Below, in pieces: positions 1 to 64,000 of a stretch of DNA of 64,000 nucleotides (the first letter of the stretch is position 1; every line of letters begins with the position of its first letter). The notes under the pieces were generated by a model. The model was not told the origin of the DNA, ran no database searches, and saw only the letters and a program-made list of their open reading frames with translations. The DNA comes from Natronosalvus rutilus (GTDB lineage: Archaea > Halobacteriota > Halobacteria > Halobacteriales > Natrialbaceae), in the NCBI RefSeq assembly GCF_024204665.1, contig NZ_CP100355.1:2647451-2711450 (forward strand), written 5' to 3'. The position numbers and the translations under genes were made by a program.

Positions 1-1
1 G

Positions 2-562
2 CTCTCGGCGTACGCCGACGACGTCATCGCGGTCCTCGATGAGACGGGCGCACGCATGCTCATCGGCAACTCTCTGGGTGGGGCGATCACCATGCACGTC
101 CTCCTGGAGCGGGCGGACGAAGTCGACCTCGACGGAGCGATACTGACCGGAACGGGGGCACGACTGGGCGTACTCGAGGACCTCCGGTGGTGGCTCGAGA
201 ACGACTTCGAGCGGGCGATCGAGTTCCTGCACGAACCGGACCGGCTCTTTCACGACCCGGACCAGCGCCTGCGGACGATTTCGATGGAGACGATGCGCGA
301 GTGCGGGCAAACGGTCACGCGACGGGACTTCCTCACGTGCCACGAGTTCGACGTCAGGGACCGACTCCACGAAATAGACGTTCCCGTCCGGGCAATCTAC
401 GGCGAACACGACCAGCTGACGCCGCCGTGGTTCCACGAGTACCTCGTCGAGGAGATTCCGGACGCTGACGGGGTCGAGGTCCCCGACGCAGCCCACCTCT
501 CGATGCTCGAGCGACCGACCGCGTTCAACGAAGCGCTGGTCGGATTCCTCAAGAGAACATAG
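2..562 (+). CDS. alpha/beta-fold hydrolase, 5' end outside window
   Basis: The frame is open from the window edge, so the N-terminus is missing; 186 residues are visible. The nucleophile elbow GNSLGG lies about 24 residues in. A candidate acid residue is the Asp of YGEHDQLTP and a candidate catalytic His is in DAAHLSMLERP near the C-terminus, giving a complete Ser-Asp-His set. A cap-like helical stretch (RWWLENDFERAIEFLH) lies between the elbow and the acid. This is typical of small esterases or haloperoxidase-like hydrolases; the substrate cannot be inferred. It ends 238 bases before phoU, from which it appears transcriptionally separate. Confidence 0.85.
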   Translation, partial: LSAYADDVIAVLDETGARMLIGNSLGGAITMHVLLERADEVDLDGAILTGTGARLGVLEDLRWWLENDFERAIEFLHEPDRLFHDPDQRLRTISMETMRECGQTVTRRDFLTCHEFDVRDRLHEIDVPVRAIYGEHDQLTPPWFHEYLVEEIPDADGVEVPDAAHLSMLERPTAFNEALVGFLKRT

Positions 563-573
563 ATTGTATCTGT

Positions 574-586
574 CTATATAGCACTA
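574..586. promoter_or_regulatory. CTATATAGCACTA element upstream of phoU (candidate phosphate box)
   Basis: This 13-base sequence is repeated exactly at 7214-7226 upstream of pstS2, and its CTATATAG core recurs at 2708-2715 upstream of pstS1. Here it lies just after the hydrolase stop, about 214 bases before the phoU start. Sharing between the regulator and both pst loci suggests a common binding site, but no protein has been tied to it here. Confidence 0.45.
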
Positions 587-750
587 CATATGTGACGTAT
601 TCTCGAGTGTCTACTCTCGATCAAAATAGTCCAGTATAGAATTTCGGGTTGGCAAGTGGTGGTTTCCGGTAGCTCTTTCCCGTACGTACGCCTGTCGAAA
701 ACGAGCCCGATGGTACGAATTTACCGAGGCATGCTGCTGAGACGAGCACG

Positions 751-777
751 ATCTATAGATTTGTATAGATTTATATG
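751..777 (+). promoter_or_regulatory. phoU promoter, leaderless
   Basis: A TATA box (ATTTATAT, 769-776) ends 23 bases before the ATG at 800, so transcription should begin at or next to the start codon. Just upstream, TATAGATTT occurs twice in tandem (755-772), giving an AT-rich patch in an otherwise GC-rich region. This spacing is why the ATG at 800 is preferred to the upstream TTG at 785. Confidence 0.6.
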
Positions 778-799
778 TTCGTGATTGCGTGGTTCCGGT

Positions 800-1795
800 A
801 TGGAGACGCGAAAAGTCCAGGTGACCGGCGGGTCGACGTACACCGTCTCGCTCCCGAAGTCCTGGGCAACCGCGAACGACGTCAGCGCCGGATCGGTCGT
901 CGAGTGCTACCCAGAGGACGACGCCCTCCTGTTGACGCCCCAGCGTGAGAGCGACCGCCAGAAGGGAACCCTCGACATCTCGAACCTCGAGGGCGAGCGC
1001 CTCACGCGGGCGGTCATGACGATGTACGTCAGCGGCTTCGACATCATCGCACTCGAGGCCAGCCGCATCACGACCGACCAGCGCCGGGCGATCAGGAGCG
1101 CGACCCAGGGGCTAGTCGGCGTTGAAGTTCTCGAGGAAACGACCAACAGCGTCGTCATCCAGGACTTGCTCGACTCCTCGGAGCTGTCCATCGTCAACGC
1201 CGTCAACCGCATGCGCCTGATCGCCGCCTCCATGCTCGAGGACGCCGTCACGGCGCTCATCGAGAACGACGACGACATCGCTCGCGACGTGATCGAGCGC
1301 GACGACGACGTCGACCGGCTCTGGCTCGTCGTCTCTCGCATCTTCCGTGCGACGCTCCGATCACCCCGAGCCTCCGAGGAACTCGGCGTTTCACGGGAGG
1401 ACTGCTTCGACTACCACTCGAGTGCCCGGCAACTCGAGCGCGTCGCCGACCACGCGGTCAAGATCAGCAAACTTGCGATGAAGCTCGAGGACGTATCCGA
1501 GGAGGTCGCCGATGCGCTAGTCGAGCTGTACGACGAGACGTTCGACGTCTTCGAGAAGTCCCTCGACGCGCTCTTCGCCGACGACAGCGACGAGGCGACG
1601 GAGCTGGGTCACGACGCGCTCGAGGCCGTCCTCGAGATCGACGAGCACACGCGATCGATCGACCACATGCTTCGAAACCTCGACTCGGTCCAGGCCCAGT
1701 CGCTCGGTTTGATCGTCGACTCGCTCTCCCGAAGCGCCGACTATGGCGGGAACATCGCGGAGACGGCTCTTCAGAAGGCGGCGCCCCGTCCCTGA
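800..1795 (+). CDS. phoU: PhoU-family phosphate uptake regulator with N-terminal AbrB/SpoVT domain
   Basis: A 331-residue cytoplasmic regulator. Residues about 3-45 form a SpoVT/AbrB-type swapped-hairpin DNA-binding domain (RKVQVTGGSTYTVSLPKSWA), and the remainder is a PhoU-like helical domain rich in Asp/Glu (for example ERVADHAVKISKLAMKLE). Haloarchaea commonly have this fusion, whereas bacterial PhoU lacks the DNA-binding head. It could therefore bind DNA directly and also sense or restrain the Pst transporter. It is not in an operon with pst but lies 1 kb upstream of pstS1, separated by two unrelated genes. Its own upstream region shares a 13-base element with pstS2. Confidence 0.9.
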   Translation: METRKVQVTGGSTYTVSLPKSWATANDVSAGSVVECYPEDDALLLTPQRESDRQKGTLDISNLEGERLTRAVMTMYVSGFDIIALEASRITTDQRRAIRSATQGLVGVEVLEETTNSVVIQDLLDSSELSIVNAVNRMRLIAASMLEDAVTALIENDDDIARDVIERDDDVDRLWLVVSRIFRATLRSPRASEELGVSREDCFDYHSSARQLERVADHAVKISKLAMKLEDVSEEVADALVELYDETFDVFEKSLDALFADDSDEATELGHDALEAVLEIDEHTRSIDHMLRNLDSVQAQSLGLIVDSLSRSADYGGNIAETALQKAAPRP

Positions 1796-1932
1796 TCCCG
1801 ATCGCCCCTTCTCGCCAGTCGTCCGTATCGGTACGGAGCCGTCCAGAGGAGTCGGGAGCACAATTAGCATCGGTTTTCACTCGTTCGTGTGAGAGGCCGA
1901 ATACAGGGCCCTCCAGGGGCGCTGGTACGCCA

Positions 1933-2157
1933 ATGTCACCTGCGCAAAACGGTTCCAATCCGCGAACGGCCGACGAGCTCGACGACGAAACGACTCCGCC
2001 GATGTACACCGCCGTCGTCGTCCGCTACGACAACCGTCCCGACCGGTGTACGATCGCACCGAAGGAAGCGTCTGCAGACGAGGACAGGTTCGACACGGTG
2101 ACGACGTGGCTCACCGCAAACGCAGACGTGTTCGTCGACCTCGAGGAGATGCGGTGA
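1933..2157 (+). CDS. small haloarchaeal protein, DUF7511-like
   Basis: A 74-residue soluble protein with no signal peptide. The N-terminal 20 or so residues are polar and disordered-looking. The conserved core reads YTAVVVRYDNRPDRCTIAP followed by TVTTWLTANADVFVDLEEMR. This R-Y-x4-PDRCT...TTWL pattern is a common small haloarchaeal family (I believe DUF7511) of unknown function. The single Cys in the PDRCT motif is notable in a cysteine-poor proteome. It stands alone between phoU and the convergent rps8e gene. Confidence 0.7.
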   Translation: MSPAQNGSNPRTADELDDETTPPMYTAVVVRYDNRPDRCTIAPKEASADEDRFDTVTTWLTANADVFVDLEEMR

Positions 2158-2185
2158 CAGTGACGGTGAATCGACGAACGAGCGC

Positions 2186-2557
2186 TTACTCGAGAAGGAC
2201 GGCGTTGACCTGACCAACCTGCCCGGGTCGCGAGGTGACGCGAGCCTGGCCTTCGCTCGTGTCGATGACGGCGCCTTTCGTGATGATGTTTCGACGCACG
2301 TAGTTCGGGTTGGCGTCGTTCTCGACGACGTCCGTGATCTCGGCGGTCACCGTTTCCTCGCCCGTGCTGACGCTGACGACGTCCGTCGCGAGGGCGCGGG
2401 TCTTCTCGCTGTTGCCGCGGGCGTCGATGGTGCGGAAGCGAGGCTCGCCGACCTGGGTCTCGGTCGGGTGGCGACCGAGCTGGTGTTTGCGTCGGTTGTT
2501 GAAGGGCTTCAGTCGTCCGCCGGTGCGCTTGCGCGTAGAGCGTCCCTGATCTTTCAT
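2186..2557 (-). CDS. rps8e: 30S ribosomal protein S8e
   Basis: A 123-residue protein that matches archaeal S8e along its length: the basic start (KDQGRSTRKRTGGRLKPFNN), the GRHPTETQVG segment, the NPNYVRRNIITKGAVI core and a C-terminal TSRPGQVGQVNAVLLE. S8e is a small-subunit protein shared by archaea and eukaryotes. The length is normal for the family. The gene is monocistronic and faces the DUF7511-like gene. Confidence 0.97.
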   Translation of the reverse strand: MKDQGRSTRKRTGGRLKPFNNRRKHQLGRHPTETQVGEPRFRTIDARGNSEKTRALATDVVSVSTGEETVTAEITDVVENDANPNYVRRNIITKGAVIDTSEGQARVTSRPGQVGQVNAVLLE

Positions 2558-2707
2558 ACGCTCACGAAGTCGCGGCGCATACTTGAATGCACCTCTTCGG
2601 ATCGACGCCTCGAGCCGGTAGTCCGACCTACTCGTTCGGACTCGAGACTGCCGACGACTCGATTCGAAGCGTGGCCGCTCGAGCGGTCGCTGTTGCTGAA
2701 CGTACGC

Positions 2708-2768
2708 CTATATAGACGCGTATAGCGATCACAGGGCCGATAGAGGGGTCATAGCATCGTATTTACCC
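2708..2768 (+). promoter_or_regulatory. pstS1 promoter with CTATATAG box and conserved TATA region
   Basis: CTATATAG lies at 2708-2715. The block TCATAG.A..GTATTTACC lies at 2749-2768 and ends 23 bases before the ATG at 2791. The matching block before pstS2 (7235-7254) also ends 23 bases before its ATG. ATTTAC within it is the likely TATA box of a leaderless transcript. Several extra ATAG repeats lie between the two elements. Confidence 0.6.
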
Positions 2769-2790
2769 GATCCTCGGCGACGCTTACCTG

Positions 2791-3849
2791 ATGACGGACA
2801 ACACGTCCGAGAAATCGGTTAGTGGGGTATCGAGGCGAGCGTTCATCATTACGACCGGCGTCACCGGCGCCACCGGGTTCGCGGGTTGTCTCGAGAGCGA
2901 GGAAGATTCGAGCGGCAACGGGAACGGCAATGGCAACGGTGGGAACGGGAACGGAAACGGAAACGGAAACGGAGCAAGCGCCTCTCTCTCCGGCGAGATC
3001 AATATCGCTGGGTCGAGCACGGTCTTCCCGCTCATGAGTGCGGTCGCAGAGGAGTTCCAGAAAGAACACGAGGTCGTCCGGATCGACGTCAGTTCGACCG
3101 GCTCAGGTGGCGGTTTCTCGAACCACTTCTGTCCCGGCAACACGCACTTCAACAACGCCAGCCGGCCGATCAAACCGGAAGAGGAGGAGCTCTGTGCCGA
3201 CAACGGCGTCGAGTACGTCGAACTGATCGCCGCGACGGACGCCCTGACCGTCGTCATCAACAACGACAACGACTTCGCGACCGAGATGACGGTCGACGAA
3301 CTCGCCCAGATCTGGGAGGCCGACGCCGCCGAGACGTGGACCGAGGTCAATTCCGAGTGGCCCGACGAACCGATCGAGCGCTACGGCGCCGACGAAACCA
3401 GCGGCACGTACGACTACTTCGTCGAGAACGTCACGGGTGAAGACCGCGGCCACACCGACGACTACCAGGCGACCGAGCAGGACAACACCATCGTGCAAGG
3501 CGTTCAGGGGAGCGAGTTCGCGATTGGCTACTTCGGTTTCGCGTACTACTACCAGAACCCCGACCAGGTGACGGCCGTCGCCATCGACGACGGGGACGGC
3601 CCCGTCGAGCCGAACCTCGAGACGGCGGCCTCGGGCGAGTACACCCCGCTGTCGCGCTCGCTGTTCACTTACCCGTCGATGGACGCACTGGCGGAGGAGC
3701 ACGTCGCAGAGTTTGCCCGGTACTTCGTCGACCAGACCGACAACGAGCAACTCGTCGCCGAGGAGGTCGGCTACGTGCCCGCCACCGACGAAACCAAAGA
3801 AGCGCAGATGCAGACGCTCGAGGACGCGATCAGCGAGGCACAGGGCTAA
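2791..3849 (+). CDS. pstS: phosphate ABC transporter substrate-binding lipoprotein PstS (locus 1)
   Basis: A 352-residue extracellular phosphate receptor. Tat signal SRRAFIITTGVTGATGFAGC ends in a lipobox Cys, followed by a flexible linker of alternating Gly and Asn about 25 residues long. The mature domain has the PstS hallmarks GSSTVFPL, STGSGGGF, DETSGTYDYF and QGVQGSEFAIGYFGF. A CPGN...LCADNG cysteine pair is also present in the second PstS. It is followed after 202 bases by pstC. The gap is longer than usual inside a pst operon, so differential expression of receptor and permease is possible. The promoter resembles that of pstS2. Confidence 0.95.
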   Translation: MTDNTSEKSVSGVSRRAFIITTGVTGATGFAGCLESEEDSSGNGNGNGNGGNGNGNGNGNGASASLSGEINIAGSSTVFPLMSAVAEEFQKEHEVVRIDVSSTGSGGGFSNHFCPGNTHFNNASRPIKPEEEELCADNGVEYVELIAATDALTVVINNDNDFATEMTVDELAQIWEADAAETWTEVNSEWPDEPIERYGADETSGTYDYFVENVTGEDRGHTDDYQATEQDNTIVQGVQGSEFAIGYFGFAYYYQNPDQVTAVAIDDGDGPVEPNLETAASGEYTPLSRSLFTYPSMDALAEEHVAEFARYFVDQTDNEQLVAEEVGYVPATDETKEAQMQTLEDAISEAQG

Positions 3850-4051
3850 TTCAACACATGACCCGTCGTACTGTTCGAATCCGGACCGTGCGGTATTCTT
3901 TCCGACGGTGTCGCCGACCTGGAGTCGGCTCTGACGGCGTTCGTCGAACGGAGGGGAGACGAGTGGAAACAGGATCGAGATTGAGGTTGAGAATGGGATC
4001 GAAATCGACCGAAACCCGACGGACTCGAGTCGAGAGCGACGGTGATCGTCC

Positions 4052-5026
4052 GTGAGCGACGCATCGGTATCACCAGACCTCCAGCGCACGGGCGGAATAG
4101 AGCGGATCAGAGAGCGGTCCTACGGCGGATTCTTCGTCGTCTGCGCCGCGGTTACTGTCTTCACGACGGTGGCGATTTTCCTGACGCTGTTGGCGGACGC
4201 CGTCGAGTTCTTCACGGCGTACTCGATTGTCGACTTCGTGACCGGGGTACACTGGAGTCCCAACCCGACGGGCGGCGGATCCGCATTCGGCATCGTGCCC
4301 CTCGTCGTCGGGACCGTCGTCGTGACGATCACGGCCGCGTTCGTCGCGCTGCCGATCGGCACGCTGACCGCGATCTACCTGAGCGAGTACGCCACGTCGC
4401 GTACGCGATCGATTCTGAAGCCCATGCTCGAGGTGCTGGCAGGCGTACCGACGGTCGTCTACGGCTACTTCGCGCTCGTGTACGTGACGCCGGCGCTCCA
4501 GGCGACGCTCTTTCCGTCGATGAGCACGTTCAACGCCCTCTCGGCGTCGTTGATGGTCGGCATCATGACGATTCCGATGGTGTCCTCGATCAGCGAGGAC
4601 GCGATGCGGGCGGTGCCTGACCAGCTCAGGCACGCCGGGTATGGACTCGGCGCGACGAAGTTCGAAGTCTCGACCGGCATCGTCGTGCCGGCGGCGATAT
4701 CGGGGATCGCTTCGTCGTACATCCTCGCGGTCTCGCGGGCGATCGGCGAGACGATGGTCGTCGTGGTCGCGATGGGTGCGCAAGCGAACCTGCCCGCGAT
4801 CCGGAATGGATTGGCCGGCGTTCCGTACGTCCACCCCGGAGACGTGCTGCTAGATCCCGGCATGACGATCACCGTCGCGATGGTTCAGATCGCCGGCGGC
4901 GACCTCACTGGCGGGTCGTTACCGTACGACGCGATGTTCGCGCTCGGACTGGCGCTGTTCGTCGTCACGCTCACGCTCAACGTCGTCAGCGACGTGGTCG
5001 CCGAACGGTACAGGGAGGAGTACTGA
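4052..5026 (+). CDS. pstC: phosphate ABC transporter permease PstC (locus 1)
   Basis: A 324-residue inner-membrane permease with six predicted helices. The PstC core [19 protein letters not shown] and the ATPase-coupling segment [18 protein letters not shown] are intact, as is the C-terminal MFALGLALFVVTLTLNVVSD. GTG is the start, chosen because the frame before it is closed by poor coding sequence. It ends 1 base before the pstA start, so the two are translationally linked. It is about 60 percent alike, by eye, to the locus 2 PstC. Confidence 0.94.
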   Translation: MSDASVSPDLQRTGGIERIRERSYGGFFVVCAAVTVFTTVAIFLTLLADAVEFFTAYSIVDFVTGVHWSPNPTGGGSAFGIVPLVVGTVVVTITAAFVALPIGTLTAIYLSEYATSRTRSILKPMLEVLAGVPTVVYGYFALVYVTPALQATLFPSMSTFNALSASLMVGIMTIPMVSSISEDAMRAVPDQLRHAGYGLGATKFEVSTGIVVPAAISGIASSYILAVSRAIGETMVVVVAMGAQANLPAIRNGLAGVPYVHPGDVLLDPGMTITVAMVQIAGGDLTGGSLPYDAMFALGLALFVVTLTLNVVSDVVAERYREEY

Positions 5027-5027
5027 C

Positions 5028-6791
5028 GTGGCCGTCGAACGACCCACTCCTGAATTCGGCCGGGTGAGTCGGCTCAAGGGAGTCGTCTTCGAGTACCTGG
5101 CACTGAGCGCCTCGGTCGTCGGCATCGTCGCACTCGCCGCGCTGTTGATCTACGTCTTCATCGACGCGCTCGAGCTTAGCAACGCGCGTCCCGAGTGGCT
5201 GCTGACGTACTTTCTGACCCTGGTGCTCCCGTTCATCGGGTTCTGCCTCTACAGCGCGAACGACCGCGACTTCACTCGTCAGACTGGCCTCGCGCTCGGC
5301 GGTGGACTGGTTGCAACGGCTGGCCTCTTTTACGCGTTCGAGATGGTCGTCCGACCGGTTCCGCGGCTGAATTGGCAACTCGTGTACCTGTTCGTCGTCG
5401 TCGTGCCGGTCGCCACGATCGTCGCATTCGTCGGTAGCCAGCGGCCAGTCGGCCGAACCGGGTTCGGTATCCTGGGGCGACTCGTCGGGGGCGTCGCGCT
5501 CGGGCTGGCGCTGATCGTCCTCTTCGTCGTCTTTGACGCCCGGCTGTGGTTCCTGGCGTACACGCTCGGGTTCCTACCGGCCCTCGGAGTGCTAGCGTAC
5601 GGTCAGCGGCGGCCGGCTTCGCCGGCGTCCCTGCTCGCTGTTCCGGTGGCCGCCGTGGGCGTCCTCGCCGCGGTCCTCCTTCGCGGCCCGGTCAACGTGT
5701 ACCCGACCACCTGGGCGATTTACGTCTGGACGCTCGCGGTCCCAATTGCGGCAGCCATCGCCGCGCTGACTGTTCGTCGGGACGGGGTACGAACGGCCTT
5801 CGCCTCCGCTGGCCTGGCATTCCTCCTCGCCGTCGGCGGCAGCCTCGTGGGCGGTTTCGTCGGCGTCTCCCCGGCGTCGGCGTTGCTCGTACTGCTGACG
5901 ACTGGCGTTCCGACGGTCGCCTACGGTCGGCGAGCGCTCGAGGCCAACGACGGCCGAATCGGCCTGGTGCTGCCTGTAGTGCTCGTCGCCGGTGCGCTCC
6001 TCGGCGCGCTGCTGGTCGAGACGACGGGAGTTCCCGCTCCGGATCCCTGGCTCGACCCGTCGTACCTGACGAACAGTCCCTCGAGGTTCCCCCGTGAAGC
6101 GGGGTTGTACCCGGCGATCGTCGGCTCGATCCTCGTCATCGCCCTCGTAGCCGTGCTGTCGTTCGTCCTGGGCGTCGGATCGGCGGTCTTCCTCGAGGAG
6201 TACACCGTCGATACCGGTCTCGTCGGCACGGTGACGCGCCTGGTCCAGATCAACGTCGCGAACCTGGCCGCGGTTCCGTCGGTCGTCTACGGCCTGCTGG
6301 GGTTGGGCCTGTTCGCCAACCTGCTGGGACTGGGGTTCGGTTCGGTCATCACCGCTGCGCTGACGCTCTCGCTGTTGATCCTCCCGATCACAATCATCTC
6401 GGCACAGGAGGCGATTCGTGCAGTTCCCGACGCCCAGCGACAGGCCTCCTACGGGATGGGCGCGACTCGATGGCAGACGACCAAAAACGTCGTGTTGCCG
6501 GAAGCGCTCCCGGGTATCCTGACGGGCACGATCCTCGCGCTCGGCCGGGCCATCGGGGAGACGGCCCCGCTGCTCATGATTGGCGCCGCAACCACCGTCT
6601 TCAGCCCGCCGAACGGAATTTGGAGCAAGATGAGCGCGATGACGATGCAGATCTACGCCTGGGCGAACTTCCCGCAGGCCGAGTTCAGGTACGGCGTCCT
6701 CGCCGCCGGCGTCGTCACGCTGTTGATCGTCCTGCTGGGGATGAACGCGACCGCGATTATCCTCAGGAACAGGTTCGAACGAGGGACCTGA
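5028..6791 (+). CDS. pstA: phosphate ABC transporter permease PstA, long form with extra membrane module (locus 1)
   Basis: A 587-residue protein, about twice the length of the locus 2 PstA (299). Residues 1-45 match PstA2 (first membrane helix). About 290 hydrophobic residues containing nine or ten further helices follow. From SRFPREAGLYPAIVG (about residue 350) to the end it again matches PstA2, including the [19 protein letters not shown] and [13 protein letters not shown] coupling segment. The extra block is therefore an insertion after helix 1, not a simple N-terminal extension. Long PstA proteins occur in haloarchaea; what the insert does is unknown. GTG start, 1 base after pstC. Confidence 0.93.
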   Translation: MAVERPTPEFGRVSRLKGVVFEYLALSASVVGIVALAALLIYVFIDALELSNARPEWLLTYFLTLVLPFIGFCLYSANDRDFTRQTGLALGGGLVATAGLFYAFEMVVRPVPRLNWQLVYLFVVVVPVATIVAFVGSQRPVGRTGFGILGRLVGGVALGLALIVLFVVFDARLWFLAYTLGFLPALGVLAYGQRRPASPASLLAVPVAAVGVLAAVLLRGPVNVYPTTWAIYVWTLAVPIAAAIAALTVRRDGVRTAFASAGLAFLLAVGGSLVGGFVGVSPASALLVLLTTGVPTVAYGRRALEANDGRIGLVLPVVLVAGALLGALLVETTGVPAPDPWLDPSYLTNSPSRFPREAGLYPAIVGSILVIALVAVLSFVLGVGSAVFLEEYTVDTGLVGTVTRLVQINVANLAAVPSVVYGLLGLGLFANLLGLGFGSVITAALTLSLLILPITIISAQEAIRAVPDAQRQASYGMGATRWQTTKNVVLPEALPGILTGTILALGRAIGETAPLLMIGAATTVFSPPNGIWSKMSAMTMQIYAWANFPQAEFRYGVLAAGVVTLLIVLLGMNATAIILRNRFERGT

Positions 6792-6792
6792 C

Positions 6793-7029
6793 GTGCCGAC
6801 GAGCGAGCCACCGGACCCGACGACCGGAACGGAATCGCGGACGGCTACTGCCGGCGGGATCAGTCCCACCGACGAAACCGACGGTCGGGGCGGCATCAGG
6901 ACGAGGAATCCCACCACACGCTACGGCGGCGATCTGGCACTCGAGCCGCCCCGTATTGCCAATGTCGGCGCCCCCGTCACGCGGGTCACGGCCACCGCTG
7001 GCCCGACCGACGCCAGGGAGCGGGCGTGA
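6793..7029 (+). CDS. possible 78-residue protein where pstB would be expected
   Basis: It starts with GTG 1 base after the pstA stop, which is the usual position of the next operon gene. The third codon positions are GC-rich as in real genes here. The first 35 residues are a Thr/Asp/Pro-rich tail similar in composition to haloarchaeal PstB N-termini. No Walker A or other ATPase motif follows, and it ends after ARERA. It may be a genuine small protein, a remnant of a deleted pstB, or chance open frame. No family is recognised. Confidence 0.35.
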   Translation: MPTSEPPDPTTGTESRTATAGGISPTDETDGRGGIRTRNPTTRYGGDLALEPPRIANVGAPVTRVTATAGPTDARERA

Positions 7030-7066
7030 CTCGATTCCCGGCCGACGCGACCGATTTCCTACCGAT

Positions 7067-7076
7067 CCTATATAGG
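7067..7076. repeat. CCTATATAGG palindrome upstream of pstS2
   Basis: A perfect 10-base palindrome 210 bases before the pstS2 start, containing the same CTATATAG core found before phoU, pstS1 and pstS2. It could be a distal operator or the TATA of an unrecognised transcript. Confidence 0.35.
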
Positions 7077-7213
7077 ACGGTACCGATCGTCGACTGGACA
7101 GCGTTCACTCGAGTCACTCGCCGTCGGACAGAAAGAGCGATTGCCGCCGGTTCTGCACTTACATCACCTGAGAACCCGAGGGCGGGTCGATGCCACAATC
7201 GAGCCACGTATGA

Positions 7214-7254
7214 CTATATAGCACTATGTTCCGATCATAGTAGACTATTTACCT
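7214..7254 (+). promoter_or_regulatory. pstS2 promoter with CTATATAGCACTA box and conserved TATA region
   Basis: The 13-base element at 7214-7226 is identical to 574-586. The block TCATAGTAGACTATTTACCT (7235-7254) matches the pstS1 promoter block at 13-14 of 20 positions, including TCATAG and TATTTACC, and has the same 22-base gap to its ATG. Between the two promoters the distance from CTATATAG to TCATAG differs by 20 bases (41 versus 21), close to two helical turns. Confidence 0.6.
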
Positions 7255-7276
7255 CGTCTGGGGTATCCATCCGGTG

Positions 7277-8251
7277 ATGTCGAGAGACGCCTCTGGCGTG
7301 CCGGCGACCGGGCTCGGGAGACGGGAACTGATCGCCGCGACGGGGGTCGCGGCGACCGCCGGGCTGGCCGGTTGTACCGACGTACTGGCTGAAGAGGGGA
7401 GACAGGTACCGATCGCCGGAAGCAGCACGGTCTTTCCCGTGACCGAAGCCGTCGCCGCGGCGTACTTCGAGGAACGGCCGAGCGTCAACGTCTCCGTCAG
7501 CCAGACGGGGACCGGCGGCGGCTTCTCGAACTTCTTCTGTCCAGGCATGACCGCGATCAACAACGCGAGTCGCGAGGTCGCAGACGCCGAGCTCGAGCAG
7601 TGTGCCGAGAACGGAATCGAGCCGATCGAGTTCACCATTGCAACGGACGCGCTGACGGTGGTCGTCAACCCCGACGCCGACTGGATCGACTGCCTTACGG
7701 TCGAGGAACTCCGCGAAATCTGGCGCGCCGACGGCGCCCAGCGCTGGAGCGACGTGCGAGACGACTGGCCTGACGAGGAGTTCGAACTGTACGGCGCGGC
7801 TACCACCTCGGGAACGTTCGATTACTTCAACGAGGCGGTCATCGGCGAGGACGTCAACCACCGCGGCGATTATCACGCGACCGAGCAGGATCGAACGATC
7901 GTCCAGGGCGTTCGTGGTTCCAGACACGCCATCGGGTACTTCGGCTTCTCCTTTTATGCCGAAAACCCGAATCAGATCAAGGCCGTCGGAATCGATAGCG
8001 GCGACGGTTGCGTCGAACCGTCGCTCCAGACGGCCATGGACGGCGAGTACACTCCGCTGTCGCGTCCGCTGTTCATCTACGCGTCCGACCAGGCGCTCGT
8101 CAACCCCGAAGTGCAGGACTTCCTGCGCTTTTACATCGAGCAGTCGGCAACCGACCTCGTCGAGGAGGTCGGCTACGTCCCCGTCACCGAGGACGTTCGA
8201 GACGAGAACCTCGAGAAACTCGAGACGGCCATCGATGAGGTGACCGCATGA
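7277..8251 (+). CDS. pstS: phosphate ABC transporter substrate-binding lipoprotein PstS (locus 2)
   Basis: A 324-residue paralogue of the locus 1 PstS. The Tat-like start ([20 protein letters not shown]) leads to a lipobox Cys, but the Gly/Asn linker is absent. Binding motifs [33 protein letters not shown] and [18 protein letters not shown] are present. ATG 7277 is preferred to GTG 7274 because it preserves the promoter spacing seen at pstS1. It overlaps pstC2 by four bases, heading a tightly coupled pstSCAB operon. Confidence 0.95.
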
Positions 8252-9177
8252 GCGCGATCGACCTCTCCAGCGACGGGAGCCGGACGGCCCGCGGAATCGC
8301 CTTCCGATATCTGTTCACGCTGTGTGCGCTGCTGTCGATCCTGACGACAGTCGCCATCGTCCTGACGCTGTTGCTCGACGCAGTGGACTTCTTCGCCGCC
8401 GTCTCGCCGATCGAGTTTCTCTTTGGCACTCGCTGGAGCCCGACGAACGATCCCGTCGCCTTCGGCGTGTTGCCGCTGATCTCGGGGACGCTCACCATCA
8501 CGGTCGGGGCCGCGGCTATCGCGCTACCGATCGGCCTGTTGACGGCGATCTACCTGAGCGAGTACGCCTCGAGCCGTCGGCGAGCATACCTGAAGCCGGC
8601 ACTCGAGGTGCTGGCAGGCGTGCCGACGGTCGTCTACGGTTACTTCGCACTCGTCTACGTGACCCCGGCGCTCGACGCGATTCCGTTCGTAGAACTGTCG
8701 ACGTTCAATGCCCTGTCGGCCTCGATCATGGTCGGCATCATGATCATCCCGATGGTCTCCTCGATCAGCGAGGACGCCATGAGCGCGGTCCCCGATTCCC
8801 TGCGCCAGGCCAGTTACGGTCTCGGGGCGACGAAGTTCACCGTCTCCACGTCGGTCGTCGTTCCAGCGGCGCTGTCGGGCATCTTCTCGTCGTTCATCCT
8901 CGCGCTCTCGCGGGCGATCGGCGAGACCATGATCGTGGCCATCGCGGCGGGACAGACGCCCAAGCTGATCGACCTGACCGATCCAGCGGGGCTGTTCCTC
9001 GAGTCCGTACAGACGATGACGGCGGCGATGGTCCAGATCGGGACGAACGACGTCGTCGGCCAGTCGATCGCCTACAAGAGCCTGTTCGCGGTCGGCCTGA
9101 CGCTGTTCGTGATCACGTTCGCCATGAACCTCGTGAGCGAGTATGTCGCCTCGCGCTACCGGGAGGTGTACCAGTGA
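8248..9177 (+). CDS. pstC: phosphate ABC transporter permease PstC (locus 2)
   Basis: A 309-residue, six-helix permease, very similar to PstC of locus 1 ([37 protein letters not shown]). It overlaps pstS2 by ATGA and pstA2 by TGATG, so translation is probably coupled through the whole operon. Length is normal for PstC. Confidence 0.95.
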
Positions 9178-10076
9178 TGGCGGCCGAAACTGGCGACCAG
9201 ACGGTCGACGAACGCGAATCCGAGTTCGGGCAGATCAGTCGGACGAAGGACGTCGCCTTCCGCTGGCTGACGCTCGCGGCGGCGCTCGTCGGTATCCTCT
9301 CGCTCGCGATCCTGCTCGCGTACGTCACGGTCGACGCCGTCGGCTGGCTCGACTGGCAGTTCCTCACCAGCGCCCCACACCCGAACCCGTTCGAGGCCGG
9401 CATCTTCCCGGCGCTGATCGGGTCGATCGCGCTCATGCTCCTGATCGCGCTCGTGACCTTCCCGCTGGGCGTCGGCGCGGCGATTTACTTAGAGGAGTAC
9501 GCGAGCGACGGGCCGCTCACGACGTTCATCCAGATCAACATCGCCAACCTGGCAGGCGTCCCGTCGGTCGTCTACGGCCTGCTCGGACTGGGGCTGTTCG
9601 TAAGCCTCATCGGTTTCGGCTTCGGGACCCTGCTCGTGGCCGCGTTCACTGTCGCCCTGCTCATCCTGCCCATCGTGATCATCTCCGCCCAGGAGGCGAT
9701 CCGGGCCGTTCCAGACTCCCAGCGACAGGCCTCCTACGGGATGGGCGCGACGAAGTGGCAGACGATCCGCAACGTGGTCCTACCGCGGGCGATGCCTGGC
9801 ATCCTGACCGGGACCATCCTCGCGCTCGGCCGCGCCATCGGTGAAACGGCCCCGCTGATCATGATCGGCGCGCCGACGACCGTCTTCGGCGTGCCCAACA
9901 GCCTCCTCAGCAAGGTCAGCGCCATGCCCATGCAGATTTACACCTGGGCCCGGTACCCCGAAACCGAGTTCCAGTACGGAGTCGTCGCCGCCGGCGTCGT
10001 CACCCTGCTCGTCGTCTTGCTGTCGATCAACTCCGTCGCGATCCTCATCCGGAACCACTACCAGCACGACCAATGA
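9177..10076 (+). CDS. pstA: phosphate ABC transporter permease PstA, normal length (locus 2)
   Basis: A 299-residue permease. The frame is open far upstream through antisense-like sequence over pstC, but the PstA homology begins at [19 protein letters not shown], so ATG 9177 (or GTG 9174) is the start; it overlaps the pstC stop. The core [18 protein letters not shown] and the coupling loop [17 protein letters not shown] are intact. Unlike the locus 1 paralogue it passes directly from helix 1 to the permease core. It overlaps pstB by four bases. Confidence 0.95.
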
Positions 10077-10948
10077 CCCGAGAACCCCTGACCACCTCGA
10101 AGACCGAATCGAGCGACGACCAAGCCTCCCCGACGCCGGGATCCGACGGACTGGCCGACCGGGCAACTGACGCCGATACGTCGACCACCACCGACAGTCG
10201 GACGATCCTCGAGAGCCGCAACCTGGACGTCTACTACGGCGACGACCAGGCGCTCCAGGACGTCTCCGTGGAACTCCCCGAGAAACAGGTGACCGCGGTC
10301 ATCGGCCCCTCCGGCTGCGGGAAGTCGACGTTCCTCCGGTGCATCAATCGCATGAACGACCTCGTGGACGCCGCCAACGTGGAGGGGGAGCTGCTGTTCG
10401 ACGGGAAGAACGTCTACGACGACGACGTCGACCCCGTCGCGCTGCGCCGCAAGATCGGGATGGTGTTCCAGCAGCCCAATCCGTTCCCCAAGTCGATCCG
10501 GGATAACGTCGCCTACGGCCTCAAGGTCCAGGGCATCGACGATAACGTCGATGAGCGCGTCGAGCGCGCCCTCGAGCGTGCCGCGTTGCTCGAGGAGGTC
10601 GAAGACCAGCTGGACTCGAGCGGGCTGGACCTCTCGGGCGGACAGCAACAACGCCTCTGTATCGCCCGCGCCATCGCGACCGATCCCGAGGTCATCCTGA
10701 TGGACGAGCCAGCGTCGGCGCTCGACCCCGTCGCCACTTCGAAGATCGAGGACCTGATCGAGGAGCTGGCGACCGACTACACCGTCGTGATCGTCACCCA
10801 CAACATGCAGCAGGCGGCCCGAATTTCGGACAAGACGGCCGTATTCCTCACGGGCGGGGAACTCGTGGAGTTCGACGACACGACGAAGATCTTCGAGAAT
10901 CCCGAGAGCCAGCGCGTCGAGGATTACATCACCGGCAAGTTCGGATAG
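10073..10948 (+). CDS. pstB: phosphate ABC transporter ATP-binding protein PstB
   Basis: A 291-residue cytoplasmic ATPase. After a 45-residue acidic, Thr-rich head come Walker [10 protein letters not shown], the Q-loop [10 protein letters not shown], the signature [15 protein letters not shown] and Walker [14 protein letters not shown], then the switch His in IVTHNMQQA. These match PstB closely. It is the last gene of operon 2 and the only PstB in the window, so it may also energise the PstC-PstA pair of locus 1, which lacks its own ATPase gene. This sharing is inference. Confidence 0.97.
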
Positions 10949-11091
10949 CCTCGAGGGCGAACACCTCGGCACCGTTCGATAGATGGAGGAGTCGACGTTG
11001 TGGAGGTTCGGACGTACGCTTTTCCAGATTCGGTGTCGTCGTACTCGTGGGACTCTTCGGACTCGAGCGGCAGCCGTTCGTTCTGTTACCT

Positions 11092-11340
11092 CTTGACATC
11101 CACCCACGACTGAAGTCGTGGGATTCCTCTCGTGGGAGTCTCAGTCGTCCGAGTCCTCGAGAGCGATATTCCCGCTCGGTGCGGTACTCCGGGTTGTGTA
11201 CGCCTCGTTGGCCGTTGTTTCCGCGAGGGAAGGCGGGCTATGGTCGTCCCGCCAGTTGTGATTGTTCCACTTGAGGTACACGGGCCGTGCCATCGACCCG
11301 ACTGCGTTGTTCTGCCGTCTTAGGAACGATTCCGACGCCA
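11092..11340 (-). ncRNA. candidate omega RNA (reRNA) region at the element's right end
   Basis: In the IS200/IS605 family the guide RNA of TnpB comes from the end of tnpB and the right end of the element. That segment here is the last 200 bases of tnpB plus the terminal hairpin at 11103-11122. The hairpin is perfect, so the scaffold may survive although the protein gene is broken. Position and extent are inferred from family knowledge, and the 5' limit is arbitrary. Confidence 0.3.
11103..11122. repeat. right-end hairpin of the IS element
   Basis: CCCACGAC-TGAA-GTCGTGGG, an 8-bp perfect stem with a 4-base loop, 18 bases beyond the tnpB stop. It has the same stem as the left-end hairpin and would be the transposase and guide-RNA structure of the element. 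Confidence 0.8.
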
Positions 11341-12472
11341 CGAGGTCGGCGTGCCCCTCGAACCCACACGGGCATGTCAACGAATTCTCGTGGCGACGTG
11401 TATTGTCGCGTTCACCGCACACAGGACACTCTTGACTCGTCCACGCTTCGGATTCTTCCGCGACCGTGATGCCGTATTCTTCGCACACGTCTTCGAGACG
11501 GTTGATGAACCGTCGGTACGCCCAGAAGGTGTGCGTCTTCTCGTTCACACGCGGCGACCAGTGCGCCGAAAGAACGTCCTTGATGTCGCCTACGTACAGC
11601 GTCGAAACACTCTCGTCATACAGGCGTTCCACAAGGTCTCGGACGAGGCTGTCTTGGGCGTGGTTGCGGCGGTTCGTGCGCGTTCGATACTAGCGGTCGA
11701 TGCGCTTGCTGGACTTGCGTTGGTCTTCGAGGAGCGACTGATAGGACGCGATTCGTTCCGTGGTTTCACGGAACTCCTTGAATAAGTTGCGTCCCTCGTA
11801 CAGGTATTGGGAGCCGGTCGTTGTCGTGCAGGCGACGAGGTTGTTCGCGCCAACGTCCAGAGCGGGCTCGTGGGAGGCCAGTGGTGAATCCAGTCGAGAA
11901 CGGTCGACGGTGACTGGTTGATAGGCCCTGAACGTCTCTTCGAGTTCGTCGTACACGAGTTCGAGTCGGCCCTGCTCGCCGCTCCACTTCGGATCGCCCG
12001 CAACTTCAACGCGCAGACGCTGGTTCCGATTCAGCCCGAGTTCATCCTTGAGTTCGGAGCCAATCGGGACTTCGAGGCGAGATCGGTCCCCGAACTCGAG
12101 GGTGTACTAGTCGTTGCGGACGTAGGTGCGTAGCACCCGTCCGTCGTCTTCGTTGCCCCAGTACCCCGGTGGCGACGGTCGGTCATCGAGTTTCCCTGCG
12201 TGGTACGTCTCGTTACTGGCGAAAAACGACCGCCATGCCTTCGAGTTCTTCCGAATGAGTTGTTGGGCAGCCGAGCTACTGAGAACGCCCTTGTATTTGC
12301 CTTCGAGCCTTCCGGTGTCGGCGTCCCAGACACTTTCGTCTGTGAGGAAGTGTTGGCGGCGAGCGTAGTTCGTCTCGTTCCAGAGACTCGCAGAAGCGTC
12401 CAACCAGCGAACGAACACCTCGCGCTCCTTTTCGGAACGAGGGCGAACGTCGAACTGGTTGGTTCGCTTCAT
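11141..12472 (-). pseudogene. tnpB: TnpB (RNA-guided endonuclease / IS1341-type transposase), interrupted by two TAG codons
   Basis: One continuous minus-strand frame of 444 codons reads as haloarchaeal TnpB from MKRTNQFDVRPRSEKEREVF to the end but contains TAG at 12107-12109 (after RTYVRND) and at 11690-11692 (after KSSKRIDR). There is no frameshift. RuvC-like acidic motifs ([28 protein letters not shown]) and the four-Cys zinc finger (ECPVCGE...[12 protein letters not shown]) are all still encoded. From memory of homologues the two sites are normally Gln and Leu, each one base change from TAG. The gene is probably recently dead; only fragments would be made without suppression. Confidence 0.88.
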
Positions 12473-12573
12473 TACTACGTGCTACGTAATATTGGTTCGT
12501 AAACGTATGGATTAGCGTGGGAGACTCGGGCCTGCCATCGCACGTGGTTCGGATAGCGGAGTGTCGGATTCAT

Positions 12574-12593
12574 CCCACGACTAACGTCGTGGG
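12574..12593. repeat. left-end hairpin of the IS element
   Basis: CCCACGAC-TAAC-GTCGTGGG, with the same 8-bp stem as the right-end hairpin and a different loop. It lies 101 bases before the tnpB start codon on the coding strand side. Confidence 0.8.
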
Positions 12594-12734
12594 CTTTCTC
12601 CTTGACTTCGTGTAATGGAGAGGGTGACTCGCGACGTCGTCAGCAGTCGGCTTCGACCGCGACAGTGAACGATTCAGCGGACGCAGGCTGTCGTGACGAG
12701 AGCCTGCAAGAACCAGCGAGAACGAGAACCAGCG

Positions 12735-13664
12735 TTAGCTCCTAGCCGTCGCGCGCAGGTTCACGAACTCGTCGCGGATGGCCCGGCGCTTGACCAGGAC
12801 GAACCCGATCGCGATCAGGACGAAGCCGAACACCGTCGTTCCGGTGATCACCTCGTCGAGGAGCAACCAGCCGAAAATTGCGGCGAAGACCGGCGCCACG
12901 TAGGACACCATGTTGATCTCGATCGGGCCGAGGCGCTCGAGCAGGGTGAAATACACGAGGAAGCCGAGGGCGCTCGAAGCGAGTGCGAGGTACGCGAGCG
13001 ACCAAAACGCGTTCGGGTGGAGCCACGTCGCTGGTTCGATCGGTTCGCGCAGCCCGAGGCTCAGCAGGTGCATGAGGATCGCGCCGCCGATCATCGACCA
13101 GGCTTCCATCGTCTCGATGGCCATTTCGGCGTCGAGCCGACGGGTGAGGACGCTCCCGAGGGCGAACGACGCCGCGGCGAGGAAGACAAGGGCGGTCGCG
13201 ATCGCGTTCGCCGAGAGCAGGTCGTTGGGGTCCGGTTGGGCAATGACGATCACTCCGCAGAGGCCGATTCCGACGCCAATCAGTCCGACCGCAGAGAGCG
13301 CGTCCGACGGGACGAGTGCGCGGGCGAAGCCGGTCGTGAGGACGGGCGAGAGCGACACCACGATTGCGGCGGCCGCGGCCGTCGTGTTCTGCTGGCCGAC
13401 GAAGAGGAACGCGTGGTAGGCCGCGATGAGAAAGACCGATCCGATCGTGACCAGGAGCCACTGGTCGCGGCCCTGCGGGAGCAACGTTTCACCGTCGACG
13501 ACGTACGCGGCGTAAGCCAGCATGATGACGCCGGCGATATCGTACCGAAGCGCCGCGAAGAGCACGGGTGGGAAGTACTCGAGGCCGGCCCCGATCGCAA
13601 CGAACGCGGTTCCCCAGACGGCCGCTAGCGCGAGAAAGAGGCCGAAGTTTCGGTATCTGCTCAC
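12735..13664 (-). CDS. EamA/DMT-superfamily transporter
   Basis: A 309-residue membrane protein with about ten predicted helices in two EamA repeats. The first starts YRNFGLFLALAAVWGTAFVAIG and contains GQQNTTAAAAAIVVSLSPVL. The second starts after TRRLDAEM, with SALGFLVYFTLLERLGPIEINM and AAIFGWLLLDEVITG. These proteins are drug/metabolite exporters or permeases; substrates are diverse and cannot be assigned here. It is a single gene between the IS element and a universal stress gene. Confidence 0.9.
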   Translation of the reverse strand: MSRYRNFGLFLALAAVWGTAFVAIGAGLEYFPPVLFAALRYDIAGVIMLAYAAYVVDGETLLPQGRDQWLLVTIGSVFLIAAYHAFLFVGQQNTTAAAAAIVVSLSPVLTTGFARALVPSDALSAVGLIGVGIGLCGVIVIAQPDPNDLLSANAIATALVFLAAASFALGSVLTRRLDAEMAIETMEAWSMIGGAILMHLLSLGLREPIEPATWLHPNAFWSLAYLALASSALGFLVYFTLLERLGPIEINMVSYVAPVFAAIFGWLLLDEVITGTTVFGFVLIAIGFVLVKRRAIRDEFVNLRATARS

Positions 13665-13708
13665 GAGTGGGGATTCGCCACAGGCGACCTATGCGTTTCG
13701 ATTCGAAA

Positions 13709-14200
13709 TCACTGCGACGGGCCGTTCGTCTGCGTCGCATTACCGGCCGTTTCGACGTGCGTCTGATCGGCCCGTCGGACGACGAGGACGTCGTAGGTGT
13801 CGTCGGTGGCGACGCTCGAGCCGACGCTACTCACCGAGGTGACGAGCCGGCCAGCGTTCTCGCTACCGATACACACCATCGACGCGCCTTCTTCGCGAGC
13901 GATGCGTCGGATCCGTTTGGCTATCGTTCCCGGCGGGGCGTACCGGTCCACTCGCTCGACGCGGAAGGAAGCGTCCGGACACAGCGTTTCCACCTGTTTG
14001 CGAAGTCCCCGTATAATCGCGTCGCCGTCGAAAGCCGCCTCGTCGTCGATCCAGCCACGTTCGGTGGCGTAGGCACAATTTCCTACCGGAACGACGGTTA
14101 CGGCCAGGATCGGTTCGTCGAACACGGCGGCGAACCGAGTTGCCTTGCGCAATGCGGCCTCGGCGAGTTTCGATCCGTCGAACGGAACGATGAGTGACAT
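13709..14200 (-). CDS. universal stress protein, UspA family
   Basis: A 163-residue single Usp domain. It opens SLIVPFDGSKLAEAALRKAT (first strand and helix) and ends with the nucleotide-binding region VCIGSENAGRLVTSVSSVGS followed by YDVLVVRRAD, so it is probably an ATP-binding type. Length is normal, with a short polar tail. Its role in stress response is family-level inference only. It lies 44 bases upstream of the EamA gene on the same strand, so the two could be co-transcribed. Confidence 0.9.
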   Translation of the reverse strand: MSLIVPFDGSKLAEAALRKATRFAAVFDEPILAVTVVPVGNCAYATERGWIDDEAAFDGDAIIRGLRKQVETLCPDASFRVERVDRYAPPGTIAKRIRRIAREEGASMVCIGSENAGRLVTSVSSVGSSVATDDTYDVLVVRRADQTHVETAGNATQTNGPSQ

Positions 14201-14260
14201 ACCGAACGCACGCTTGGTTACCGAATAAACGCCACTTCTCGTTCTCGCCTGCGAGGAACG

Positions 14261-15082
14261 TTACTCGAGGCTGAGTCCAGCGTGCCAGCGGTCGACGCCG
14301 GCCTCGCGCTTGACCGCGTCCATCTTCGCCAGGAGGTGCGTCGCCAGCGAAGCGGTTTCGGCGGCTCGAGACTCGCCCTCGGTGCGGAACTCGCCGGTCA
14401 CGCGGTTGGCGTAGACCGAACAGACCGCTCCGGCCCGGAGGCCGTAGACGTTCGCGATGGTGAGGATAGCGCTGGCCTCCATCTCGATGTTGGCGACGTT
14501 GGCCTCGGTGAGTTCGTCGATCAGGTCGTCGGCGCCGGCGGCCTCGAACCCGTCAAACCCGGGTCGACCCTGCCCGGCGTAGAAGGAGTCGGCGCTCATC
14601 GTGGTCCCCGTGTGGTAATCGTAGCCGAGCCGTTCGGCCGCAGCGACCAGCGCGCTGACGACCTCGTAGTCGGCCGTGGCGGGGTAGTCCTCGCGGACGT
14701 ACTCGTCGCTCGTGCCCTCCTGGCGAACGCCGCCGGTCGTGATCACGAGATCGCCGACGGTCATCTCTGGCTGGAGCGCCCCACAGGAGCCGACACGGAT
14801 GAACGTCTCGCAACCGACGCGGGCGAGTTCCTCGACGGCGATGGCCGCGGAGGGGCTGCCGATTCCCGTCGAGGTGACCGAGATTGGCGTCCCGTCGTAG
14901 GTCCCAGTCGCCGTGCGGTACTCGCGGTGGTGAGCGCGCTCCTCGTGGTCGTCCCAGTGAGCGACGATCTTCTCGACGCGCTCGGGATTCCCCGGCAAGA
15001 GGACGGTATCGGCCACGTCGTCGGCCGCGACCTCGAGGTGGTACTGTACGTCGGCATTCGGGTCTTCGCTGTCGCCGGCCAT
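14261..15082 (-). CDS. udp: nucleoside phosphorylase, uridine phosphorylase-like
   Basis: A 273-residue PNP/UDP-family enzyme that cleaves nucleosides to free base and pentose 1-phosphate in salvage. Signature segments are LLPGNPERVEKI, the phosphate loop STGIGSPSAAIAVEEL, RVGSCGALQPEMTVGDLVI and NIEMEASAILTIAN (ribose binding). The open frame extends 63 codons upstream, but homology begins at MAGDSEDPNADVQYHLEV and a TATA box 28 bases before this ATG supports a leaderless start at 15082. Uridine preference is the best family guess; other nucleosides are possible. It shares a divergent promoter with the DUF488 gene. Confidence 0.88.
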   Translation of the reverse strand: MAGDSEDPNADVQYHLEVAADDVADTVLLPGNPERVEKIVAHWDDHEERAHHREYRTATGTYDGTPISVTSTGIGSPSAAIAVEELARVGCETFIRVGSCGALQPEMTVGDLVITTGGVRQEGTSDEYVREDYPATADYEVVSALVAAAERLGYDYHTGTTMSADSFYAGQGRPGFDGFEAAGADDLIDELTEANVANIEMEASAILTIANVYGLRAGAVCSVYANRVTGEFRTEGESRAAETASLATHLLAKMDAVKREAGVDRWHAGLSLE

Positions 15083-15108
15083 AGAGACTCGAGAGTTGTC
15101 GCGCCATC

Positions 15109-15120
15109 GTATATAAATGC
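15109..15120. promoter_or_regulatory. shared divergent promoter between udp and the DUF488 gene
   Basis: The single AT-rich block GTATATAAATGC gives TATATAAA on the plus strand, 24 bases before the ATG at 15141, and TTTATATA on the minus strand, 28 bases before the ATG at 15082. Both spacings fit leaderless transcripts, and no other TATA is seen in the 58-base gap. Confidence 0.55.
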
Positions 15121-15140
15121 TGGAGGACCGTACGGGGCGT

Positions 15141-15680
15141 ATGGGCACCGATCCGAACGCCGGGGCGGGAGCGGAACCCGAGACGGAAGGAGACGCCGCC
15201 GGAGGAGTGGACACGGAAGAGCGGACGCTCTCTGATACAGCGGGCACCGCGAGCAGCACGCTCACCGACACCTACGTCGCCGCCCTCCAGCACGACCTGG
15301 TCGACCTCGAGACCGGAACGACACTCGTCGGCGTCGTCCGCCAGCCGACCTCGTGGTTTCACGCCGCCGTCGACGAGAACCTACCGGCACTCGGGCCGCC
15401 GTCGACGTTGCTCGAGGACGCCAAAACGGCCGCAGAGGACCTGAAGATGGCTGGCATGTGCGACGAGGGCGCCCACAACGCGTCCTGGGAGCAGGTGGAT
15501 TTCGAGGACCGGTACCGGGAGCACCTCGAGACCGATAGCGAGGCCCGGGAGGCGCTCGCGGAACTCGAGGGACGGCTCGAGGACGGCGAATCGATCGCGC
15601 TCGTCTGCTTCGAGAACACAGGCAAGAAGCGCTGTCACCGAACCGTGTTGCGAGAGGTTCTCGAGGCCAGACGAGCCTGA
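15141..15680 (+). CDS. DUF488-family protein
   Basis: A 179-residue soluble protein. A 35-residue acidic head is followed by the family core: VGVVRQPTSWFHAAVDENLP, MAGMCDEGAHNASWEQVDF and SIALVCFENTGKKRCHRTVL. The C-F-E-N...KRCHR motif is the DUF488 hallmark, with conserved Cys and His suggesting a catalytic or metal site. Function is unknown. An ATG 24 bases upstream (15117) is in frame but falls within the TATA box, so 15141 is chosen. Confidence 0.82.
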   Translation: MGTDPNAGAGAEPETEGDAAGGVDTEERTLSDTAGTASSTLTDTYVAALQHDLVDLETGTTLVGVVRQPTSWFHAAVDENLPALGPPSTLLEDAKTAAEDLKMAGMCDEGAHNASWEQVDFEDRYREHLETDSEAREALAELEGRLEDGESIALVCFENTGKKRCHRTVLREVLEARRA

Positions 15681-15734
15681 CTGCCCTCCTCGAGGCCGAA
15701 CCTGATGTCGACCCATCTCGAGAGCGAAACCGCC

Positions 15735-16022
15735 TCAGTCCACGTTCTCCGGCGACGCACACGACGACGAGATGACTCGCCCGGCGAGACGACCGTCGAC
15801 CACCCGTCCCAGGATTTCGACCTCGACTACGAGCGGTCCCTCGGGCGGCCGCTCCGTCGGCGAATCGAGGCGTTCGAGCCCCTCAAAGACCACGACGTCC
15901 ATCGGACTCCGGTCGGAAGGATGTGCGGCTATCAGCGTTCCGTCGTCGGCTCTCGAGACCTCGAGGCAGTAGCGCTCCCCGATGCCGAGCGAACCGCTGA
16001 CCAGGTCGCGAATCGACGTCAT
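15735..16022 (-). CDS. conserved haloarchaeal hypothetical protein
   Basis: A 95-residue acidic soluble protein with no signal or membrane segment. Segments such as LGIGERYCLEVSRADDGTL and DVVVFEGLERLDSPT suggest a small beta-rich fold. It begins 4 bases after the stop of the zinc-finger gene upstream, so the two very likely form an operon. I recognise no named family. It runs convergent with the DUF488 gene. Confidence 0.65.
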   Translation of the reverse strand: MTSIRDLVSGSLGIGERYCLEVSRADDGTLIAAHPSDRSPMDVVVFEGLERLDSPTERPPEGPLVVEVEILGRVVDGRLAGRVISSSCASPENVD

Positions 16023-16026
16023 CGGT

Positions 16027-16203
16027 TCAGAGCCGGTTGATGTCCACGTCGTCGGGGTCGTTCGGATTCACCGTGTTGGCGCAGTTCGCACAGAGGCCGA
16101 CCCCCTCCTGGTAGTGGACCTGGCAGACGAGGGCGCCGCAGTTGTCACACCGCTGCTCGGCCGACCGCGTTTCACAGATCTGACAGAGGCCGCTGACGCT
16201 CAT
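16027..16203 (-). CDS. small zinc-finger protein
   Basis: A 58-residue protein. Cysteine pairs LCQIC, RCDNC, VCQVH and LCANC make two interleaved zinc sites, resembling a minimal B-box or HIT-type finger. The frame continues upstream, but the homology-like part begins at MSVSGLCQICETRSAEQRC. The TATA-like GGTTTGAA about 28 bases before this ATG supports it. It is probably a protein- or nucleic-acid-interaction module and is co-transcribed with the 95-residue protein that follows. Confidence 0.78.
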   Translation of the reverse strand: MSVSGLCQICETRSAEQRCDNCGALVCQVHYQEGVGLCANCANTVNPNDPDDVDINRL

Positions 16204-16464
16204 ACTCGAGGTACGGACTCGAGTGGCTTCAAACCGGTGCCGGCACTGGGGACGCGACGTCGCTCGAGCAAGAAATCGATTAACGATGCACATCCTATAG
16301 TAACTTCAGAAAGTGTGCCACTGTTCGCGATGAGATGTCGGTTCGATGCGCTCGAGGCTGGCCCGAAGAGAGGTGAGGCCCGGCGGGAACTGAGGCTCAG
16401 GAACGCTGAGGGCTGGCGAGGAGCTGAGAGCCGAAGTCGAGTCCCGTCGAGAGGCCGTCCGTCG

Positions 16465-17520
16465 CTACTCGTCTTCGCTGTCCCCGTCGCCATCCGTTTC
16501 GGATTCGTTGGCTTCCTCTCCGGTATCTTCGTCGGCATCTTCCGATTCGTTGGACTCCTCGTCTTCCTGGTCGTCCGTCTCTTCGCCACCATCTGCTCTG
16601 TCGTCGCGTTCTACTTCCTCGATCTCGACGTCCTTGCCTGCGACCCCGCTCTCGGAGATTACGGGTTTCAGGTTGTAATCGGACCCCTGTCCACGTTTGA
16701 CCACGTTGATGTCGAAGACGAAATCGACGGGGTCGTCGGCACCGATCTCGAAGGGGTGCGTGATCTGTAATTTTTCGCTGGGAAGCTTGACGTTCGCCTG
16801 CTCGCCATCGACGATTCCCTCGACCGCCGAGACGTGCAGTTCGATCTTCTCGTACGTTCCCGGGGAGAGTTCACCCTCGAACACGGAGACTGCACGTTCG
16901 CCAACCAGTTCCGTGAGGTCGACCGTCCTTCCCTCGAGGTCGACGATGTAGAATCCACGCTTTCGTTCGACGCCGTCGGCGGTGTCGTTCTCGTCTTCGT
17001 TGCCTTCGGTGTCTTCGCCGTCGTCACCGTCTTCGTCACCTTCGTCGGATTCCCCGTCCGCGTCTACATCGTCCTCGCCATCGTCACTCGAGTTCTGCTG
17101 ATCGTCGGCATCTTCCCCTTCAGTTTCGTTCGATTCCTCGCCTCCGTCTTCTTCAGTTTCACTCGAGTCCTCGTCGTCACCCTCGTCCCTACCACCGTCG
17201 AAGATTCGGGCATAATCGAGCGTGACGTCCAGCCGTTCGAAGTCGCCGATGTCGGCCGGCATGTCACTGACCAGCAGTCTGAAGTTCCCCTGGTGTCTGC
17301 TCTCCTCGGAGCCATCCGTTTGTGCCCCGTCGTCGGACTGTGTGTCCTGGTCGGGCGTCCCATCGTCGCCTGATTGCTCCGGTTCGTCACCAGACGTGCA
17401 CCCGGCGAGTGCCGTCGCACCGACGCTACCGCCGGCAGCGATGAACGCTCGGCGTCCCACGCCAGGTTTCGACTGGTGGTTCGCCCGCTTCGACTCGTCG
17501 CTTGCTCGATTGTTTGGCAT
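16465..17520 (-). CDS. DUF4382-family Tat lipoprotein with long acidic insert
   Basis: A 351-residue exported protein. The Tat signal GRRAFIAAGGSVGATALAGC ends in a lipobox Cys. The DUF4382 core starts at NFRLLVSDMPADIGDFERLD and resumes at KRGFYIVDLEGRTVDLTELV through FVFDINVVKRGQGSDYNLKP. Between the two parts is an insert of about 75 residues that is almost entirely Asp, Glu, Gly and Ser, and the C-terminal 45 residues are similar. DUF4382 proteins are predicted carbohydrate-binding-like surface lipoproteins, with no defined function. The acidic tracts may bind cations or extend through the S-layer. Confidence 0.85.
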   Translation of the reverse strand: MPNNRASDESKRANHQSKPGVGRRAFIAAGGSVGATALAGCTSGDEPEQSGDDGTPDQDTQSDDGAQTDGSEESRHQGNFRLLVSDMPADIGDFERLDVTLDYARIFDGGRDEGDDEDSSETEEDGGEESNETEGEDADDQQNSSDDGEDDVDADGESDEGDEDGDDGEDTEGNEDENDTADGVERKRGFYIVDLEGRTVDLTELVGERAVSVFEGELSPGTYEKIELHVSAVEGIVDGEQANVKLPSEKLQITHPFEIGADDPVDFVFDINVVKRGQGSDYNLKPVISESGVAGKDVEIEEVERDDRADGGEETDDQEDEESNESEDADEDTGEEANESETDGDGDSEDE

Positions 17521-17829
17521 TACTCCCTCCAGACAGGAACCGGGTAAAGCAGTGCCGTTCGTTCTGGAGATTCAGAATCGTTTGTGAACGGTTTTGCTCC
17601 CGTGCTCAACGGGCTGAAATGCCCGCCAGATCGTCCCAACGATCAGTTTGAACGGAAGGTCGGACTGAAGGCCGTGCGTTTTTGGCTCGAAGCGACACCG
17701 TTCGGCCGCTTCGCTCGGTGAACACAAACGGTCGCGTATTCGACGCGACGGCCGGATGACACCCCGAGGCGAGACCGACGCGTGTTCGGTCGCCGCATCC
17801 TTTAGGCCGCTCGAGTCCCTACCTCGAGT
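17521..17829. other. intergenic region with the J-domain gene promoter
   Basis: No convincing gene is present. CATCCTTTAGG (about 17795-17805) is a TATA-like box 25 bases before the GTG at 17830. An open frame on the minus strand (17572-17835) has no recognisable family and overlaps this promoter. Confidence 0.5.
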
Positions 17830-18402
17830 GTGCAACGGTCACCGATCGTGTTGCTCGTCGCCGTGCTGTTCGCGGGCATGACGGCCCTGCTCGTGATCGG
17901 CTCGTTCGTCTCGCGCTCGCCGATTCCGTTCGTCGTCGCGGTTCCGCTCGGAGCGACGGCCTACTTCATGTACTACCACGGCAGCGGAAAGCTCCTGGAA
18001 CGATTTCGCCGTAGCGAGGTTCGGAGCCAGCAACGTCAGCGCGAGCGGACGCGACACGCCCGGGACGAACGTGGTGGCTTCGGAGCGGGGCCACGTGCTC
18101 GAGGCGGCCCGCGAACGCGTGCGGAGCGCGAGGCTCGATTCGGTGCCGGTCTGGGCGGGGGCGGGTCCAGAGCCGGTCCCACAGGTTGGCGCAGCGAAGA
18201 TCCACGAAATCGAGTGTCCGCGACCTCGAGCGGACCCACGACCGCCGAAGCCCGGAACGTGCTCGGCGTCGGCCCGACGGCCGACCAGGCGACGATCAAA
18301 CGAGCCTATCGAGAGCGCGTCAAGGACGTCCACCCCGATCGTGGCGGCGACGAGGCGGAGTTCAAGCGGGTGACGGCGGCCTACGATCGCCTCCGCGAGT
18401 GA
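17830..18402 (+). CDS. membrane-anchored J-domain (DnaJ-like) protein
   Basis: A 190-residue protein. Two hydrophobic segments (about residues 4-25 and 30-48) anchor the N-terminus. A Gly/Arg-rich linker runs to about residue 130, and a C-terminal J domain begins ARNVLGVGPTADQATIKRAY and contains the HPD motif (VHPDRGG, about residue 170). HPD stimulates Hsp70 ATPase, so it may recruit DnaK to the membrane. The order membrane-linker-J resembles mitochondrial TIM14/DjlA-like co-chaperones rather than DnaJ. GTG start, supported by a TATA-like box 25 bases upstream. Confidence 0.85.
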   Translation: MQRSPIVLLVAVLFAGMTALLVIGSFVSRSPIPFVVAVPLGATAYFMYYHGSGKLLERFRRSEVRSQQRQRERTRHARDERGGFGAGPRARGGPRTRAEREARFGAGLGGGGSRAGPTGWRSEDPRNRVSATSSGPTTAEARNVLGVGPTADQATIKRAYRERVKDVHPDRGGDEAEFKRVTAAYDRLRE

Positions 18403-18494
18403 AGACATGACACCCTATGTCACAGTCGCTCTCGAAAGACACACGTTGACATTCGGCAGGAAGGCTTTTGCCGTGTGACTCGCTATCACCGGAT

Positions 18495-20096
18495 ATGAGC
18501 CGTGACCGGGCCCTGCTGGAGCGGGCCCTGGAACGTGGCGAACAGGACGGTGGGAACGTCGAGTTCAAGGAACGGCTGCTCGAGTCGATCCACCTCGAGG
18601 GCGGGCGACGGGAGAGTCTCGCCGCACAGCTCCGACACCGCGTCCTCTCGGGCGACGGCGAGGCGACGTACGTCGTCGGCGTCACCGACGATGGTGGCCT
18701 CGCCGGCATCGACGTCGACACCTTTTCGGAGTCGATGGACGTGCTCTCGCTGCTCGCCGAGGAAGCCGAGTGTCACATCGAAGACGTCCAGACCTGGGGC
18801 ATCGAGGGCGGCGTCGTCGGCATCGCCCTGATCCGCGAAGGTGCGGTCCTCGAGACGGACGACCAGCACGTCGTCGTCGGGACGGCCGGCCACGTCGACC
18901 ACGGAAAGAGCACGCTGGTCGGCTCGCTCGTCACCGGCCGCCCGGACGACGGCGACGGCGCGACGCGAGCCTTCCTGGACGTCCAGCCCCACGAGGTCGA
19001 GCGCGGACTGTCTGCCGACCTCTCTTACGCCGTCTACGGCTTCGACGACGAGGGGCCGGTGCACGTCGTGAACCCGAATCGGAAACAGGACCGGGCGGCC
19101 GTCGTCGAGGAGGCCGACCGCCTCGTCTCGTTCGTCGACACCGTCGGTCACGAGCCCTGGCTCCGGACCACGATCCGCGGGCTCGTCGGCCAGAAACTCG
19201 ACTACGGGATGCTCGTCGTCGCCGCCGACGACGGGCCGACGCGCACGACCCGCGAACACCTGGGGGTATTGCTCGCCACGGAACTCCCCACGGTGGTCGC
19301 CCTCACCAAGACCGACCTCGTCGACGACGACCGCATCGAGGAGGTCGTCCTCGAGGTCGAGCGTCTCCTCCGGGACGTCGGCAAGTCCCCGCTCCGGGTC
19401 GGCCGCCACGGTGTCGACGCCGCCGTCGAGGAAATCGGCGACACCGTCGTCCCCATCGTCGAAACCAGTGCGATCACGATGGACGGCCTCGACGTCCTGG
19501 ACGAACTGTTCGACCGACTGCCGAAGACTGCCAGCGACGATGGCGAGTTCCGGATGTACATCGACCGGAGCTACGCCGTGACCGGCGTCGGTGCCGTCGC
19601 CTCGGGCACGGTTATGCGCGGCGAGGTCGAGGCCGGGGACGAACTCCTGCTCGGGCCGATGGCCGACGGGTCGTTCCGCGAGGTCGAAGTCCGATCCATC
19701 GAGATGCACTACCACCGCGTCGATCAGGCACAATCCGGGCGGATCGTCGGCATCGCGCTCAAGGGCGTCGAAGAGGCGGAAATCGAGCGCGGGATGGTCC
19801 TCCTGCCCGGCGACGCCGATCCCACGCCCGTTCGCGAGTTCGAGGCCGAGGTAATGGTGCTCAACCACCCCACGCGAATCGGCGACGGCTACGAACCCGT
19901 CGTCCACCTCGAGACCATCGGCGAGGCCGCGGCCTTCTATCCCGAGGACGGCCGCCTCCTGCCAGGCGACAAGGGCAAAACCCGAGTGCAGTTCAAGTTC
20001 CGCTCGTACCTGGTCGAGGAGGGCCAGAAGTTCGTCTTCCGCGAGGGTCGGAGCAAGGGTGTCGGGACGGTGACGGACGTCTCACCGGCGACGTAG
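18495..20096 (+). CDS. GTPBP1-like translational GTPase
   Basis: A 533-residue protein. An N-terminal domain of about 120 residues (ALERGEQDGGNVEFKERLLE) precedes an EF-Tu-type G domain with G1 GTAGHVDHGKST (about residue 130), G3 DTVGHEPW and G4 TKTD. Two beta-barrel domains follow, ending GTVTDVSPAT. The organisation matches the archaeal/eukaryotic GTPBP1/GTPBP2 family, linked in eukaryotes to ribosome rescue and mRNA turnover. The archaeal role is not settled. ATG 18495 is chosen over an upstream TTG because homology begins at MSRDRALLERALERG. Confidence 0.9.
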   Translation: MSRDRALLERALERGEQDGGNVEFKERLLESIHLEGGRRESLAAQLRHRVLSGDGEATYVVGVTDDGGLAGIDVDTFSESMDVLSLLAEEAECHIEDVQTWGIEGGVVGIALIREGAVLETDDQHVVVGTAGHVDHGKSTLVGSLVTGRPDDGDGATRAFLDVQPHEVERGLSADLSYAVYGFDDEGPVHVVNPNRKQDRAAVVEEADRLVSFVDTVGHEPWLRTTIRGLVGQKLDYGMLVVAADDGPTRTTREHLGVLLATELPTVVALTKTDLVDDDRIEEVVLEVERLLRDVGKSPLRVGRHGVDAAVEEIGDTVVPIVETSAITMDGLDVLDELFDRLPKTASDDGEFRMYIDRSYAVTGVGAVASGTVMRGEVEAGDELLLGPMADGSFREVEVRSIEMHYHRVDQAQSGRIVGIALKGVEEAEIERGMVLLPGDADPTPVREFEAEVMVLNHPTRIGDGYEPVVHLETIGEAAAFYPEDGRLLPGDKGKTRVQFKFRSYLVEEGQKFVFREGRSKGVGTVTDVSPAT

Positions 20097-20132
20097 GTGA
20101 AGGATTTCGGATTATCCGGTATCGGGGTCGAC

Positions 20133-20666
20133 CTAGTCTGTCCCGGAATCCGGCTCGAGCGTCCCCCGCTCGAGAACCTCGGACGTTTCGGCGTACCGCC
20201 CCGCGAGTTCCACGTAGTGGTCCGCAGCGGTTGCCCACGGCGAATCATCGACCTCCTTCCTGACTTCGGCAGGGGCACCGACGACCAGGACCGACTCGGG
20301 GACCGTCGCATCCTCCGTGACGACGCTGTTCGCAGCGACCAGGCTCTCCGCGCCGACCGTCGCCCGGTCGAGGACGATCGCGCCCATCCCGACCATGGCT
20401 CGCTCGCCGACCGTCGCGGCGTGCACGATTGCGTTGTGACCGACGGTCGCGTAGGGGCCGATCGTCGACCCCTCGTGGACCGTCGCGTTGTCCTGGACGT
20501 TCGCGCCTTCCTCGAGGACGATTTCGCCGTGGTCGCCCCGGATCACAGCTCCCGGCCAGACGCTGGCGTCGGTTTCGATCGTCACGTTGCCGATGACGAC
20601 CGCGCGCTCGTCGACGTACGCCGAATCCGCGATCGTCGGTTCCCGGCCGTCGAAGGATCGGATCAT
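20133..20666 (-). CDS. gamma carbonic anhydrase-family protein
   Basis: A 177-residue left-handed beta-helix protein built from hexapeptide repeats (IGNVTIETDASVWPGAVIRG onward). The three zinc ligands of gamma carbonic anhydrases are in place: His in ATVHEG, and two His five residues apart in VGHNAIVH. The acidic proton-shuttle loop of Cam is absent, as in CamH-type proteins, so activity is likely but not certain. Some relatives act as acyltransferase-like or chaperone proteins. It is a single gene, convergent with the GTPBP1-like gene. Confidence 0.88.
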   Translation of the reverse strand: MIRSFDGREPTIADSAYVDERAVVIGNVTIETDASVWPGAVIRGDHGEIVLEEGANVQDNATVHEGSTIGPYATVGHNAIVHAATVGERAMVGMGAIVLDRATVGAESLVAANSVVTEDATVPESVLVVGAPAEVRKEVDDSPWATAADHYVELAGRYAETSEVLERGTLEPDSGTD

Positions 20667-21201
20667 GGACCAAATTAGAGCGGGCTCGAGTAAGCGTTAC
20701 TGGTACTCGACGAGCACATATGTCTAATTCAAATAGTAGTCTGTACTATGTTATATCAATATACAATCTGTACTGTCCAGTGGAGACAGTCGATTCGATC
20801 AGGTCGGCGTTAAACGATCGATCAATGACCAAAGCTGATCTTGAGGAGAGATACGGCCGGAGAGGAACGATATTCGAGAGAACGTTCGGAAATGGCAGGG
20901 TATCGATCGACTGTAGCGGGGTGCCGGTCGAATGTGGCGGAGGGTCGATCGTATATGGCGGTTAGAGGCGATACAGATTGCATACATTCGAAATTGTCGT
21001 ATTCCGCTGGGCTCTAACGGACCGGACAGTAGAAATTATCGGATTTTATATATTAATGTGTAAATACCATTTCACAATATTATTCTAGGCCGAAACGTAC
21101 CTACGACCGGCTCGAGTCGATGCTAACGATTCGAATACGATCGACGAACGAGAGAGTGAAGAGTTGTTAGCAAAACTGGGAGAATTTCCCGGTCAGGGTC
21201 G
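20667..21201. other. AT-rich intergenic region upstream of the FAD/Fe-S oxidase gene
   Basis: 535 bases, clearly more AT-rich than its surroundings. TTTTATATATTAATG (about 21044-21058) is a strong TATA-type patch that would give the oxidase gene a leader of more than 100 bases. An 81-codon open frame (20720-20965) has atypical codon use and no recognised family. The composition may mark an insertion scar or a regulatory region. Confidence 0.45.
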
Positions 21202-24200
21202 ATGTCGGACCCGAAAGTCAAAGACGTGGCAACTCATAGCGGGTACCAATCGATGGCACGTAACGACGCCAGAGATGGAGACGACGGTACAGCGCTCGCG
21301 CTCGACGATCGGGCGAACTACGACTACGTCAGTGACGACCTCGAGCGCCCCGACCTGGTCGAGGATCTCCGTCACCGAATCGATGGCGAGGTGCGATTCG
21401 ACGTGTACACTCGACAGCTGTATGCGACAGATGCGTCCGCCTACGAGGTGACACCCATCGGCGTCGTCTTTCCGCGAACCACGGCGGAAGTCGCCTCGGT
21501 GGTCCGGTACTGTGCCGATCGGGAGATTCCGGTGCTCCCTCGTGGCGGCGGCACAAGCCTCGCGGGTCAGGCGGTCAACGAGGCAATCGTGCTGGATTTC
21601 ACGCGCCACATGGACGGCATCCTCGAGGTCGATACCGATTCACAGATTGCTCGCACGCAGGCTGGAACGGTCCTCGAGGATCTGAACCAGCGACTCGCCC
21701 CCGGCGGCCTGAAGTTCGCGCCGGATCCCGCTTCCGGCAATCGGAGCGTGATCGGCGGGGCGATCGGAAACAATTCGACCGGGGCCCACTCCCTCAAATA
21801 CGGCAAGACGGACGCCTACGTCGAGTCCTGCGAGGTCGTGCTCGCCGACGGATCCGTCGAAACCTTCGGAGAGGTGACCGTATCGAAACTGCGCGAGCGA
21901 GCCGACCCCGAGGCCGACGACATCCTGCCTCGAATCTACGCTGGCGTTCTCGCGATTATCGACGACCACGCCGACGACGTCGAGGCGCGCTACCCGTCGC
22001 TCAAGCGCAACGTCTCGGGATACAATCTCGATCGACTGATCGAAGAGGCCCGGACGGGAACGGTGAACCTCGCCCGCCTGCTCGCCGGAAGCGAGGGGAC
22101 GCTGGCCATCGTCACCGAGGCGACGGTCTCCCTCGAGCCCGTTCCGGAGACCAAAGCCGTCGTCCTTCTGACCTACGAGCGACTGCACGACGCCGTCTCA
22201 GATGTCGGGAACGTCCTGAAACACGACCCCGCAGCGATCGAACTCATCGACGACATGCTGCTCGAACTGGCCGGAGAGACGGCCGAATTCGCGGAGGTGG
22301 TATCGATGCTGCCCCCGGAGACGAACGCCGCACTGCTCGTAGAATTTTACGCCACCGACGACCGGGATGGACGCGAGAAAACCGGAGCCCTCGTCGAGGA
22401 TCGACTACGGCGGAACACCGGAAACGACCGGCTCGGGACTGAACGTTCAGGGGGCGAACGATCGACGGATCGGGAACACGAACGATACGCCCTCGAGGCG
22501 CTCGAGGCGCACGACGCCGCCGACCGGGCGACGTTCTGGAAGATGCGCAAGGCCGCGAACCCGATCCTGCTTTCGCGAACCTCGGACGCCAAACACATCA
22601 GCTTCATCGAGGACTGCGCCGTTCCCGCCGAGCACCTGCCCGAGTTCGTCGACCGGTTCCAGGACGTGCTCGAGAAGTCCGGCACGTTCGCCTCGTTTTA
22701 CGGGCACGCGGGCCCAGGAGTGTTACACATTCGTCCTCTCATAGACGCGAAGTCAGCGAAGGATCGGGAGGCGATGGTGGCAATTTCAGATGCTGTGACG
22801 GACCTCGTGGTCGAATTCGGCGGGGCGGTTTCGGGCGAGCACGGCGACGGCCGGGCCCGAACCCAGTGGAACCGGAAGCTCTACGGCGACGCTCTCTGGC
22901 AGGCGTTTCGCGACCTGAAGACGGCGTTCGATCCCGACTGGTTGCTCAACCCCGGACAGGTCTGCGGCGACGTCGACATGACCGAGAACCTCCGGTTCGA
23001 CGGCGAGTACGAGTTCGATGCAGGGTTCGAACCCGCCCTCGAGTGGGACAACGAGAACGGCATGCAGGGGATGGTCGAACTCTGTCACGGCTGTGGCGGC
23101 TGTCGCGGCACCCAGGAGAACACCGGCGGCGTGATGTGTCCGACCTACCGGGCCGCCGACGAGGAGATCACGACCACCCGCGGACGAGCGAACATGCTCC
23201 GACAGGCGATGAGCGGCGACCTCCCGGACGATCCGACGGACGACGCGTTCGCCACCGAGGTGCTCGACCTCTGTATCGGCTGTAAGGGTTGTGCAAGAGA
23301 CTGTCCAAGCGAGGTCGACATGGCCAAACTCAAGGCCGAAGTCAGTCACGCTCGCCACCAGCGAGAGGGGGCGAGCCTCCGCGGTCGGCTCTTTGCGAAC
23401 GTCGATTCGCTCGCCCGAATCGGGAGCGCGACCGCACCGCTTTCGAACGTCCTCCCCTCGCTGCCGGGGGCTCGCCTCGTCGCCGAACGGGGGCTCGGAA
23501 TCGCCCGCGAGCGGACGCTGCCGACGTTCGAACGGGACACGCTCCAGGATTGGTTCCGAGCGCGCGGCGGCTCTCGAGTCCCTCGCTCGACGGCAGACCG
23601 CCGCGCCGTTCTCTTCCCGGACACGTACACGAACTACAGTCACCCCGAGGTCGGAAAGGCCGCGATACGGGTGCTCGAGGCGGCGAACGTCCACGTTAGT
23701 CTCGCCGGCCAGACGGACAGCGGTCGGCCCGCCCATTCGAAGGGGTTTCTCGAGAAATCGCGCCGAACGGCCGCCGAAAACGTCGACGCGCTCATACCCC
23801 TCGTCGAGGACGGGTGGGACGTCGTTCTCGTTGAACCGTCCGACGCCGTCATGTTTCAATCCGACTATCTCGACCTGCTCTCGGGGACCGACGTCGAGAC
23901 CGTCGCCGAACACACCTACGGCGTTTGCGAGTACCTCGACGGGTTCGGGCTGGACGAGTCGATCGACTTCGACGCCCCACCAGTTTCGCTCTCCTACCAC
24001 GGCCACTGCCACCAGAAGGCGACCAAGAAGGATCACCACGCGGTCGGCGTCCTTCGTCGAGCGGGCTACGCCGTCGATCCGATCGACTCGACGTGCTGTG
24101 GGATGGCTGGCACCTTCGGCTACGAAGCCGAACACCACGCGATGAGTACGGCTATCGGCGAGATCCTCGAGGGACAACTCGGAGAGAGCACCGGGGAGGT

Positions 24201-24336
24201 CGTCGTCGCCTCCGGGGCGTCCTGTCGGACCCAGCTCGAGGACCTCGAGGTCGACACCAACCACGACCTGCTCTCGGCAGACGGCCAGGGTCCGCCGACG
24301 CCGGTTCAGGCGCTCGCGGACGCGCTCCCACGGTAA
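21202..24336 (+). CDS. FAD-linked oxidase fused to Fe-S and cysteine-rich domains (GlcD-GlcF / D-lactate dehydrogenase type)
   Basis: A 1044-residue fusion. The FAD-binding PCMH domain has PRGGGTSLAGQ (about residue 113), and the oxidase C-terminal domain ends near SGEHGDGRARTQW. Two 4Fe-4S clusters follow at CHGCGGC (about 628) and CIGCKGCARDC (about 690), then a HdrB/GlcF-like region. The second Cys-rich motif is complete (STCCGMAG, about 962), but the first reads TDSGRPAHSKG where CCGRP is usual. Relatives oxidise glycolate, D-lactate or other 2-hydroxy acids and pass electrons to quinone. It lies beside the sugar-oxidation genes, so glycolate is an attractive substrate, by inference. ATG 21202 is used; ATG 21253 is possible. 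Confidence 0.9.
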   Translation: MSDPKVKDVATHSGYQSMARNDARDGDDGTALALDDRANYDYVSDDLERPDLVEDLRHRIDGEVRFDVYTRQLYATDASAYEVTPIGVVFPRTTAEVASVVRYCADREIPVLPRGGGTSLAGQAVNEAIVLDFTRHMDGILEVDTDSQIARTQAGTVLEDLNQRLAPGGLKFAPDPASGNRSVIGGAIGNNSTGAHSLKYGKTDAYVESCEVVLADGSVETFGEVTVSKLRERADPEADDILPRIYAGVLAIIDDHADDVEARYPSLKRNVSGYNLDRLIEEARTGTVNLARLLAGSEGTLAIVTEATVSLEPVPETKAVVLLTYERLHDAVSDVGNVLKHDPAAIELIDDMLLELAGETAEFAEVVSMLPPETNAALLVEFYATDDRDGREKTGALVEDRLRRNTGNDRLGTERSGGERSTDREHERYALEALEAHDAADRATFWKMRKAANPILLSRTSDAKHISFIEDCAVPAEHLPEFVDRFQDVLEKSGTFASFYGHAGPGVLHIRPLIDAKSAKDREAMVAISDAVTDLVVEFGGAVSGEHGDGRARTQWNRKLYGDALWQAFRDLKTAFDPDWLLNPGQVCGDVDMTENLRFDGEYEFDAGFEPALEWDNENGMQGMVELCHGCGGCRGTQENTGGVMCPTYRAADEEITTTRGRANMLRQAMSGDLPDDPTDDAFATEVLDLCIGCKGCARDCPSEVDMAKLKAEVSHARHQREGASLRGRLFANVDSLARIGSATAPLSNVLPSLPGARLVAERGLGIARERTLPTFERDTLQDWFRARGGSRVPRSTADRRAVLFPDTYTNYSHPEVGKAAIRVLEAANVHVSLAGQTDSGRPAHSKGFLEKSRRTAAENVDALIPLVEDGWDVVLVEPSDAVMFQSDYLDLLSGTDVETVAEHTYGVCEYLDGFGLDESIDFDAPPVSLSYHGHCHQKATKKDHHAVGVLRRAGYAVDPIDSTCCGMAGTFGYEAEHHAMSTAIGEILEGQLGESTGEVVVASGASCRTQLEDLEVDTNHDLLSADGQGPPTPVQALADALPR

Positions 24337-24453
24337 TCGGTAATCGGCATCAGTATCTCGACCGTTCGAAAAATCGATAGCGGGGTCGCGCCGAGTCCGA
24401 GCGAGGTCCGCGGTTAGCGAACTAATCGCGTCGGTGAATCGCCCGTAACGCGC

Positions 24454-25641
24454 TCAGTTCAGCGCGTAGCTCAGGGCGTCGGTCGCCTTGTTTCCCGCGC
24501 CGGTGTTGATGATGAGGATTTCGTCGTCCTCGTCCAGTTCGCCCTCCTCGGCCATCTGCATGGCTGCCGCCAGCGCCGCGCCGGGTTCGACGCACATCTC
24601 GATGCCGGCGTGTCGTGCGGCGGCGATTGCCCCGTCGAGCGCCTCGCTGTCGGAGACGGCGACGCCAGTGCCGCCGGTCTCGTAGACGGCCTCGAGCATC
24701 CAGGGAGAGGCGCCGGGATCGGGGACTTCGATCCCGCGGCCGATGGATTCGGGACAGTCCCAGGCTTCGTGTTCCTCTCGGTGTTCTTCGATGGCGTCGA
24801 CGACCGGCGCACAGCCCTTCGACTGGGCGACGTTGAGGCTGGGCGGGGTCTCGTCCTCGAGCCAGCCTAGCTCGGCGAGTTCCTGGTAGGCCTTCCAGAT
24901 GCCGATCAGGCCCACCCCGCCGCCGGTCGGGTAGAAAATCTCGTCGGGACTCCCCCAGCCGTACTGCTCGAAGAGCTCGAGTCCCATCGTTTTCTTCCCC
25001 TCGTGTCTGAAGGGCGTCTGGAACGTCGCGACGGTGTACCATCCATTCTCGTCGCTGAGTTCGCCGAACTTCCCGCCGGCCTTGTCGAGTTTGCCGTCGA
25101 CGAGGTGGAGGTCCGCGCCGTGGGCCTCGACCATCGTCTTCTGGATGTCGTTCGACTGGTAGTTGAGGACCACGGTACAGTCGATGCCTGCTCGAGCCGT
25201 GTACGCGGCGGCGGCCTGGCCGGCGTTGCCGGCCGAGGGAATGGCAACTTCTCGGATTCCCTGCTGGGAGGCACCGGAGACGGACGCCGATGCGCCGCGG
25301 TCCTTGAACGTGTTCGTCGGGTTCTGTCCTTCGTCCTTGATCGCGACGCGGGCGACCCCCATCTCCTCGGCAAGTGCCGGACACTCGACAATCGGGGTGT
25401 TGCCCTCGCCCATCGAGACGATGTCGTCCGTATCGAGGATGGGAAGGAGTTCGCGATACTTCCACATCGAGCCGTTTCGGGCTTCGATCTCCTCGCGGGA
25501 GACGTCGATGGCCTCGTAGTCGTACTTCGGATCGAGGATGCCCCCGCACTCGGGGCAGGGGAACTCGGTGTGCTCCAGGTCGTAGGTCGAGCCACAGTCG
25601 TAGCACTCGAAGTGGCTAACCACGCTGTTCGTATTAGTCAC
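24454..25641 (-). CDS. thrC: threonine synthase
   Basis: A 395-residue PLP enzyme converting O-phosphohomoserine to threonine. An N-terminal zinc ribbon (CYDCGSTYDLEHTEFPCPEC) precedes the fold-type II core. The PLP lysine is in NPTNTFKDRGAS and the phosphate-binding loop is in PSAGNAGQAAAAY. The C-terminal IINTGAGNKATDALSYALN is conserved. The open frame extends over 100 codons upstream, but homology starts near HFECYDCG, so GTG 25641 is chosen. It is divergent from the Gfo6-type gene and appears to be a housekeeping gene inside the sugar island. Confidence 0.92.
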   Translation of the reverse strand: MTNTNSVVSHFECYDCGSTYDLEHTEFPCPECGGILDPKYDYEAIDVSREEIEARNGSMWKYRELLPILDTDDIVSMGEGNTPIVECPALAEEMGVARVAIKDEGQNPTNTFKDRGASASVSGASQQGIREVAIPSAGNAGQAAAAYTARAGIDCTVVLNYQSNDIQKTMVEAHGADLHLVDGKLDKAGGKFGELSDENGWYTVATFQTPFRHEGKKTMGLELFEQYGWGSPDEIFYPTGGGVGLIGIWKAYQELAELGWLEDETPPSLNVAQSKGCAPVVDAIEEHREEHEAWDCPESIGRGIEVPDPGASPWMLEAVYETGGTGVAVSDSEALDGAIAAARHAGIEMCVEPGAALAAAMQMAEEGELDEDDEILIINTGAGNKATDALSYALN

Positions 25642-25741
25642 GGTAACGTAGTCGGATCCGTCGCTCCGGATCAAAAAGGTTCGGGTTCGAGACGATTTCC
25701 GCCGACTAGATTTTATTAGTGCGCGTTCGGTGGGTGTAGTC

Positions 25742-26827
25742 ATGGACCTCGAGACAGCGATCGGTAACGGCTGTGCACGCGATTGGGAGACGGTCGACGC
25801 GCGCGACGTCGAACCGGTACGATTCGCGGTGATCGGACTCGGCTGGTTTACCAAGGGGCGCGCGCTGCCCGCCCTCGAGTCGAGCGACCGGTGCGTTCCC
25901 TCGGTGCTGGTCAGCGGCTCGGCCGAGAAAGCGCAAACGCTCGCCGACGAGACGGACGGGGCCACGCGCGGACTCACCTACGACCAGTTCCACGACGGCG
26001 TCGCACGTGACGCCTACGACGCAATCTACGTCGTCACCCCGAACGCCCTCCACCTCGAGTACGTCGAGACGGCCGCTGAGTACGGTAAGCACGTCCTCTG
26101 TGAGAAGCCGATGGAGCGCTCGAGCGACCGCGCCCGGGAACTCGAGGCCGTCGCCGCGGACGCCGGAATCGAACTCATGATCGCCTATCGGATGCACACC
26201 GAACCAGCCGTCCGACGCGCCCGGGAACTGATCGAAGAGGGCTACGTCGGGACACCGATGGCCGTCGACGGCCAGATGTCCCAGCGACTCCTCGACCGGA
26301 TCAACCCCGATCCGGAGCAGTGGCGACTCGACGAGAACCTCGCCGGCGGCGGCGCACTCTTCGACATCGGCATCTACCCCCTCAACACCGCTCGCTTCCT
26401 CCTCGATTCGGACCCCATCACCGTCACGGGGACCACCTCAAGCACCCACGACGCGTTCGCCGACGTGGACGAGACGGTTTCGTTCGCGCTCCGGTTCCCC
26501 GACGACGTGACCGGGCGGTGTTACGCCAGCCACAACGCCCGTCAGGCCAGTTCGATCACGGTCACGGGGACGGAGGGACAGATCCGCGTCGAACCCGCCT
26601 TCTTCCAGGAGCAGCGCCGAACGCTCCACGTCTCTCGCGGGGACGGTCGCGCCTCGATCGAACTCGAGCCGGTCGATCAGATGCTCGAGGAATTCGATTA
26701 CTTCGCCGACCGGGTGCGCGGGGACGCGGCCCTGTATCCCGACGGAGAGCACGGGATCGCCGACATGGAGATCATGGAAGCGATCTACGAGGGGGCCGAA
26801 GAAGATCGGTGGGTTTCGCTCGAGTGA
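25742..26827 (+). CDS. gfo6: Gfo/Idh/MocA-family sugar dehydrogenase, Gfo6-type (D-xylose 1-dehydrogenase-like)
   Basis: A 361-residue NAD(P)-dependent oxidoreductase. The Rossmann start is VRFAVIGLGWFTKGRALPAL, the catalytic EKP motif is VLCEKPMERS, and the substrate domain includes IAYRMHTEPAVRRARELIEEGY and GGALFDIGIYPLNTARFLL. These match the haloarchaeal D-xylose (and glucose) dehydrogenase of the Gfo6 type, the first step of oxidative pentose degradation, giving the aldonolactone. TATA ATTTTATTA (25710-25718) puts the transcript start at ATG 25742. It runs convergent with the aldehyde dehydrogenase gene. Exact sugar preference is uncertain. Confidence 0.87.
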   Translation: MDLETAIGNGCARDWETVDARDVEPVRFAVIGLGWFTKGRALPALESSDRCVPSVLVSGSAEKAQTLADETDGATRGLTYDQFHDGVARDAYDAIYVVTPNALHLEYVETAAEYGKHVLCEKPMERSSDRARELEAVAADAGIELMIAYRMHTEPAVRRARELIEEGYVGTPMAVDGQMSQRLLDRINPDPEQWRLDENLAGGGALFDIGIYPLNTARFLLDSDPITVTGTTSSTHDAFADVDETVSFALRFPDDVTGRCYASHNARQASSITVTGTEGQIRVEPAFFQEQRRTLHVSRGDGRASIELEPVDQMLEEFDYFADRVRGDAALYPDGEHGIADMEIMEAIYEGAEEDRWVSLE

Positions 26828-26853
26828 CGAGTGACGGCGTACGGTACCGACGA

Positions 26854-28332
26854 TTAGACGTCGGTGAATCCCTGGTGGAACCCGACGAGCTTCTCTCGCG
26901 AGAAGTGTTCGACCGCGTACTTGATTCCCTCCTTTCCGACGCCCGAATCCTTGAACCCGCCGTAGGGCATGTGGTCGGCCCGGAACCCGCTGACCGTGTT
27001 GATGTTGACCCCGCCGGCGTTGATCGCGTCGGCCGCCCGCTTCGCCCGGTCGATGTCCTGAGTGAACAGGCCGGCCTCGAGACCGTAGTTCGTGTTGTTG
27101 GCTTCCTCGATCGCCTCGTCGAAGGAGTCGACGCTGATGACGGGCACGAGCGGGCCGAACGTCTCTTCTTTCGCGGCCGGCATCTCCGGCGTCACGCCCG
27201 AGAGGACGGTCGGTTCGAAGACCCAGTCGCCGAGGTCGCCGCCGTAGTCCCCGCCGCACTCGACGGTCGCGCCCTGCTCGATGGTCTCTTCGAAGATTTC
27301 GACGACGTCTTCGAACTGATCACCGTCGACCATCGCCGCGATGTCGGTCTCCTCGTCGAACGGGTCGCCGATCGTCAGGCTCCGGCAGGCGTCGACCATC
27401 GCGTCGACGAGTTCGTCCTCGATAGACTCGTGGACGATGACGCGCTCGACGCTGTTGCAGACCTGGCCGGCGTTCGAACACGCGCCGCCGACGACCTGCT
27501 CGGCTGCCGCCTCGACGTCCGTGTCGTGCCAGACGATGGTCGGGTCGTTGCCGCCCAGCTCGAGGGTCAGCTCCTTCATGCCGCTGTTCTCGGCGAGGTA
27601 CTTTCCGACGCCGGTGGAACCGGTGAAGGAGATTGCCTCGACGGCGTCGTGGGCCAGGAGTTCGTCGCCGACGGTCGAGCCGCTGCCGGTGACGACGTTC
27701 ACGAGGCCGTCCGGCGCGGGGGAGTCCTCGACCGCGTCCTGCAGACACTCGAACAGCAGGATGGCGCTGAGCGGCGTATTGGTCGCAGGCTTGCCGACGA
27801 CGGCGTTACCCGCGGCGAGAGCGGGACCGACTTTGTGAACCATCAGATTGAGCGGGAAGTTGAACGGCGTGATGGCGGCGACGACGCCGAGGGGTTCGCG
27901 CTGGGTGAAACAGTGATCCTTCGCAAAGCCCTTCTGGGCGTCCATCGGAACGTACTCGCCGAACATCCGTTTCGCCTGCTCCGCAGAGAGGCGCAGGGTC
28001 TGGGTCGCCCGATCGACCTCGGTTCGGGCTTCGCCGATCGGTTTCCCCTGTTCGCCCGTGATCACTTGCGCGACCTCCTCCGCGCGCTCCTCGAGACGGT
28101 CGGCCGTGTCCTCGAGCAATTCGTACCGCTGGTACGCTGAGAGCGTCGACGCGTCGAAGGCGGCCTCGGCAGCTTCGACCGCGTCGCGTACTTGCACGTC
28201 GGTGGCCATCGGGACCGAACCGATCCGTTCGCCGTCGTATGGGTGGACGACGTCCGTTCGGTTCTCGCTGTCGGTCCACTTGCCCGCGATGAGCATCCGC
28301 TTGTCGAGACTGCTGGCTACGTCCAGACTCAT
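26854..28332 (-). CDS. aldehyde dehydrogenase family protein
   Basis: A 492-residue NAD(P)-dependent ALDH. The cofactor loop is FTGSTGVGKYLAE, the general base Glu is in LTLELGGNDPTIV and the catalytic Cys is in GQVCNSVERVIVHESI. The frame extends 61 codons upstream, but homology begins at MSLDVASSLDKRMLIAGKW. A TATA-like GACTTATTC about 30 bases before this ATG supports 28332. In haloarchaeal pentose oxidation the analogous enzyme oxidises 2-ketoglutarate semialdehyde; glycolaldehyde or lactaldehyde are alternatives. It is divergent from the DapA-family gene, sharing an 88-base promoter region. Confidence 0.9.
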   Translation of the reverse strand: MSLDVASSLDKRMLIAGKWTDSENRTDVVHPYDGERIGSVPMATDVQVRDAVEAAEAAFDASTLSAYQRYELLEDTADRLEERAEEVAQVITGEQGKPIGEARTEVDRATQTLRLSAEQAKRMFGEYVPMDAQKGFAKDHCFTQREPLGVVAAITPFNFPLNLMVHKVGPALAAGNAVVGKPATNTPLSAILLFECLQDAVEDSPAPDGLVNVVTGSGSTVGDELLAHDAVEAISFTGSTGVGKYLAENSGMKELTLELGGNDPTIVWHDTDVEAAAEQVVGGACSNAGQVCNSVERVIVHESIEDELVDAMVDACRSLTIGDPFDEETDIAAMVDGDQFEDVVEIFEETIEQGATVECGGDYGGDLGDWVFEPTVLSGVTPEMPAAKEETFGPLVPVISVDSFDEAIEEANNTNYGLEAGLFTQDIDRAKRAADAINAGGVNINTVSGFRADHMPYGGFKDSGVGKEGIKYAVEHFSREKLVGFHQGFTDV

Positions 28333-28420
28333 GTTCGAACAGTTGGGGAAGGGAAGAATAAGTCTTGCGACGGGGTCGAACCATCCCAAATTATAACTTG
28401 TCGGTGAGCAACTACGGAGT

Positions 28421-29326
28421 ATGGACCTGTCGGGAACAGTCGTTCCCATGGCTACGCCTATCGACGGAACTGGCCAGGGTATCGACGAAAACACCCTCGC
28501 GGACTTTACGCGCACACTGATCGACGGCGGGGTCGACGGCCTCTTTCCGGGAAGCTCTATCGGCGAGTTCTCGAGCCTGAGCGCCGCTGATCACGAAGCG
28601 GTCGTCCGAACCGTAACCGCGTCAGCGGACGGCGATACGACCGTCCTCGCCGGCTGTTGCGGGACGAGCGTCGCCGACGTCCGAACGAAACTCGAGACGG
28701 CAGCCGACGCCGGCGCCGACGCGGCAGTCGTCGTTTCGCCGTACTACCTGAACACGACCCAGCGCGGTCTCGCGCGATTTTTTACGATGATCGCCGACGA
28801 GAGCCCGCTCCCGCTGTTGCTCTACAACATCCCCGGTCTCACCGGCAACGAGATCGCGGTGGACACCGTTGCCGCGCTGGCCGAACACGACGCCATCGCT
28901 GGCCTGAAAGACACGTCGGGAGACCTCATCTACCAGCACCGGGTAATCGAAGCGACGCCGGAGTCGTTCGCGGTCTTCAACGGAATGACAGCCACCGCCG
29001 CCCCCTCGCTCGACGTCGGAATCGACGGGCTCATCGCTGGGCCGGCGAACGTGTTTCCGGAGGCCCTCGCCGAACTGTACGCGGCCCACGACCGAGGTGA
29101 CGACCGGACGGTCACTCGCCTCACTCGAGACCTCGTCATGCCGCTGGTCAGCGCTTACCAGGACCTCCCGACGGCGGCGGCAATCAAGTATCTCGTGCAA
29201 CTCGAGGGGCTAGACCTCGGCGAACCGCTACCGCCGCTCGCGCCCCTCTCGAGCGAACAGCGAGGACGGCTCGAAGCGTGTCACCGGGACATCGTGGAGA
29301 CGCTCGATGTCAGCGTGGTCAAGTAA
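28421..29326 (+). CDS. DapA/NAL-superfamily protein (2-keto-3-deoxy sugar-acid aldolase or dehydratase)
   Basis: A 301-residue TIM barrel. The Schiff-base lysine is in IAGLKDTSGD (about residue 164) and the catalytic Tyr is in LLLYNIPGLTG (about 136). The substrate-carboxylate loop reads GSSIGEFSSLS, unlike the GTTGE of true dihydrodipicolinate synthases. Enzymes of this kind cleave 2-keto-3-deoxy acids to pyruvate and an aldehyde, or dehydrate them to 2-ketoglutarate semialdehyde. Both fit the neighbouring dehydrogenases, and which applies decides the pathway. TATA AAATTATAAC (28388-28397) supports a leaderless start at 28421. Confidence 0.87.
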   Translation: MDLSGTVVPMATPIDGTGQGIDENTLADFTRTLIDGGVDGLFPGSSIGEFSSLSAADHEAVVRTVTASADGDTTVLAGCCGTSVADVRTKLETAADAGADAAVVVSPYYLNTTQRGLARFFTMIADESPLPLLLYNIPGLTGNEIAVDTVAALAEHDAIAGLKDTSGDLIYQHRVIEATPESFAVFNGMTATAAPSLDVGIDGLIAGPANVFPEALAELYAAHDRGDDRTVTRLTRDLVMPLVSAYQDLPTAAAIKYLVQLEGLDLGEPLPPLAPLSSEQRGRLEACHRDIVETLDVSVVK

Positions 29327-29524
29327 CGCTGCGTTCGTAGCGGGTCGGTTCCGATTACTGCGATAGCGCACCTCGACTTACGCGTACCGACGGATGACGT
29401 GGCCGACTGACGAATAGATGAAGGGTGCCGGTTCGAGATTCGTTCGATCCCGTCTCGAAATCAAGAGCAGCACTCGAGACGCGAACGATTCCGTAAAAAG
29501 AGGAATTCGCCCAGAGCCCGGCGG

Positions 29525-30469
29525 TCAGGCCTTCCCGACGCCGGCGGTCATTCCCTCGACGATCTTCTTCTGGAAGACGAGCATGAACACCATGAGCGGC
29601 ACGAGCGACATGAACACCGCCGCCGTGATGGTTCCCCACGGGGAGTTGAACTGGCCGCCGAAGAGCGCGATTCCGACCGTGATCGTCCGCTTCGAGTCCT
29701 CGGTCATGAACGTCAGGGCGAACAGGAACTCGTTCCAGGCGTAGATGAACACGATGATCGCCGTCGTCGCCATGGCGGGCATCGATACCGGGAGGATGAT
29801 CCGGAACAGCACGCCGACGCGCGAGAGCCCGTCCATGAGGCCGGCTTCCTCGAGCGAGGCCGGGAGTTCGTTGAAATACGCCTGGAAGATCCACACCGCG
29901 AACGGCATCTGGAAGGCCGCGTAGGGGAGGATCAGGCCCAGGTACTGGTTGAGTCCGAAGAACGGCCCGAACGCTGTCCCCTGGAGGTCGATCGCCAGCT
30001 TGTACAGCGGGATGAGTCTGGAGACGAACGGCAGGAGCACCGCGAAGAGGATGATCAACAGCACCTGGAGCTTGTAGGGGAACCGGAGCCGCGAGAGCGC
30101 GTACCCGGCCATCGCACCGAGGACGACGTCGATGAACGCCGTCGCCGAGGCGACGATGGCGCTGTTGATCAGGTACCGACCGACGGGACGCTCTTGCAGG
30201 GCCGTTCGATAGTTCTCGAGGGTGAGGGGGAACTGCTGGACGAGGGTCGGTTGGCCGTCCTGAATCGCGATGGTGTAGGGGAGAAACTCCTGGGGAAAGA
30301 CGAACAGCTCCGACGGCGGCTTCAGGGAACTGAGCAGGATCCAGAATACCGGGAACATCGAGATCGACACCATGGCCAGGATGGAGCCGTAGAATCCCAG
30401 CCGCTTCCCGACGTCCCAGAGAGCGACGTCCTCGAGGCTCGTCTCGCGAGCGGAATCGATGAGACTCAT
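29525..30469 (-). CDS. carbohydrate ABC transporter permease, MalG type
   Basis: A 314-residue permease with six predicted helices. The EAA loop reads LEEAGLMDGLSRVGVLFRII, which docks to the ATPase. It has an unusually long periplasm-facing segment between helices 1 and 2 (PQEFLPYTIAIQDGQPTLVQ). It begins 1 base after the stop of the MalF-type gene and is the third gene of the minus-strand importer operon. The substrate is probably an oligosaccharide, judging from the neighbouring glycosidases. Confidence 0.93.
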   Translation of the reverse strand: MSLIDSARETSLEDVALWDVGKRLGFYGSILAMVSISMFPVFWILLSSLKPPSELFVFPQEFLPYTIAIQDGQPTLVQQFPLTLENYRTALQERPVGRYLINSAIVASATAFIDVVLGAMAGYALSRLRFPYKLQVLLIILFAVLLPFVSRLIPLYKLAIDLQGTAFGPFFGLNQYLGLILPYAAFQMPFAVWIFQAYFNELPASLEEAGLMDGLSRVGVLFRIILPVSMPAMATTAIIVFIYAWNEFLFALTFMTEDSKRTITVGIALFGGQFNSPWGTITAAVFMSLVPLMVFMLVFQKKIVEGMTAGVGKA

Positions 30470-30470
30470 C

Positions 30471-31475
30471 TCACCGCACCTCCGGTTCGTAGAGGGTGGC
30501 GACGTAGATCAGCGCGATCACCAGCGCGATCATCGTGATCACCGTCGCGGCTGCAGAGCCCAGCGCGAATCCGCCGTTGGTCGGTCCGGGATTGTTGTAC
30601 GCGGCCTGCTGGGTGTAGAGGACGAGCGTCGTCGTCGCCTCCCCCGGACCACCGCCGGTCAGGCCGTACGGAAGCCCGAACGCCTGGAACGCGGGCAGCG
30701 TCCGGAAGATCAGTGCGACCAGGATGGTGGGTTTGAGCAACGGGAGCGTGATGTCCCGAAATTGACGCCACCTCGAGGCGCCGTCCATCCGCGCGGATTC
30801 GTAGAGGTGGTCGGGGATGCTCGAGAGGCCGGCGAGCATGATGAGCGCCATGAAGGACGTTGTCTTCCAGATCGTGATGCTCGTCATGGCGTACAGCGCG
30901 GCGTCCGGTTTCGAGAGGAACGGGTACGGCGCGCTGAGTATCCCCACCCGGACGAGAATGTCGCTGATGACGCCGTAATTGGGGTTCAACAGCCACGCCC
31001 AGATCTTCGCGTTGATGACCGTCGGGAGCGCCCAGGGAAAGAGGATCGCGGCCTGTGCGAAGTACTTGCCCTTGAAATCCGCCTTGAGGAGCAGGGCCAA
31101 CCCGAGGCCGAAGACCAGTTCGATCGGGACGCTCACGAACGTGTAAAAGAGGCTCACGCCTAAGGCGTTCCAGAAACTCCCGTCTGAGAAGAGTCTCTGA
31201 TAGTTTTCGATGCCGACGAACTCGGTCGGCTTGGTCGGCAGTTGAATGACGTACCCCGTGTGCAAGCTCGCCCAGACCGTGTCCACGATCGGGTAAAACG
31301 AGACGGCGAGCAAGAAGAGCATCACCGGCGTCAACAGCGCGACCGCGAGCTCCTCTTCGGTGATTCTGAGCTCGCGGTAGCGCTCGAGGCGCCCGCGTAC
31401 TCCCTCCTCACCGAGCCGGGTCATATTCTGTTCTCCGGTGGTCGAGTCTGCCATTGCCTTTGGTTGTGGCTTCAT
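30471..31475 (-). CDS. carbohydrate ABC transporter permease, MalF type
   Basis: A 334-residue permease, six helices, with EAA loop LYESARMDGASRWRQFRDIT. The start is uncertain: ATG at 31475, 31454 or 31424 are all in frame; the conserved part begins near RGRLERYRELRITEEELAVA. It is the middle gene between the binding protein (gap about 120 bases) and the MalG-type gene (gap 1 base). It pairs with MalG to form the membrane channel. Confidence 0.92.
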   Translation of the reverse strand: MKPQPKAMADSTTGEQNMTRLGEEGVRGRLERYRELRITEEELAVALLTPVMLFLLAVSFYPIVDTVWASLHTGYVIQLPTKPTEFVGIENYQRLFSDGSFWNALGVSLFYTFVSVPIELVFGLGLALLLKADFKGKYFAQAAILFPWALPTVINAKIWAWLLNPNYGVISDILVRVGILSAPYPFLSKPDAALYAMTSITIWKTTSFMALIMLAGLSSIPDHLYESARMDGASRWRQFRDITLPLLKPTILVALIFRTLPAFQAFGLPYGLTGGGPGEATTTLVLYTQQAAYNNPGPTNGGFALGSAAATVITMIALVIALIYVATLYEPEVR

Positions 31476-31596
31476 GAGCCATAAATGTGTCTAATGATAC
31501 CATGAGGCACGCAAAAACCGGACTCTAGACTAACCGGGCGGTTACGAGCGTGTCGTGAAAGGACGACGGTTCGGAAGCCGTGGTGTCGGTGAGTTC

Positions 31597-32907
31597 TCAG
31601 GCGTCGTTGATGTCGCTGTCGATCTGGTCCTGGGCGTCGTCGAGCGCCTGCTGCGGGGATTTCTGTTCCGTGAGCGCGTTGTTACACTCGGTGTAGACGA
31701 TGTTCGACCACTGTGAGTAGTTCGGAATCGCCGGTCGGGCGCTCGTCTGGTCGAGAATTTCGCTGAACCGGTCGAGGAACGCGGGCTTGTCGGCGTCGCT
31801 GTCTTCCCAGTAGCCGTCCTCGTAGAGTTCCTGGCGAACCGGAAGCCGACTTCGTTCGGCGGCCAGTTGCTCCTGGGCTTCGGGCGAGCCGACGTAGTTC
31901 GCCAACTCCTGCGCTGCGGCCGCGTTCTCGGAGAAGCTGTTGATGAACAGACTCCAGCCGCCGATACAGGAATTCGCTGCGTCCTCGTTGCCCTCGGCTT
32001 TCGGCATCGTCGTCACGGCGAAGTTGTCAGTGACTGGCGTGTCGTCCTGGAAGCGTGCGTACGCGTACGGCCAGTTTCGCATGAAGATCGTGTTGCCCTG
32101 CTGGAACGTCTGACGGTTGCCGTCGGTCCCACTCGAGGGGATCGATTCGGGCGTAATCTCGTACTCGTAGATGAGGTCGACGGCGTGCTGGAGGGCCTCG
32201 ACGCCCTCGTCTGAGTTGACGACGAGGGTCCCGTCGTCTTCCTGAACCGAGCCGCCCATGCCCCAGAGCCAGTTGAGCCACATGATCGTCAGGCCCTCGT
32301 TGGCACCACCCTGCCAGATGTAGCCGTTGAGGTCCTCGTCGGACTGATCCATGATGTCCTGGGCCATGTCGACGAGTTCCATGTACGTCGACGGCGGTTC
32401 GTCGTATCCGGCCTCCTCGAGGAGATCGGTTCGATAGTAGAGCCCGTTCGCGTCCGTGAACATGGGCATCCCGTACAGCGAGTCGTCGATCGTAACCGTC
32501 TCCACGGCGGTCGGGATCATTTCGTCGGTGAGTCCGTCCGGGTCGTCGACTTCCGCGGCCCAGCCGGCGTCGACGAACTCCGCCGGCCAGACGACGTCCA
32601 TCATGCCGACGTCGAACTCCGAGGACTGGGCGGAGAACTGGTTGACGTAGTACTCGCGAGTCGAACTCGATTCGGCGGGCGTCGACTGGACCTCGAGCGT
32701 CGCGTCGGCCTGGTTATCGTAGGCCTCCTTGAAGTCGTTCGCGGACGGTTCGAACGAGGAGATGTGAACGAAGTTTATCGATCCGCCTCCGTTCCCATCT
32801 CCGTTTCCGCCGCCACCTCCGAGACAACCAGCCACGAGCGCGCTACCACCTGCAGCAGCCCCTTTGATAATCTGACGCCGTCTGATAGCACTGTCTTCCC
32901 ATGCCAT
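31597..32907 (-). CDS. carbohydrate ABC transporter substrate-binding lipoprotein
   Basis: A 436-residue extracellular receptor. A Tat signal with three arginines (RRRQIIKGAAAGGSALVAGC) and a lipobox Cys precedes a Gly-rich linker. The mature part has MalE/UgpB-type features: NQFSAQSSEFDVGMMDVVWP, YGMPMFTDANGLYYRTDLLE and GGWSLFINSFSENAAAAQEL. It is the first gene of the importer operon. The promoter has an 8-base direct repeat on both sides of its TATA box. Confidence 0.94.
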   Translation of the reverse strand: MAWEDSAIRRRQIIKGAAAGGSALVAGCLGGGGGNGDGNGGGSINFVHISSFEPSANDFKEAYDNQADATLEVQSTPAESSSTREYYVNQFSAQSSEFDVGMMDVVWPAEFVDAGWAAEVDDPDGLTDEMIPTAVETVTIDDSLYGMPMFTDANGLYYRTDLLEEAGYDEPPSTYMELVDMAQDIMDQSDEDLNGYIWQGGANEGLTIMWLNWLWGMGGSVQEDDGTLVVNSDEGVEALQHAVDLIYEYEITPESIPSSGTDGNRQTFQQGNTIFMRNWPYAYARFQDDTPVTDNFAVTTMPKAEGNEDAANSCIGGWSLFINSFSENAAAAQELANYVGSPEAQEQLAAERSRLPVRQELYEDGYWEDSDADKPAFLDRFSEILDQTSARPAIPNYSQWSNIVYTECNNALTEQKSPQQALDDAQDQIDSDINDA

Positions 32908-32908
32908 G

Positions 32909-32954
32909 TTAACGACATACAGTCATGTAAACTATATACTTTTTCATTAACGAC
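32909..32954 (-). promoter_or_regulatory. sugar importer promoter with direct repeats around the TATA box
   Basis: On the plus strand TTAACGAC occurs at 32909-32916 and 32947-32954, flanking ACTATATACT (32931-32940), the TATA box of the minus-strand operon. The start codon is at 32907, so one repeat abuts it. Two identical half-sites bracketing the TATA suggest a repressor or activator site. Confidence 0.5.
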
Positions 32955-32974
32955 TTGATACGAGTGAGGCGTCC

Positions 32975-33955
32975 TCACAGGAGCGTCACGACGGCGAGAT
33001 ACACGAGCACCGTAACCGTAACGAACTGTGCGAGGACGACCGCGACCGGTCGGAGCCCGGTCGTTCGGAACTGGCGCGGGTTCAGGTCGATCCCGAGGCC
33101 GACGAATGCGAGCGTGAACAACCAGTCGCTGGCGAGCGAGATGGATGCACGAGCGGACTCGTCCAGTACGTCCAGGTTCGCCAGCAGCGCGACGAGAACG
33201 AACCCGACGAGGAACTTCGGAAACCGGGACCACACTTGCGAGACGTTCGTTCGTTCAGCGTCGGTGACGTGATAGACGGTGTACGCGACCGCCAGTACGC
33301 CGATGAACGTATTCCGGATCAGTTTCGTGACCGTCGCCCACTGCCCGGCGGTCTCGGACATCGAGAAGCCGACGGCCGCGGCCGGTCCGGTACTGAAGAG
33401 ACTCAACCCCGCCCACACGCCGAAGAGACGATCCGGGACGCCCAGCAGGGAGCCGGCGATCGGGAACGCGACGAGCGTGACCGCGTCGAAGAGGAGGATC
33501 GTTCCGGCGGCGTACGTGATCGCACTCTCGTCGCTGTCGATGCTGCTCCCGACGGCCACGACCGCCGAGACACCACAGACGCTCCCGCCGGCCGCCAGCA
33601 GCGGGCGCAACTCCCGTCCGATACCGAGCAGGCGGCCGATTACTTCCGTGAACCCGACGCCAACTGCGATGACCGCGACGGCAAGAACGACGATGACTGG
33701 CCCGGTTGCGACCAGCTGATCGACGGCGAGACTCGCCCCGAGCAACACGATTCCGGTCTCCAGCAGCAGCTTGTACCGCCTGACCCCGGGTTCGGCCCAC
33801 GACGGCACGCCGACGAAAACCGCCACGAGGACGCCGAGAACGATGGCGACGACGAGCGGATTGACCACAGTCGCGTCACCGACGACTCTGGCGAGGATAC
33901 CGAGAACTGCCAAAACGACGAGTCCCGGAAGAACGCGATTCCCGACGGGCGACAT
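32975..33955 (-). CDS. YeiH/UPF0324-family membrane transporter (putative anion/sulfate exporter)
   Basis: About 326 residues and ten or more predicted helices. Family motifs include LLLETGIVLLGASLAVDQLV, AAGGSVCGVSAVVAVGS, SLFSTGPAAAVGFSMSETAG, VTKLIRNTFIGVLAVAY and FTLAFVGLGIDLNPRQFRTT. Members are annotated as putative sulfate exporters, with little experimental support. The frame is open 20 codons further (ATG 34015); 33955 is preferred because the membrane part begins at SPVGNRVLPGLVVLAVLG. It has no evident link to the sugar genes around it. Confidence 0.85.
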   Translation of the reverse strand: MSPVGNRVLPGLVVLAVLGILARVVGDATVVNPLVVAIVLGVLVAVFVGVPSWAEPGVRRYKLLLETGIVLLGASLAVDQLVATGPVIVVLAVAVIAVGVGFTEVIGRLLGIGRELRPLLAAGGSVCGVSAVVAVGSSIDSDESAITYAAGTILLFDAVTLVAFPIAGSLLGVPDRLFGVWAGLSLFSTGPAAAVGFSMSETAGQWATVTKLIRNTFIGVLAVAYTVYHVTDAERTNVSQVWSRFPKFLVGFVLVALLANLDVLDESARASISLASDWLFTLAFVGLGIDLNPRQFRTTGLRPVAVVLAQFVTVTVLVYLAVVTLL

Positions 33956-34298
33956 CAGGGCAGACCCACTGCAAAAACGAGCGAGATTCCGAGTCCGATT
34001 ATCGTCGCCTGCCATCCCCGATCACCGGGGACGAACTGTCGAAAAAGTCGACAGATATCCCCGGTGGTACGAGCTATCGGCAATTTACTCATGCACTGGC
34101 TGACCTTGTGCTCAGCGGACACATAAATCTACCCTCTCGAGACGACGGATCGAGGGATCACTGGTGGCGAAAACCGGACGACTACGGGTGGCTCTGATGC
34201 GAGAGTGCCGGCGAAAAGCCGCGTATCAGATTACGGTTCCGTCTCGGAAGGAACAGGAGTGCGAAAGCGCTCGAGTCGAGTCGGAAAGCGAGGGAGAC

Positions 34299-35561
34299 TC
34301 AGACGATCAGTTCTGACCCGTCGGCCAGGTACTCCCGACAGAGGTCGCGGTTCAACCGAACGCCCAGGCCGGGGCCTTCGGGGAGGTCGATGTAGCCGTC
34401 CTCGAGAATCGGACCGCTCCCCTCGACGCGTTCGACCATATCGTTCCACCAGGGGACGTCGCGAGAGTGGTACTCCATCATCAGAAAGTTCGGAATGGAC
34501 GCCGATGCGTGCGCCCCGGCGACGGTCCCGAGTGGGCTCGAGATGTTGTGGGAGGCCACGGGAACGCCGTAGAGGTCACAGATCATGGCGATCTTTCGGT
34601 ACTCCCCGAGGCCGCCACACTTGTTCACGTCCGGGGCAGCGATGTCGAAAACTCCGTCCCGGGCGGCCTTGTTGAACTGATGAGGCTTCACGAGATTCTC
34701 GCCGGTGAGTACGGGCAGATCCAGCGCCCGCGTGACCCGCTTCTGGGCCTCGAACTTCTCCGGCGGCACCGGGTCCTCGAGGAAGGCCAGGTCGAACCGC
34801 TCGAGTTTCTTGCCCAGGCGGATCGCCGTCTCGACGGTGAAGTTCCAGTGGAGGTCCATCCCGAGGTCGATGTCGTAGCCGATTTCGTCGCGAACCGCCT
34901 CGACGAGTCGCACCTTGTGCTCGATGGCCGCGTTGTCCATTCGGCGGTTCGCCTCGTCGTAGGCGGCGTGCGTCGGCACGTCGAGGTCGAGTTTCAGCGC
35001 GTCGAAGCCCTCGTCGACGACCTCGCGAGCCGCTCGGGCATACGATTCCGGCGTGTAGACGTCCGTCGGATCGTAGGCGACGGCTTCACCGAGGGACTCG
35101 CCACCGTGAGTGTCGCAGTAAATCTTGATCTCGTCGCGGTACTTCCCGCCGAGCAGTTCGTACACCGGAACGTCGAGCACCTTTCCTTTGATGTCGTAGC
35201 AGGCGGTTTCAATTGCGGTGAACGCCGCCTGGCCAATGCGGCCGGTCGCCGTGTATCGCTGTTCGAGGAGTTCGACGATCCGATCGGTGTCGAGCGGATT
35301 CTCGCCCTCGAGGTCGATCGACATTCGCCCGGCCATATCCAGCGCGGCCTCCGCCCGGAACGTCTCGCCGAGCCCGTAGACCCCCGAATCGGTCTCGACT
35401 TTGACGATCCCCCAGGTGAAGTTCCCGGCGATGGCCATCGTCTTCACGTCTGTAATCTCGATGTCTCGATCTGCGGGCCGGTGTGACTCCTCCATGCCCA
35501 TATCCCGCCAGGGGACGCCGCCGCCCTGCGGGATACGGTAGTCTGGTTCGTCCTCGTTCAT
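34299..35561 (-). CDS. enolase-superfamily sugar-acid dehydratase (XacD / gluconate dehydratase-like)
   Basis: A 420-residue enzyme. An N-terminal capping domain starts RDIEITDVKTMAIAGNFTWG. Barrel residues include the Lys of FDALKLDLDVP, metal ligands in DLGMDLHWNF, AFLEDPVPPE and VLTGENLVKP, and the His of ASHNISSPLGT. This is close to haloarchaeal xylonate dehydratase (XacD), which makes 2-keto-3-deoxyxylonate from xylonate; gluconate or galactonate remain possible. TATA GGTTTATTC about 30 bases before the ATG gives a leaderless transcript. It is followed by the transporter genes on the same strand after long gaps. Confidence 0.88.
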   Translation of the reverse strand: MNEDEPDYRIPQGGGVPWRDMGMEESHRPADRDIEITDVKTMAIAGNFTWGIVKVETDSGVYGLGETFRAEAALDMAGRMSIDLEGENPLDTDRIVELLEQRYTATGRIGQAAFTAIETACYDIKGKVLDVPVYELLGGKYRDEIKIYCDTHGGESLGEAVAYDPTDVYTPESYARAAREVVDEGFDALKLDLDVPTHAAYDEANRRMDNAAIEHKVRLVEAVRDEIGYDIDLGMDLHWNFTVETAIRLGKKLERFDLAFLEDPVPPEKFEAQKRVTRALDLPVLTGENLVKPHQFNKAARDGVFDIAAPDVNKCGGLGEYRKIAMICDLYGVPVASHNISSPLGTVAGAHASASIPNFLMMEYHSRDVPWWNDMVERVEGSGPILEDGYIDLPEGPGLGVRLNRDLCREYLADGSELIV

Positions 35562-35679
35562 CGTCTAACCGATGTTCGAAGCCTCGAATAAACCTTGTGG
35601 TGTGTACGGTACGTGTGAGTCTCGAGCGGACTACGGTCTCGAGCGGTCGATCGACGACGGAGAGATAGTCGGTGTCGGC

Positions 35680-37947
35680 CTACCGATGCCCCATCGAATC
35701 CAGCACGGCGACCGGCGACGACGGCGGTTCCAGTGCGCCCGTCACCGTCACGGTCTCGCGGAGTCGGATATCGGCCGACGATCGGCCGACTTGCACCTCG
35801 AACGATCCCGGTTCGACGACCCACTCGGCGTCCCGATCGAGAAGCGCGAGCGCGTCCGTCGAGAGCGAAAACGAGACCCGTCGACGCTCGCCTGGCGGGA
35901 GCGAGAGGCGCCGGAAACCGCGAAGTTCCCGAACCGGGCGCGTCACGCTGGCCTCGCGGTCGCGCACGTAGAGTTGCACCACCTCGACGCCTGGACGGTC
36001 GGCTGCGTTCGTCACGTCCAGGGAGAGATCGATCGCCCCGCCAATCGGTACCGTCGTCGACGCGACATCGAAGTTCGCGTACTCGAAGGTCGCGTAACTC
36101 TCCCCGTGGCCGAACGGGTACCACGGATCTGCAGGTTCGTCGACGTAATCTTGTTCCGCCGAGAGGGCCGTCCGGCGGTAGTGAACCGGGAGCTGTCCGG
36201 CCGATCGCGGGATCGACACGGGGAGGCGCCCGGTCGCGTCGACGTCGCCGAACAGCACGTCCGCGATCGCGAGACCGCCGGCCTGGCCGGGAAGCCACGC
36301 CTCGAGAATGGCCGCGGGGGTGTCGAGAGAAGCCAGCGAGAGGGGACGTCCGTTGACGAGCACGACGACGAGCGGCGTCCCGGTTGCGGCGACCGCTTCG
36401 AGTAACGCCTGCTGCCGCCCGGGCAACGATAGCGACGTCCGGTCGAGGCCTTCTCCCGCGGTGCCGGTCGCGTCCCGCTCCACGTCGATACCGGATCGGC
36501 CCCCGACGCAGGCCAGGACGACGTCGGCATCCCTGGCGGCGGCCGTCGCAGCATCGAAGTCGCCCGACTCGCCGTCGGTCGCATCGTCCTCGGCGCGAAC
36601 CTCACACCCGCGCTCGTACCGAACGGATCGCGTTTGCAGGCGATCACGAATGGCCTCGAGCGGCGTGACCACGTCGAGGCCGCTCTCGTCAGATTCTGCA
36701 GCCGCATAGGTGTAGTTGCCGAGCAGGTGTCGGGGACTGTCAGCGTTCGGCCCGACGACTGCGACGGTCGCGTCCGTCGAGAGCGGCAGGACGCCGTTGT
36801 TCTCGAGCAAGACGAGCGTCTCTCGAGCGGCTCGTCGAGCAAGGCGACGATGCTCCTCGCTGTCGAAGACCTCGCCGACGCAATCCGGGTCGGGGGTCGC
36901 CGACTCGAAGAGGCCGAGTCGAGACTTCTGCTCCAGGTGGCGACGGGCGGCTCGGTCGACGAGTGCCTCGCGGATCTCCCCGTCGCGAACCGCCTCGAGA
37001 AGGGCGGAACCGTAGCACTCGCGCTCGGGTAGTTCGACGTCGATACCGGCGCGTAGCGCGATCCGCCCAGCTGCCGCGCGGTCGGGGACGACGTGATGAT
37101 CGTCACAGAGCAGTTCGATCCCGCGGCCGTCGGAGACGACCGTTCCATCGAACCCCCACTCGTCCCGGAGGACGCCCGTGAGGAGTCGTTCGTCGGCGTG
37201 ACAGGGGACGCCCTCGACGGCGTGGTAGGCCGCCATGATCGATTCGACGTCACCCCGTTCGACAGCGGCGCGGAACGGCCGGAGATCGTTCGCCTCGAGC
37301 GTTCGAAAGGATCTGGTAGCCGGCGCGCGGTTTTGGCCGCCTTCGGGGCGGCCGTGGCCGGCGAAGTGCTTGGCGGTTGCGAGGACCGAGCCGTGGTTCC
37401 CACCCTGGAACCCCTCGATGGCGGCGAGTCCCAGCCGACCCACGAGCGCGGGATCCTCGCCGAATGTCTCCTCGATGCGGCCCCACCGGGGATCCAGCCC
37501 CAGGTCGAGAACCGGCGCGAGCGTTGCCCGACAACCGACGGCGCGAAGTTGGCTCGACATCCCGTCAGCTACGCGTTCGAGGAGTTCGGGATTCCAGGTG
37601 CTGGCCATCCCGATGCTCTGCGGAAACGCGGTTCCCCGTCGCCCGGCGTACCCACAGAGTGCCTCCTCGCGGAATATAGCGGGGATTCCGGGTCGCGTCT
37701 CGGCCTCGAGAAACGACTGTACGTCTCGGACCACGCGAGCGAGAGCCGCGGGCTCGAGGCGGCTCTCTCGGCCGACGCGCGTAACGCGACCGATACCGTG
37801 GGGTATCGTTTCGAGCGCACGGTCGCGGGAGAACGACCCGTCCTCGAGGAGCGTTCCGATTCGCACCGTGCCGAGTTGAGCCACCTTCTCCTCGAGGGAG
37901 AGCGTCTCGAGCAGCGCGGCGACCTGCTCCGTGTTGGTCTCTTGCAT
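35680..37947 (-). CDS. glycoside hydrolase family 3 (beta-glucosidase/beta-xylosidase)
   Basis: A 755-residue enzyme without a signal peptide, so probably cytoplasmic. The N-terminal GH3 barrel runs from LSLEEKVAQLG and contains DPRWGRIEETFGEDPALVGR, TAKHFAGHG and the nucleophile Asp in VVSDGRGIELL (about residue 270; Trp or Tyr more often follows the Asp). The second domain has VAVVGPNADSPRHLLGNY, and a C-terminal fibronectin-like domain ends near residue 740. The frame is open 121 codons upstream, but homology begins at MQETNTEQVAALLETLSLEE. It is divergent from the GH31 gene. Substrate linkage is not resolved. Confidence 0.9.
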   Translation of the reverse strand: MQETNTEQVAALLETLSLEEKVAQLGTVRIGTLLEDGSFSRDRALETIPHGIGRVTRVGRESRLEPAALARVVRDVQSFLEAETRPGIPAIFREEALCGYAGRRGTAFPQSIGMASTWNPELLERVADGMSSQLRAVGCRATLAPVLDLGLDPRWGRIEETFGEDPALVGRLGLAAIEGFQGGNHGSVLATAKHFAGHGRPEGGQNRAPATRSFRTLEANDLRPFRAAVERGDVESIMAAYHAVEGVPCHADERLLTGVLRDEWGFDGTVVSDGRGIELLCDDHHVVPDRAAAGRIALRAGIDVELPERECYGSALLEAVRDGEIREALVDRAARRHLEQKSRLGLFESATPDPDCVGEVFDSEEHRRLARRAARETLVLLENNGVLPLSTDATVAVVGPNADSPRHLLGNYTYAAAESDESGLDVVTPLEAIRDRLQTRSVRYERGCEVRAEDDATDGESGDFDAATAAARDADVVLACVGGRSGIDVERDATGTAGEGLDRTSLSLPGRQQALLEAVAATGTPLVVVLVNGRPLSLASLDTPAAILEAWLPGQAGGLAIADVLFGDVDATGRLPVSIPRSAGQLPVHYRRTALSAEQDYVDEPADPWYPFGHGESYATFEYANFDVASTTVPIGGAIDLSLDVTNAADRPGVEVVQLYVRDREASVTRPVRELRGFRRLSLPPGERRRVSFSLSTDALALLDRDAEWVVEPGSFEVQVGRSSADIRLRETVTVTGALEPPSSPVAVLDSMGHR

Positions 37948-37971
37948 GGAACGTCGATGGAGTGCGCTTCG

Positions 37972-37994
37972 CGGAACGGGCGTAAATAGTTCCG
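37972..37994. promoter_or_regulatory. inverted repeat over the GH3 TATA box
   Basis: CGGAAC (37972-37977) and GTTCCG (37989-37994) are perfect 6-base inverted arms with 11 bases between them. On the minus strand these contain TATTTAC, the likely TATA of the GH3 gene starting at 37947. A protein bound here would block transcription factor access, so this is a candidate repressor site. Confidence 0.45.
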
Positions 37995-38090
37995 GGCGAG
38001 AGGCCTGTCGAATGGGGGTCGGACCGCGGCGATCCGTCGGGGTTCGACGAGGTACATTTATTAGCCAGAGCCACACCACTCCAGGTATCG

Positions 38091-40430
38091 ATGCAACGAG
38101 AGCGACTGACGGTTTCGGCGGTCGAGTCGTACGATCTCGAGGACGACACAGTTCGGTTCGAGTGCGCGGTCGACGGTCCCCCGGACGCCACCGAGCGGAC
38201 CTGGCCCGTGACGCTTCGGTTCTACGACGATCGGACGTTCCGGTTCGAACTCGAGACGGTCCCCGAGGTCCGTGCCGAACGCACGTACCCGGAGTACGAC
38301 GAGTCGGCACTGGAGACGTCGGTTGACATCGAGGCGACGGAACGGGACGGATCCCTGTACCTCGAGACCGACGTTCTCACCGTCGTCGTCGGCCTCGACG
38401 AGTGGAGCTTCCGGGTCGACAACGAGGACGGTACGGTCTTCGAAGAACAGCGCGAGGATCTCGACGTCTTCGGCGAGGACCGTGTCGCCCCCCTCGGCGG
38501 CGTCCAGGAGAAGATCAACCACAACCCCCGTCGAATGGCCGAAACGGGAACCGGGTTCCGCCTGCGCCCCGACGAGAAGTTCTACGGCGTCGGCGAGCAG
38601 TTCGTCGAGTTCGACCGCCGCGGCCGAACGATCGAAGCCTGGCACGAGGAACCGCTCGGAACCGAGACCCAGCGCGCGTACAAGAACATCCCGTTTCACA
38701 TCTCGACCGACGGCTACGGCTTCCTCGTCGATACGACCGCTAGGGTCACTTACGACTTCGGCGCTGAATCGACCGCCAGCGGGACGGTCGCCGTCGACGA
38801 CGACCAGTTCGCGTTCGTCTTCTTCTACGGTCCGTCGCTGAAGGACATCGTCCGTCAGTACACCGCCTTCACCGGCCGGCCCGAACGGCCACCGAAGTGG
38901 AGTTTCGGGACGTGGATGTCCCGCCTCGGCTACGAATCGCGGGCCGAACTCGAGGCGGTCGCCGACCGGCTCCGCGAGGAGGAGATTCCCTGCGACGTCC
39001 TCCACCTGGACCCGTTCTGGATGCCGCCCGGCGAGTCCTGCACGCTCGAGTGGGACACCGATCAGTTCCCCGACCCGGAAGGGATGATGGCGGAACTGCG
39101 CGAGCGGAACTTCCGGCTCTCCCTCTGGGAACACCCCCACGTCCCAGTGGGGACGGACGCGTTCCTCGAGGGGGCGCGGAACGGCTACTTCGTCACCGAC
39201 GGCTCCGGCAAACCGTACGTGATGGATCACACCTGCCAGGGGGATTATCGCGGGTCGCTGGTCGACTTCACCAACCCCGACGCCGTCAAGTGGTGGAAGG
39301 ACAAACACCGACGGCTGCTCGAGATGGGTGTCGCCGTGTTCAAGACGGACTACGGCGAGTACGTCCCCGAAGACGCCGTCTTCGCCAACGGGAAGAGCGG
39401 TCGGCTGATGCACAACCTCTATCCCTACCTCTACAATCGCGCGGTGTACGAGACGGTCGGCGAGGTCAACGGCGACGAGGAGGCCCTCGTCTGGGGGCGA
39501 GCGGCCTGGACGGGGAGCCAGAAATTCCCGATGCACTGGGGCGGCGACCCCCAGACGTCCTGGAACGGGATGGCCGCGGCGCTTCGAGGTGGGTTGTCGG
39601 CCTCCCTCTCGGGAATCGCGTTCTGGAGCCACGACATCGGCGGCTTCCGCGGAACCCCGAGCGACGACCTGTACGTCCGGTGGGCCCAGTTCGGACTGCT
39701 CTCGAGCAACAGCCGGTGTCACGGCACGACGCCGCGCGAACCCTGGGCCTTCGGCGAGGAGGCGCTGGACATATTCCGGACATACGCCCGACTCCGGTAC
39801 CGGCTGCTCCCGTACCTCTACACCTACGCCGAAATCGCCGCCCGGACGGGGCTGCCGGAGGTTCGTCCGCTGGTGCTCGAGTACCAGGACGACCCGCGAA
39901 CGCATCGGCTGGATACGGAGTACCTCGTCGGCGAGGACCTGCTCGTCGCGCCGGTCTTCGAACCCGAGACGACCCGTGACGTCTACCTTCCGCGGGGCGA
40001 GTGGCGCCACCTCTGGGACGGCGAACGCTACGAGGGCGAACAAACCGTCGCCATCGACGCGCCGCTCGAGATCATGCCGGTCTTCGTTCGTGCAGGAAGC
40101 GTCCTCCCGCAACGAGAGCCGACGCAGTTCGTCGAACCGGGAACGCCGGACGAACTTACCCTCCGGGTTACCCTCGAGGACGGCGCGGCGAGTGGGCGGT
40201 ACTACGACGAGAGCGCGGACGAACTCGTGACGATTTCGGGCGAGATCCGCGACGGGTCCCTGTACCTCGAGGTGCCGCCACTCTCGACCGACCGACTGGC
40301 GATTGAGGTCGTCGATGCGCCCACAGTTTCGGACGTCGTCGTCGACGGGGAATCGCTCTCTCGTACCGATGGCGATCCGGATCCAGGCGAGTGGACGGAC
40401 GCGGGCGTATCGCTGAACGCCGTGTTGTGA
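38091..40430 (+). CDS. glycoside hydrolase family 31, YicI-like alpha-xylosidase
   Basis: A 779-residue enzyme, no signal peptide. The nucleophile Asp lies in VFKTDYGEYVP at residue 420 and the acid/base Asp in HWGGDPQTSW at residue 486. E. coli YicI has these at about 416 and 482 in a 772-residue protein, so the alignment is nearly collinear. PKWSFGTWMSRLGYESRAEL and AFWSHDIGGFRGTPSDDLYV are also family signatures. It should remove alpha-linked xylose from oligosaccharides inside the cell; alpha-glucosidase is the main alternative. TATA CATTTATTA (38055-38063) supports a leaderless start at 38091. Confidence 0.92.
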   Translation: MQRERLTVSAVESYDLEDDTVRFECAVDGPPDATERTWPVTLRFYDDRTFRFELETVPEVRAERTYPEYDESALETSVDIEATERDGSLYLETDVLTVVVGLDEWSFRVDNEDGTVFEEQREDLDVFGEDRVAPLGGVQEKINHNPRRMAETGTGFRLRPDEKFYGVGEQFVEFDRRGRTIEAWHEEPLGTETQRAYKNIPFHISTDGYGFLVDTTARVTYDFGAESTASGTVAVDDDQFAFVFFYGPSLKDIVRQYTAFTGRPERPPKWSFGTWMSRLGYESRAELEAVADRLREEEIPCDVLHLDPFWMPPGESCTLEWDTDQFPDPEGMMAELRERNFRLSLWEHPHVPVGTDAFLEGARNGYFVTDGSGKPYVMDHTCQGDYRGSLVDFTNPDAVKWWKDKHRRLLEMGVAVFKTDYGEYVPEDAVFANGKSGRLMHNLYPYLYNRAVYETVGEVNGDEEALVWGRAAWTGSQKFPMHWGGDPQTSWNGMAAALRGGLSASLSGIAFWSHDIGGFRGTPSDDLYVRWAQFGLLSSNSRCHGTTPREPWAFGEEALDIFRTYARLRYRLLPYLYTYAEIAARTGLPEVRPLVLEYQDDPRTHRLDTEYLVGEDLLVAPVFEPETTRDVYLPRGEWRHLWDGERYEGEQTVAIDAPLEIMPVFVRAGSVLPQREPTQFVEPGTPDELTLRVTLEDGAASGRYYDESADELVTISGEIRDGSLYLEVPPLSTDRLAIEVVDAPTVSDVVVDGESLSRTDGDPDPGEWTDAGVSLNAVL

Positions 40431-40528
40431 GGGCGAACGACGGCGGTCGGCGTCACGGCCGTCACCCCTCCACCGAGGAAAGAAGTTTAATACCATGCCC
40501 AGAAACTCTATAGTCACGACTGAGGATC

Positions 40529-41659
40529 ATGGGCAAACTCGAATTACGCGACCTGACGAAGGTGTTCGACGGAGGCGGTAACGGTATCGTCGCCGTCGAC
40601 GAATTGAACGTCACGATCGAAGACGGCGACTTTCTGGTCCTCGTGGGACCCTCCGGCTGTGGGAAGTCGACGACGCTCCGATGCATCGCCGGCCTGGAGC
40701 GGGCGACCAGCGGGGAAATACGGCTCGACGGACGAAACATCACCGACGCCAAACCGAAGGATCGGGACATGGCGATGGTGTTCCAGAACTACGCGCTGTA
40801 TCCTCACATGACAGTCCGGAAAAACATCGGGTACGGACTGAAGATCACGACGGACCTCTCGAGCGACGAAATCGACGAACGCGTGGAATCGACGGCCGAA
40901 CTCCTCGAGATCAGCGACCTCCTCAATCAGAAGCCGAAGGAACTCTCTGGCGGCCAGCAACAGCGCGTGGCGCTGGGACGGGCCATTATTCGCGAGCCCG
41001 AAGTCTTCCTGATGGACGAGCCGCTGTCGAACCTGGACGCCAAGCTTCGAACGCAGATGCGGACGGAGATCCAGCAACTCCAGCAGAACATGGACGTCAC
41101 CACGATCTACGTCACGCACGACCAGACCGAGGCGATGACCATGGGCGACAAGATCGCCATCCTCAACGACGGCCAACTGCAACAGATCGGTACACCGCTT
41201 GTGTGTTACCACAAGCCCGACAACCAGTTCGTCGCCGGGTTCATCGGCTCGCCATCGATGAACTTCCTCGACGTAACCCGCGACGGGGACCGATTGCTCA
41301 ACGACGTGTTCGAGTACGAACTGTCCGAGGAGACGGTATCGATGCTCGAGGGAACGACGGATCAGATGACCCTCGGCATTCGACCCGAGCACATCGAACT
41401 GACCGATGGAAGCGAACCGAACGCGATCATGACGCAGGTGGACGTCGTCGAACCGATGGGGGAAGTAACCTACGCCTACATCGAAATCGGGGACCAGATT
41501 TACACGCTCAGCGTCGATGGCGAGACGCGTATCGACGCGGGAGACGACATCGCCGTGGTGTTTCCGGAAGAGAAGATCCACCTCTTCGACGACAGATCGG
41601 GGGCAGCGATCAAGAATAGTACGACGACGGACCACGTCGAACCGACCCAGCGACTCTAG
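40529..41659 (+). CDS. carbohydrate ABC transporter ATP-binding protein, UgpC/MsmX type
   Basis: A 376-residue ATPase. Walker A is GPSGCGKST, the Q loop is FQNYALYPHMTV, the signature is [15 protein letters not shown] and Walker B is VFLMDEPLSNLDAKLR. A C-terminal TOBE-like domain (QMTLGIRPEHIELTD) is typical of sugar importers. It most likely energises the SBP-MalF-MalG system encoded 8-12 kb away, since no ATPase gene accompanies that operon. GAGG six to nine bases before the ATG is a plausible ribosome-binding site, and AGTTTAATAC (40484-40493) a TATA box, giving a short leader. Confidence 0.94.
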   Translation: MGKLELRDLTKVFDGGGNGIVAVDELNVTIEDGDFLVLVGPSGCGKSTTLRCIAGLERATSGEIRLDGRNITDAKPKDRDMAMVFQNYALYPHMTVRKNIGYGLKITTDLSSDEIDERVESTAELLEISDLLNQKPKELSGGQQQRVALGRAIIREPEVFLMDEPLSNLDAKLRTQMRTEIQQLQQNMDVTTIYVTHDQTEAMTMGDKIAILNDGQLQQIGTPLVCYHKPDNQFVAGFIGSPSMNFLDVTRDGDRLLNDVFEYELSEETVSMLEGTTDQMTLGIRPEHIELTDGSEPNAIMTQVDVVEPMGEVTYAYIEIGDQIYTLSVDGETRIDAGDDIAVVFPEEKIHLFDDRSGAAIKNSTTTDHVEPTQRL

Positions 41660-41664
41660 CGTTC

Positions 41665-41681
41665 GTTTGGCCCTTGCAAAC
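41665..41681. promoter_or_regulatory. 17-bp inverted repeat upstream of the first iclR gene
   Basis: GTTTGGCCCTTGCAAAC: GTTTG and CAAAC are inverted arms. It ends 32 bases before the iclR ATG, so it overlaps or abuts the promoter. It matches the element right after the gene's stop (42494-42510) at 14 of 17 positions. Confidence 0.5.
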
Positions 41682-41713
41682 AGTTAAGGTGGTTCTCCAG
41701 CGTATGGTTAGCT

Positions 41714-42493
41714 ATGAGCGAGCAATCGACGCCAACGGAAGGGGGCCGCCGGATACAGGCGGTGGAAACCACGTGCGAACTGCTTGATACGCTTCGTGAA
41801 CGAGGCAGTTCAGGCGTCTCCGAACTCGCTCGAGAGACCGGCTACTCCAAGGCAACCGTTCACTCCCATCTGGCGACGCTCCTTGACAATGAGTTCGTGG
41901 TCAAACGTGGGAACGGCTACGAGATCAGCCTCAAATTCGTCGATTTCGGCGAGTTCGCGAAGAATGGCGTTGCGATTCACGAGATCGCCAAACAGGAGGT
42001 CGACAAACTGGCCGAACAGACCGGCGAAGTCGCGCAATTCATGGTCGAAGAACACGGCCGCGGTGTCTATCTCCACAAGGCCCGCGGGGCGAACGCCATT
42101 CGGACCGCCTCCTACACCGGGGAGCGAAAGGACCTCCACTGCACCGCACTGGGGAAGGCGATCCTCACCCAACTTCCGCGAGAACGCGTCGAGGAGATCA
42201 TCGAGGAGCACGGTTTGCCCGCACACACCGAGAACACGGTTTCGACGCGGGAAGAACTGTTCGACGAACTCGAGACGATCCGTCAGGAGAACGTGGCCTA
42301 CGACGACGAGGAGGTCCTCTCCGGTCTTCGGTGTGTTGCGGCGCCGATCGTGTACAAGAACGGAGACATACAGGGTGCGATCAGCATTTCGGGGCCGACC
42401 AGCCGGTTCAAACGCGATCGCTTTCGCGAGGAGTTACCGGAAATCGTCCGAAGTGCGGCGAACGTAATCGAAGTGAACTCGACGCAGGTGTGA
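41714..42493 (+). CDS. IclR-family transcriptional regulator (sugar island)
   Basis: A 259-residue regulator. The winged HTH spans about residues 12-70 (VSELARETGYSKATVHSHLA is the recognition region) and the IclR effector domain runs from about 80 to 250 (VYLHKARGANAIRTASY, LHCTALGKAILTQLPRE, AISISGPTSRFKRDRF). XacR, the IclR-type activator of pentose oxidation in Haloferax, is a known precedent, and this gene ends the sugar island. Related 17-base inverted repeats lie before and immediately after the gene, suggesting autoregulation. Confidence 0.92.
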   Translation: MSEQSTPTEGGRRIQAVETTCELLDTLRERGSSGVSELARETGYSKATVHSHLATLLDNEFVVKRGNGYEISLKFVDFGEFAKNGVAIHEIAKQEVDKLAEQTGEVAQFMVEEHGRGVYLHKARGANAIRTASYTGERKDLHCTALGKAILTQLPRERVEEIIEEHGLPAHTENTVSTREELFDELETIRQENVAYDDEEVLSGLRCVAAPIVYKNGDIQGAISISGPTSRFKRDRFREELPEIVRSAANVIEVNSTQV

Positions 42494-42510
42494 GTTCGCC
42501 CCTCGCAAAC
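42494..42510. promoter_or_regulatory. 17-bp inverted repeat directly after the first iclR stop
   Basis: GTTCGCCCCTCGCAAAC starts at the base after the TGA of the iclR gene. It matches the upstream element (41665-41681) at 14 of 17 positions and shares the GTTY...GCRAAC pattern with two elements around the second iclR gene. Confidence 0.45.
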
Positions 42511-42684
42511 GGCCCCTCGTATCGTCAACTCACCTCAAGTGCTAGTCATCTCAAATAAGACGCCTTTCACCGCCATTCTGGGTCGGCATTGAAGAATTGT
42601 TGAAAGTTGTACACGGTTCAATTCGTTTGCAGTGACCGAACAGGTTTCTGGAACGAGCAAACAGATAGGTGTCTGACTCTTAGT

Positions 42685-42706
42685 GTTACACACATAGGCC
42701 CGTAAT
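42685..42706 (+). repeat. 22-base direct repeat, copy 1
   Basis: The unit begins GTTACACACATAGG and ends GCCCGTAAT. It matches the unit at 43255-43276 at 19 of 22 positions in the same orientation, 570 bases away. The two copies bracket the gap between the iclR genes. Confidence 0.5.
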
Positions 42707-42898
42707 TCTGGTGTCGCGTTATCGTGCCGCTTCGTCGAAACCCGGTCCATACCGACGGAAACGACCGCTTTCGGGAGTGCAACCCAGGTAGTGACGTTCC
42801 GCTACGGACGCGTTCAGCTTCGCGTTCACGGCCAGATATACAGATAGTTTTCGAGGACTTCACATCAATATTCGTTCTGGTAGTGATTCGGTTCTATC

Positions 42899-42920
42899 GA
42901 GAATTGGAGATCCAATTCTC
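42899..42920. repeat. perfect inverted repeat, 10-base arms
   Basis: Arm GAGAATTGGA (42899-42908) is followed by GA and then its exact reverse complement TCCAATTCTC (42911-42920). With only a two-base centre this is better suited to a dimeric DNA-binding protein than to an RNA hairpin. No promoter is evident next to it. Confidence 0.6.
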
Positions 42921-43210
42921 TCGAGACTCTAACTGCGTCGTGGGCGGAGCGTACGCAATCGTACACGGATCTCGTTCCTTATGTTTTTGATCACAGTGTT
43001 GAAGGTATCATAGCCCGGTGTTGGCTACAGAGTCTAATAGCGGACAGTTCGTAGCGTACAGTTCCCGAAAGATATTCAAAGCTAGATAGATAGTGTCACT
43101 TCACATCGAGAGCTTACTCGAGCCCGGTACTGACTGTCCATTCGACCAGCAGAGACGAGCGCCAACCGACGGGCGGACAATGGTGGCTGGTCACGCCTGA
43201 AATCGAGCGA

Positions 43211-43227
43211 GTTCTCGAAATGCGAAC
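43211..43227. promoter_or_regulatory. 17-bp inverted repeat downstream of the second iclR gene
   Basis: GTTCTCGAAATGCGAAC lies 64 bases past the end of the minus-strand iclR gene. Its part AAATGCGAACAA (43218-43229) is found exactly, inverted, at 44120-44131 in front of the same gene. Confidence 0.45.
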
Positions 43228-43254
43228 AATAACCGGGCTACTTTGCGCGGAGGC

Positions 43255-43276
43255 GTTACACGAATAAGCCCGTAAT
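43255..43276 (+). repeat. 22-base direct repeat, copy 2
   Basis: The unit begins GTTACACGAATAAG and ends GCCCGTAAT, matching 42685-42706 at 19 of 22 positions. It ends 14 bases before the stop of the second iclR gene. Confidence 0.5.
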
Positions 43277-43290
43277 GGATGGAAACTCAC

Positions 43291-44100
43291 TCACAGGGTT
43301 TCGCTGGCGGTGGACATGTTGATGCTCGCTTCGGTCACGTTCGCGCTCTCCATGACCATACGTGGCAGTTCGTCGTGATAGTACTCGTCGTTGAGTCGGC
43401 TGGTCGGACCAGACACGCTAATCGCTCCGAGCACCTCGCCGTTCGCGCTTCGAATTGGAGCGCCGACAGCACGAATTCCCTTGATCTCTTCCTCGTCGTT
43501 GACCGCGTATCCGCGTTCGCGTATCGACTCGAGCTCCGCGAGCAACGCGTCCAGGTCGGTGATGGTGTGCTCCGTCTTCCGGACGAGCCCATAACTGTCG
43601 ACGATCGATCGAACCCGGGTCTCGAGGAGGTGTGCGAGAACGGCCTTCCCGGTTGACGTGAAGTGGAGGTAATCCGGTTTCTGCTCTTTCGCGGTGTGGT
43701 AGTCGTCGCCGACGGCGTTCTCCCCCGGAACTTTGTAGATATTCCGCTCGAGGCCGTGTTGTTCGCACATCAGGTGGGCGTACTCGCCGCTTCGCTCGGC
43801 GAGGCGGTCGACCGTCGACTTGCCGTGCTCGAAGAGGACGTGCCGGTGGCGAACCGACTTTCCGAGGTAGAGAAACTCGAGGCTGAGGTGGTAGGTGTCG
43901 CCGCGTTTGACCACCAGCCGTTTCTCGCGGAGCGTGTTGAGGTAGGAGTGGGCCGAACTCTTCGAGAGATCGAGCGCCATCGCCAGTTCGGTCACGCCGA
44001 CGCCGTCGCGTTTCTCGAGCGTTTCGATCACGTCACAGGCTCGAGCGACCGTTTCGAGGGTCCGGGCGGAACCGGTTTCGTGGTCGTTCATACGTGCCAT
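43291..44100 (-). CDS. IclR-family transcriptional regulator (amidase/peptide importer unit)
   Basis: A 269-residue regulator; ATG 44100 and 44091 are both possible. The HTH is VGVTELAMALDLSKSSAHSY and the effector domain covers about residues 85-260 (HFTSTGKAVLAHLLETRV, AISVSGPTSRLNDEYYHDEL). It is 30-40 percent alike, by eye, to the regulator at 41714 and converges with it. The adjacent genes upstream are a GATase-like gene, an N-carbamoyl amidase and a Dpp-type importer, which may be its targets. Confidence 0.92.
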   Translation of the reverse strand: MARMNDHETGSARTLETVARACDVIETLEKRDGVGVTELAMALDLSKSSAHSYLNTLREKRLVVKRGDTYHLSLEFLYLGKSVRHRHVLFEHGKSTVDRLAERSGEYAHLMCEQHGLERNIYKVPGENAVGDDYHTAKEQKPDYLHFTSTGKAVLAHLLETRVRSIVDSYGLVRKTEHTITDLDALLAELESIRERGYAVNDEEEIKGIRAVGAPIRSANGEVLGAISVSGPTSRLNDEYYHDELPRMVMESANVTEASINMSTASETL

Positions 44101-44121
44101 TCGTGAGCGTTACCCATAGTT

Positions 44122-44138
44122 GTTCGCATTTGGCGAAC
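44122..44138. promoter_or_regulatory. 17-bp inverted repeat upstream of the second iclR gene
   Basis: GTTCGCATTTGGCGAAC has perfect 6-base arms (GTTCGC, GCGAAC) and a 5-base centre. It lies 21 bases upstream of ATG 44100, overlapping the expected promoter, so it is a good candidate autoregulatory site. Confidence 0.55.
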
Positions 44139-44309
44139 GCCTGGCACTGGTAGCCGGTAGCACCCTCTCCCTGGAAAATACCCAGGTACGGATGCTCGCG
44201 ATAACGCTCCCAGCAATCGAGCGAACGCCGGCGTTCTCATTTCGAAGGGAGCAACAATCGATGTCGACCCGACGATATCGATGGTTCAGCTGGCGACGTT
44301 GGCAACGAC

Positions 44310-45002
44310 TCAGTCCACCACATACTGCTCGAGGAAGCGCGTGTAGAGTCGTCTGGACTCCTGTGCCTTCGTGTACTGGTCGGGCGTGACCGAACGCGAG
44401 AATTGCTGGCGACACCGGTCCGAGGCCAGCCGGTCGCGGAGAATAGTCTCGACCATAGACTGGTCGAATTCGGGGTGGAATTGTATGCCAAAAGCGGGCG
44501 CCCTGGTCGATTCGAACGCCTGTACGCCAGTTCGATTCGTCGCGAGGACTCGCGCGTCCAGGAGCGGTTCCCGAACGTGGTCGCGGTGCCAGCAAAACGA
44601 CGTGATGGTGTGGTCGAAACCGGCGAACAGGTCGTGGTTCGACCCCGCCGTGGTCAGGTCGATGTCCTCGAAACCGGCCGAACGCTCCGGGAGCGTCTCG
44701 ATCGTGCCGCCGAGCACCGACGCAAGGACCTGGTGGCCGAAGCACACGCCTAGGATCGGAATCGCTTCAGCGATGGCGGCGCGGATCGCGTCCTCGAGGT
44801 GGACGAGGAACGGGGGACGTCGGTTGATGCGTGCGTGAGAGCCAGTGATAATCACCGCATCGGCGGTCACAATCGGGTGCAACCGATCGCGTCGGGGGTC
44901 AAGGACGCGAAACTCGACGTCCGGGAATCGATCGGTAACGATGCGCTGGATCGCCGTTCCGTAGTCGAAACGGTTCGGGGGTTGAATGCACGCGAGTCTC
45001 AT
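44310..45002 (-). CDS. class I glutamine amidotransferase-like protein
   Basis: A 230-residue single GATase1 domain. The nucleophile Cys is in GVCFGHQVLASVLGG (about residue 88) and the His-Glu pair is in FGIQFHPEFD (about 175), so the triad is complete. No synthase domain is attached. Such stand-alone proteins resemble GMP synthase small subunits or gamma-glutamyl hydrolases; the partner is unknown. It is divergent from the amidase gene and may belong to the nitrogen-scavenging unit, but this is only by position. Confidence 0.85.
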   Translation of the reverse strand: MRLACIQPPNRFDYGTAIQRIVTDRFPDVEFRVLDPRRDRLHPIVTADAVIITGSHARINRRPPFLVHLEDAIRAAIAEAIPILGVCFGHQVLASVLGGTIETLPERSAGFEDIDLTTAGSNHDLFAGFDHTITSFCWHRDHVREPLLDARVLATNRTGVQAFESTRAPAFGIQFHPEFDQSMVETILRDRLASDRCRQQFSRSVTPDQYTKAQESRRLYTRFLEQYVVD

Positions 45003-45245
45003 GGTGGGGCGTTCGGGGTCGTCTCGAGATCAGCCCGCGGCCGCCGGTGACGGTCCACTCTCACGGATGGACGCCGACTGGGTTTGGATTCACGGCTCGA
45101 CCGACGGCCGGGGCCTCGAGCGTACGCAACGTTCTAACGGAACGTCGCATAACTGTTCGGGTGTCGTCGAATCGTTCGGATCGGAACCAAGGTGCTGTCA
45201 AACGCAAACACTTAACACAGCAGGCTTCGCATCGGTCAGGTGTAC

Positions 45246-46496
45246 ATGATGGTCTCCGAGGAGAGGCTTCGGGCCGACATCGAAGCGAACGCGCGGTTCG
45301 GCGCGTTAGCGGACGTCGACGGCCGCGGGCGAACGGTACTGACGGGAACGGAGGCGAACGAACTGGCGCGCGATCAATTCGTCGACCGGCTCGAGGACGC
45401 GGGTCTCGAGGTGCGAATCGACGCCGTCGGCAACGTCGTCGGCCGGTGGGACCCGCCCGAAGCCGATTCGACAGCGCCCCCCGTCGCGTCGGGGAGCCAT
45501 CTGGACTCGGTGCCGGTCGGCGGCATCTTCGACGGACCGCTCGGCGTCTACGCGGCGCTCGAGGCCGTCCGGGCGATCCAGGAGTCCGATCGATCACTCG
45601 GCCGGCCGATCGACGTGGTGAGCTTTACGGAGGAAGAAGGCCAGCGATTCGGCAACGGATTGCTCGGTTCGTCGGTCGCCACGGGTCGGACGACCGTCGA
45701 CGAGGCGCTTGCCACGGAGGACGACTCGGGAACGGTTCTCGAGGACGCTCTCGAGCACATCGGCTATCGCGGTTCGGGACGCCTCGACGCCGCCGCGTGG
45801 GATGCCTGGCTCGAACTGCACGTCGAACAGGGGACGAAACTCGAGCGAGCGGGGGCGTCGGCGGGCGTCGTCACGTCGATCACGGGGATCACCCACTGTT
45901 ACGTCGACGTCGCCGGCGAAGCCGACCACGCGGGATCGACGCCGATGGGCGACCGAAGCGACGCCCTCGCCGCCGCGAGCGAGATTGTCCTCGACGTCGA
46001 GGACGCGGCCAACCGAATCGTCGTCGACGACTCGCCGTCCGCGGTCGCCACTGTCGGAAAGGCGTCGGTCTCGCCGAACGCGACGAACGTCATTCCGGGG
46101 TCAGTCCGGCTGGGGGTCGACGTCCGGGACGTCGAACCCGAATCGATGGAGGCACTCGTCGAGGCGCTCGAGGAGAGCGCGCGTCGGGTCGAGGCCGAGC
46201 GCGACGTCGACGTAACGGTGACCCGGCCGTACGACATCCCGCCAGAGCCGATGGCTCCTCGGTGTCGTGACGCGATGCTCGAGGCGGGAACGGCGACCGG
46301 CGTCGAGACCGTCCGGATGCACTCCGGCGCGGCCCACGACACGATGAACGTGGCGCGGGTAACCGACGCAGGACTACTGTTCGCCCCGTCTCGAGGTGGG
46401 CTCTCCCACAACCCCCAGGAGTGGACCGACTGGACGGATTGTGCCAGAGCGACGGCCGTCCTCGCCGAGACGATCGCTCGTCTGGCTGACGCGTGA
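45246..46496 (+). CDS. M20-family hydantoinase/carbamoylase (N-carbamoyl amino acid or allantoate-type amidase)
   Basis: A 416-residue metal-dependent amidase. Metal ligands are visible in SGSHLDSVPVGG, IFDGPLGVYAAL, VSFTEEEGQRFGNGLLGS, LELHVEQGTKLE and SRGGLSHNPQEWT. The dimerisation domain holds GEADHAGSTPMGDRSDAL. Members release amino acids from N-carbamoyl derivatives or act on ureides. TATA-like CACTTAAC about 30 bases upstream points to ATG 45246 (GTG 45240 and ATG 45249 are alternatives). It precedes a peptide-type importer, suggesting uptake then intracellular hydrolysis. Confidence 0.9.
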   Translation: MMVSEERLRADIEANARFGALADVDGRGRTVLTGTEANELARDQFVDRLEDAGLEVRIDAVGNVVGRWDPPEADSTAPPVASGSHLDSVPVGGIFDGPLGVYAALEAVRAIQESDRSLGRPIDVVSFTEEEGQRFGNGLLGSSVATGRTTVDEALATEDDSGTVLEDALEHIGYRGSGRLDAAAWDAWLELHVEQGTKLERAGASAGVVTSITGITHCYVDVAGEADHAGSTPMGDRSDALAAASEIVLDVEDAANRIVVDDSPSAVATVGKASVSPNATNVIPGSVRLGVDVRDVEPESMEALVEALEESARRVEAERDVDVTVTRPYDIPPEPMAPRCRDAMLEAGTATGVETVRMHSGAAHDTMNVARVTDAGLLFAPSRGGLSHNPQEWTDWTDCARATAVLAETIARLADA

Positions 46497-46609
46497 AATC
46501 GCTCGTTTAGCCGACGCGTGGAGGTGCAAGTGTGAATTAGTGGCCGAGCGAATCCACGTCTCGAGTGGCCGAGACGCCCTTCTATGGGGTTTGAACGCGG
46601 AAATGCGTA

Positions 46610-46619
46610 CATTTATATG
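46610..46619 (+). promoter_or_regulatory. TATA box of the Dpp-type importer operon
   Basis: CATTTATATG ends 27 bases before the ATG at 46647, matching leaderless spacing. It drives dppA and probably the four genes after it. Confidence 0.6.
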
Positions 46620-46646
46620 TGATGACTATGGTACTCATAAACAGGC

Positions 46647-48284
46647 ATGGCAAGTCATAACAGTAGCCCGGAGACTGCCGATTCGTCGACGGGCCCGAGC
46701 CGTCGACTCTTCGTGAAGGCGGCCGCCGCAGGGGTGCCGATCGCGTTCGCCGGGTGCCTCGGTGGCGGTGGCGATGGGAATGGAAACGGAAACGGCATCG
46801 GCAACGGGAACGGCAATCAGACAGGACCCGACGCCGAGGAGGGCGACCCGGTCGAGGGCGGGGAACTCCTCTGGGGTGGCAGCGTTCCCGTCCAGAGTCT
46901 CGATCCACACTTCGAGAGCGCAGCGGCGAGCGCACGCGTCCTCGAGAACATCACGCAGGGGCTGGTGCGAGTGAACTGGGACTACGAACTCGAGCCGCTG
47001 CTGGCCGAGGACTGGGAGAGTTCGGACGACAACCTCGAGTTGACGTTCACTATCCGCCAGGGGGTCCAGTTCCACGACGGCACCGAGCTGACCGCCGACG
47101 ACGTGCTCGCCTCCTTTACCCGAATCGAGGAGAACGAGGGACTGGCCGCCGATTATATGGCGCTGGTCGACTCGATGGAGGCGCCGGACGACCAAACGTT
47201 CGTCATGCAGCTCAGCGAGCCGTTCGCGCCGATGCTCTCGCGGATGGCGACCTCGCACATGCACATCCTCACGGCCGAGCAGGCCGAGCAGGATACGGTC
47301 AACGAGCCGGTCGGGACCGGCCCGTTCCAGTTCGAGAGCATGGAGCTCGACTCCGAGTTCGTGATGACGAAGTTCGACGACTACTGGGACGACGAACTCC
47401 CCTACCTCGACAGGGTCACCAAATCCGAGATTTCGGACAACGACAACCGCCTCAACACGTTCGAGGCCGGCGAAGTCGACTTCATCAACGACGTCCCGCC
47501 GCGACACGCCGAGTCCCTCGAAGGCGACTCGAGCATCGACTTCATCAGCCGGTTCCCGAAGTCGCTCGTCTACCTGGGGGTCAACTGCACGGAGGAGCCG
47601 TTCGACAGCCGAGACGCTCGACTGGCCCTCGAGTACGCCATCGACAAGAACGAGGTTATGGAGGCGGCGCTGTACGGCCAGGGCCAGGTCGCAGCCAGTC
47701 CCGCCGCGCCGGGGAGCGAGTGGGAGCACCCGGATCTGGAGCCCCGGCCGCAGGACTACGAACTCGCCCAGGAGCACCTCGACGCTGCCGGGTACTCGGA
47801 CGGGTTCGAGGCGACGTTCCAGATCCCGGAGCAGTACAACGACCAGGTGACTGCCGCGCAGGTCATCGAATCCCAGGCGGCAGAGGTTGGGATTAACCTC
47901 AACATTCAGCTCATCACCTGGAGCAACTGGCTCAGCGACGTCTACACCGACCGGAACTTCCAGGCGACGACGAGTTCGTACCTGGCGCTGTGGTTCCCGG
48001 ACGCCGGCTTCCACCGACCGCTCCACTCCGAGGGGGCGTTCTTCTTCACCGGCTGGGAGGACGAGGAGTACGACAGCCTCATCGACGAGGCACGCCAACT
48101 CTACGAAATCGAAGAGCGCGCGCCGCTGTACCACGAGGCCGCCGAGATTCTGCAAGAGCGCCGGTCGGGTCACATACTGCTGTACTGGATGCCGACGCTG
48201 ATGGCCCGTCAACCCAACTACAAGGGCGAGGTCATGTCGCCCGACGGATCGACTTTCAGATTCGAAAACACCTGGATGGAGTAA
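46647..48284 (+). CDS. peptide/ureide ABC transporter substrate-binding lipoprotein, DppA type
   Basis: A 545-residue receptor. The Tat signal SRRLFVKAAAAGVPIAFAGC is followed by a Gly/Asn linker. The SBP family 5 core includes LLWGGSVPVQSLDPHFESAA, FTIRQGVQFHDGTELTADDV, NEPVGTGPFQFESM and DARLALEYAIDKNEVMEAAL. Such proteins bind di/oligopeptides, but also nickel, opines or sugars, so the ligand is open. It is the first gene of a five-gene operon. Confidence 0.93.
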   Translation: MASHNSSPETADSSTGPSRRLFVKAAAAGVPIAFAGCLGGGGDGNGNGNGIGNGNGNQTGPDAEEGDPVEGGELLWGGSVPVQSLDPHFESAAASARVLENITQGLVRVNWDYELEPLLAEDWESSDDNLELTFTIRQGVQFHDGTELTADDVLASFTRIEENEGLAADYMALVDSMEAPDDQTFVMQLSEPFAPMLSRMATSHMHILTAEQAEQDTVNEPVGTGPFQFESMELDSEFVMTKFDDYWDDELPYLDRVTKSEISDNDNRLNTFEAGEVDFINDVPPRHAESLEGDSSIDFISRFPKSLVYLGVNCTEEPFDSRDARLALEYAIDKNEVMEAALYGQGQVAASPAAPGSEWEHPDLEPRPQDYELAQEHLDAAGYSDGFEATFQIPEQYNDQVTAAQVIESQAAEVGINLNIQLITWSNWLSDVYTDRNFQATTSSYLALWFPDAGFHRPLHSEGAFFFTGWEDEEYDSLIDEARQLYEIEERAPLYHEAAEILQERRSGHILLYWMPTLMARQPNYKGEVMSPDGSTFRFENTWME

Positions 48285-48342
48285 TCCGTGAGTTCACGTG
48301 CGTACTGCTACCACACCCACGCGACACAGACCACTTGCATAG

Positions 48343-49302
48343 ATGGCGTTCGTTAGCTACCTGGCAAAGCGCCTCGGGTTCATGGCGATCACGCTGTTCC
48401 TCGTGTCGCTCATCACCTTCGGGCTCACGAACATCCTGCCCGGGAACGTGGCGCTGTTGATCCTCGGCCCGAACGCGAACGACGCATCGATCGCCCAGCT
48501 CGAGGCACAGCTAGGGCTTGATCAGCCGCTGTATTTGCAGTACGTCGACTGGGTCGTCGGCTTGCTCCAGGGAGACATGGGCACGTCGCTCCGGTACGGG
48601 ACGCCGGTCGTCGACCTGATCGGCGTCAGGCTCCCGCGGTCGCTGCTGCTCGCCATCTCCGCGACGATCGTTTCGGTGACCCTCTCGATCCCACTTGGCG
48701 TCATCGCCGCGGTCAAGAAGAACACCCCGACCGACCTGACGGCGTCGATGCTCGCGTTCGTCGGCCTCTCGCTCCCCATCTTCCTGTGGGGGCTGGTGTT
48801 CATCTACGTGTTCGCGCTCACCCTCGGCGGCTTCCCGACTCGCGGCTACGTCTCGCCGATGGACGATCCCGTGGCGGCGGCCCACCACCTCGCACTGCCC
48901 GCGAGCGCGATGGGCGTCGCGCTGACGGCCTACATCATGCGCATGACCCGTTCGAGCATGATCGACGAACTGGGTGAGGACTACGTCGAATTCGCCCGGT
49001 CGAAGGGGCTCAGCGAGCGGGCGGTCGTGGTTCGCCACGCGCTGAAAAACGCCGCGATTCCCGTCATCACGGTCATCGCGTTCCAGTTCAGTTACGCCTT
49101 CGGGGGCGTCGTCGTCCTCGAGCAGGTGTTCTCCTGGCCGGGGATCGGCCAGTTGACGCTGACGGCCATCGAGAACCGCGACATCCCCCTCTTGCAGGGG
49201 TGTATCATCGTCATCGCACTGATCTACATGGTCTCGAACTTCCTCGCGGACACGTTCTACGCGTACGTCGATCCGCGAATCCGCTACGGAGGGTCCGAGT
49301 AA
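48343..49302 (+). CDS. ABC transporter permease, DppB type
   Basis: A 319-residue, six-helix permease. It opens with the classic LAKRLGFMAITLFLVSLITF and NILPGNVALLILG. The coupling loop is YVEFARSKGLSERAVVVRHA, and it ends NFLADTFYAYVDPRIRYG. It starts 58 bases after dppA and overlaps dppC by one base. Confidence 0.95.
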   Translation: MAFVSYLAKRLGFMAITLFLVSLITFGLTNILPGNVALLILGPNANDASIAQLEAQLGLDQPLYLQYVDWVVGLLQGDMGTSLRYGTPVVDLIGVRLPRSLLLAISATIVSVTLSIPLGVIAAVKKNTPTDLTASMLAFVGLSLPIFLWGLVFIYVFALTLGGFPTRGYVSPMDDPVAAAHHLALPASAMGVALTAYIMRMTRSSMIDELGEDYVEFARSKGLSERAVVVRHALKNAAIPVITVIAFQFSYAFGGVVVLEQVFSWPGIGQLTLTAIENRDIPLLQGCIIVIALIYMVSNFLADTFYAYVDPRIRYGGSE

Positions 49303-50183
49303 TGTCGACCGAACGCTTCCGGCTGACCGACGAGAAGAAGGCCCACTACGGCCGCTTCGCCCGCCAGTTCCGCCGGAACCAGAAGGCGATGATCGGGTTG
49401 CTCATCGTCATCGCCCTCTTCGCGACGGCGATACTCGCACCGTTCGTCGTTCCCCACGATCCGGAGGCGACCAACGTCCAGGACCGCGAAATCGCGCCGT
49501 CGCTCGAGCACCCGATGGGAACCGACGACCTCGGTCGCGACATCTTCAGTCGCGTGATGATGGGAGCCCGGATCTCGCTGTACGTCGGGTTCACCTCGAT
49601 CAGTGCGGCGATGGTCATGGGAACGACCATCGGCGTCGTCGCCGGCTACTACCAGGGGCTTATCGACGAGGGACTCATGCGCGGCATGGACGCGATGATG
49701 TCGTTTCCGCCGATCCTGCTGGCGCTGACCATCGTTGCCGTCCTCGAGCCCAGTCTCAACAACGTGATCCTCGCGCTCGCGTTCGTGTACACGCCGTTCA
49801 TCGCCAGGGTCGCCCGCAGCGCGGCGCTGTCGGTGCGCAACGAATCGTTCGTCGAAGCCGCCGTCGCCCGCGGGGAGAGCGACGGCTACATCATCTTCCG
49901 GGAGGTGCTGCCCAACTGCGTCGGACCGTTGCTCGTCCAGGGGTCGATCAACGTCGCGTTCACCATGTTGCTCGAGGCGAGCCTTTCGTTCCTCGGGCTG
50001 GGCGTCCAGCCGCCGACCCCCTCATGGGGCCTGATGATCAACCAGGGCTGGGCCTTCATGGGCGACGCGCCGTGGCTCGTGTTCTTCCCGGCGGCCGCCA
50101 TCGCCGTCGCCGTCATCGGGTTCAACCTGCTGGGTGACGGCCTCCGCGACGTCCTCGATCCCAAGGGGGAGATCATCGAATGA
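49302..50183 (+). CDS. ABC transporter permease, DppC type
   Basis: A 293-residue permease. The start at 49302 overlaps the last base of the dppB stop; the frame is open further upstream inside dppB, but homology begins STERFRLTDEKKAHYGRFAR. HPMGTDDLGRDIFSRVMMGA and the coupling loop FVEAAVARGESDGYIIFREV are family marks. It overlaps the next gene by ATGA. Confidence 0.95.
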   Translation: MSTERFRLTDEKKAHYGRFARQFRRNQKAMIGLLIVIALFATAILAPFVVPHDPEATNVQDREIAPSLEHPMGTDDLGRDIFSRVMMGARISLYVGFTSISAAMVMGTTIGVVAGYYQGLIDEGLMRGMDAMMSFPPILLALTIVAVLEPSLNNVILALAFVYTPFIARVARSAALSVRNESFVEAAVARGESDGYIIFREVLPNCVGPLLVQGSINVAFTMLLEASLSFLGLGVQPPTPSWGLMINQGWAFMGDAPWLVFFPAAAIAVAVIGFNLLGDGLRDVLDPKGEIIE

Positions 50184-52351
50184 CCTCGAGACAGACCACC
50201 GACACCACGCCGACGACAGACGCCGACAGTATCGCCAGCGACTCGCTCCTCGCGGTCGAGGACCTCCGCACGCAGTTCCGGACCGAGGACGGAGTCGTTA
50301 CCGCAGTCGACGACGTCTCGTTCGCCCTCGAGCGCGGCGAGGTGATGGGCATCGTCGGCGAGTCGGGGGCGGGAAAGAGCGTAACCGCGAAGTCGATCAT
50401 GCGCCTGATCCGCTACCCGGGCGAAATCGTCTCCGGGTCGGTCACCTTCGACGGGACGGACCTCCTCACGCTCACCGAGAAGGAGATGCGGAGCGTCCGC
50501 GGGAACAGGATCACGCTGATCCCGCAGGATCCGATGACTTCTCTCAATCCCGTGCTCACCGTGGGTCAGCAGATCGTCGAAACGATCCGGCTCCACCAGG
50601 ACGTCGGCGAGAGCGAGGCTCGCGAAATCGCCATCGAGGCGATGGAGGAAGTCGAGATTCCGGACCCGGCGTCGCGCATCGACGAGTACCCCCATGAGTT
50701 CTCCGGGGGGATGCGCCAGCGGGTGTTGATCGCCATCGGACTGGCCTGCGAGCCGGACCTGATCATCGCCGACGAGCCGACGACGGCGCTCGACGTGACG
50801 ACCCAGGCGAAGATCCTGGACCTGCTGAACGACCTCCGTGAGGAGCGCGGCGTCTCGATCCTGATGATTACCCACAACCTGGGCGTCGTCGCCCAGACCT
50901 GTGACCGCGTCGGCGTCATGTACGCCGGCAACCTCGTCGAGACGGGCCGCGTCGACAACGTCTTCGAACAGCCGAGACACCCCTACACGCGCACGCTCAT
51001 CGACGCGATTCCGGCGGTCGACTCGGACCGGAACCGGCTCTACGCCCTCGATGGGTCGATGCCGGACCTCAAGACCTTGCCGGACGGGTGTAACTTCGCC
51101 GACCGGTGTCCACACGCCGTCGAGGCGTGTCGTTCCGGCGGTGACCCACCTCTCGAGCCGGTCGCGGGTGCCCCGCCAGACGCCCAGGCGGCGTGTATCC
51201 GAACCGACGAACTCAACCTCTCGGAGCCGGCCGTCGAGGAGGGCGTCGAACGTCGACACCACGAGACGCGCACGGACGCGGAGCCGTTGCTCGAGGTTCG
51301 CGACCTGGAGAAGCACTTCCCGGCGGGTGACGGACTCTTCGGGAATCTCGCACTGGCCCGAACCGAGAGTGGCGGGCTGACGCTCGAGCGCCGGTACGTC
51401 GAGGCGGTCGACGGCGTAAGCTTCACGATCGATCGCGGCGAGACGGTCGGTCTGGTCGGCGAGAGTGGCTGTGGGAAGTCGACGGTCGCCCGGACCGTGA
51501 TGCAGTTGCTCGAGCCCACCGGCGGCGAGGTCTACTTCGATGGCCACCCGTTGCACGAACTCGGAAAGAAGGACATTCGGAGCCTCCGCAAGGAGATGCA
51601 GATCATCTTCCAGGACCCCAAGAGCTCGCTCAACCCGCGCAAGACGGTCGCCCAGATCATCGGCCGGGGGATGGCGAAACACGGCATCGCGACGGGAGAC
51701 GATAAGCGTGCCCGGATCGAGGAGTTGCTCGAGCGCGTCGGGCTCTCGGCGAGCGACGCCGACAAGTATCCGCACCAGTTCTCGGGCGGCCAGCAACAAC
51801 GGATCGCCATCGCGAACGCGCTCGCGGTCGAACCCGACCTCATCGTCTGTGACGAACCCGTCTCCGCGCTGGACGTGAGCGTCCAGGCACAGATCCTCAA
51901 CCTGCTCGACGACATCCAGGACGAATTCGGTCTCTCGTACCTGTTCATCTCCCACAACATCAGCGTCGTCCAGCACCTCTGTGATCGCGTTGCGGTGATG
52001 TACCTCGGGAAAATCGCCGAGCTAGGTACCGTCGAAGAGGTGTTCAATCCGCCGTATCACCCCTACACGGAGAGTCTGCTGTCGGCGGTTCCGCACGCGA
52101 ACCCGAACCGGGAGACCGAGCGTATCCTCCTCGAGGGGACGGTCCCGAGCCCGCTCGACCCGCCGACTGGCTGTCCGTTCCACACGCGCTGTCCGAAGAA
52201 GATCGGCGACGTGTGCGAGACGGACGAGCCGCATCCCGAGCCGGTCACCGCGGAGAGCGATCACCGGATCGCCTGTCACCTCTCGGTCGAGGAGATGAGC
52301 CAGCCGGTACACGGCCGCGCGCCCACCGCGTCGGAGACGGACCGACCGTGA
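50180..52351 (+). CDS. fused ABC ATPase, DppD-DppF in one chain
   Basis: A 723-residue protein with two complete nucleotide-binding domains. The first has Walker A GESGAGKS (about residue 60), FSGGMRQR and [15 protein letters not shown]. The second has Walker A GESGCGKS (about 427), FSGGQQQR and [15 protein letters not shown]. Each is followed by the oligopeptide ATPase C-terminal Cys motif ([13 protein letters not shown] and [15 protein letters not shown]), which in relatives binds a 4Fe-4S cluster. Bacterial systems usually have two genes; the fusion fixes a heterodimer. It overlaps the DUF1028 gene. Confidence 0.95.
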
Positions 52352-53019
52352 CGTTCTCCATCTGCGCGACGGTCGACGGCAGTCACGGCGTCGCAATCGC
52401 GACGAAGGCCATCGCCGTCGGATCGACCGCGCCGTTCGTCTGCAGGAAGGGGGCCGTCTGCACGCAGGCGACGACCAGCACGCCTCTCGGAGTGCGAGCG
52501 GTCCGGGCCCTCGAGGCAGGAGCGACCGTCGAGGACGCCGTCGAGTCCCAACTCGCGGACGACCCCGACGCCGCCGTTCGGCAGGTTCACGGCGTCGACG
52601 CTGGCGGCGACACGGTCGCGGTGACCGGTTCGGAGTGCGTCCCCGTCGCCGGTGACCTCGAGGGGGAGGGGTACACCGTCGCAGGCAACATGCTCGAATC
52701 GGCGGACGTACTGGCGGTTATGGCCGATACGTTCGAATCCTCGAGTGGGGAACCCCTGGATCGGCGACTCCTGGACGCTCTTCGGGCAGGCGAGGACGCT
52801 GGGGGCGACAAACGCGGCGAGCACGCCCAGAGCGCTGCCCTGCGCGTGTTCGACCCCGACGACCCCCGTCTCGCTCACGACCTCCGGGTCGACGAGCACG
52901 ACGACGCGGTCGCGGAACTCGAGCGGATTCACGATCTGGCGACGACCGTGGGAAACGAGTGGGAAGAAGCGTATCCTCGAGCGAACGTACAGCGATATCC
53001 CAAGCGTAATTCACAGTAG
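52348..53019 (+). CDS. DUF1028 protein, last gene of the Dpp operon
   Basis: A 223-residue soluble protein. GTG overlaps the ATPase stop (GTGA), and homology begins exactly there with [20 protein letters not shown]. Further signatures are AVCTQATTSTPLGVRAVRAL, YTVAGNMLES and DPRLAHDLRVDEHDDAVAEL. The family is predicted to have an Ntn-hydrolase-like fold and often sits beside peptide importers and amidases, suggesting a hydrolase for the imported substrate. No activity is established that I know of. Confidence 0.85.
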   Translation: MTFSICATVDGSHGVAIATKAIAVGSTAPFVCRKGAVCTQATTSTPLGVRAVRALEAGATVEDAVESQLADDPDAAVRQVHGVDAGGDTVAVTGSECVPVAGDLEGEGYTVAGNMLESADVLAVMADTFESSSGEPLDRRLLDALRAGEDAGGDKRGEHAQSAALRVFDPDDPRLAHDLRVDEHDDAVAELERIHDLATTVGNEWEEAYPRANVQRYPKRNSQ

Positions 53020-53356
53020 ACAATTATACTCTAGAAAAATATATTAACTGTTTTAGATATTCGCGTTGATGATGTTCATGAAACGGCTTATCCCCCGTAT
53101 TTCCCCGTTACAGGCGATTTTGGTCTTTTCGTTTCGTCCTGTATCCTATTCTTAAATAGTCTCCTATTGTTCACTTATATTGGCTTTAAAACGTCGTATT
53201 ATGTAATATCCGAGTTTTGGATGAGCTTTGGGAGAAACCTCTAAGAAATTCGCTACTTTAGGTTATCAGTAATTAAAATTTTATGTCTAACAGCCAGACG
53301 CATCACCGCCTAGCGGCGCTCAGACAGCCGGAGAAAACGAAGCGAAGCGGATGGGT
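53020..53356. other. AT-rich intergenic region
   Basis: No gene is supported. It has many T-runs and TATA-like patches on both strands (for example TTAAATAG near 53153 and TTAAAATTTTATG near 53274). A small CGCC-TAGC-GGCG stem lies near 53308. It separates the Dpp operon from a convergent hydrolase gene and may hold terminators for both. Confidence 0.4.
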
Positions 53357-54268
53357 TCAGAACGTCGCGACGACCTCGTGGATGCACCCGTCGGGCTTGT
53401 AGTGGGTGAAGTGATCCGGAACGTAGTCGACGTTGTGATCGGTGTAGTTCCACGGCGGTGTACCATCGATCGTCGTCGCACCGATTGCGGTCCCCATCTC
53501 GGCAGTGCCGTAGGCCCAGTCGAGCACGGCGTCGTCGTTCATCCAGAAGTTGTCGAGGCGACCAGTCGCGCTCGCGATCGCGGAACCGTAACTGCCCTCA
53601 AGCGAAGGTGCGTCGTCGGCGGCGGCACCACCCAGGAGGGTCACGCTCTCGAGGAGGCCGTTGTAGCCCCACGACGAGAGCGTCGCAACCGCGCTGAGGG
53701 CGACTCGAGCGCCGAGGGAGTGCGAACAGAGCCTGAGCGTCACGTCAGGGTTCTGAGCACGATAGTCGACCAGGAAACTCGCGAACTTTGCTCCGTTTCG
53801 TTCGGCAATTTCCGTTGCGTTGTACCAGCCGTAGTCGGCGTCCCAGGTGTAGCCGACGACCGGGTGATCGTAGCCCTCGAGGTCGAACGTGTTTGCGGCG
53901 GTGCTGGTCGAGCAGACGCCGCCCTCGTGGTCGTTGTTCCAGCCGTGGGCGTGGATCAGGAGTTCTCCGGCCGCCGGTTGGCCGAGTCCAGGGATCGGAT
54001 CGCCCGCGAGGTCGTAGTTCGTGTCGGTGTTTCCGTCGGTGACGTAGACGCTCCCGTACCAGTTCGTGTCGAAGTGGCCTCGAGTGCTCACGCGCGGGAA
54101 GTCCATCGGCGGGTCCTCACAGGAATCGCCTTTCCCCGCCTGGACGGACGACGTCGCCGCGCCAAGCGTGCCAATACCGACGGCAGAGACGCCGAGACCG
54201 CGGAGGACAGTTCGTCGCGAAACAGGTCGATCGGTCGTGCCATAATCTCTCGTGTGTCGTGGTGGCAT
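53357..54268 (-). CDS. Tat-exported alpha/beta hydrolase (lipase-like)
   Basis: A 303-residue secreted protein. The Tat signal SRRTVLRGLGVSAVGIGTLG is followed by AATSSVQA, a likely signal peptidase I site, with no lipobox. The hydrolase region has LLIHAHGWNNDHEG (oxyanion region), the nucleophile elbow in LCSHSLGARVALSAVATL and a late His (DHFTHYKP). A C-P-rich start (GDSCEDPP) follows the signal. This fits an extracellular lipase or esterase; the substrate is unknown. TATA ATATTTAGG lies about 20-28 bases upstream of the ATG on the minus strand. Confidence 0.87.
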   Translation of the reverse strand: MPPRHTRDYGTTDRPVSRRTVLRGLGVSAVGIGTLGAATSSVQAGKGDSCEDPPMDFPRVSTRGHFDTNWYGSVYVTDGNTDTNYDLAGDPIPGLGQPAAGELLIHAHGWNNDHEGGVCSTSTAANTFDLEGYDHPVVGYTWDADYGWYNATEIAERNGAKFASFLVDYRAQNPDVTLRLCSHSLGARVALSAVATLSSWGYNGLLESVTLLGGAAADDAPSLEGSYGSAIASATGRLDNFWMNDDAVLDWAYGTAEMGTAIGATTIDGTPPWNYTDHNVDYVPDHFTHYKPDGCIHEVVATF

Positions 54269-54487
54269 AGGTCGTACTTCAATACACCTAAATATTAATG
54301 TTATCGAGAGTGTTCGTGCAGAATAACATTCGGAGCAACGTGCAAGAAGTTTATTCTATTCGCTCGTCTGAATGAGTGTATTTCGGATATGGCCAAAGAT
54401 ATCCGTAGCCCTCTACTCGAGCGACAGTGGTCGCGTTCATCGACAGTCTGTAGCGTGTCCGCACCGATCGGTCGTCGAACCCACGGA

Positions 54488-54701
54488 CTTTATACTACCT
54501 GGGTGTGTAGACGGGGGTAGCGAAACCCGCGGGCAAGTGCGTTCGCGCGACGTGGACACGGCCTCGCCGTGTTCGACGTCCGGAATCGATCCCGAACGCA
54601 TAGCGGGACCCCGACCGACGCGACACCGTGGCGGTCTTTCGTACCCGGGAGTCCGCGGACCGTTTCGATGAGCGCACACACCGCGCTCAGTGTATACAAC
54701 C
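54488..54701 (+). promoter_or_regulatory. RNase J promoter and structured 5' leader
   Basis: TATA box CTTTATAC (54488-54495) predicts a start near 54520, giving a leader of about 180 bases before the ATG at 54702. No TATA is seen at leaderless distance from that ATG. The leader holds a strong hairpin: GACGT and ACACGGC on the left pair with GCCGTGT and ACGTC on the right (54549-54580), 12 pairs with a small internal loop and a CTC loop. CGGG/CCCG and GCG-TTCG-CGC stems lie before it. Confidence 0.5.
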
Positions 54702-56051
54702 ATGGAAATCGAAATTGCAACCATCGGCGGTTACGAAGAAGTTGGACGGCAGATGACTGCCGTTCGCGCAGGAAACGACGTCGTCATCTTCGACATGGGT
54801 CTGAACCTCTCGCAGGTTCTCATCCACGACAACGTCGAGACCGAACGCATGCACAGCCTCGACCTGATCGACATGGGCGCCATCCCCGACGATCGGATCA
54901 TGAGCGACCTCGAGGGCGACGTCCAGGCGATCGTCCCCACCCACGGTCACCTCGACCACATCGGCGCGATCTCGAAGCTCGCCCACCGCTACGACGCCCC
55001 CGTCGTCGCGACGCCGTTCACGATCGAACTGGTCAAACAGCAGATCGAGAGCGAGCAGAAGTTTGGCGTCGAGAACGACCTGGTCAAGATGGACCCCGGC
55101 GAGTCGATGACCATCGGGGACCACGGCTGTGAACTCGAGTTCGTCAACGTCACCCACTCGATCATCGACGCGATCAACCCCGTGCTCCACACGCCTGAGG
55201 GCGCCATCGTCTACGGCCTGGACAAGCGCATGGACCACACGCCGGTCATCGGCGACCCCATCGACATGAAACGCTTCCGCGAGATCGGGCGCGAGGGCGA
55301 AGGCGTCCTCTGTTACATCGAGGACTGCACCAACGCGAACAAGAAGGGCCGAACCCCCTCCGAGAACGTCGCTCGCGAACACCTGCGTGACGTCCTCTAC
55401 AGCATCGAGGACTACGACGGCGGCATCGTCGCCACCACGTTCTCCTCACACATCGCTCGCGTGAAGAGTCTCGTCGAGTTCGCCGACGACATCGGCCGCC
55501 AGCCCGTTCTACTCGGGCGCTCGATGGAGAAGTACTCTGGCACTGCGGAACGACTCGACTTCATCGACTTCCCGTCGGACCTCGGGATGTTCGGCCACCG
55601 CAAGTCCGTGGACCGGACGTTCAAGCGAATCATGAACGAGGGCAAGGAGAACTTCCTGCCAGTCGTGACGGGCCACCAGGGCGAACCCCGCGCGATGCTC
55701 ACGCGCATGGCTCGGGGCGAGACCCCCTACGAACTGGACGACGGCGACAAAGTCGTCTTCTCCGCCCGCGTCATCCCCGAGCCGACCAACGAGGGTCAGC
55801 GCTACCAGGCCGAAAAACTGCTCGGCATGCAGGGCGCACGCATCTACGACGACATCCACGTTTCCGGCCACCTCAATCAGGAGGGTCACTACGCGATGCT
55901 CGACGCGCTCCAGCCCCAGCACATCGTCCCGGCTCACCAGGATCTCAAGGGACTTTCCGGCTACGTCAAGCTCTGTGAAGGCGAGGGGTACCATATGGGC
56001 CGTGACGTCCACGTCTCGCGCAACGGCAACCTGATCCAGCTTGTCGACTGA
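54702..56051 (+). CDS. rnj: ribonuclease J (archaeal, beta-CASP metallo-beta-lactamase)
   Basis: A 449-residue RNase. The metal site is [20 protein letters not shown], with further ligands in [13 protein letters not shown] and [18 protein letters not shown]. The beta-CASP motif lies in [20 protein letters not shown] and GRSMEKYSG. Archaeal RNase J degrades RNA 5' to 3' and processes transcripts. The in-frame upstream start at 54690 is rejected because homology begins [20 protein letters not shown]. It is followed after one base by idsA, a pairing common in archaea. Confidence 0.95.
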
Positions 56052-56052
56052 T

Positions 56053-57108
56053 ATGACATCACCCGAGGCACGCGAGAAAGCGGTGCTCGAGGCCGTCGGC
56101 GAGCGACGCGAACTCGTCAACGAGGCCATCCCCGAAGAGCTACCGATCACGCGGCCAGAACGTCTCTACGAGGCGTCCCGATACCTGCTCGACGCTGGCG
56201 GCAAGCGGCTTCGGCCGACGGTCCTGCTGGCCACCGGGGAAGCACTCGCCGACGTCGAGCCACTGTCGACGCCCTACCGGGAGTTCCCGACGGTCGAGGG
56301 ACCGTCCAAGACCGTCGACCTCATGGCCGCCGCGGTCAGCGTCGAGGTCATCCAGTCGTTCACGCTCATCCACGACGACATCATGGACGACGACGACCTC
56401 CGACGCGGCGTCCCCGCCGTCCACAAGGCCTACGACCTCGAGACGGCGATTCTCGCGGGCGATACGCTGTACTCGAAGGCCTTCGAGATCATGCTCGAGA
56501 CGGGTGCCGAATCCGACCGAACGGTGCAGGCGCTGCACGTCCTCGCGAACACCTGCACGCAGATCTGTGAGGGACAGTCACTCGACGTGAGCTTCGAATC
56601 GCGCGAGGACGTCACGCCCGAGGAGTACCTCGAGATGGTCGAGCAGAAGACCGCCATCCTCTACGCAGCCTCGGCGGCGCTCCCGGCAATCTTGCTGGGG
56701 GCCGACCAGGACACCGTCGACGCACTCTACGGCTACGGACTCGACGTCGGGCGTGCCTTCCAGATCCAGGACGACGTGCTCGACCTGACCGTCCCCAGCG
56801 AAAAGCTCGGCAAGCAACGCGGGAGCGACCTCGTCGAGAACAAACAGACGCTCATCACGGTCCACGCCCGCGAGCAGGGCGTCGACGTCGAGTCGCTGGT
56901 CGACACCACCGACGTCGACGCCGTTACCGAGGCCGAGATCGACGACGCCGTCGCCACGCTCGAGGACTCCGGGTCGATCTCCTACGCGAACGACAAGGCG
57001 CGCGACCTCGTCGACCGCGGGAAGAACCGCCTCGAGGTGCTCCCCGACAACGAAGCTCGTGAATTGCTCCTCCAGGTTGCCGATTACCTGATCGAGCGCG
57101 GCTACTGA
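56053..57108 (+). CDS. idsA: geranylgeranyl/polyprenyl diphosphate synthase
   Basis: A 351-residue prenyl chain-elongation enzyme for archaeal membrane lipids. The first Asp-rich motif is LIHDDIMDDDDLRRG and the second FQIQDDVLDLTVPSEKLGKQ, both magnesium-diphosphate sites. GGKRLRPTVLLATG binds isopentenyl diphosphate. Residues just before the first motif (SVEVIQSFT) lack bulky aromatics apart from Phe, so chain length is probably C20 or more, by inference. It is co-transcribed with rnj. Confidence 0.95.
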   Translation: MTSPEAREKAVLEAVGERRELVNEAIPEELPITRPERLYEASRYLLDAGGKRLRPTVLLATGEALADVEPLSTPYREFPTVEGPSKTVDLMAAAVSVEVIQSFTLIHDDIMDDDDLRRGVPAVHKAYDLETAILAGDTLYSKAFEIMLETGAESDRTVQALHVLANTCTQICEGQSLDVSFESREDVTPEEYLEMVEQKTAILYAASAALPAILLGADQDTVDALYGYGLDVGRAFQIQDDVLDLTVPSEKLGKQRGSDLVENKQTLITVHAREQGVDVESLVDTTDVDAVTEAEIDDAVATLEDSGSISYANDKARDLVDRGKNRLEVLPDNEARELLLQVADYLIERGY

Positions 57109-57146
57109 AACGGTCGGTTTGGTCGTCCCTCAGTGATTTTTCGCTG

Positions 57147-57218
57147 CTCGAGTTGACCGACGACTCACCACTCGAGTTGACCGACGACTCACCACTCGAG
57201 TTGGCCGACGACTCACCA
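57147..57218 (+). repeat. three tandem 24-base repeats
   Basis: The 24-base unit, beginning CTCGAGTTGACCGACGACTC, occurs at 57147-57170, 57171-57194 and 57195-57218; the third differs by one base. A partial fourth copy follows. The unit length is a multiple of three and would encode LELTDDSP, but no gene with a start is evident. It lies between idsA and the lipoprotein gene. Confidence 0.85.
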
Positions 57219-57265
57219 CTCGAAATGGAACGGAGGTTTTTGGGCGTAGTATCGCTACGAAGGGT

Positions 57266-57928
57266 ATGGACAACTCGCACGGTTCGTTCTCTCGTCGCCG
57301 TCTGCTGGGCGGTCTCAGGACGGCGGGGCTGGCCAGCCTCGCCGGCTGTCTCGGCTCGTTTCTCAGCAGCTCCAGTCGGAACTCTCGACCGACCGAACCA
57401 TCCGACCCGCCACAGGGCACGCCCGAAGAATTCTACTACGTCCTCGAGAACGGCATCCGGGACTACGACATTACCGTCGAAGCGCTCTACGAGAACGACG
57501 GCGACCTCATCCTCGAGTATCAGTCGACTGTCGGCGACGACCTCGAGAGTGAATCGAACTCGTCGGACGGCGAATCTGCTACCGAGTCGGACAGCGACTC
57601 CGCCGACGAGTCTACCAACGAGTCAGACGACCCGCCAGCGACCAGGGTCGACCACGACCTCTACCAGGCCACCCTCGACGAGATGGGTGTCGTCGTCCAG
57701 GCGTACAACCAGACCGTCGTCGCGAACGGCGACAGCGACTACGGCATGCTCGTTGGCGACATCGTCAACCCGCTCGAGGGGCAGGCCCACGGCTGGGGCG
57801 TCAAAAACGAGTGGCTCGAGGCCCACAACGAGGGCCAGATGCAGCAGATGGCGCTGTGGATGAACATCCAGCAGATGATCGTGTACGAGGAGGACGTCGC
57901 CGAGGCGTCGAACGTCTCCGACGAGTAG
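57266..57928 (+). CDS. Tat lipoprotein of unknown function
   Basis: A 220-residue exported protein. The signal SRRRLLGGLRTAGLASLAGC ends in a lipobox Cys. A short conserved part (PEEFYYVLENGIRDYDITVE) is followed by a Ser/Asp/Glu-rich insert of about 40 residues. A C-terminal domain then reads DEMGVVVQAYNQTVVANGDS and EGQMQQMALWMNIQQMIVYE. The layout is common among haloarchaeal surface lipoproteins; I recognise no characterised family. It sits between idsA and gltX on the same strand. Confidence 0.8.
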   Translation: MDNSHGSFSRRRLLGGLRTAGLASLAGCLGSFLSSSSRNSRPTEPSDPPQGTPEEFYYVLENGIRDYDITVEALYENDGDLILEYQSTVGDDLESESNSSDGESATESDSDSADESTNESDDPPATRVDHDLYQATLDEMGVVVQAYNQTVVANGDSDYGMLVGDIVNPLEGQAHGWGVKNEWLEAHNEGQMQQMALWMNIQQMIVYEEDVAEASNVSDE

Positions 57929-57979
57929 CCGGTTCACACCGCGGCTGTTTTGAACGCGCGGGCGAAACTGTTCGCCAAC

Positions 57980-59704
57980 ATGGACGAGGAGTTACGAGGC
58001 CGCGTCGAGCGCGAGGCCGAGAAGCACGCACTGCTGAACGCGGTCAAACACGGGAGCGAGGCCAACGTCGGCGCCGTCATGGGGCCGCTGATGGGCGACA
58101 ACCCCGATTTCCGAGCACACGCTGACGAGGTCCCCGGCGTCGTCGGTGGCGTCGTCTCTCGGGTCAACGGCTTCGACCCCGACGAGCGCCGCGCCAGACT
58201 CGAGGAACTGGCACCCAAGGAACTGGCCGAACTCGAGGCCGAAGACGAGGAAGACGACACGATCCTGCCCGACCTCCCGAACGCCGACGAGTACGAGGAG
58301 ATCCGGATGCGCTGTGCGCCGAATCCCAACGGCCCCTGGCACATCGGCCACGCGCGGATGCCCGCCGTCATCGGGACCTACAAGGAGCGCTACGACGGGT
58401 GGTTCTGCGTTCGCTTCGACGACACCGACCCCGAGACGAAGCGACCGAACCTCGAGGCCTACGACTGGATCCTCGAGGATATCGATTACCTTGGGTTCGA
58501 TCCTGACGCAGTCTACCGCGCGAGCGACCGGGTAGAGAGCTACTACGACCACGCTCGAGAGCTCATCGAGATGGGCGGGGCCTACACCTGCTCGTGTCCA
58601 GGCGACGAGTTTAGCGACCTGAAAAACGCCGGCGAGCCGTGTCCTCACCGCGACAAGGACTCGGAGACGGCCCTCGAGGAGTTCGAGGACATGGTCGCAG
58701 GCAAGTACGGAAGCGGCGAGATGGTCCTCCGGGTCAAGACGGACATCGAACACAAGAACCCCGCCCTCCGGGACTGGGTTGCCTTCCGGATAGTCGACAC
58801 GCCCCACCCGCGCGAGCGGGCCGCCGACTACCGGTGCTGGCCGATGCTCGACTTCCAGTCCGGCGTCGACGACCACCGCATCGGCATCACCCACATCATC
58901 CGCGGAATCGACCTCCAGGACTCCGCGAAACGCCAGCGGTTCCTCTACGACTACTTCGACTGGGAGTACCCCGAGGTCGTCCACTGGGGCCACGTGCAGG
59001 TCGACGCCTATGACGTGAAGATGAGCACGTCGCGCATCGGCGAGTTGATCGAGGCCGGTCACCTCGACGGCTGGGACGACCCGCGAGCACCGACCATCCA
59101 GAGCCTCCGGCGCCGCGGGATTCGCGGCGAAGCGATCACCGATGCCATGATCCAGCTCGGCACCTCCACGAGCGACGTCGACCTCGCGATGAGTTCCATC
59201 TACGCCGAGAACCGAAACCTGATCGACGAGGAGACCGACCGGCGGTTCTTCGTTCGCGAGGGCGCCGAAGTCGGGCTGGCCGGGAGTCCGCCCGACGAGG
59301 CGACGCCGCCGTTGCACCCGAACCACGAGGACCGCGGCGTTCGACACATCCCCGTCGGCGACGCCGTCGTCCTCGAGCAGGACGACGTCCCCCAGCGAAA
59401 GGAGCGCATCTGGCTGAAGGGGCTCGGTTGTTTCCAGTACACCCGGGACGTCCTGCAGTACACGGGCGACTCCATCGATGTCGTTCGCGAGGGTGACGTC
59501 GACGTGATCCACTGGGCACCGGCGACCGAGAGCGTCCCGCTCACGTTGCGAACGATGGACGGCGACGTCGAGGGTCGCGCCGAACCCGAGGTCGGGGACC
59601 TCGACCCCGACGACGTCGTCCAGTTCGAGCGTGTCGGGTTCGCCCGGATCGACGAGGTCGAGGAAGTCGGCGACGAGGTCATCGCCTACTACGCGCACCC
59701 GTAA
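57980..59704 (+). CDS. gltX: glutamyl-tRNA synthetase (archaeal type)
   Basis: A 574-residue class I synthetase. The HIGH motif appears in GPWHIGHARMPAVIG and the KMSKS-equivalent in YDVKMSTSRIGELIEAGHL. A zinc-like Cys cluster follows (YTCSCPGDEFSDLK...EPCPHR). The long N-terminal helical extension and the beta-barrel anticodon domain are of the archaeal/eukaryotic GlnRS-like kind. It may be non-discriminating, also charging tRNA-Gln, as in many archaea. Homology begins at MDEELRGRVEREAEKHALLN, so ATG 57980 is preferred to TTG 57950. Confidence 0.96.
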   Translation: MDEELRGRVEREAEKHALLNAVKHGSEANVGAVMGPLMGDNPDFRAHADEVPGVVGGVVSRVNGFDPDERRARLEELAPKELAELEAEDEEDDTILPDLPNADEYEEIRMRCAPNPNGPWHIGHARMPAVIGTYKERYDGWFCVRFDDTDPETKRPNLEAYDWILEDIDYLGFDPDAVYRASDRVESYYDHARELIEMGGAYTCSCPGDEFSDLKNAGEPCPHRDKDSETALEEFEDMVAGKYGSGEMVLRVKTDIEHKNPALRDWVAFRIVDTPHPRERAADYRCWPMLDFQSGVDDHRIGITHIIRGIDLQDSAKRQRFLYDYFDWEYPEVVHWGHVQVDAYDVKMSTSRIGELIEAGHLDGWDDPRAPTIQSLRRRGIRGEAITDAMIQLGTSTSDVDLAMSSIYAENRNLIDEETDRRFFVREGAEVGLAGSPPDEATPPLHPNHEDRGVRHIPVGDAVVLEQDDVPQRKERIWLKGLGCFQYTRDVLQYTGDSIDVVREGDVDVIHWAPATESVPLTLRTMDGDVEGRAEPEVGDLDPDDVVQFERVGFARIDEVEEVGDEVIAYYAHP

Positions 59705-59749
59705 TCGTCGTCGATCGTCGACATTCTCGAGTCCGAACAACGGTCGCGA

Positions 59750-59917
59750 TTACTCCTCCAGCAGATCCGGCCCGCTGTCCGGAAACGGGTCGGCGACAAT
59801 GCCGTCCTGACGACCCAGGACGCGGGCGTGGGCCGCGCACACGACACGATTTTCGGCCCACGGGATGTGTAACTCCACGGCGGCGTTCCGGTCGCAGCCC
59901 TCCTCGCTACAGCGCAT
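59750..59917 (-). CDS. small putative zinc-binding protein
   Basis: A 55-residue protein, MRCSEEGCDRNAAVELHIPW at the start and PDSGPDLLEE at the end. Cys3, Cys8, Cys27 and His30 form a plausible single zinc site (C-x4-C-x18-C-x2-H). The WAENRVVCAAHARVLGRQDG segment looks conserved in haloarchaea from memory. It lies inside a longer open frame whose upstream part has no coding character. Function is unknown. Confidence 0.65.
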   Translation of the reverse strand: MRCSEEGCDRNAAVELHIPWAENRVVCAAHARVLGRQDGIVADPFPDSGPDLLEE

Positions 59918-59988
59918 TGTGCCGACTCTGGGCGATCCAGTGACACAATAGTTTCGGTGGTCAGCAATGCTGAACGCAGTCGGGGCGA

Positions 59989-60474
59989 TCAGAAGACGAA
60001 CACGGCGAGGAGAAACCCGACAAGGATTGCACTCGTCAGCAGGAACTGGACCGCCGTCGACGCGAGCGTACCAGCGGTGGCGTAACCGGCCGCCCGGAGA
60101 CTGTTCTCCAGGTCGCGGTTCCCGACGAACTCGAGGGCGAAGACGGTGCCGAAGAGGCCGATCAGGAAGCCGAGCGGCCCGGTCACGATCATCAGTGCGA
60201 TGCCGACGGCGGCAGCGAGCGCGGTCGTTTGCCAGGACGCCCCGCCGGCACGGGCAGCGATCGACCCGGCGAAGAACTCCGCGAACAGGGTGACCAGGCC
60301 GAGCGCGGTCAACGCGACGAACGGGACGACGCCGGGTTCGGTGTACCCGGTGTGCCACCAGTAGAGGAAGAGTCCGGCCAGTGAGAGCCCGCCACCGGGG
60401 ACGAGCGGGACGACGGTGCCGGCGATGCCGCCGACCAGGAGGAGGAGCGCGAGCACGGTGAGGGCGTCGACCAT
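59989..60474 (-). CDS. DUF456 family membrane protein
   Basis: A 161-residue membrane protein with four or five predicted helices. It opens VDALTVLALLLLVGGIAGTV and has the family loop VPLVPGGGLSLAGLFLYWW. Gly/Ala-rich helices GPLGFLIGLFGTVFALEF and AGYATAGTLASTAVQFLLTS follow. The longer open frame upstream is rejected since hydrophobic homology begins at MVDALTV. Function of the family is unknown. Confidence 0.85.
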   Translation of the reverse strand: MVDALTVLALLLLVGGIAGTVVPLVPGGGLSLAGLFLYWWHTGYTEPGVVPFVALTALGLVTLFAEFFAGSIAARAGGASWQTTALAAAVGIALMIVTGPLGFLIGLFGTVFALEFVGNRDLENSLRAAGYATAGTLASTAVQFLLTSAILVGFLLAVFVF

Positions 60475-60605
60475 GGCTTGATAGTCGATCGGTAGGGGGA
60501 AAGGCGTACTGCCTGCCGTGTAACGATTTTCCCGATTTCGAGGCTCGAGCGACCGGTCTGACCGACGTGGCCACCGTTTTGTACGATACGGTCGTCTCTC
60601 CCGAT

Positions 60606-60848
60606 ATGGCACGACTCGTTCGCCACGATGCGACCGGCCCGCGAAAGCTCGAGGAAGACGACATCGATTCCGAGAAAGGGAACGTCGCGATCTGTCAGTG
60701 CGGACTCGCGGAGACGTACCCGTTCTGTGACGGCACCCATCGGACGACGCGAGACGAACGAGCTGACGAACTCTACGTGTACGAGACGGACGAGGACGAC
60801 GTCCGGGCGCGGCGCGTCGTCGAGGATGTCGTTTGCAGTGACGAGTGA
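60606..60848 (+). CDS. CDGSH iron-sulfur domain protein
   Basis: An 80-residue protein. The signature ICQCGLAETYPFCDGTHRTT provides the three Cys and one His that bind a labile 2Fe-2S cluster. Archaeal CDGSH proteins are soluble and probably act in electron or cluster transfer. Start 60606 is preferred to 60567; a TATA-like GTTTTGTACG (about 60573) lies about 24 bases upstream. Confidence 0.9.
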   Translation: MARLVRHDATGPRKLEEDDIDSEKGNVAICQCGLAETYPFCDGTHRTTRDERADELYVYETDEDDVRARRVVEDVVCSDE

Positions 60849-61031
60849 CGGCGACTGGATATCGTCGAAAGGAGGATTCGACCAGATGTCGTCGAGAAGA
60901 CAGGTCCGAGACCGATCGCCGGTGAACTCGCCGACACCGGAAACGCCAATCGATCGTTCGTCTCAGTACGCCCAACTATTAGAAGATAGTCGTACCGAAC
61001 GAAAGGATTTACACACGGACGCAAATATTCA

Positions 61032-63383
61032 ATGGCAATGGGTTCGAGTCCGGGTGCGGATAGCGAACTCCGCACGAGGGTCCAGCAGCAGGAAGTCGTC
61101 GCCGAATTCGGCCAGCAGGCACTCGAGACCGACGACATCGATCAGTTGCTGCACGACGCCTCGGTCGCTGTCGCGGACACGCTCGACACCGAGTACTGTA
61201 AGGTGCTCGAACTGCTCCCCGGTGGTGACGAGGTCCTTCTCCGGCAGGGGGTCGGCTGGCAAGACGGACTCGTCGGAACCGCAACGGCGCCGACCGATCT
61301 GGACTCGCAGGCGGGCTATACGCTCCGCTCCGAGGAGCCTGTCGTCGTCGACGACCTGCGGACCGAAGACCGCTTCTCCGGGCCCGACCTCCTGGTCAAC
61401 CACGACGTCGTCAGCGGAGTCAGCGTCATCATCGGCTCGCTCGAGGACCCGTGGGGCGTACTGGGTACGCACACGACGGAACGCCGAGCGTTCACCGAGT
61501 ACGACGTGAACTTCGTCCAGAGCATCGCAAACGTGCTCGCTTCCGCCATCGAAACCAGGCGGGCGAAGCGATCCCTCGAGGCGCAAAAGGAGGTCAAAGA
61601 ACGAATCGTCGAGACCAGCCCCGTCGGAATCGTCGTATTCGGGGCGAATGGCGACCTCCAGTTCGTGAACGAGTACGCCGAGAGCATCCTCGGCCGTGAC
61701 CGCGAAAACCTCGAATCGGTCGCGTACGACGACCCGCGCTGGCGGCTGACCGACGCCGATGGAAACCCTCTCTCCGGAGAAGAAACGCCGTTTATGCGGG
61801 TAATCGAAACCGGTAAGCCGGCCTTCGACATGGAGGTCGGCCTGCGCCGTCCCGACGGCGAGCGTATCTGGGTGACGGTGAACGGCGCCCCGCTGGACGT
61901 CGATGGCAAGGGGGCCGGCGCCGTCCTCGCGCTTACCGACGTCACCGACCAGAAGCGCCTCGAGAGCGAGTTCGAGGAGATGCTCGGGCGAGTTACCGAC
62001 GCGTTCTACGCCGTCGACGACGAGTTTCGATTCATGCACGTCAACGAACGCGCCGCGGAACTACTTCAGCGACCGAGAGCAGAGTTACTCGGTGAGAAAC
62101 TCTGGGAACTGTACCCCGAAGCGGCGGAGGTGGACGAGGTCTGGGACGCGTTTCACACGGCGCTGAACGACCAGGTGTCGACCAGCTACGACCTGTACTT
62201 CGACCCGCTCGACTTCTGGGTGGAGGCGAACCTCTACCCCTCCGAGACAGGCGTCTCCGTCTACTTCCGCGACATCACCGAGAGCAAACAGCACGAACTG
62301 GAACTCGAGCGTTATCGGGCGCTTACGGAGGCGGCCAACGACGTCATCGTGACGATCGACGCCGAGAGCACGATCCGCTCGGTAAATCCCGCCGTCGAGG
62401 ACGTCTTCGGCTACGAACCCAACGAATTGATCGGCGAGTCGCTAACGAAACTCATGCGCGACGACCTCGCGGTTCGACATCAGGCGGGACTGCAGCGGTA
62501 TCTCGAGACCAACGAGCGGACCCTCGACTGGGACTACGTCGAACTCAAGGGTCAGTGTGCCGACGGTTCGGCGGTGTCGCTGTCGATCACGTTCAGCGAA
62601 ATCGTCTACGAGAACGACCGCTACTTCACCGGCGTTATCCGGAACATTTCCGATCGGAAAAAACGAGAATGGCAACTCGAGCGAGCGAACGAGCGGTTAA
62701 CACGGTCGAACAGACGCCTCGAACAGTTCGCCTACGCGGCCAGCCACGACCTCCAGGAGCCCCTGCGAATGGTCTCGAGTTACCTCCAGTTGATCGAACA
62801 ACGCTACGGAGACGACCTGGATGCCGATGGGACGGACTACCTCGAGTTCGCCATCGACGGGGCCAACCGAATGCGGGCGATGATCGAGGGACTGCTCGAA
62901 TACTCCCGCATCGAGACGGGAGGGAAGCCGCTCGAACCGACCGATCTCGACGCCGTCTTCGAGGACGTGCTCGACGACCTCGCGGGGCAGATCGAACGGA
63001 GCAACGCCACCATCACGTCCGATTCGCTTCCCCGGGTCCAGGGGGACCGTACGCAACTACGCCAACTGTTCCAGAACCTCCTGGACAACGCGATGACCTA
63101 CAGCGGCGACGAACCGCCACAGATACACGTCTCGGCCGAACAAGACGAGACGGAATGGGTCGTGTCCGTGTGCGACGAGGGGATCGGACTGGACCCTGCG
63201 CGGGCCGATCGAGTCTTCGAGGTCTTCCAGCGGCTCCACAGCCGCGAGGAGTACTCGGGATCCGGTATCGGCCTGGCGCTCTGTAAGCGCATCATCGAGC
63301 GTCACGGCGGCGACATTTGGGTCGATGCTGAACTCGGAGAGGGGGCGACGTTTTCGGTTACGCTCCCGGCCCCTGAGACGTGA
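61032..63383 (+). CDS. GAF/PAS sensor histidine kinase
   Basis: A 783-residue cytoplasmic sensor with no membrane segment. A GAF domain (about residues 20-180) is followed by three PAS domains (about 195-310, 315-415 and 420-540). Next come HisKA with the phosphoacceptor His in AYAASHDLQEPLRMV (about residue 571) and HATPase_c with LFQNLLDNAMTYS, CDEGIGLDP and GSGIGLALCKRII. No receiver domain is attached and no response regulator gene is adjacent, typical of haloarchaeal orphan kinases. The signal is unknown; GAF and PAS suggest a small ligand, redox or light. ATG 61038 is an alternative start. Confidence 0.93.
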   Translation: MAMGSSPGADSELRTRVQQQEVVAEFGQQALETDDIDQLLHDASVAVADTLDTEYCKVLELLPGGDEVLLRQGVGWQDGLVGTATAPTDLDSQAGYTLRSEEPVVVDDLRTEDRFSGPDLLVNHDVVSGVSVIIGSLEDPWGVLGTHTTERRAFTEYDVNFVQSIANVLASAIETRRAKRSLEAQKEVKERIVETSPVGIVVFGANGDLQFVNEYAESILGRDRENLESVAYDDPRWRLTDADGNPLSGEETPFMRVIETGKPAFDMEVGLRRPDGERIWVTVNGAPLDVDGKGAGAVLALTDVTDQKRLESEFEEMLGRVTDAFYAVDDEFRFMHVNERAAELLQRPRAELLGEKLWELYPEAAEVDEVWDAFHTALNDQVSTSYDLYFDPLDFWVEANLYPSETGVSVYFRDITESKQHELELERYRALTEAANDVIVTIDAESTIRSVNPAVEDVFGYEPNELIGESLTKLMRDDLAVRHQAGLQRYLETNERTLDWDYVELKGQCADGSAVSLSITFSEIVYENDRYFTGVIRNISDRKKREWQLERANERLTRSNRRLEQFAYAASHDLQEPLRMVSSYLQLIEQRYGDDLDADGTDYLEFAIDGANRMRAMIEGLLEYSRIETGGKPLEPTDLDAVFEDVLDDLAGQIERSNATITSDSLPRVQGDRTQLRQLFQNLLDNAMTYSGDEPPQIHVSAEQDETEWVVSVCDEGIGLDPARADRVFEVFQRLHSREEYSGSGIGLALCKRIIERHGGDIWVDAELGEGATFSVTLPAPET

Positions 63384-63495
63384 GCGCCTTCTGCCGTACA
63401 CTGCGAGACGTCGGTACGGGCCCGGCGGACCCACGATTCGAGCCAGTGACTTCTCGAGTCAACACGACTATACCGTCCACGCCGAATGCACGCCC

Positions 63496-64000
63496 ATGTC
63501 CACGACTCGAGGCGCGATCATCGTCGGCGCCTCCTCCGGCATCGGGGAAGCGCTCGCCCGCGAACTCGCCGAAGAGGGGTACGAACTCGGCCTCGCGGCG
63601 AGGCGAACCGAGCGGCTGACGTCGATCGGCGAGTCTCTACCGACGAACACCTACGTCGCGACGATGGACGTCACCGACGTCGAGGACGCCAGGGACGGTT
63701 TCGAGGACCTGGTCGAGGCCATGCCGCCGGTCGACCTGGTCGTCCTCAGTGCCGGCGTCGGTGGCCCCAACCACGGCCTTGAGTGGGAGCACGAACGGGA
63801 GACCATCGACGTCAACGTCCGCGGCTTTACCGCGCTGGCAACGGCGGCGATGGAGTACTTCGAGAATCGCCAGGCGTTCGAGAGCGAGCGCGACGGCCAC
63901 CTCGTCGGCATTTCGTCGGTCGCATCTCGGTTCGGGAACCCCAGCTCCCCCGCCTACAACGCCTCGAAAGCGTTCGTCTCGACGTACCTCGAGGGGCTCC
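63496..64000 (+). CDS. short-chain dehydrogenase/reductase, 3' end outside window
   Basis: 168 residues are visible. The cofactor motif is IIVGASSGIGEALARELAEE, then the NNAG-equivalent LSAGVGGPN. The catalytic Ser is in VGISSVASRFG, and YNASK (Tyr and Lys) is at the end of the visible part. Arg residues after the second strand (GLAARRTERL) suggest NADPH use. TATA GACTATACC lies 22 bases before the ATG. The gene runs off the window. Confidence 0.92.
   Translation, partial: MSTTRGAIIVGASSGIGEALARELAEEGYELGLAARRTERLTSIGESLPTNTYVATMDVTDVEDARDGFEDLVEAMPPVDLVVLSAGVGGPNHGLEWEHERETIDVNVRGFTALATAAMEYFENRQAFESERDGHLVGISSVASRFGNPSSPAYNASKAFVSTYLEGL

Follow-up and report, generated by a model that had tools for sequence, protein, structure and literature searches.

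A conserved structured leader of the RNase J gene in haloarchaea and its possible role in feedback control

In bacteria, the leader of rne mRNA feeds back on rne expression. Among the closest described systems are the rne leader found in Gammaproteobacteria and, in Pseudomonadales, the rne-II motif (RF01756; PMC2864571). As in the case presented here, both are structured 5´ leaders of a gene for a central RNA-decay enzyme. A decay enzyme sets the lifetime of its own mRNA also in Bacillus subtilis; RNase Y autoregulation is reported to work there through cleavages in two regions, one of them near the beginning of the reading frame, in its first ~100 nt (PMC10303841). Haloarchaea themselves have the Halobacteria S15 ribosomal leader, a predicted cis-regulatory RNA found by covariation 5´ of rpsO, whose expected ligand is a ribosomal protein (Eckert and Weinberg 2020, PMC7247131).

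Here we describe a leader of rnj, the RNase J gene, in a 64,000-nt stretch of the Natronosalvus rutilus genome (the window). It differs from rne leaders in several respects: the enzyme is RNase J instead of RNase E, the hosts are Archaea instead of Bacteria, there is no Rfam match, and feedback on rnj is what we infer. Rfam 15 gave no match at gathering threshold in the window and none up to E 5 in 54300-54760; covariance models of the rne leader families (e.g. rne-II) were unmatched, and no tRNA was found. An ACA before the ATG, which an H/ACA guide RNA would have as a conserved box at its 3´ end, is missing in many rows. The main texts searched, mostly of open-access papers, contained no description of a haloarchaeal RNase J leader.

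Promoter and architecture of the rnj leader

The gene is identified as rnj by Pfam and NCBIfam, with TIGR00649 scoring above its cut-off. The original prediction placed a TATA box about 210 bases 5´ of its ATG, and comparison bears this out: of 84 non-redundant leaders, 77 have a TATA box 36-42 nt 5´ of their CCCGCGGG anchor (four of the remaining seven are incomplete stretches and three do not match the pattern). Between -40 and -18 relative to the rnj ATG, none of 85 leaders shows a TATA-like string, so leaderless transcription of rnj is not indicated. The transcript is expected, from sequence, to start near 54516-54520, and the best reading of ~54518-54701 is a 5´ untranslated leader of rnj mRNA, ~185 nt long. 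Around and just 3´ of the TATA box (54480-54510 in the window), the window's family shares a conserved sequence, GGGYGUGUAG, that may serve as an operator.

Table 1. Features of the rnj locus, in positions of the window
Feature	Position	Strand	Remark
TATA box TTTATA, rnj promoter	54489..54494	+	37 nt 5´ of conserved element
P0 5´ strand CGAAA	54521..54525	+	proposed closing helix with UUUCG 54663-54667; weakly supported
P1 5´ strand CCCGC	54526..54530	+	followed by conserved GGGCAA 54531-54536
P2 5´ strand GUGCGUUCG	54537..54545	+	six covarying P2 pairs
Apical arm of P2 (originally predicted hairpin)	54549..54580	+	real; sequence and length vary
P2 3´ strand CGAACGCAU	54593..54601	+	covariation
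P1 3´ strand GCGGG	54603..54607	+	two P1 pairs changed on both sides
P3 hairpin	54613..54636	+	loop in window's genus shorter than usual CCGACGNGCUGNRAGAYGCCGG
P4, GUCCGCGGAC	54651..54660	+	form of window's family
P5 hairpin UGAGCGC/GCGCUCA	54669..54689	+	ends 12 nt 5´ of ATG
rnj, RNase J (archaeal, 449 aa)	54702..56051	+	ATG at 54702; Pfam and NCBIfam
Polyprenyl synthetase (NCBIfam geranylfarnesyl diphosphate synthase)	56053..57108	+	immediately 3´ of rnj, same strand

According to the proposed model (Table 1), a P1/P2 arm would be followed by the P3 hairpin, whose loop contains GNRA in most lineages, then by a small P4 and finally by the P5 hairpin beside the start codon. The P1/P2 arm (54526-54607) has an asymmetric GGGYAA loop between its two helices and a conserved CCCGCGGGYAA strand plus bulge. 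P5 is compensated when compared with UGAGAGUC/GGCUUUCA in relatives. In P0, 91.2% of cells are paired and no pair has changed on both sides; P4 is invariant in alignment A2 (defined below) and thus without covariation support. The hairpin singled out by the original prediction does fold as described, but it belongs to the P2 arm that varies and is the least conserved part of the leader. The conserved RNA surrounds it, comprising P1, P2, P3 and P5, and extends beyond what had been noticed.

The leader (54512-54701) is more stable than its dinucleotide shuffles (z -2.93, 0 of 200 equally stable); for its part 54512-54615 the corresponding values are z -2.05 and 6 of 200. In the minimum-energy fold of the full window leader, a long-range CCGCGGGC/GUCCGCGG pairing is preferred over P1; we rejected this pairing, which is lost outside the window's family. 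In close relatives (locus L002, G001 and G004), P3 and P4 are separated by an insert that contains inverted repeats and measures ~90-100 nt.

Covariation of the paired bases

Several sets of leaders were compared. Reduction of 55 leaders at 93% identity left 44, and removal of L059 gave alignment A1 (43); A2 holds 34 of these, without the window, L001, L004, L042, L048, L050, L068, L071 and L077. In the wider set, 153 of 184 upstream stretches could be placed and were reduced to 85, then to 82 by omission of L053, L175 and L176. Addition of L149, L158, L165, L167 and L170 produced the covariation set of 87. The null placed the parsimony changes of each column randomly on a tree of the rnj coding sequence.

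The core is nearly invariant when only the window's family is considered, which leaves little information there. Across haloarchaea, two pairs of P1 covary beyond the null (p_G 0.004 and 0.005), as do all six pairs of P2 (p_G 0.001-0.03, P2 being blanked in rows with a different junction); since GCG[GA]G served to locate the P1 3´ strand and the junction to set the P2 register, counts for both helices lean to the structure. In P3, three outer pairs covary beyond the null (p_G 0.005-0.015). The third outer P3 pair shows no covariation and scores worse than the null, with A-C in 16 of 77 rows, and invariance of inner P3 arises by construction, as its rows were picked by string pattern. P1-P3 cells of the 87 rows comprise 1390 Watson-Crick, 132 G-U, 21 A-C and 32 other combinations; the excess of G-U over A-C indicates that the rnj-sense strand is the folded RNA.

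Alignment A4, made with MAFFT and not fitted to the structure, contains 28 of the 29 short-arm leaders (L042 is left out). Shuffles of it give 11.3 cells with changes on both sides, the alignment itself 27. None of 500 shuffles reached this number, and sliding of the partner strand gave at most 13. RNAalifold on A1 recovered P2; P1 and the P3 hairpin were not recovered, CGCGGGC was given another partner, and the covariation term amounted to only -0.34. The original prediction had named lack of conservation of the paired bases as grounds for its rejection; the pairs are conserved and covary across haloarchaea. Its claim that rnj has a long structured leader is well supported, most strongly by comparative evidence and further by the fold z-scores.

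The usual P3 string with its GNRA-type loop is present in 72 of 82 non-redundant leaders and absent in the window and its genus. This 21-base string alone is unspecific, as with one mismatch it matches many other places. A different hairpin overlapping P3, GGGGYC/GRCCCC, occurs in 24 of 36 distant leaders (L050-L080, L111-L185) versus 8.3 expected by shuffling, and in 0 of 36 remaining leaders versus 3.7 expected. In distant leaders such as L071, L124 and L159, GGGGYC of P3 may instead pair with a GRCCCC that follows shortly after it, so that another fold is conceivable.

Linkage to rnj and other leader classes

By its 5´ anchor, the same leader was recognized at 54 of 80 named haloarchaeal rnj loci and in the window. 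L002 was left out of this set, as its insert displaces the anchor; the other dropped loci lack the anchor string. In the alignment of the 54 loci and the window, conservation continues through to the rnj ATG. Covariance model R1, for which 34 leaders from the family of the window were used, has a single match in each of 129 out of 293 genomes of the order, and no second copy per genome appears in these 293 genomes at E 0.01. We fetched 105 matches, 103 of which are immediately 5´ of rnj and on its strand, and not 5´ of rpsO, the position of the Halobacteria S15 leader. The median distance from match end to ATG is 17 nt (73 of 75 measured). The two others, L171 and L178, have E 0.0016 and 0.0075; a search for rnj next to them found none, and they are probably false matches.

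Model R2 was built from 28 short-arm leaders. Two of them, L032 and L110, belong to the Natrialbaceae set, and the other 26 represent different families or distant loci. It matches once in each of 126 of the 293 genomes, at the same locus as R1 in the window's family, and fails to match the window's own genus. The union of both models covers 146 of 293 genomes, part of which were checked for rnj. In a search of 196 genomes of the phylum, none of the 18 matches lies outside the order.

The gene 5´ of the leader varies. It encodes an alpha/beta hydrolase in the window, an amino acid kinase in L011, an amino acid permease in L032, Rpb4 in L059, LSM in L071 and an Eco57I-type methylase in L077. 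As upstream neighbours change between lineages, the element evidently travels with rnj, which is expected of a cis element. These facts bear on the second option of the original prediction, a separate small RNA that would act in trans, its position before rnj merely supplying a promoter. The compact, highly structured and stable fold, beginning near the expected transcript start, would suit such an RNA. But conservation does not stop before the ATG, the + strand showed no terminator-like site in 54250-54800, nearly all copies adjoin rnj while their neighbours change, and the genomes hold no second copy. Pairing with or mimicry of rRNA was likewise rejected: four motifs compared with the genome's own 16S and 23S loci, flanks included, gave no match or pairing beyond shuffles. 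We thus regard a trans-acting small RNA as improbable, and a cis-acting leader of rnj as the better reading.

Many lineages without this leader class carry another structured leader at rnj. A second class, found in Haloarculaceae and three more families, has CCGAG near its start and a CUCGG whose end is 8-11 nt from the ATG; this holds for 24 of 27 leaders inspected (L051, L053-L058, L063, L064, L066, L069, L072-L076, L078, L080, L186, L188, L190, L195, L196, L200). As for the exceptions, L065 and L189 lack CCGAG and L067 is incomplete. In all 24 leaders, CCGAG is directly followed by a stem with 7 or more pairs, versus 8.2 leaders expected by shuffling. A hairpin CGGYCGCCC/GGGCGRCCG with compensated changes was also seen in this class. 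Second or divergent rnj copies (L060, L062, L070, L209, L215) possess a different leader with a common string near AACC..A..GACGCGCUGU. Two families (L211-L213) show neither leader class.

The 5´ CCGAG, able to pair with a strand so close to the ATG, and the start of P1 very near the 5´ end expected for the transcript, within a few nt of it, could be taken to mean that such leaders mainly shield the mRNA of an exonuclease from that very exonuclease, or help leadered translation without Shine-Dalgarno sequence, no regulation being involved. The near-constant unpaired GGGYAA and UGNRAGAY would be needless for mere protection, and we find this explanation hardly probable. Regulation through the leader is preferred.

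A possible feedback on RNase J

We suggest that a cis-acting leader feeding back on rnj expression is the best explanation, one that we hold somewhat probable on the strength of the sequence comparisons and of the rne analogy. Its two parts are not equally firm. Firstly, the leader probably regulates. Secondly, the signal may be RNase J activity, as the linkage of the leader to rnj and the rne precedent suggest; for this part we see the chances as balanced. With plenty of enzyme in the cell, the leader would be bound or degraded by a factor acting in trans, RNase J or its complex being the most likely one, and stability or translation of rnj mRNA would fall. When the enzyme is scarce, the leader would stay intact and rnj would be expressed. 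Autoregulation by RNase J itself, proposed originally on the example of rne, is plausible by that analogy.

The same structure and the same linkage to rnj would be seen if the cis-regulatory leader sensed some other input, for example another RNA-binding protein, RecJ3/4 partners, salt or a small molecule. The near-constant apical string of P3 in most lineages looks as expected of a specific binding site and is in line with this possibility. The element is present once per genome and at rnj only, however. With only one gene as target, a shared ligand, as in a metabolite riboswitch, is less likely, and parsimony favours feedback by the gene's own product. We therefore consider another input rather unlikely and retain feedback by RNase J as the preferred mechanism.

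Taken together with the other leader classes, our tentative proposal is that an old RNA feedback circuit operates on haloarchaeal rnj. An RNase J-sensing leader of one class would serve many families; in Haloarculaceae and their relatives it would have been replaced by an unrelated leader whose ends meet beside the start codon, and in rnj paralogues replaced again. The conserved structured leader spans many families and stands at a gene for RNA decay that is reported as essential in Haloferax volcanii (PMC10470531); an rnj strain under tryptophan control is reported in the same paper. As there are clear pairs to mutate, feedback tuning of RNA decay in Archaea is directly testable in genetically tractable species. 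If our assumptions are true, then Archaea have their own counterpart of rne feedback, with a circuit that persists while its sensor RNAs are replaced.
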